A stretch of 21,781 nucleotides of DNA from a virus, in the IMG/VR virus record IMGVR_UViG_3300002518_000028, positions 12,478 through 34,258 of that record, one strand, 5' to 3'. Numbering within the stretch: position 1 is the first letter of the stretch; each line of letters opens with the position of its first letter. Below are positions 1-21,781 of this stretch, piece by piece. The translations under genes were made by a program, and so were the position numbers. The notes beneath the pieces were generated by a model, which saw nothing but the letters and a program-made list of their open reading frames with translations, had not been told where the DNA came from and made no database searches.

Positions 1-573
1 GCTAAAAAATATGGGCCTTTAGCCTTTAGGCGACAGGACAGAATAGTATCCCTAGAAGATTATACCGCTTTTGGCAGCCGTTTCGTTTCCCCTGCTGGTT
101 CCACGGGCAAGGCTGTGGCAGTAGCTAGAAAAGCATACTCATCAGCTAATATAATTGATTTATACATCCTGGAGAAGGCTACTAATATGCAGCTACAAAA
201 AGCATCTATATCTTATAAAGATGCTTTGTTAACGGCTATAGCAGATAAAAAATTAATAACTGATGATGTTGTTATAGCTGATGGTCTTATAAGAACTCTA
301 GATCTTGTAGTTACTATAAATATAGAGAAGAGATTTCAGGGAGTGGAGAGTACTGTAGTAACTAAAGTTTCTCAAGAAATTAAAAATTATTTCTTGTCAG
401 ATAGTATGGATTTTGGCAATGGCGTATCTTTCGCAGATTTAAATAGATCTATTTTTGGTATTGATGAAGTTAGATTTTCTACTATAGATAATTTTACTGA
501 GGAGTATGTTGCGGTAGACTTTAATGAAGTTATCCAATTAAATAATTTAGTAATTAATGTTAATTATATATAA
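1..573 (+). CDS. Baseplate J-like / T4 gp6-like wedge protein, 3' end (partial)
   Basis: The reading frame is open from the first base, so this is the C-terminal 190 residues of a gene that begins upstream; an internal ATG at 115 is not the start. The visible part fits the C-terminal half of baseplate J-like proteins (P2 gpJ, T4 gp6), which form the wedge ring around the tail hub. It has the typical segment near residues 14-25 (RIVSLEDYTAF), then an AxAVAVARK strand, an NIIDLYIL strand, a KDALLTAIADKKLITDDVV helix and turn, a hydrophobic LDLVVTINIE strand, and a closing region with the FADLNRSIFGIDEV pattern. This order matches what I know of the family. The TAA stop overlaps the ATG of the next gene by one base, and that gene carries a gpI-like domain, as expected for a J-I wedge pair. 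Family assignment is by recognition, not by a search. Confidence 0.8.
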   Translation, partial: AKKYGPLAFRRQDRIVSLEDYTAFGSRFVSPAGSTGKAVAVARKAYSSANIIDLYILEKATNMQLQKASISYKDALLTAIADKKLITDDVVIADGLIRTLDLVVTINIEKRFQGVESTVVTKVSQEIKNYFLSDSMDFGNGVSFADLNRSIFGIDEVRFSTIDNFTEEYVAVDFNEVIQLNNLVINVNYI

Positions 574-3500
574 TGGCTAGAAATAAGAAATACAAAAGAG
601 AATATTTAGATTCTATAAAAACCGCAATACCAGAGTTTTATTTTGCGGAGGATTATTCTTTAAGTGGTTATCAGCGCAAAGCTACAGACGCTGTTGTAAA
701 TAGCCATATTAACTTTTGTATAAACCAACCAACTATATTTAATATATCGGCAACTACTAATTACTCTGATATAGATCAAGTATCAGGAATTGGACGGTGG
801 TTTATACCCACTAATAATTTAACTAATATAACCTCTCGGTCATTTGAGTTGGATATTATGCATCCCTTAGGTCATTGTGTTGGGGAGTATACGGGTAGAA
901 CATGTACTTTTACTAATCAAGATAACTCTAACACAGATTTCTCTATAGAACAGAAAAATACATTTAGATCTTTTTTGGAATCTACTTTATTACCTAAAAT
1001 AACTTTAAACTCTCCTACTCTTGCTACCACTACTTCAGCGGTATTTAACTCTAGCGTATCTGGGACACATGAATATCTTATTAATACATTAGGTTGGGCA
1101 TATTTTTTAAATACTTCGGGGTTTACTTCCACTTCGTACTCCCCTTCTTCGTATGTAGCTAGTTCTATAAGTGATTTATATTTTGATGATACCTTATTTG
1201 ATACTAAGATAGGAGTAAAAGGATTAACTGAGTATGTTTGGAGAGATTGGACTTCTTTATCTGCTACATACCCATCTCTGCTACCTGCTAATTATGTATC
1301 TGGGGGAACGGAATATACTAGTGGTACACAAAATTTAGAAGCCCTACAAACTCTAACTGATGTTATCTATTCTGACCAACACTCTAATAAAGAAGATAGT
1401 TATATTAAGGATGCAATAACAGATTACTTATCAACTGGAGACTTATTAACAGGTCAGGAACTTGCTGCGCCCTTCTCTAGGTTTATGCAGGGTGCATCTT
1501 ATTCTTTTTTTGATACAAATGATGATGTAAGTAAATTATCTAATATCTATAATATAGAGAAATGCCCAGATAATTTATTACCTTATCTAGCTGATTTGAT
1601 TGGCTGGAGATTGTACGGTTCTAGCCCTACTTCTTGGAGAAGACAGATACGAGGAGCTACTTCCTTATATAAACAAAAAGGAACTAAAAAAGGTTTACAT
1701 AATGCACTAACCACAGTTCTTCCTACTGTAGGAATCCAAGCATCTTCTATATCAGAATTTTATGAATCTTATTTACCTAATCTACTTTATTATTTAATAA
1801 AAACAGATACTACGCTCTTTGATAGTTTCGACTCTTTTACATATACAAAAGCACAAGAGTATATTCCAGGGGACTATGACCCAGAGGATATGGACAATAA
1901 TATAAGAAAAGTTGTAGACTGGATGCTACTAAAAGCTCTTTCCTTATTCCCAGAGCTATTCTATATTAAAAACTTTAAGTTTGATATAAACAATCCTAAG
2001 TTCCAATTCTTTTATAGAGATCGTTCCTTCCCCATACCTCCTTGGGAAGAGGAAAAGTTTTATTACAATTGTGATGTAACTAACGAGCTTCTTATATTTT
2101 TTAAGAAAGAATTAATATGTTTGGGGGTTACAGAAAGTAATGCTGAGTCTTTTAGGTCTCATGTAGCAGATAATACTGTACAAGGAGTTCTAGATACAAA
2201 ATTTTATAATAACGGATTCTTTTTTCTTACAGATTCTATAAAGCAACCTCCTAATAGAGATTCTATAATAGATAACTTTGAAGTGGATAAGTATGATTAC
2301 TTCCCTTTATGGAATGGTAAATCCTCTCATTTTGATGTAGATGTATCTAGTGGATCTTTTGATGCAACATTCTTTGAAGGACCAGGATTTGTAAAACAAG
2401 ATTTCTTCCAAGCTTTAGCCATAGTAGACTCTTTTACACCCTCGAAAGCTATACCAAGAACTAGAGTTAACTTAGATAATACAGATACTTTAAGTTCTTT
2501 AGGGAATACATGTCCATCCATAAGGCATTGGACCCAAGACATGCCAGTATCAGGAGTTCAGGCTGGTTTTAATTCTTCTGGTATAGATTTTAGAGGAATT
2601 CCTGGTGTCTTTGGGGAGGACTACCCCAGTCCTCCTAATTCTAGCAGAGCTAGAAATAATCATGCTGATTTACCAGTATTTGGAAGGTCCTTAGTAAATA
2701 TACCTCTCTCTAAAGCTAACCTAATGGGTTCGTTAATTGGTAAAAATCCTTTGGAGTTGGTGGATAGGACTTCTATGCGTAGGAGAGATTTTTCTAATAC
2801 GATGCAGAAAGGTGGGTTGTATACTAGAACGGGCTTTAATATGCCTAGTTACTTTAATACTAGTAGCCAGGGCTCTGATGTGGAATATCAACCTCTAGGA
2901 TTATTAAATACTATATTTAAGTATCATAAAGTTATTGATCCTGCAAATTTATACGCTGTATCCTCTTACCCATATAACTTAGATGTGTGGCAGCAGTGTT
3001 GGGATTTAAATTCTAGTAGAGATATGAGTGGAATTTCAGCATCGTCTACCTTCGATATTATGGGTACTGAATCCTTGGTGTCAAATTCTTGTAATCCTTA
3101 TGTTGCAAGAGAAAGAACTCCTGAGTTTTTTAATTACTTGTATAAGATAATAGAAAATAAGTTTAAGTACCAAGCTGATTATCTAGCTGCAAAAAATAAT
3201 TTTTTAGTTGATACCTCTTCTTCCTTTTTGGATATCCCCACATCAATAAAAAATAAATTATTAAATGATTATGCATTAACTGATGAGAATATGGCTGCTG
3301 TAGTTTTAGGCCAAAGAAGATTTAGTAGAGACTCTTTAGCAGGTATTCATAAAACATATAAAGATTATATAAATTATTATAATGGACATGCAGTAGGTAA
3401 TAGGTTATTAGAAACTCAAAAAGATGGTGGAGTAAATATTATTTCCCATACTTTCGGTCCATTATTATATAATGCTAATTTTACAGTTGAGGGGTCTGGT

Positions 3501-6500
3501 GTCACTACTGATGTTAGCTCTCAGATAATTAGTAGAGCTATATTAGAGGAGGCACAATTTTCCATTAAAGATCTAACAGGGCTTAATAATATTACTGCCA
3601 GTGACTCCAGTGATTTATATGTTGATAGTCCTGAGTACAGAAATCCTTTTATCCTGTCTGGAGTTGAGTTTACGGATGCAAGTTCTGGGGATTCTAAATT
3701 TTCAATATTTAATTTAGATCCAAGTACAGCGGTTACGGGTGAAGTAAACTATTTAGTAAAAAATCCTATAGTAGTTTGTAAACCTTCTGGGGGGCTATCT
3801 AGATTAAGATATGATCTTGCTAGTTATGGCCCAATCAATAGAACTGGATTGAAAAACTTCTTGGTTCCTGAGCATGATTTTAAGTTTGATTTAAAAGCTA
3901 CTATAGGATCTGATGATAGCAATCTATTAGGACTCGGTTCCTATGGGGTGTGGATTCATACTGGAATAGAGTACGACAGGCAAGGTAAAGAAGTATTTTG
4001 GACTTATATGCCTAATGGAAAGTGGGAAATTATGAGTCCTTCTGTGTTGCAAGGTAACAAAGGTTCTCAATATGTAAAGTCTAATTTATCGCATACTCTA
4101 GAATATACAGATGAATATTCAGTTAGCGAAGACTCAGCTACATGTTTAATTACTGAATCTAAAAAAGATGTATTATTTAATCTTACAGCCAGTGATTTCC
4201 ATAGTAGAACTGTTAACTTTAATACAAAAAACTCTATTATTAATGTACCTCTTTCATACTATGAAAATTTTGAACAGGTGCATAGAACAAATCAAAAGTA
4301 TATTGTAGAAGTATTTATGTACGATACTTATGATAAAACTAAGTTCGGTATTATTGATTCTATTTCGGTACAAGATAGTACTCAATATAACAGGGCACAT
4401 CACAGGCATACATTTACTTATAATGATTATGAACAAGCTAAGGATACAATGTATGATAATTTTGTATTTCTTGACATGGAAGGAGGTATAGTACCTTCAG
4501 GAACTATGTTACTATTGGATAGTGAAGGTGTTATTACTACTAGTGATGGCAGTAAAGTTACTTTTAAAGAGTCTAATTCCTATGGTGATGCCAACTCTAC
4601 AGTAACACTTTATTCTAAAATTAGTATGCCATACTTGGATACTTGGACAGTAGATTCTAATGGTCAATCTAATAAGTTTGTTGGGTTGCCTTATGCAGGT
4701 CCTTTTACGATTGGTGATGATTCCAATATAATTCACCCTACTGGAGTATCAATTACTGGACTAGTTAAAGGATCTAATATTAGTAGGGAGAAAACTTTAT
4801 ATATTCCTTATTCGGCTGAAGAAGTTTTGGCTATACTTAGGGAATTTAATAGTCTACAACAAAATTTAGGGGCAAGAAATAAAACTATTAGCTCTCCTTT
4901 ATATGGAGCTAAGGGTGGTAGTAGAGTTCTTTATGACATAGCTCCCATGTGGACACAGTATGGGGGACATGATACTTTTGTACAGAATTATAACCAATAC
5001 ACTGATATAGCAATAGATCATGGGCAATCTTTAGGACTAAGAAGAGTATTTTTTAGAAATAGCGATCCTGTAAACTTTGATGGATTTGATTGGGGTAAGC
5101 CTGATAAACCTACTGCTGGATTGCCAAAGTATAGACAACTAACGGTATACCCAGACTTTGAGAAAGCTGCGCTTTCTGGTATCGGACATGTTTACTATGA
5201 TGTAAATATAGATTTAGACGGTCCAGCACAGGCTGGGACTGAAATAGCTTATACCATAAAGGGTACTGGAACTACTAATACTTATTTACACCAGACTCCT
5301 TGGGCTATAGAGACTGGTTACGAATCGCCTTTAGTTCTAGCGGCAGGGGATACAAGTGCCCTTATTAAAGTAAAATTAGATGCTTCTGCTGGAATATCCA
5401 CATGGAATGAATATGGTCTTTACTTTCAGCTTAATAGAAAATTTACTAAAATGGCGCAACCAGACCTCACTAAGGACGATTTTAGATTATATGTAAAAAC
5501 AAAAGAGGTTTCCGCTATGAATGTGGCTGGGGGCTCTGATATAGATTTTTCTGGTTGTACTATACCCCCAGTATTATGGTTTAACACTTCTTCTTATTCT
5601 GTAGCATCCCCAGGAACCCCCCTAGGTTCCACTGTAGTTCCTATAGAGGGTAACATAGGGGGAGCTTCTGGCGTGGCTGAGATAGATGGTAAGCAGCAAT
5701 TGCTGCCAACATTAAATGAAGCTTGTAGATGGTATTGGGCTGTAGGGGAAGGAACTACTTTAACAGAGGGCCTTGATTGGCTTATGTGTAATGAGTTAGG
5801 TGTTGAAGTTCAGCAGGGTGATTATCTGTTAACTTCTGGTGCCCCTAGAATATATGTTAAGGTGAAAGGGGTTAATACTGGAAATATCTATGTATCTGGG
5901 CATTATGAGAGGGTGGACTTAAGTAGCCAAGGGTTAAATACTAGTACTTTCTCTTTCATTAGTAGGGTACACGGACAGCAGTGGTATGCTACTTCCTCCT
6001 GGGAGAGTAATAGGGATACATATGACGATCCGATCTGGCCTGGGAAGTCTGTAAGTGGTGGTGGTGGTTCTTGGGTTAGTAATTCTAATTTACTTCCTGG
6101 TAGCAGCCGAGCAGCTAGTGGAATAATGAGAGGGATGAAATTTGCTTGGGATCCTGAATACAAAGATGAGGGGGGCGCACCACTCCCAATACATTACTTT
6201 ACTAGTTCCTATATGGATCCTGTAATAAATTGGCAGAATAAATATTCGGTCCCTTATATTAGAACTGATTTAGAGGGGCAACTTTGTGCAGATTCCCGTG
6301 ATGAAGCTTTTTTCAATAAAAGATGGGCATTATTTTATATAACACATAGGGATCCTTCAATAGGTGTAGATTTACCAGAGTCTAGATATGGCTCTTATAC
6401 TAAAGCTGACAATCCACCTTTTGGGGCTAATTCCATGGGTCCTGCTAGATTCGCAAGGTATTCTATTAGAGATAAGAGTGCTAATTTGCAGGTATCTGCT

Positions 6501-7037
6501 GGTTGTAGTCTAGACCCCCAAAGATGTACTACTCATACATCTGGTGATAGTCAGGCTGCTGTTAACTTTAAGAGAGATTCAGTTACTTCTGGGTGGGAAT
6601 TTGATGGTACTGAGTCATCTGCTTCTGGACTAGACCCTGAAGTTTCAGGTGGGGTAGTGTCTGGTACTGGGCATGATGGCAGACCAGAGTTTACTTTATG
6701 GGTACTTAGAGATGATGGAAATTCACAGGAAAGGATGGACTTTGCAGGATGCAATGTAATGGTTCGCCCCATAAAGCAAGACCCCGCGCTAGGGGGCTTA
6801 AGATCTGGTAGTTGGTCAATAATGAGTAGTATTAGTTGTGCATATAATCCATTTTATCAAACCTATGATAGTTCTGCTGAAGGGACTCCAATATATGAAT
6901 TACTAAGGTCTGATGGAAGTTCATTACCTAGGTTTTTTCCTGTCTATGGAGACCAATGGGAACCACGGGGAGGTTTAGTTGTGCCTATAGGTGGACATGC
7001 TGAATATTCTCACCAATTTAAAATAGAGGTGACATAA
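573..7037 (+). CDS. Giant baseplate wedge protein with P2 gpI / T4 gp7-like domain
   Basis: This encodes 2154 residues. Residues about 307-400 look like the phage tail protein I domain: a CPDNLLPYLADLIGW helix, then SWRRQIRGATSLYKQKGTKKG, the usual arginine-rich helix ending in a K-x-GT turn. Around residues 621-632 is a VDSFTPSKAIPR segment, near 731-757 an RRRDF...YTRTGFNMP segment, and near 809-827 a CWDLNSSRDMSG segment, all of a kind found in large tail wedge proteins. Residues about 1520-1640 read as an immunoglobulin- or Calx-beta-like sandwich (weak call). A glycine linker, SVSGGGGSW, lies near 1827-1835 and sets off the last 320 residues. P2 gpI is under 200 residues and T4 gp7 about 1030, so this protein is much enlarged. 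It should sit in the baseplate wedge next to the upstream J-like protein, with the C-terminal modules facing outward. No Shine-Dalgarno is visible; the start overlaps the preceding stop (TAATG), suggesting coupled translation. Confidence 0.8.
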   Translation: MARNKKYKREYLDSIKTAIPEFYFAEDYSLSGYQRKATDAVVNSHINFCINQPTIFNISATTNYSDIDQVSGIGRWFIPTNNLTNITSRSFELDIMHPLGHCVGEYTGRTCTFTNQDNSNTDFSIEQKNTFRSFLESTLLPKITLNSPTLATTTSAVFNSSVSGTHEYLINTLGWAYFLNTSGFTSTSYSPSSYVASSISDLYFDDTLFDTKIGVKGLTEYVWRDWTSLSATYPSLLPANYVSGGTEYTSGTQNLEALQTLTDVIYSDQHSNKEDSYIKDAITDYLSTGDLLTGQELAAPFSRFMQGASYSFFDTNDDVSKLSNIYNIEKCPDNLLPYLADLIGWRLYGSSPTSWRRQIRGATSLYKQKGTKKGLHNALTTVLPTVGIQASSISEFYESYLPNLLYYLIKTDTTLFDSFDSFTYTKAQEYIPGDYDPEDMDNNIRKVVDWMLLKALSLFPELFYIKNFKFDINNPKFQFFYRDRSFPIPPWEEEKFYYNCDVTNELLIFFKKELICLGVTESNAESFRSHVADNTVQGVLDTKFYNNGFFFLTDSIKQPPNRDSIIDNFEVDKYDYFPLWNGKSSHFDVDVSSGSFDATFFEGPGFVKQDFFQALAIVDSFTPSKAIPRTRVNLDNTDTLSSLGNTCPSIRHWTQDMPVSGVQAGFNSSGIDFRGIPGVFGEDYPSPPNSSRARNNHADLPVFGRSLVNIPLSKANLMGSLIGKNPLELVDRTSMRRRDFSNTMQKGGLYTRTGFNMPSYFNTSSQGSDVEYQPLGLLNTIFKYHKVIDPANLYAVSSYPYNLDVWQQCWDLNSSRDMSGISASSTFDIMGTESLVSNSCNPYVARERTPEFFNYLYKIIENKFKYQADYLAAKNNFLVDTSSSFLDIPTSIKNKLLNDYALTDENMAAVVLGQRRFSRDSLAGIHKTYKDYINYYNGHAVGNRLLETQKDGGVNIISHTFGPLLYNANFTVEGSGVTTDVSSQIISRAILEEAQFSIKDLTGLNNITASDSSDLYVDSPEYRNPFILSGVEFTDASSGDSKFSIFNLDPSTAVTGEVNYLVKNPIVVCKPSGGLSRLRYDLASYGPINRTGLKNFLVPEHDFKFDLKATIGSDDSNLLGLGSYGVWIHTGIEYDRQGKEVFWTYMPNGKWEIMSPSVLQGNKGSQYVKSNLSHTLEYTDEYSVSEDSATCLITESKKDVLFNLTASDFHSRTVNFNTKNSIINVPLSYYENFEQVHRTNQKYIVEVFMYDTYDKTKFGIIDSISVQDSTQYNRAHHRHTFTYNDYEQAKDTMYDNFVFLDMEGGIVPSGTMLLLDSEGVITTSDGSKVTFKESNSYGDANSTVTLYSKISMPYLDTWTVDSNGQSNKFVGLPYAGPFTIGDDSNIIHPTGVSITGLVKGSNISREKTLYIPYSAEEVLAILREFNSLQQNLGARNKTISSPLYGAKGGSRVLYDIAPMWTQYGGHDTFVQNYNQYTDIAIDHGQSLGLRRVFFRNSDPVNFDGFDWGKPDKPTAGLPKYRQLTVYPDFEKAALSGIGHVYYDVNIDLDGPAQAGTEIAYTIKGTGTTNTYLHQTPWAIETGYESPLVLAAGDTSALIKVKLDASAGISTWNEYGLYFQLNRKFTKMAQPDLTKDDFRLYVKTKEVSAMNVAGGSDIDFSGCTIPPVLWFNTSSYSVASPGTPLGSTVVPIEGNIGGASGVAEIDGKQQLLPTLNEACRWYWAVGEGTTLTEGLDWLMCNELGVEVQQGDYLLTSGAPRIYVKVKGVNTGNIYVSGHYERVDLSSQGLNTSTFSFISRVHGQQWYATSSWESNRDTYDDPIWPGKSVSGGGGSWVSNSNLLPGSSRAASGIMRGMKFAWDPEYKDEGGAPLPIHYFTSSYMDPVINWQNKYSVPYIRTDLEGQLCADSRDEAFFNKRWALFYITHRDPSIGVDLPESRYGSYTKADNPPFGANSMGPARFARYSIRDKSANLQVSAGCSLDPQRCTTHTSGDSQAAVNFKRDSVTSGWEFDGTESSASGLDPEVSGGVVSGTGHDGRPEFTLWVLRDDGNSQERMDFAGCNVMVRPIKQDPALGGLRSGSWSIMSSISCAYNPFYQTYDSSAEGTPIYELLRSDGSSLPRFFPVYGDQWEPRGGLVVPIGGHAEYSHQFKIEVT
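1491..1773 (+). other. gpI-like wedge domain within the giant protein
   Basis: This encodes residues about 307-400 of the 2154-residue protein. It has the pattern of tail protein I: an acidic lead-in, a C-P-D-N-L-L-P-Y-L-A helix, a tryptophan-arginine-arginine helix and a K-x-x-G-T-K-K-G turn before another helix. In P2 this fold is nearly the whole gpI protein and in T4 it forms part of gp7, where it pairs with the J-like protein. The N-terminal 300 residues before it are unassigned. Confidence 0.65.
7026..7032 (+). promoter_or_regulatory. Ribosome binding site for the 7037 gene
   Basis: GAGGTGA lies four bases upstream of the ATG at 7037, inside the end of the preceding gene. It is one of only three clear Shine-Dalgarno matches in the window, and it fixes the start where TAA and ATG share a base. 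Confidence 0.6.
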
Positions 7038-8974
7038 TGAAAGGCATAGTTGAGATATATGGAATAACACCAGACGGAGATAAAGATCTAGTTTTTAAAA
7101 AGCCTAATTTAGCTGTTGTGGGGTTTGCTGAGAATCTTGTGGATGTGTTATCTACCCCCTCTTCTATCAAATATCCTTTAGAGAGTAATACTAATATCTT
7201 AGATGCTTCTAATTATGAAATACAGGCATTTTCTATGTCTAAGCAAAAGGATAACTTTAGAAAACATCAACATACTTATGAAACTGTTAATCTTCTTCAT
7301 AACTCTACTTTAGCTCCCTCGGATGCGGGGGAGTTCGGGTACTGGAGTGGAGTTAACATTACTTCTTCGTTTGGGTGCGTACAGGGTCCTACTGTAGACT
7401 CTAGTGGTACATTAATTTCTGCTTCTACTTCTGGTGGATACTTTTATCAGTCTGTAGGGTTTGGTGGGGCTGATGCATCGGAGTTTAGTAATCCCTATTT
7501 TAGTGCAACTGACTTTACCTTTTCTGTAGATATAAAACTTAATAAGGATGACCCCCCTGTAGGTGTGACAACTACAAATGATTACTCTGGATATTCAGTT
7601 ATTGAATTGGGGGTCCCAGGAGGAGCAACGGCTAAAACTGGTATTAGATGGGACCTTAGCGGAGTACCACACCTACATAATAATTCTTATACTATATGGA
7701 AAGGGGGGCTAAGGTCTATAGGTAGTGATTGGTATAGAGTTTTCGTTCAGGCTCTTAATAGGCCAAATCTAGCCAATAGACTTACTCCTGTGTCAGCGGT
7801 AATTTACCCTTCTATAGGGGATGACAGCACTATAGATGCCAATCTACCCCCCACCCCTGGAGGGGCAGGGTCGATTTATATTTCTAAACCACAATTAGAG
7901 TTAGGTAGTGTCCCAACAAGTTATATAAACACACAAGATCTGAGTGCATCTAGAGATGATAGATTAGCTTACTCTTTACTAAATGCAACGGAGCCTTATG
8001 GAAGTGGAGAGTCCGAGGAGTATGAGGGGGTTAGTGTAATAAATAAATATGTATATCAAGTAGTCCAGGATTCAGGATACAAATCTTTATCTTCTGTATA
8101 TACCGCTAGTATAAATGATAAAGGGGTATCAGCATACTTACCTGAGACATCTTCAGTAAAACGAGTACATTATTTAGATAGAGAATTAACCCCTGAGGCT
8201 AGAACTCCTGTAGAGGATGCATTGGGTATAGAGTTTATTCAAGGACAAATACCTGCTGCTATTGGATTAGGTTCTAATTTATCTTTAAGTTCCTTTAGGT
8301 CTGATTGGATATATACTGTAGATTCTCCTTTTATAGGAAGACATGTGGCTTACTTGGGGGCATACCCTGATACGAGAGGAATTCCCATAAACTCTTCTTA
8401 CATTTCCTATGTTTCTTCTTATGATATAACAGGCTTAGATAATCCATTATATATTTATCCTGTTTCCGTTGGGGCGGCTGAAGAAGGGATAGATAGATAC
8501 GGATTTTGGACTTTATCAGGTAACGGTATTAACTTATCTTCTGGTCCTACGGAGTTAGTTAGTAGATTTTTTAAATCAACTCAGCCTGGATTTGAGACAG
8601 ATGCAGAAGTGTCCTACATAGTAACAATTGATAATCAACCCCATGATGAAGGTCCTGGCAACCCAAATGAGGACGAGGAATTAAATGCTCAAAGAGATTC
8701 CCCCCTATTAAACATATTTGGTGGAGTAGATACTCTAGGTCTCTGGGGGCTAGATATAAAAGCTATGAGAGACTATAATATAGCTAACAACCCACCGTAT
8801 ACTGAAGCTACTGACTCTGGGAGTATGTTGACAGAACCTATTAGAAAATATAAATTATTTAATAAGATTAATTTATCTGATAATATAGTAAAGTGTGAGG
8901 GTCTTGGGCCTGGAATGGGTATAATAGGATATTATACAGCATTTGAGCTTAGATGGAGGATGTCTTTCCTATGA
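7037..8974 (+). CDS. Scaffold protein with inserted lectin-like module (tail decoration or adaptor)
   Basis: This encodes 645 residues. The first 45 (MKGIVEIYGITPDGDKDLVF, then a valine-rich helix) resemble the N-termini of the next two proteins. Residues about 84-310 look like a concanavalin A / carbohydrate-binding-module-like beta-sandwich of the phage-tail type: it opens with NLLHNSTLAP, has a FTFSVDIKL strand and a DWYRVFVQA strand, and closes with the hallmark QLELGSVPTSYI at 286-297. The C-terminus (TLGLWGLDIKAM at about 568, then YKLFNKI near 608 and a final FELRWRMSFL) corresponds in position to the EVGL...FS.I..W end of the neighbours. The likely role is a baseplate-peripheral protein that binds a glycan or connects fibres, but no enzyme motif is seen. 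It overlaps the preceding gene by one base with a good ribosome binding site. The lectin-like call rests on the QLELG signature only. Confidence 0.6.
   Translation: MKGIVEIYGITPDGDKDLVFKKPNLAVVGFAENLVDVLSTPSSIKYPLESNTNILDASNYEIQAFSMSKQKDNFRKHQHTYETVNLLHNSTLAPSDAGEFGYWSGVNITSSFGCVQGPTVDSSGTLISASTSGGYFYQSVGFGGADASEFSNPYFSATDFTFSVDIKLNKDDPPVGVTTTNDYSGYSVIELGVPGGATAKTGIRWDLSGVPHLHNNSYTIWKGGLRSIGSDWYRVFVQALNRPNLANRLTPVSAVIYPSIGDDSTIDANLPPTPGGAGSIYISKPQLELGSVPTSYINTQDLSASRDDRLAYSLLNATEPYGSGESEEYEGVSVINKYVYQVVQDSGYKSLSSVYTASINDKGVSAYLPETSSVKRVHYLDRELTPEARTPVEDALGIEFIQGQIPAAIGLGSNLSLSSFRSDWIYTVDSPFIGRHVAYLGAYPDTRGIPINSSYISYVSSYDITGLDNPLYIYPVSVGAAEEGIDRYGFWTLSGNGINLSSGPTELVSRFFKSTQPGFETDAEVSYIVTIDNQPHDEGPGNPNEDEELNAQRDSPLLNIFGGVDTLGLWGLDIKAMRDYNIANNPPYTEATDSGSMLTEPIRKYKLFNKINLSDNIVKCEGLGPGMGIIGYYTAFELRWRMSFL
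8955..8959 (+). promoter_or_regulatory. Ribosome binding site deciding the start at 8971
   Basis: GGAGG lies 11 bases before ATG 8971 and is placed inside the longer alternative frame that would start at ATG 8953. Nothing resembling a Shine-Dalgarno precedes 8953. The site therefore favours the shorter protein. Confidence 0.55.
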
Positions 8975-10725
8975 TAGGTAAATTTCAATTAAAAAGGATT
9001 AGCAAAAAGACTGGGGAGTGTGAGATTATATTAAAAGAATATAATCAAGTGGCTGCTGGTTTCCCTACTGCTATGATAAATGTTTTAACAGGAACTGGTT
9101 CTAGAAATGTAGAAGATTATTCTTTTAGATATTTTCAATTAGGAAATAATAAATATGATCTAAGTACTTTTGACATCTCTGGAGATATTCCTTCTGAAAG
9201 TTTAAAGAAGAATGTGTGGACCATGAAAAGTCCACTTACGCTATCTTCTTACGGTAGTAACAGTGTGTTACCTGTAATTGAAAAAAATATTTATGGATTA
9301 GGATCTATCATACCGTATAGTAATACTAAAGTTTTCGATAATTTTATAGATCCTCCAGATAACACTAAAGTTTTAGACGATTATACTAATAATTTTCAAA
9401 CATTTTATGATGGGCAGAGAGCGGAGCAGGGGAAAAAAGATTCTGCTACAATGTCTTCAATTTGGGTGGCTGGATGCTCCCCTTCCTGGGAGGATGATCG
9501 TTATGGCGTAAAACATACTTTGTGGGTATCAGCAGCAGACTTAGCTATCTCTGGGCCTACATGCTCCCATACTGCGTCAACCTGGGATCCAGTATATGTA
9601 GCTCAGTATAATGGTAGTGAGGATGTAGAAAATATTACAGGATGTCTTAGAATTGCTAATGATTATAAATATGACAATGGTTTAGTTCGGAGCGTATGGA
9701 ATGATATAAGAACAAATCAAACAGCATCTGTTTATTATGCCCCCGAATATTACACATCAGCTAATATAAGTCTATCTGGCAGCACACCAATTACTGGGGG
9801 GCTACAAATTTTTAATCAGACTGCTAGTGCAGGGACGGAGCACAAAGAGGCTGGGGAGAATAAAGTATCCTTCAAATATAAATTTGATCTCACAACTAAC
9901 TCAACAGCCACAGATGCTGCATGGTATCCCCCTGATATAATTGAAGTAAGTTCTGGGTATGATAATTGCTTCAATACTCCTGGGGATTGCTCTTCTAATT
10001 GGCGCACCATGTATGGTTCTCTTACTCAGGGGGGAGTGGTTTCAGCTAATGTATATTGTACATATGGGGCATTATATACCTGGGCAGATGCCTTGAATGG
10101 GTACAACTCTCGCTCTGGGCCAGGGGCACAATGCTATGACACTCCTAATTGTGGTTTTGGTCCTAGCGGAAATTTTTATAGGGTGTCAATATCTTTAATG
10201 GATGTTCCTAATGAAATTATTTCTTTTGATAATGGAACTCTTTCTGGAGCGGCTTCCCAAATAAGACAGTATCCAATGTTATCTGCTTTATCAGTAATGA
10301 CTGGGGATGATTTATCCTCTACTGTGGGGGATAGGAATGCACATAATGTTTCTCCTAGAGAAAGGGTATATTTATCTAATTTCCAGTTTGAATATAACTC
10401 TAGCGCAACCCCAAACCAATACATACATGCGGAGCGTCCATACTATATTAACACTCCTCAATATTTCATTCAAATTCCACATGCTTACACTACCTCCTTG
10501 CATGATGATTCAATAAATATTAGATTATTAATAGATGAATATTTAGCTAATGGTCAGACTATAAAAGAGGTAGGGCTATTTTTAAAGAATCCTGGGGGTG
10601 TTCCTGGGATAGATAATCCTTATTTAAGTGGTTACAAAATTTTAGACACTCCATTAAAAAAGAATAATGAATTCTCGTATATAATTGATTGGGAGTTGAG
10701 TGTTACAGATTCCGATAGTATTTGA
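8971..10725 (+). CDS. Scaffold protein with cysteine-containing inserted module (tail decoration or adaptor)
   Basis: The chosen start at 8971 gives 584 residues. An in-frame ATG at 8953 would add six (MEDVFP), but the shorter start has the GGAGG site, makes an ATGA overlap with the previous stop, and aligns MIGKFQLKRI with the starts of the two related neighbours. The N-terminal ~45 residues and the C-terminal ~95 residues match the 194-residue protein encoded next: compare SINIRLLID and IKEVGLFLKNP here with SVRYTLVLD and NEVGLYMRNP there. Between them lies an insertion of roughly 400 residues ending in YLSNFQFEYNSSATPNQYI (about 467-485), a degenerate version of the QLELG.PTSYI close of lectin-like modules. 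Eight of its nine cysteines lie in this insert. The probable role is a baseplate-associated, surface-exposed structural protein; the exact function is unknown. Confidence 0.6.
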   Translation: MIGKFQLKRISKKTGECEIILKEYNQVAAGFPTAMINVLTGTGSRNVEDYSFRYFQLGNNKYDLSTFDISGDIPSESLKKNVWTMKSPLTLSSYGSNSVLPVIEKNIYGLGSIIPYSNTKVFDNFIDPPDNTKVLDDYTNNFQTFYDGQRAEQGKKDSATMSSIWVAGCSPSWEDDRYGVKHTLWVSAADLAISGPTCSHTASTWDPVYVAQYNGSEDVENITGCLRIANDYKYDNGLVRSVWNDIRTNQTASVYYAPEYYTSANISLSGSTPITGGLQIFNQTASAGTEHKEAGENKVSFKYKFDLTTNSTATDAAWYPPDIIEVSSGYDNCFNTPGDCSSNWRTMYGSLTQGGVVSANVYCTYGALYTWADALNGYNSRSGPGAQCYDTPNCGFGPSGNFYRVSISLMDVPNEIISFDNGTLSGAASQIRQYPMLSALSVMTGDDLSSTVGDRNAHNVSPRERVYLSNFQFEYNSSATPNQYIHAERPYYINTPQYFIQIPHAYTTSLHDDSINIRLLIDEYLANGQTIKEVGLFLKNPGGVPGIDNPYLSGYKILDTPLKKNNEFSYIIDWELSVTDSDSI

Positions 10726-10746
10726 CAGGTATTCTATATAAAAGTA

Positions 10747-11331
10747 ATGAAGAACAATAAATCATTAAATCCAATTGGGCATTTACAAATATTTAAACTG
10801 TTTGATGATGGTAAGGAAGAGTTAGTATTCGATGAGAATAATGTTATTACTTCAGGTATGGGGGTAGGATTCTCCTACTTATTCTCTGCTTCTGGATCTT
10901 CTATAATTACTGATTATCAAATATTAAACTTTCTAGTAGGCTCTGGTGGAGACTATGATGATTATGGTGTATCTACCTATAAATTACAAAGTCCTGTGCT
11001 TAATTCTATTGAGTGGGGACCTAACACAGGTTTAATTACTGAGGATTTTGCTCCTATAGAAAACGGTGTCATAGCTGGAACTTCTTCTCCTTTTGCTAGG
11101 ATAAGATTTAGCAATATACACAAAGTAACTTCTACATCTGTACGATACACCTTAGTTTTAGATAGGACAACTTTAAATACCGCAGCAGTTAATGAGGTAG
11201 GGCTATATATGAGAAATCCTAAAGGATCTACCGAAGCTCCCAATCCTATTTTAGCAGCCTATAGACCATTTACCCAAATAACAAAGACTAGTGATTTTAG
11301 TCTCATATTCCGCTGGACCCTTCAATTCTAA
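10747..11331 (+). CDS. Minimal scaffold protein of the tail-adaptor family
   Basis: This encodes 194 residues and is the smallest of three related proteins in a row. It has the shared N-terminal pattern (G-H-L-Q-I-F-K-L-F, then EELVFDENNVI), a YQILNFLVGSG strand, and the shared C-terminal block with SVRYTLVLD, NEVGLYMRNP and the closing FSLIFRWTLQF. It lacks the large insert of its two upstream relatives, so it shows what the bare fold is: probably an all-beta domain acting as a connector on the baseplate or fibre. It is preceded by the only real spacer in the window (21 bases), with no strong ribosome binding site; an AGGT at 10727-10730 is too far away to be convincing. Its stop shares a base with the next ATG. 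I do not recognise a named family. Confidence 0.6.
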   Translation: MKNNKSLNPIGHLQIFKLFDDGKEELVFDENNVITSGMGVGFSYLFSASGSSIITDYQILNFLVGSGGDYDDYGVSTYKLQSPVLNSIEWGPNTGLITEDFAPIENGVIAGTSSPFARIRFSNIHKVTSTSVRYTLVLDRTTLNTAAVNEVGLYMRNPKGSTEAPNPILAAYRPFTQITKTSDFSLIFRWTLQF

Positions 11332-14300
11332 TGTTTAATATTGACGATCTTTATTCTGTATCTAGTGGGGTAAAAGTATTTAATTACTGGAACCCCTTCG
11401 TAACAAAGCACGACACCTCTTCTTTCTATAATTGGGAGCAAGATAACTTACCTCTTTACGACTTAGAGGAAAGGACTCACTATATATGGGAAAAATTAGG
11501 CTTCCCTCTGTCGGGAGTTCCTGGTATGGCTTATATAGTATCTGCTACTGTTCCTGATACTGCTGGGAGTGCTAATATATTTACTTCAGTATCTGCTGCT
11601 ATAGAAGCTCTGCCTGAAATTATTAGAATGCCTACTCTTATTGAAGTAGCTGTTGCAGGAGATATGGGAGAATTAAATCTCAATAATATTAAGTGTGAGG
11701 GTGATGGAGTTCTTGAAATAGTTAATAGGGCGTTTGCTCCTATTAGTGATAATAATTATGATATGTACATGCAGAGATACCCCAACTCTGCTGGACAGGC
11801 TTACTTCCCTAACACACTTAGCGGTGCCCATGGTGGATTTTTTGGAACTTTGTCTAGTACAAGTGCCCTTTCCATGTCGTCTAATACATCTTCGTTAATA
11901 AAATGGGCTGCTGGTACTGGTTCTGAGTGCAGAAACCTTATTCTGGCAGGAAAAGGAACATCTGCTACTAACTGGGAAGATATAGGGGGTTATAGTTACC
12001 CAGGAGCCAATAATAATAGTGTTGCATACAAAATTCAGTCGGGGGCTAATCTATTTTTAAAGGCCAATCCAATAAGTTATGTTGCTTCTATACCAGAATC
12101 TGCGGTGGTGGCTGATACTACAATCAAGGATTATGATTTGTCAACCATAAGAGATGATACTGGGGCAGAAACATATCCTAGTCAGTACACTGCTGGGCAA
12201 TTAGCCAAGGGTGTATGGGCTGGAAACTGGTTTAGTAAGGTAAAAGCTCAAAATTGTGATGGCCCAATTTACATAAGAGGCTTTATAGTTGATGGTGCTA
12301 ATTCTACTACCAAAGGTATAGGAGCTTATAATTGCCATAACTTAACTTTAGAAAATTGTGGTGCTATGAGATGTACTACCGCAGGTTTTGATATACAAAA
12401 CTCTAATATTAATTTACGAAGACAAGCTATTGCATCTAGAAATTATAATTCTACGGACAGAGGTACATTAACTACTTATGGGTTTAAGGCTACTAATAGT
12501 GATATAACTTTCGTTACTGATTCCTATGCTAGTGGAGTAAAGGCTACATTAGCCAGTCACTTCCATGATTACGGGATATATTTAGATAATTCTATACTGC
12601 ATGGTGGAGATATTATTGATAATCAGCAAATGATATCTAGTTTTTATACTGATATAGGTTTTAATAATACGGGATTGTATTGTTCTAATTCTAAGTATTC
12701 TATGGATGGAGTTACAACTTCATATAATAACCGAATTAATATAGAAGCTAATGATTCTGTCCTTGAGGTGGAGCAACTAAGAAGTTGTAATGCTCAACAC
12801 TATGGATTACTAATGAACAATAGTAAGTTTAGGTATAATAAAAATCTAAATACCTCTGCTGTTGGTAGAGCTACCACATCACAGAACTCAACTTACCCTA
12901 AGGAGCATAATTATCCTATCCTATTCTATTATAATGGGCAGCATGTAGTATTGCAAGGTGGGTCTACTTATGGTCCTACCTATCCTGTAGGTACTTCTGG
13001 GATTGATATTACTCATTATTATAATCAGGAAATTTATTATGTTAATCATGGTAGAGCTTATGGCACCACAGCTTCGGGGGCAGCTAAACCTGGAGTAGTT
13101 GTTGATAACTCTATAGGGGAGTTTACTTGTGCTAAATTTATATCTGGTGCTATAAAGCATCAGGATACTTCAGTACCCAGACACTTACTTTCTACTAATA
13201 ATGGTACTGCGACTGTTAGAGGACTTACCAATATAGACGATGGAAATAATACAGTGTGTTATTTTGATGGCCCCAAACAAACTTTCTGTGCTGCTGCTAT
13301 AGCAGATAATAATTCAGTAATTAACTTTACAGGACCTGTAGCCATGTATAATCATGGGTATGGAGCTATAGCCTCTAATAATTCTCTTATTAGGGTTTCC
13401 CCTCCTATGGATGAATCTGGTTCTTATGTAGGCACTGGGAAAGCGGCAAATGATCCGTTAGGTACAAGCGGTTGGGGTGGTGGAACACACAAGGCTACTC
13501 CAGTTATGGAGATTCATTGTCAGGGTGCTGCATTAGTTGCGGATAAAAGTTCTAGCTTAGTGTTAGAGGAATTAGGATATTCCCCAACGCATTGGCTTGG
13601 GGATGAAGGCGACAGTAATATAGATTCCTATATGGGTGAAGCTTCCTTTATTAATTTAGTTACTTCTGGTGCTTTGCAATTCTATCCAAACAGAGCTACT
13701 AATGCAGCAGGGATGTCTTATCCTATGGCTGGGGATGGCGAATCTACTGCTGGGGGTGACACATTTATAGGTACATCAGTAGCAACTAATAGGGAATACA
13801 CCAATTATTTACAGAAGGATACCACATTAAGTTGCTATAGAGTATTGTACCAAGGCAATGGAGCGGGGTATGGGGACGCTGGAATATCTACTAATATCCA
13901 ACAGATAAGTACTGGTGGTATGTGTGTTAGAGCTACTAACGATAGCTTTGTAAAAGTAAGAAATGTTCATTTCCCTATGGGCCATAGAGCTAGTAATGAA
14001 AGTTTTTATGATGCTTCTAGTGATCTTGCTGGGTGTGCCCAATTGTTGATGTGGAATATTGCTGATACATCAGAATTGGATGCTGCTTATTGCCTTGTTA
14101 GTGGGGTGTATCCAAGCTTGGCTGGATACACAGGACCAAGAGCAGTTCATACACCCTCTGGTGTAACAGATGCTGCGTATGAGCATTGGGGGTCTCAAGA
14201 TGGCTCTGGTATGCTATCTGGAATGCCTTCTGGAACCCCAGATACAGGCATTATTTCTGTACTAGATCACTACGGTAGTGGTGTACATTTTACTCAAGAC

Positions 14301-14888
14301 TTTGATCAAAGACTACATGGTTTGTCTGCTTTTATGTCCTCTATAGGTACATCACGAACAGGTATAACTACAAGTGGTAGTTATGGCCCTGTAGGGTATC
14401 AAAACAGGGGACCATTTAGGTTATACTTCTCGGTTCTCCCTGCCGCTAAAACTCTATCTTATGTGAGTTCCGATGGTGGCGGTTGGGGACCAGGAATAAA
14501 CACAGCAGATAACGCACCTTATCAACATTTATCTCAGGGCTATTTATTGTCTGGTAATTGTTCTGGTCCTGCTGATTTTAGTGGTCTCTACCCCCAATTA
14601 CTTAATGACCATTTGTTTAGTGTTAGTAGTATACTGGCTACCAGTGGATACTATTACCCTTCAGCTATGATGCCTGACGAGAGAGCTACGGTATGGTTAG
14701 ATGAGTCTGCGGCTAATACATTTGCTAATGCAAAGCATTGTAATACGGATTACAGTGGTAGGATAAAATTAGTTAATATTTATAGGGCTAGGACAGATGT
14801 TCATAGTGAGAGTCATATAGGTAATAGTAGGGGACATGGTTTTGGATTTAGAACATCTAATGTATTTGATAGTAAACGGAGGACATAA
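11331..14888 (+). CDS. Parallel beta-helix tail protein with N-terminal docking motif
   Basis: This encodes 1185 residues. Residues about 33-48 (YNWEQDNLPLYDLEER) are a version of the N-terminal motif found in the next two proteins. A segment around 85-125 (FTSVSAAIEALPEIIRMPTL, then strand repeats) is the usual lead-in to a pectate-lyase-like right-handed beta-helix. Coil repeats are clear at about 305-505: short hydrophobic strands separated by Asn/Gly turns, such as GIGAYNCHNLTLENC, GFDIQNSNINL, GIYLDNSILHG and GLLMNNSKFRYNKN. Further coils appear near 600-745. Such proteins are trimeric or monomeric fibres, spikes or depolymerases; I see no recognisable catalytic site, so enzymatic activity is not claimed. 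The last 30 residues are His/Gly/Ser-rich (His1158, His1162, His1169) and may be a separate tip or peptide. Start and stop both overlap the neighbours by one base; no Shine-Dalgarno precedes the start. Confidence 0.7.
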   Translation: MFNIDDLYSVSSGVKVFNYWNPFVTKHDTSSFYNWEQDNLPLYDLEERTHYIWEKLGFPLSGVPGMAYIVSATVPDTAGSANIFTSVSAAIEALPEIIRMPTLIEVAVAGDMGELNLNNIKCEGDGVLEIVNRAFAPISDNNYDMYMQRYPNSAGQAYFPNTLSGAHGGFFGTLSSTSALSMSSNTSSLIKWAAGTGSECRNLILAGKGTSATNWEDIGGYSYPGANNNSVAYKIQSGANLFLKANPISYVASIPESAVVADTTIKDYDLSTIRDDTGAETYPSQYTAGQLAKGVWAGNWFSKVKAQNCDGPIYIRGFIVDGANSTTKGIGAYNCHNLTLENCGAMRCTTAGFDIQNSNINLRRQAIASRNYNSTDRGTLTTYGFKATNSDITFVTDSYASGVKATLASHFHDYGIYLDNSILHGGDIIDNQQMISSFYTDIGFNNTGLYCSNSKYSMDGVTTSYNNRINIEANDSVLEVEQLRSCNAQHYGLLMNNSKFRYNKNLNTSAVGRATTSQNSTYPKEHNYPILFYYNGQHVVLQGGSTYGPTYPVGTSGIDITHYYNQEIYYVNHGRAYGTTASGAAKPGVVVDNSIGEFTCAKFISGAIKHQDTSVPRHLLSTNNGTATVRGLTNIDDGNNTVCYFDGPKQTFCAAAIADNNSVINFTGPVAMYNHGYGAIASNNSLIRVSPPMDESGSYVGTGKAANDPLGTSGWGGGTHKATPVMEIHCQGAALVADKSSSLVLEELGYSPTHWLGDEGDSNIDSYMGEASFINLVTSGALQFYPNRATNAAGMSYPMAGDGESTAGGDTFIGTSVATNREYTNYLQKDTTLSCYRVLYQGNGAGYGDAGISTNIQQISTGGMCVRATNDSFVKVRNVHFPMGHRASNESFYDASSDLAGCAQLLMWNIADTSELDAAYCLVSGVYPSLAGYTGPRAVHTPSGVTDAAYEHWGSQDGSGMLSGMPSGTPDTGIISVLDHYGSGVHFTQDFDQRLHGLSAFMSSIGTSRTGITTSGSYGPVGYQNRGPFRLYFSVLPAAKTLSYVSSDGGGWGPGINTADNAPYQHLSQGYLLSGNCSGPADFSGLYPQLLNDHLFSVSSILATSGYYYPSAMMPDERATVWLDESAANTFANAKHCNTDYSGRIKLVNIYRARTDVHSESHIGNSRGHGFGFRTSNVFDSKRRT
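14878..14883 (+). promoter_or_regulatory. Ribosome binding site for the 14888 gene
   Basis: GGAGGA lies four bases before ATG 14888, inside the last codons of the beta-helix gene. It is the strongest Shine-Dalgarno match in the window and precedes the first copy of the duplicated gene pair; the second copy at 17543 has none. Confidence 0.65.
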
Positions 14889-17542
14889 TGGCTGAAGATA
14901 CTTTTGGAGGCAATCAGGGGGGAGGTAATGTAACCTATAGTCCTAGTGACCATAAATTTACAGACCCTATACGATATTTTAAGGCTAATGATCCCTACTA
15001 TTGGGAAGTAGATAATATTCCTATTACACAATTACAGGAAAATATTTTATGGCTTAAAGATCAAATAGGGTTTGTTGATGATGGTGGTGGAAATACTATC
15101 ATGGGGAATGTAACTCGTAAAAACTTTATAGAATTGCGTCCTTTTGCTTCTGGTGGAATGACAGCTAGTATTAATCCAGGTAGATTTATTGGTAGAGTTA
15201 ACGATGCTTATGGTACGGGAATATCGCAGCTACTTGTTAATGCTTTGATGAATTATACGGATGGTCAGTTTGATCGTTCAAGAAGTATTGAGTTACCTGA
15301 TAATATTTTATTTGATTTGGTAGGAGCTTCTGTCAGTGGGGTGTTAGGTAATAATGGATTATATGATCACTTACAAACTCATGTAGCCAATTTTAGTATA
15401 AATCAACCTAATACTATTGAGTATCAGAATTTATATACTTACGATCTTAAAAATGATTTAGGTATAAATAGTGTGTATGATATTCCTAAGATAAAACTGG
15501 CCTTGTGGCAACAAGATACTACCACTCAGACTTACTACCCTGAGGCTACAGATTTACAGCAGTTAGCAGTAGAATACACTAGAGCTTGGGGAGCCCCGTT
15601 TAGAACAGCTTTGGTGGATGTAGATACTCAATTAGATATAGAGATTCCTCAATTTGAAGAGGCTGATTATGCTAATGAAACTTCTACTAATGCGGGAGGG
15701 ATTAGAATTGATCTATTATTTGTATATACTAAGCCTGTAGATGCCTCTTCTACTACTATAGCTAAAGCCAATACTACTAATTTACCTGCCAATATATCTG
15801 CTCCTACTTTAGGTATAGTTAGAGGTGCTGGTTTAGTAAATCTAACAGCGTCTTCTATATTGTCTGATGGAGGAACGGGAACATGGAATGGGCAACCAGT
15901 AGGCTCTGAGTTCTTAGATAGTGTTACCTATAGCGCAGGTAAGAGTAAGGATGGTTATTTCCTAAAAAGAGATGATGGGAGTTTAGCACTTGATGACGAA
16001 GGAAACCCACAAATATCATCTCCAATGGGGGATACAGTACAGACAAGTATTGGAACTAGTGGAATTTATGGTAATTTCCCAAGCCCTGATGATTTAATGA
16101 ACTTAGCTCCTTATTTAGCAGATGAGATTGCTGGTAGCAAGTCTTTTGCTTTGATAGGACAATCAGTATTACCTATAGCTTATATATTTGTAAGAAGGGG
16201 GCAAGTGAATATTACTGGTGATGATATTTTAGATATCAGACCATTCTTTAGGACTACTGAATTAACTTACAATGAGCGTTCTGGTTTAGCGGCAGCTAAC
16301 CCTCCTGCATCGTTGGCAAATCCAGTTGTAACGGATCGTGATTTACAGAAAAGAATTTTTGAACTGCAAAAGCTTATTCCTGAAGACGCAGACCTAACCT
16401 TACCTCAATTTCCTCGTACTGTAGCAGCAGGAACTATATTTGGAGGACTCAAGTATGGTGTAGAGGGAGCTTTATTAAGAATGGGTGCTGGAACGACAGC
16501 AAATAACGGTTTTGTTCCTCCATCAACTTATGGGTTTAACACTGATGCTGGTTATAATGCTAATAAAATTCCTTTAAAAACTTGGTTTACTACAGAATTA
16601 GGGTATACTGAAGATACAGATTTACCGCTTAATCCAGATTGGGACACATCTGATTGGGCAAAATCTGTTGGGTGTGATGGGGGAGTGACTGATTATATTA
16701 ATACTAGTTGGGTGATGGCAGGGAATCTAGCGGGGGATCTTGTTCCAGGGGCACCCTGGCATATCGAAGAGCAGTTTAGAGCCCCACAATTTAATGCAGC
16801 AGATATGGAGAATTGGGTATTTAATAATTCACAGCAGGAAGGCAGAGTATTTTCTAACCCAGGAATAGCTTTTAGGAATGGAGCGCAGCCTCTCAGTAGC
16901 CCTCTGGATCGCTACCTGTACAATGGAACTCAAGTTAATTTTGTTAGAAAAAGAATTAATATAGACAAAACTGATGTACAGGATTGGATGGGATCTTATG
17001 ATGTATTAGTAGAATATACTAATTGTGCCCCAGCAGGAGGGCTACCTCCATGGAATGGGACGGATAATGCAGATATCCAATCGGTACAAACAAATTCTTA
17101 TGAAGGATTTAATGGGTTACATATAGAGAAGTATCCAAAGTACTTTAATATTGTAGCAACAATGTCTGCTCCATCAGTTAATTCAAAGGCTATGACAGAT
17201 GCTGATACAAAAACTGGGACTAAAGTTGATGGTTCTCAGGTAGGAGATTACGGTAGTGTTATGCATCCTATAAATGTAAGAGATACTAGCAAAGATCAGT
17301 TTGGTTGGTGGAATGCTTATGCAGGATATGTAGTTACATCTGATTTACAGAAGGGATTATTATCTACCGCAGATCAGACTCTCGCAGATAAAAATTGGAA
17401 CAAAGTATCTCCTCTTAATTCTAATTTCGCTGTATGTGCTTATCCTACTGTTAAATTTACTGTAATTGGATATCCTCATGGGTACAGGTCTGAGGGCTTA
17501 GGTGGGAATAACCCCACTATAAAATTAAACCCAGCTTTTTAA
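14888..17542 (+). CDS. Large virion structural protein, first of a tandem paralog pair
   Basis: This encodes 884 residues. No named family is recognised. Residues about 25-60 carry the shared docking motif, with Trp39 in a YWEVDNIPITQL context. It is followed by an ELRPF...PGRFIGRVNDAYGTG block and a conserved LGNNGLYDHLQTHVANF segment. A second highly conserved core runs from about 399 (PDDLMNLAPYLADE) through VLPIAYIFVRR to DIRPFFRT at about 449 and an ELTYNERSGLAAANPPASL segment. Beyond about 490 the protein is less conserved with its paralog, apart from a PDWD..DWA...C.G.VTDYIN patch and the final 45 residues. No signal peptide, membrane segment or catalytic motif is visible. Position in the tail operon and the docking motif shared with a beta-helix protein suggest a baseplate- or fibre-attached structural component. 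Start chosen for the strong GGAGGA site and the TAATG overlap. Confidence 0.6.
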   Translation: MAEDTFGGNQGGGNVTYSPSDHKFTDPIRYFKANDPYYWEVDNIPITQLQENILWLKDQIGFVDDGGGNTIMGNVTRKNFIELRPFASGGMTASINPGRFIGRVNDAYGTGISQLLVNALMNYTDGQFDRSRSIELPDNILFDLVGASVSGVLGNNGLYDHLQTHVANFSINQPNTIEYQNLYTYDLKNDLGINSVYDIPKIKLALWQQDTTTQTYYPEATDLQQLAVEYTRAWGAPFRTALVDVDTQLDIEIPQFEEADYANETSTNAGGIRIDLLFVYTKPVDASSTTIAKANTTNLPANISAPTLGIVRGAGLVNLTASSILSDGGTGTWNGQPVGSEFLDSVTYSAGKSKDGYFLKRDDGSLALDDEGNPQISSPMGDTVQTSIGTSGIYGNFPSPDDLMNLAPYLADEIAGSKSFALIGQSVLPIAYIFVRRGQVNITGDDILDIRPFFRTTELTYNERSGLAAANPPASLANPVVTDRDLQKRIFELQKLIPEDADLTLPQFPRTVAAGTIFGGLKYGVEGALLRMGAGTTANNGFVPPSTYGFNTDAGYNANKIPLKTWFTTELGYTEDTDLPLNPDWDTSDWAKSVGCDGGVTDYINTSWVMAGNLAGDLVPGAPWHIEEQFRAPQFNAADMENWVFNNSQQEGRVFSNPGIAFRNGAQPLSSPLDRYLYNGTQVNFVRKRINIDKTDVQDWMGSYDVLVEYTNCAPAGGLPPWNGTDNADIQSVQTNSYEGFNGLHIEKYPKYFNIVATMSAPSVNSKAMTDADTKTGTKVDGSQVGDYGSVMHPINVRDTSKDQFGWWNAYAGYVVTSDLQKGLLSTADQTLADKNWNKVSPLNSNFAVCAYPTVKFTVIGYPHGYRSEGLGGNNPTIKLNPAF

Positions 17543-20179
17543 ATGGTTTCTACCAGTACACATCTCTTTACGGATTCTATACGATATTTTAAGGCTAACG
17601 ATCCTTATCATTGGACTGTAAATAATGTGCCTCTCAAACAATTAGAAGAAAATATTCTTTGGGTTAAAGATCAAGTCGGAAACCCATTAAGTGAGGAGGA
17701 AGATAACTCTATTGTAGGGGATGTAGATCGTTCAACCTTTACAGAATTGCGTCCCTTCTCTACAGGGAGTATGAAGGTTACGGTAAGTCCTGGGCAATTT
17801 ATGGGTAGAGTTAATGATGCTTACGGGACTGGTATATCTGACCTAGTGGTTAATGCTTTAATGGATTATTCAAAGGGGGGGTATGAGCGTTCAAGGAGTG
17901 TTACATTACCTGATAATATCTTATATGATTTAATAGGCGCATCTACTAGTGGAGTTTTAGGTAACAATGGGTTATATGATCATTTACAAACTCATGTTGC
18001 TAACTTTGATTCTGTGGGGTCTATAGAGTACCAGCACATGTACGGAAAAGATAAGAAAAATTTAAAGTTAGGTATGTATGATATACCCAAGGTGAAGTTA
18101 TCTCTTTGGCAGCAGGATACTACTACAAATACTTTATGGTTTCCTAACCCAACCGATCTTCAACAATTAGCAGTAAATTATACCAGAGTATGGGGATCTC
18201 CTTTTAGAACCTCCTTAGTGAATGTAAATAAACAATTAGATATAGACATTCCTATACTAACAGATAATGATTATGTTAGTGAAAACCCTACTATTGCTCC
18301 TGATCTAAGAATTGATCTATTGTTTGTATATACTAAACCTATAGATGCTTCCTCTACTACTATTGCTAAACCACAGGCTAGTATTGGTAGCGTTTCACCA
18401 GTTACTCTAACTGCTCCCGCTCTGGGAATTGTTAAGGGGGCTGGTATAGTAAGTTTATCTACTTCCTCTATAGGGGGAGAATGGGATGGGCAAAAAGTTG
18501 ATTCAACTTTTTTAGATACTCCTTTATATAAGGATAACAAAGACAATAAAAATAACTTTTTAAAAAGAGAACTTTCTAATCTAGATGCAAATTTAAATCC
18601 TCAAATAGCCTCTCCTTTAGGGGACGCAATGAGTACTGGTAATTTCCCAAGTCCTGATGATTTAATGAACTTAGCTCCTTACTTAGCTGATGAATTAGCA
18701 GGAAGTAAGTCTTCTGCTCTGATAGGACAATCAGTATTACCCCTAGCTTATATATTTGTAAGAAGAGATCAGACAATGATTAAGAATAGTGATATTTTAG
18801 ATATCCGACCCTTCTTTAGAACTGCTGAATTAACTTATAATGAACGGGCTGGTTTAGCGGCAGCTAATCCTCCAGCCTCTTTAGCTAATCCTGTAGTTAC
18901 AGATAGTGATTTACAAAGAAGAATTTCTGAAGTAAAGCGAACTATTGTAGATGTAGATGCGTTTATGCCTACGATGCCAACTATAGTTGGGGCAGGAACT
19001 ATATTTGGGGGACTTAAGTTCGGTGTAGAGGGGGCTTTATTAAGAATGGGTGCTGTGGGGGGTGCAGGGTCTACTCAGGGAGGGTTCCAGGCTATAGAAA
19101 GTCCACCTTATAATTTTGATGTTTTTTCAATGTATTATGGTGAGAATCAAGATATTATAGAGACTTGGTTTCAGGAACAGTTCGGTTATCATGAAGGTGG
19201 GGAGATGCAAGTGATTCCTTTGGACCCTGATTGGGATTTGGCCGACTGGGCAGTGGAAAAAAATTGTGCTGGTTGGGTAACTGATTATATCAATGTTGGT
19301 TGGACAACGGCTGCGGGGCACCCAAAGTCTACGGGTGCTGCGGCTACAAATAATAGAACCCCACAGTTCGGACCTCTGGGTAGGGCTATGGAGACCTGGA
19401 TAGCTACTGGGTCCAAAGAAGATGGAAGATCTTTTGTTACTCCAGGCAAAGCATTTTTATGGCAAGTGGATCTTGTCTGGGATGCTGATGATCGTAACGG
19501 TCGTGTTAGATTAGATGGGACTCAGATTACTTATGTTAAGAAAAAAATTAATATAGATACAACTGATGTAAGTAATTGGATGGGTTCCTACGATGTAAAG
19601 GCACAGTTTGTTAACTGTGTTCCTAAGTCTGGGGGTGGAAAACATGTTCCTAACGCTTCCTTCAATTGGGGCGTCAAGGACGACTGGGGAAAGGTGACCC
19701 CTATGTATGAGACATTTCATGGAATATTCATAGAAAAGTATAAAACCTATTTTAATATTGTAGTTGCCTACCCAACCCCGTCTATTAATACTCCGATTAT
19801 GTATAATGGTTGGGTGAACTGGGACTGGGGACCAAACGGACCCAGTACTGGGTATAATATATTGGGGGATCCAGTTGGGGATTATGATCATGCATTTCAC
19901 CCTATAAATGTCCGAGGAACGGATAAAAGTAAGAAAGGATACTGGAATGGTTTTGGAAGTTTTGCAGTTACATCTGATTTTCAAAAAGGATTACAAACTG
20001 TCACAGATCAGAAAGAATCAGATATGACTACTTTCGGAAAAGTATCTAATCTTAATTCAAATATAGCTTTTTGTGCGTACCCAACAGTTAGCTTTACTAT
20101 AATAGGAAATCCTAGAGGGTTTAGTAATGATAACTTAGGGGGGAATGTACCTACAATAACATTAAGATCTATGTTCTAA
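17543..20179 (+). CDS. Large virion structural protein, second of the tandem paralog pair
   Basis: This encodes 878 residues and is collinear with the preceding 884-residue protein. In the docking motif (Trp24 here) 27 of 38 aligned residues are identical by hand count, and similar conservation continues to the LYDHLQTHVANF segment. The second core, with DIRPFFRTAEL at about 420 and NERAGLAAANPPASLANP after it, is almost unchanged, including long near-identical DNA stretches. It lacks the first ~15 Gly/Ser-rich residues of its paralog, and differs most between about 460 and 830, where it has longer Trp/Gly-rich segments. The start ATG directly follows the previous TAA and has no Shine-Dalgarno, so translation probably depends on the upstream paralog. 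Function unknown; the two products could form a hetero-oligomer or occupy symmetry-related or successive positions in the same structure. Confidence 0.6.
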   Translation: MVSTSTHLFTDSIRYFKANDPYHWTVNNVPLKQLEENILWVKDQVGNPLSEEEDNSIVGDVDRSTFTELRPFSTGSMKVTVSPGQFMGRVNDAYGTGISDLVVNALMDYSKGGYERSRSVTLPDNILYDLIGASTSGVLGNNGLYDHLQTHVANFDSVGSIEYQHMYGKDKKNLKLGMYDIPKVKLSLWQQDTTTNTLWFPNPTDLQQLAVNYTRVWGSPFRTSLVNVNKQLDIDIPILTDNDYVSENPTIAPDLRIDLLFVYTKPIDASSTTIAKPQASIGSVSPVTLTAPALGIVKGAGIVSLSTSSIGGEWDGQKVDSTFLDTPLYKDNKDNKNNFLKRELSNLDANLNPQIASPLGDAMSTGNFPSPDDLMNLAPYLADELAGSKSSALIGQSVLPLAYIFVRRDQTMIKNSDILDIRPFFRTAELTYNERAGLAAANPPASLANPVVTDSDLQRRISEVKRTIVDVDAFMPTMPTIVGAGTIFGGLKFGVEGALLRMGAVGGAGSTQGGFQAIESPPYNFDVFSMYYGENQDIIETWFQEQFGYHEGGEMQVIPLDPDWDLADWAVEKNCAGWVTDYINVGWTTAAGHPKSTGAAATNNRTPQFGPLGRAMETWIATGSKEDGRSFVTPGKAFLWQVDLVWDADDRNGRVRLDGTQITYVKKKINIDTTDVSNWMGSYDVKAQFVNCVPKSGGGKHVPNASFNWGVKDDWGKVTPMYETFHGIFIEKYKTYFNIVVAYPTPSINTPIMYNGWVNWDWGPNGPSTGYNILGDPVGDYDHAFHPINVRGTDKSKKGYWNGFGSFAVTSDFQKGLQTVTDQKESDMTTFGKVSNLNSNIAFCAYPTVSFTIIGNPRGFSNDNLGGNVPTITLRSMF

Positions 20180-20180
20180 A

Positions 20181-21134
20181 ATGAGTAATAGTAATTTATG
20201 GTTAACCTGCTCTCTTAGACCTCCTGGGTACTTCCCTCCTGGGGGTCAGGGTCCTGGAGGTGGGGGGAATGGAGATCCCCCGTGTACTGGTGATGATTGT
20301 GACGGTGGGGAGACTGGGTGTGATGCGCTATGGTACTATTTCTGTCCCCCAGGTAAGGTGGGGGAGTTATGTTCTGGTAGATGGTTAGTGTGTGATGACG
20401 ATGATCCTTCAACCAATATTGGTTTAGATTGTGAGGATTGTCAAGGTCCCACTCAGTTTACCGCTAATAATGGAATTACCTACTATTTAAGCCAAGATGA
20501 ATGTGGTTTGGATCCTAATAACGAATGTTCCGAGACAGGACCTGGGGAGCCCCCTGAGACTTGTGACGCAGTCTACTGTAAAAATCCAGGAATGGCCCTA
20601 GGAAAATGTCAGGGTCTTGCTACATTTGATAGCATCCTTGATAAGAACGAGTATGATCAGTGCGCTGCTATTAGAGATTCTGGTGGTGTAGGTAGTTTTG
20701 GTGGTGGGGATGGGTGTAAGTACTGGCCTGTTCCAGATGGCACAAAAACTAGCCAACAATGCGACCTTTACGGAAACTGGAATTGTACTCCGTGTGGTGA
20801 AAAACCACCCAAAGGTGGTGGTGGTGGGAGTGGACCAACGCTGCCTACCACGCCCCCAGGGGCCTCTGGGCCTGACTGTTGGTCTTGTCCTGCAACCCCA
20901 TCATACGTTTGCTGCCAAAGAGATACCCCCAGGGATAAGTGGAATAAGTGCCCAGATGGATCCTATAAAACGAAAAAATTATGTGATGCTAGTTCATCTT
21001 GTGAAAAACTTTGCGATGAGTGCTACAACAAAGGTGGGGTAGGTATACCAGATTGGGTATGTGCCCCAATATTGAAGCCTTGTCCACATAAATGTGACCC
21101 AAATACAAAGTGTGTGAATCCAGATACAGATTGT
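20181..21134 (+). other. Cysteine/glycine/proline-rich head region
   Basis: This is the coding segment for residues 1-318 of the last gene. It is visibly richer in G and C than the rest of the window, with many GGGG and CCCC runs driven by Gly and Pro codons and TGT/TGC cysteine codons. CCTCCTGGG occurs twice (20220-20228 and 20235-20243), encoding Pro-Pro-Gly. The spacing of cysteines is irregular and does not form an exact tandem repeat. Confidence 0.6.
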
Positions 21135-21781
21135 GGTATGGAGACCCCGCCCCCTGGGGATGATGACGGTGGGGAGATCCCTGAGTTTAGCGATGATTTT
21201 GAGGCTAAGGATTCTGTATATCTTTATAATCATGTTGATACTATGTATGAAAGAAATACAAGTAATAGAAAATACTTTACATCTAGACCAAAATTTCAAG
21301 AAGTTGGTAGAGGATCTTTGCCACCGACTCTCTTTAAGAAGGGGGTACATGCAGCAATACTTGCAGTGTATCAGATGAATAATGTAAGTTCTATGCTATT
21401 TTCTGATTTCCCTTATTCTAATTTAAGTAATGATCATATAGAGCAAAGTCTACAGAATCATATAGTATCCTTAATAAATCAAGTTAAACTTGCTACTGGT
21501 AAATCAATAAGATCACAAGTACTAGGAACTATAAGACGATTATTAATATCGAACAGATTAAATTCAGTAACTGCTTCTGAATTAATTAAATACTTAAAGA
21601 ATCTTAAAAATGTACAGTCTAAATATCCAGATACTAGAGGATCTACTTATGCAAATATATCCACCTACACTTCTGAGGCTAAGGCTATCAGGATGGCTGG
21701 TGAAAAATCTTACCCGTTACAATCTGATGCTTATGATGGGTTAACACAAAGAAGAATGCAGTTATGGAAAACTTTATCTAC
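20181..21781 (+). CDS. Cysteine-rich virion-operon protein, 5' part (partial, runs off the window)
   Basis: The frame starts at ATG 20181, one base after the previous stop, and stays open for 533 codons to the window end. No Shine-Dalgarno is visible; the next in-frame ATG is about 140 codons on, so coupling to the upstream gene is the likely mode. Residues 1-318 contain 33 cysteines, including four CxxC pairs (Cys84/87, 202/205, 233/236, 278/281) and one adjacent Cys-Cys, with Pro-Gly runs (near 14-34), a CDDDD stretch and a pentaglycine linker near 213. After Cys318 comes a Pro/Asp-rich hinge, then at least 190 residues without a single cysteine that look largely helical (HAAILAVYQMNN, IEQSLQNHIVSLINQVK, ASELIKYLKNLKN). 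No family is recognised. Location suggests a tail or baseplate structural protein; the cysteines may bind metal or form disulfides after release. Confidence 0.6.
   Translation, partial: MSNSNLWLTCSLRPPGYFPPGGQGPGGGGNGDPPCTGDDCDGGETGCDALWYYFCPPGKVGELCSGRWLVCDDDDPSTNIGLDCEDCQGPTQFTANNGITYYLSQDECGLDPNNECSETGPGEPPETCDAVYCKNPGMALGKCQGLATFDSILDKNEYDQCAAIRDSGGVGSFGGGDGCKYWPVPDGTKTSQQCDLYGNWNCTPCGEKPPKGGGGGSGPTLPTTPPGASGPDCWSCPATPSYVCCQRDTPRDKWNKCPDGSYKTKKLCDASSSCEKLCDECYNKGGVGIPDWVCAPILKPCPHKCDPNTKCVNPDTDCGMETPPPGDDDGGEIPEFSDDFEAKDSVYLYNHVDTMYERNTSNRKYFTSRPKFQEVGRGSLPPTLFKKGVHAAILAVYQMNNVSSMLFSDFPYSNLSNDHIEQSLQNHIVSLINQVKLATGKSIRSQVLGTIRRLLISNRLNSVTASELIKYLKNLKNVQSKYPDTRGSTYANISTYTSEAKAIRMAGEKSYPLQSDAYDGLTQRRMQLWKTLS

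Follow-up and report, generated by a model that had tools for sequence, protein, structure and literature searches.

The window, meaning the whole 21,781-base stretch of DNA analysed here, covers positions 12,478 to 34,258 of a 36,367-base record of an uncultured virus (G000:C1:12478-34258). An open frame at 20181-21134 on the plus strand encodes 33 cysteines within residues 1-318 of its product, or 10.4%. Four CxxC motifs start at residues 84, 202, 233, and 278, and the same stretch holds 43 acidic residues, 83 prolines and glycines, and one histidine. The frame extends beyond the window end to give a protein of 945 amino acids, with three N bases just past the window (codons 535, 548, and 549). 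Of the 34 cysteines in the full-length protein, 33 are at residues 1-318 and the single remaining one is residue 609. Both the counts and the abrupt stop at residue 318 agree with the preliminary description of this DNA. Phage particles assemble in the reducing cytoplasm, and cytoplasmic and phage proteins are usually cysteine-poor. The mean cysteine content is 0.83% (54/6530) in the other seven complete genes of the window and 0.67% in 1,457 ORFs from related loci that lie outside the family described below. At either background rate, the binomial probability of 33 cysteines in 318 residues is below 1e-24; the excess is thus far beyond chance. The features of the locus are as follows, with both linkers assigned from the sequence.

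14888..17542, plus strand: paralog of 884 amino acids, aligned with the 878-amino-acid protein
17543..20179, plus strand: upstream neighbour, a structural-type protein of 878 amino acids, paralog of the 884-amino-acid protein
20181..20234, plus strand: N-terminal cap, residues 1-18 (MSNSNLWLTCSLRPPGYF), holding the family-wide single cysteine C10
20283..20795, plus strand: cysteine-rich block A, residues 35-205, with 18 cysteines (C35-C205), an even number
20796..20876, plus strand: Pro/Gly linker, residues 206-232, cysteine-free
20877..21134, plus strand: cysteine-rich block B, residues 233-318, with 14 cysteines (C233-C318)
21135..21212, plus strand: acidic Pro/Gly linker, residues 319-344
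21213..21779, plus strand: start of the conserved C-terminal domain, residues 345-945, which runs outside the window to G000:C1:35495

Baseplate-gene homologs adjoin the locus, as in a T4-type tail module. Upstream of the window protein, gp25-like (PHROG 261, 43) and gp53-like (PHROG 7145) baseplate genes are accompanied by a tail-protein homolog (PHROG 48) and by large proteins of structural type; the gene after the window protein is PAAR-like (PHROG 281, E 2.5e-5). The genes for the 884- and 878-amino-acid proteins are tandem paralogs; in L003 and L006, a single copy occupies the corresponding position. L003, which is the closest relative contig, runs on into a T4-type head protease and a major capsid protein. 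The capsid protein shares about 32% identity with cyanophage capsids, and phmmer searches also match it to pelagiphage HTVC008M and RM378. The source virus is a member of a T4-superfamily lineage with no cultured member in the collections searched. Such uncultured lineages are covered by the Far-T4 literature (PMC4360716, PMC7198788), in which the protein is not mentioned. The locus resembles T4-like PAAR-tip and baseplate modules (T4 gp5.4, gp25, gp53) in its gp25-like and gp53-like neighbours and in the PAAR-like gene that comes after the gene of the window protein. The window protein itself, however, has no profile homolog among T4, cyanophage, pelagiphage, or RM378 sequences and belongs to no PHROG. 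The stretches of RM378, HTVC008M, and ACG-2014d that were searched are also without a family profile match.

Neither the whole window protein nor its parts match anything in Pfam, PHROGs, NCBIfam, PDB sequences, or 50,697 phage records, and one scan of GTDB genome contigs gave no match. The family is unnamed and undescribed in every library searched. The preliminary description had spoken of a tail operon and had found no known family to match; the neighbouring genes and these searches, which include the cultured phages, bear it out in both respects. To collect relatives, the 878-amino-acid neighbour was used as bait and matched 164 viral contig stretches, and scans with this structural protein and the head protease gathered 160 loci. 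Iterated profiles of the C-terminal part then gave 121 ORFs, of which 89 are non-redundant and all are in uncultured viral contigs. The family gene occurs in one copy per record, and none of the other plus-strand proteins of the family loci is cysteine-rich.

A C-terminal domain of about 550 amino acids is common to all members, while the N-terminal extension is variable. The domain of the window protein is 47% identical to that of L003 over about 600 amino acids. AlphaFold2 predicts the fold of this domain with confidence in the L003 homolog (pLDDT 90.6, pTM 0.90, 76 sequences). Foldseek comparison of the model with PDB and BFVD gave no match below E 0.08, with the best at about 0.1. A second look with VIA at Foldseek's own list for the domain yielded no Z above 3.3, a value reached over 62 residues. 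The predicted fold is therefore unmatched in the Foldseek and VIA comparisons, which falls short of proving a new fold. A 1392-amino-acid virion protein of cyanophage S-TIM5, a weak BFVD match, was rejected as a relative, as it has one cysteine and no profile match.

In the 79 complete members, the extension ranges from 87 to 1249 amino acids and from 1 to 101 cysteines. L049 and L080 have one cysteine each and L045 has three; distant homologs in general have 1-9, so the cysteine-rich stretches are an optional elaboration of the family. A quick tree of the C-terminal domain places the window protein in a ten-member clade in which all extensions exceed 9% cysteine. On the same quick tree, the label 'rich' changes about 8 times, versus 19.8 for shuffled labels. 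Together with the cysteine-poor relatives, this count indicates that cysteine richness is clade-bound, not universal. The cap is more general. Each of the 79 complete members has a cysteine among its first 25 residues, in a conserved cap with forms such as WITCWLxDPGDLPPGDGPPGG or TFGCGEFLPGxGPGNF; in 55 of them, the cap cysteine is followed by PG. In the clade of the window protein, C10, L12, P15, and G16 of the cap are invariant in 12 members, and most cysteine columns of block B (233-318) are kept in nearly all of 13. L033 (12598-15744) and L036 (12592-15837) have identical C-terminal domains and extensions of 433 and 465 amino acids; the 32-residue indel suggests a recent change in the length of a linker or repeat.

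The PAAR-like gene adjoins 38 of 78 family members by a simple profile. It was rejected as an obligate neighbour on this count, and because in the low-cysteine clade the next conserved gene follows directly. The gene is absent directly downstream in that clade (L049, L072, L069, L056, L036, and others), and the cysteine-rich clades mostly have it there. The next gene but one after the window protein (L002:5904-6332) encodes a small acidic protein in which a CPLC motif (H/A-CPLC-x-S-L-E/D) is conserved. Its counterparts in relatives come after the PAAR-like gene and, in the low-cysteine clade, directly after the family gene.

The numbers of cysteines in the extensions are not evenly divided between odd and even. 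The total is odd in 66 of the 79 complete members (p 1e-9) and even in 13, and odd counts are found in 154 of 297 control ORFs. Thinning to <80% C-terminal domain identity leaves 52 odd totals of 62, and thinning to <45% leaves 24 of 30 (p 0.0014). The signal is stable when the extension boundary is shifted by -40 to +40 residues. In the window protein, the segments carry 1 + 18 + 14 cysteines. Across the family, the cap segment has an odd number in 62 of 68 cases, and modules delimited by Pro/Gly have an even number in 80 of 100 (p 1e-9), or in 56 of 70 with stricter thinning (p 4e-7). Even counts per linker-delimited module are what a string of disulfide-paired modules would carry. Four linker definitions agree on module parity, although single proteins are sensitive to the choice, as a looser definition cuts some modules into odd pieces; in the window protein it sub-splits block A as 10 + 4 + 4. 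The cysteines beyond the cap thus appear to occur in pairs, with even numbers in the modules. Among 29 disjoint nearest pairs with unequal counts, the difference is even in 19 (p 0.14), which is consistent with gain and loss in pairs, short of proof. The parity is therefore strong in the counts, which include shared descent, and weak as independent changes.

Within the cysteine-rich clades, the cysteines are kept while the residues around them drift. All 31 cysteines are kept between L016 and L066, all 89 between L013 and L014, and all 61 between L075 and L079, with the other residues 69%, 66%, and 61% identical, respectively. In 78 pairs where both members have at least 10 cysteines, conservation is 64% for cysteine columns and averages 37% for the others. 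In five close pairs, synonymous differences are found at 90 of 227 conserved cysteine codons. dN is 0.22-0.35 in the extension versus 0.03-0.18 in the C-terminal domain. This faster evolution could reflect a loosely constrained, low-complexity expansion, in which the cysteines have no structural role and follow shared descent only; extensions as short as tens of residues and as long as 1250, together with the few cysteines of distant homologs (1-9), would be in keeping with it. Such an expansion is nevertheless very improbable in view of the complete retention of 31, 89, and 61 cysteines amid residue drift and synonymous change in cysteine codons, and of the parity results. The cysteines are strictly conserved within each cysteine-rich clade, yet not essential to the family. 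The preliminary description had held that homologs lacking most of the cysteines would argue against a conserved structural role, and here the outcome is mixed: distant homologs do lack them, and the cysteine-rich clades conserve them strictly.

Three uses of the cysteines had been proposed in that description: a metal-binding array, a disulfide shield that locks after lysis, and a surface that exchanges disulfides with the host envelope. The high cysteine content, the four CxxC motifs of the window protein, and the reducing cytoplasm in which folding before lysis takes place would all suit an array in which cysteines coordinate zinc or iron-sulfur sites in a zinc-ribbon-like manner. In the 43,022 extension residues of the family, however, CxxC is depleted, with 105 observed versus 139 expected (0.76x shuffles), whereas CxxC knuckles would be enriched over chance in a zinc ribbon or Cys4 array. 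CxxxC is observed 220 times versus 131 expected (1.7x), and CxxxxC, Cx6C, and Cx7C are also enriched (range 1.7-1.9x over shuffles). Histidine makes up 0.47% of these residues. Such an array would also be expected to gain and lose cysteines in fours, or to have histidine in place of cysteine. Taken modulo 4, the extension counts leave a remainder of 1 in 31 cases and of 3 in 31, with no excess of multiples of four plus one, and modules of 4, 6, 8, 14, and 18 cysteines all occur. Furthermore, nine N-terminal stretches have no zinc-domain match in Pfam. With no preference for multiples of four, too few CxxC motifs, and little histidine, the extensions are much better explained by disulfides than by a zinc array, and a metal array is unlikely. 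Of the three proposals, disulfide-locked modules are supported by the paired cysteines, even in number per module and near-invariant in close relatives; the zinc array loses ground with its depleted CxxC, the lack of fours, and the one histidine of the window protein.

Disulfides could also link chains. In Agrobacterium phage Milano, structural proteins contain 2.4% cysteine and are cross-linked by disulfides, an example of a virion in which such bonds are both abundant and functional (PMC10491603, PMC10811340). Milano and its relatives 7-7-1 and OLIVR4 are contractile-tailed phages with many structural-protein cysteines as virion disulfides (PMC10491603, PMC10811340), and Milano and 7-7-1 were the only precedents found in the literature on cysteine-rich phage tail proteins. 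On this precedent, the cysteines of the window protein would mainly bond neighbouring tail subunits rather than lock modules internally, and the odd cap cysteine, which every member has, is the candidate residue for bonding one chain to another. The excess in Milano, however, is spread over capsid, collar, and sheath, with bonds linking subunits, while the window virus has one rich protein (10%) and no such excess across its structural proteins. At 0.83% cysteine, the other tail proteins of the window offer few bonding partners. In addition, the even counts between linkers indicate that cysteines pair within modules, and cross-linking as the main use is improbable.

Disulfide-locked modules have known parallels in EGF-like, Kunitz, and knottin-type modules, which are likewise short and even in cysteine number, with drifting sequence between the cysteines and with Pro/Gly linkers joining the modules. 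A recurring [FYW]x[TS]xxxCxxxC piece of the family recalls the end of Kunitz domains, which we take as a lead only. Unlike these modules, the family varies in cysteine spacing from clade to clade and has no Pfam or PDB sequence match. Stretches from the N-terminal part of the window protein, L003, L006, L138, L014, L079, L012, L111, and L008 match no Pfam family at E up to 1, and those tested against PDB sequences gave no match at E up to 1. AlphaFold modelling of window residues 1-350 with 12 sequences gave a weak model (mean pLDDT 52), for which Foldseek found nothing below E 0.3. Better islands in this model are at about residues 46-110, which are beta-rich (pLDDT about 70-84), and at 231-283 (about 82-88 up to residue 270).

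Our preferred reading, which we consider fairly probable, is that the extension is an exposed part of the tail tip composed of disulfide-locked beads that are oxidised after lysis. The modular layout, the pairwise bookkeeping and strict conservation of the cysteines, the conserved C-terminal domain, and the genomic setting are seen in the sequence and point this way, whereas disulfide bonding, a place in the virion, oxidation after lysis, and an adhesion or shielding role are inferred. The protein would belong to the tail module of an uncultured T4-superfamily virus as an accessory protein. The conserved structural part would be the C-terminal domain of about 550 amino acids, most likely docking on the tail tip or baseplate, and the N-terminal part would be a flexible string of small modules with Pro/Gly linkers between them. 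Within each module, the cysteines would pair as disulfides, in preference to some other pairwise use, and hold a short, freely drifting chain in shape. The extra cap cysteine, outside these pairs, may be a free thiol or bond to another chain. Since assembly takes place in a reducing cytoplasm, and since the virion disulfides of Milano are abundant and functional, the most likely time for the bonds to form would be after lysis, in oxygenated water. Sulfhydryl oxidase (PF04777) has no match in 19 relative contigs, nor in control genomes, so that this absence carries no weight. The outcome would be a stable, protease-resistant extension on the virion, most likely exposed and acting as an adhesin, shield, or spacer, probably through an adhesion or shielding surface.

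A bolder version, possible though doubtful, is that the family represents a new class of tail appendage. Such an appendage would consist of bead strings, locked by disulfides and oxidised after lysis, on a C-terminal docking fold not seen elsewhere. Its exposure or attachment would be under redox control, through an invariant unpaired cap thiol that bonds a partner on the tail tip or the host. If the preferred reading is true, a widespread group of aquatic T4-like viruses carries 30-100 paired cysteines in a single tail protein and uses disulfide chemistry on exposed phage surfaces, as is seen on animal cell surfaces. The family would then be a concrete test case for how and when virion disulfides form. 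An unclassified tail family is now named, with a C-terminal fold that is confidently predicted and unmatched. The combination of an odd total and even modules also offers an inexpensive way to test uncultured proteins for disulfides from their sequence.

Two further observations concern repeats in the family genes. In L012 (11951-12170), about 72 residues with 8 cysteines lie ahead of the usual cap motif; the extra stretch resembles a later repeat of the same protein and may be a duplication or an assembly artefact. In L146 (4534-5025) and L150 (5632-6123), both on the minus strand, a spurious antisense ORF of cysteine and serine arises from a DNA repeat of short period within the family gene.
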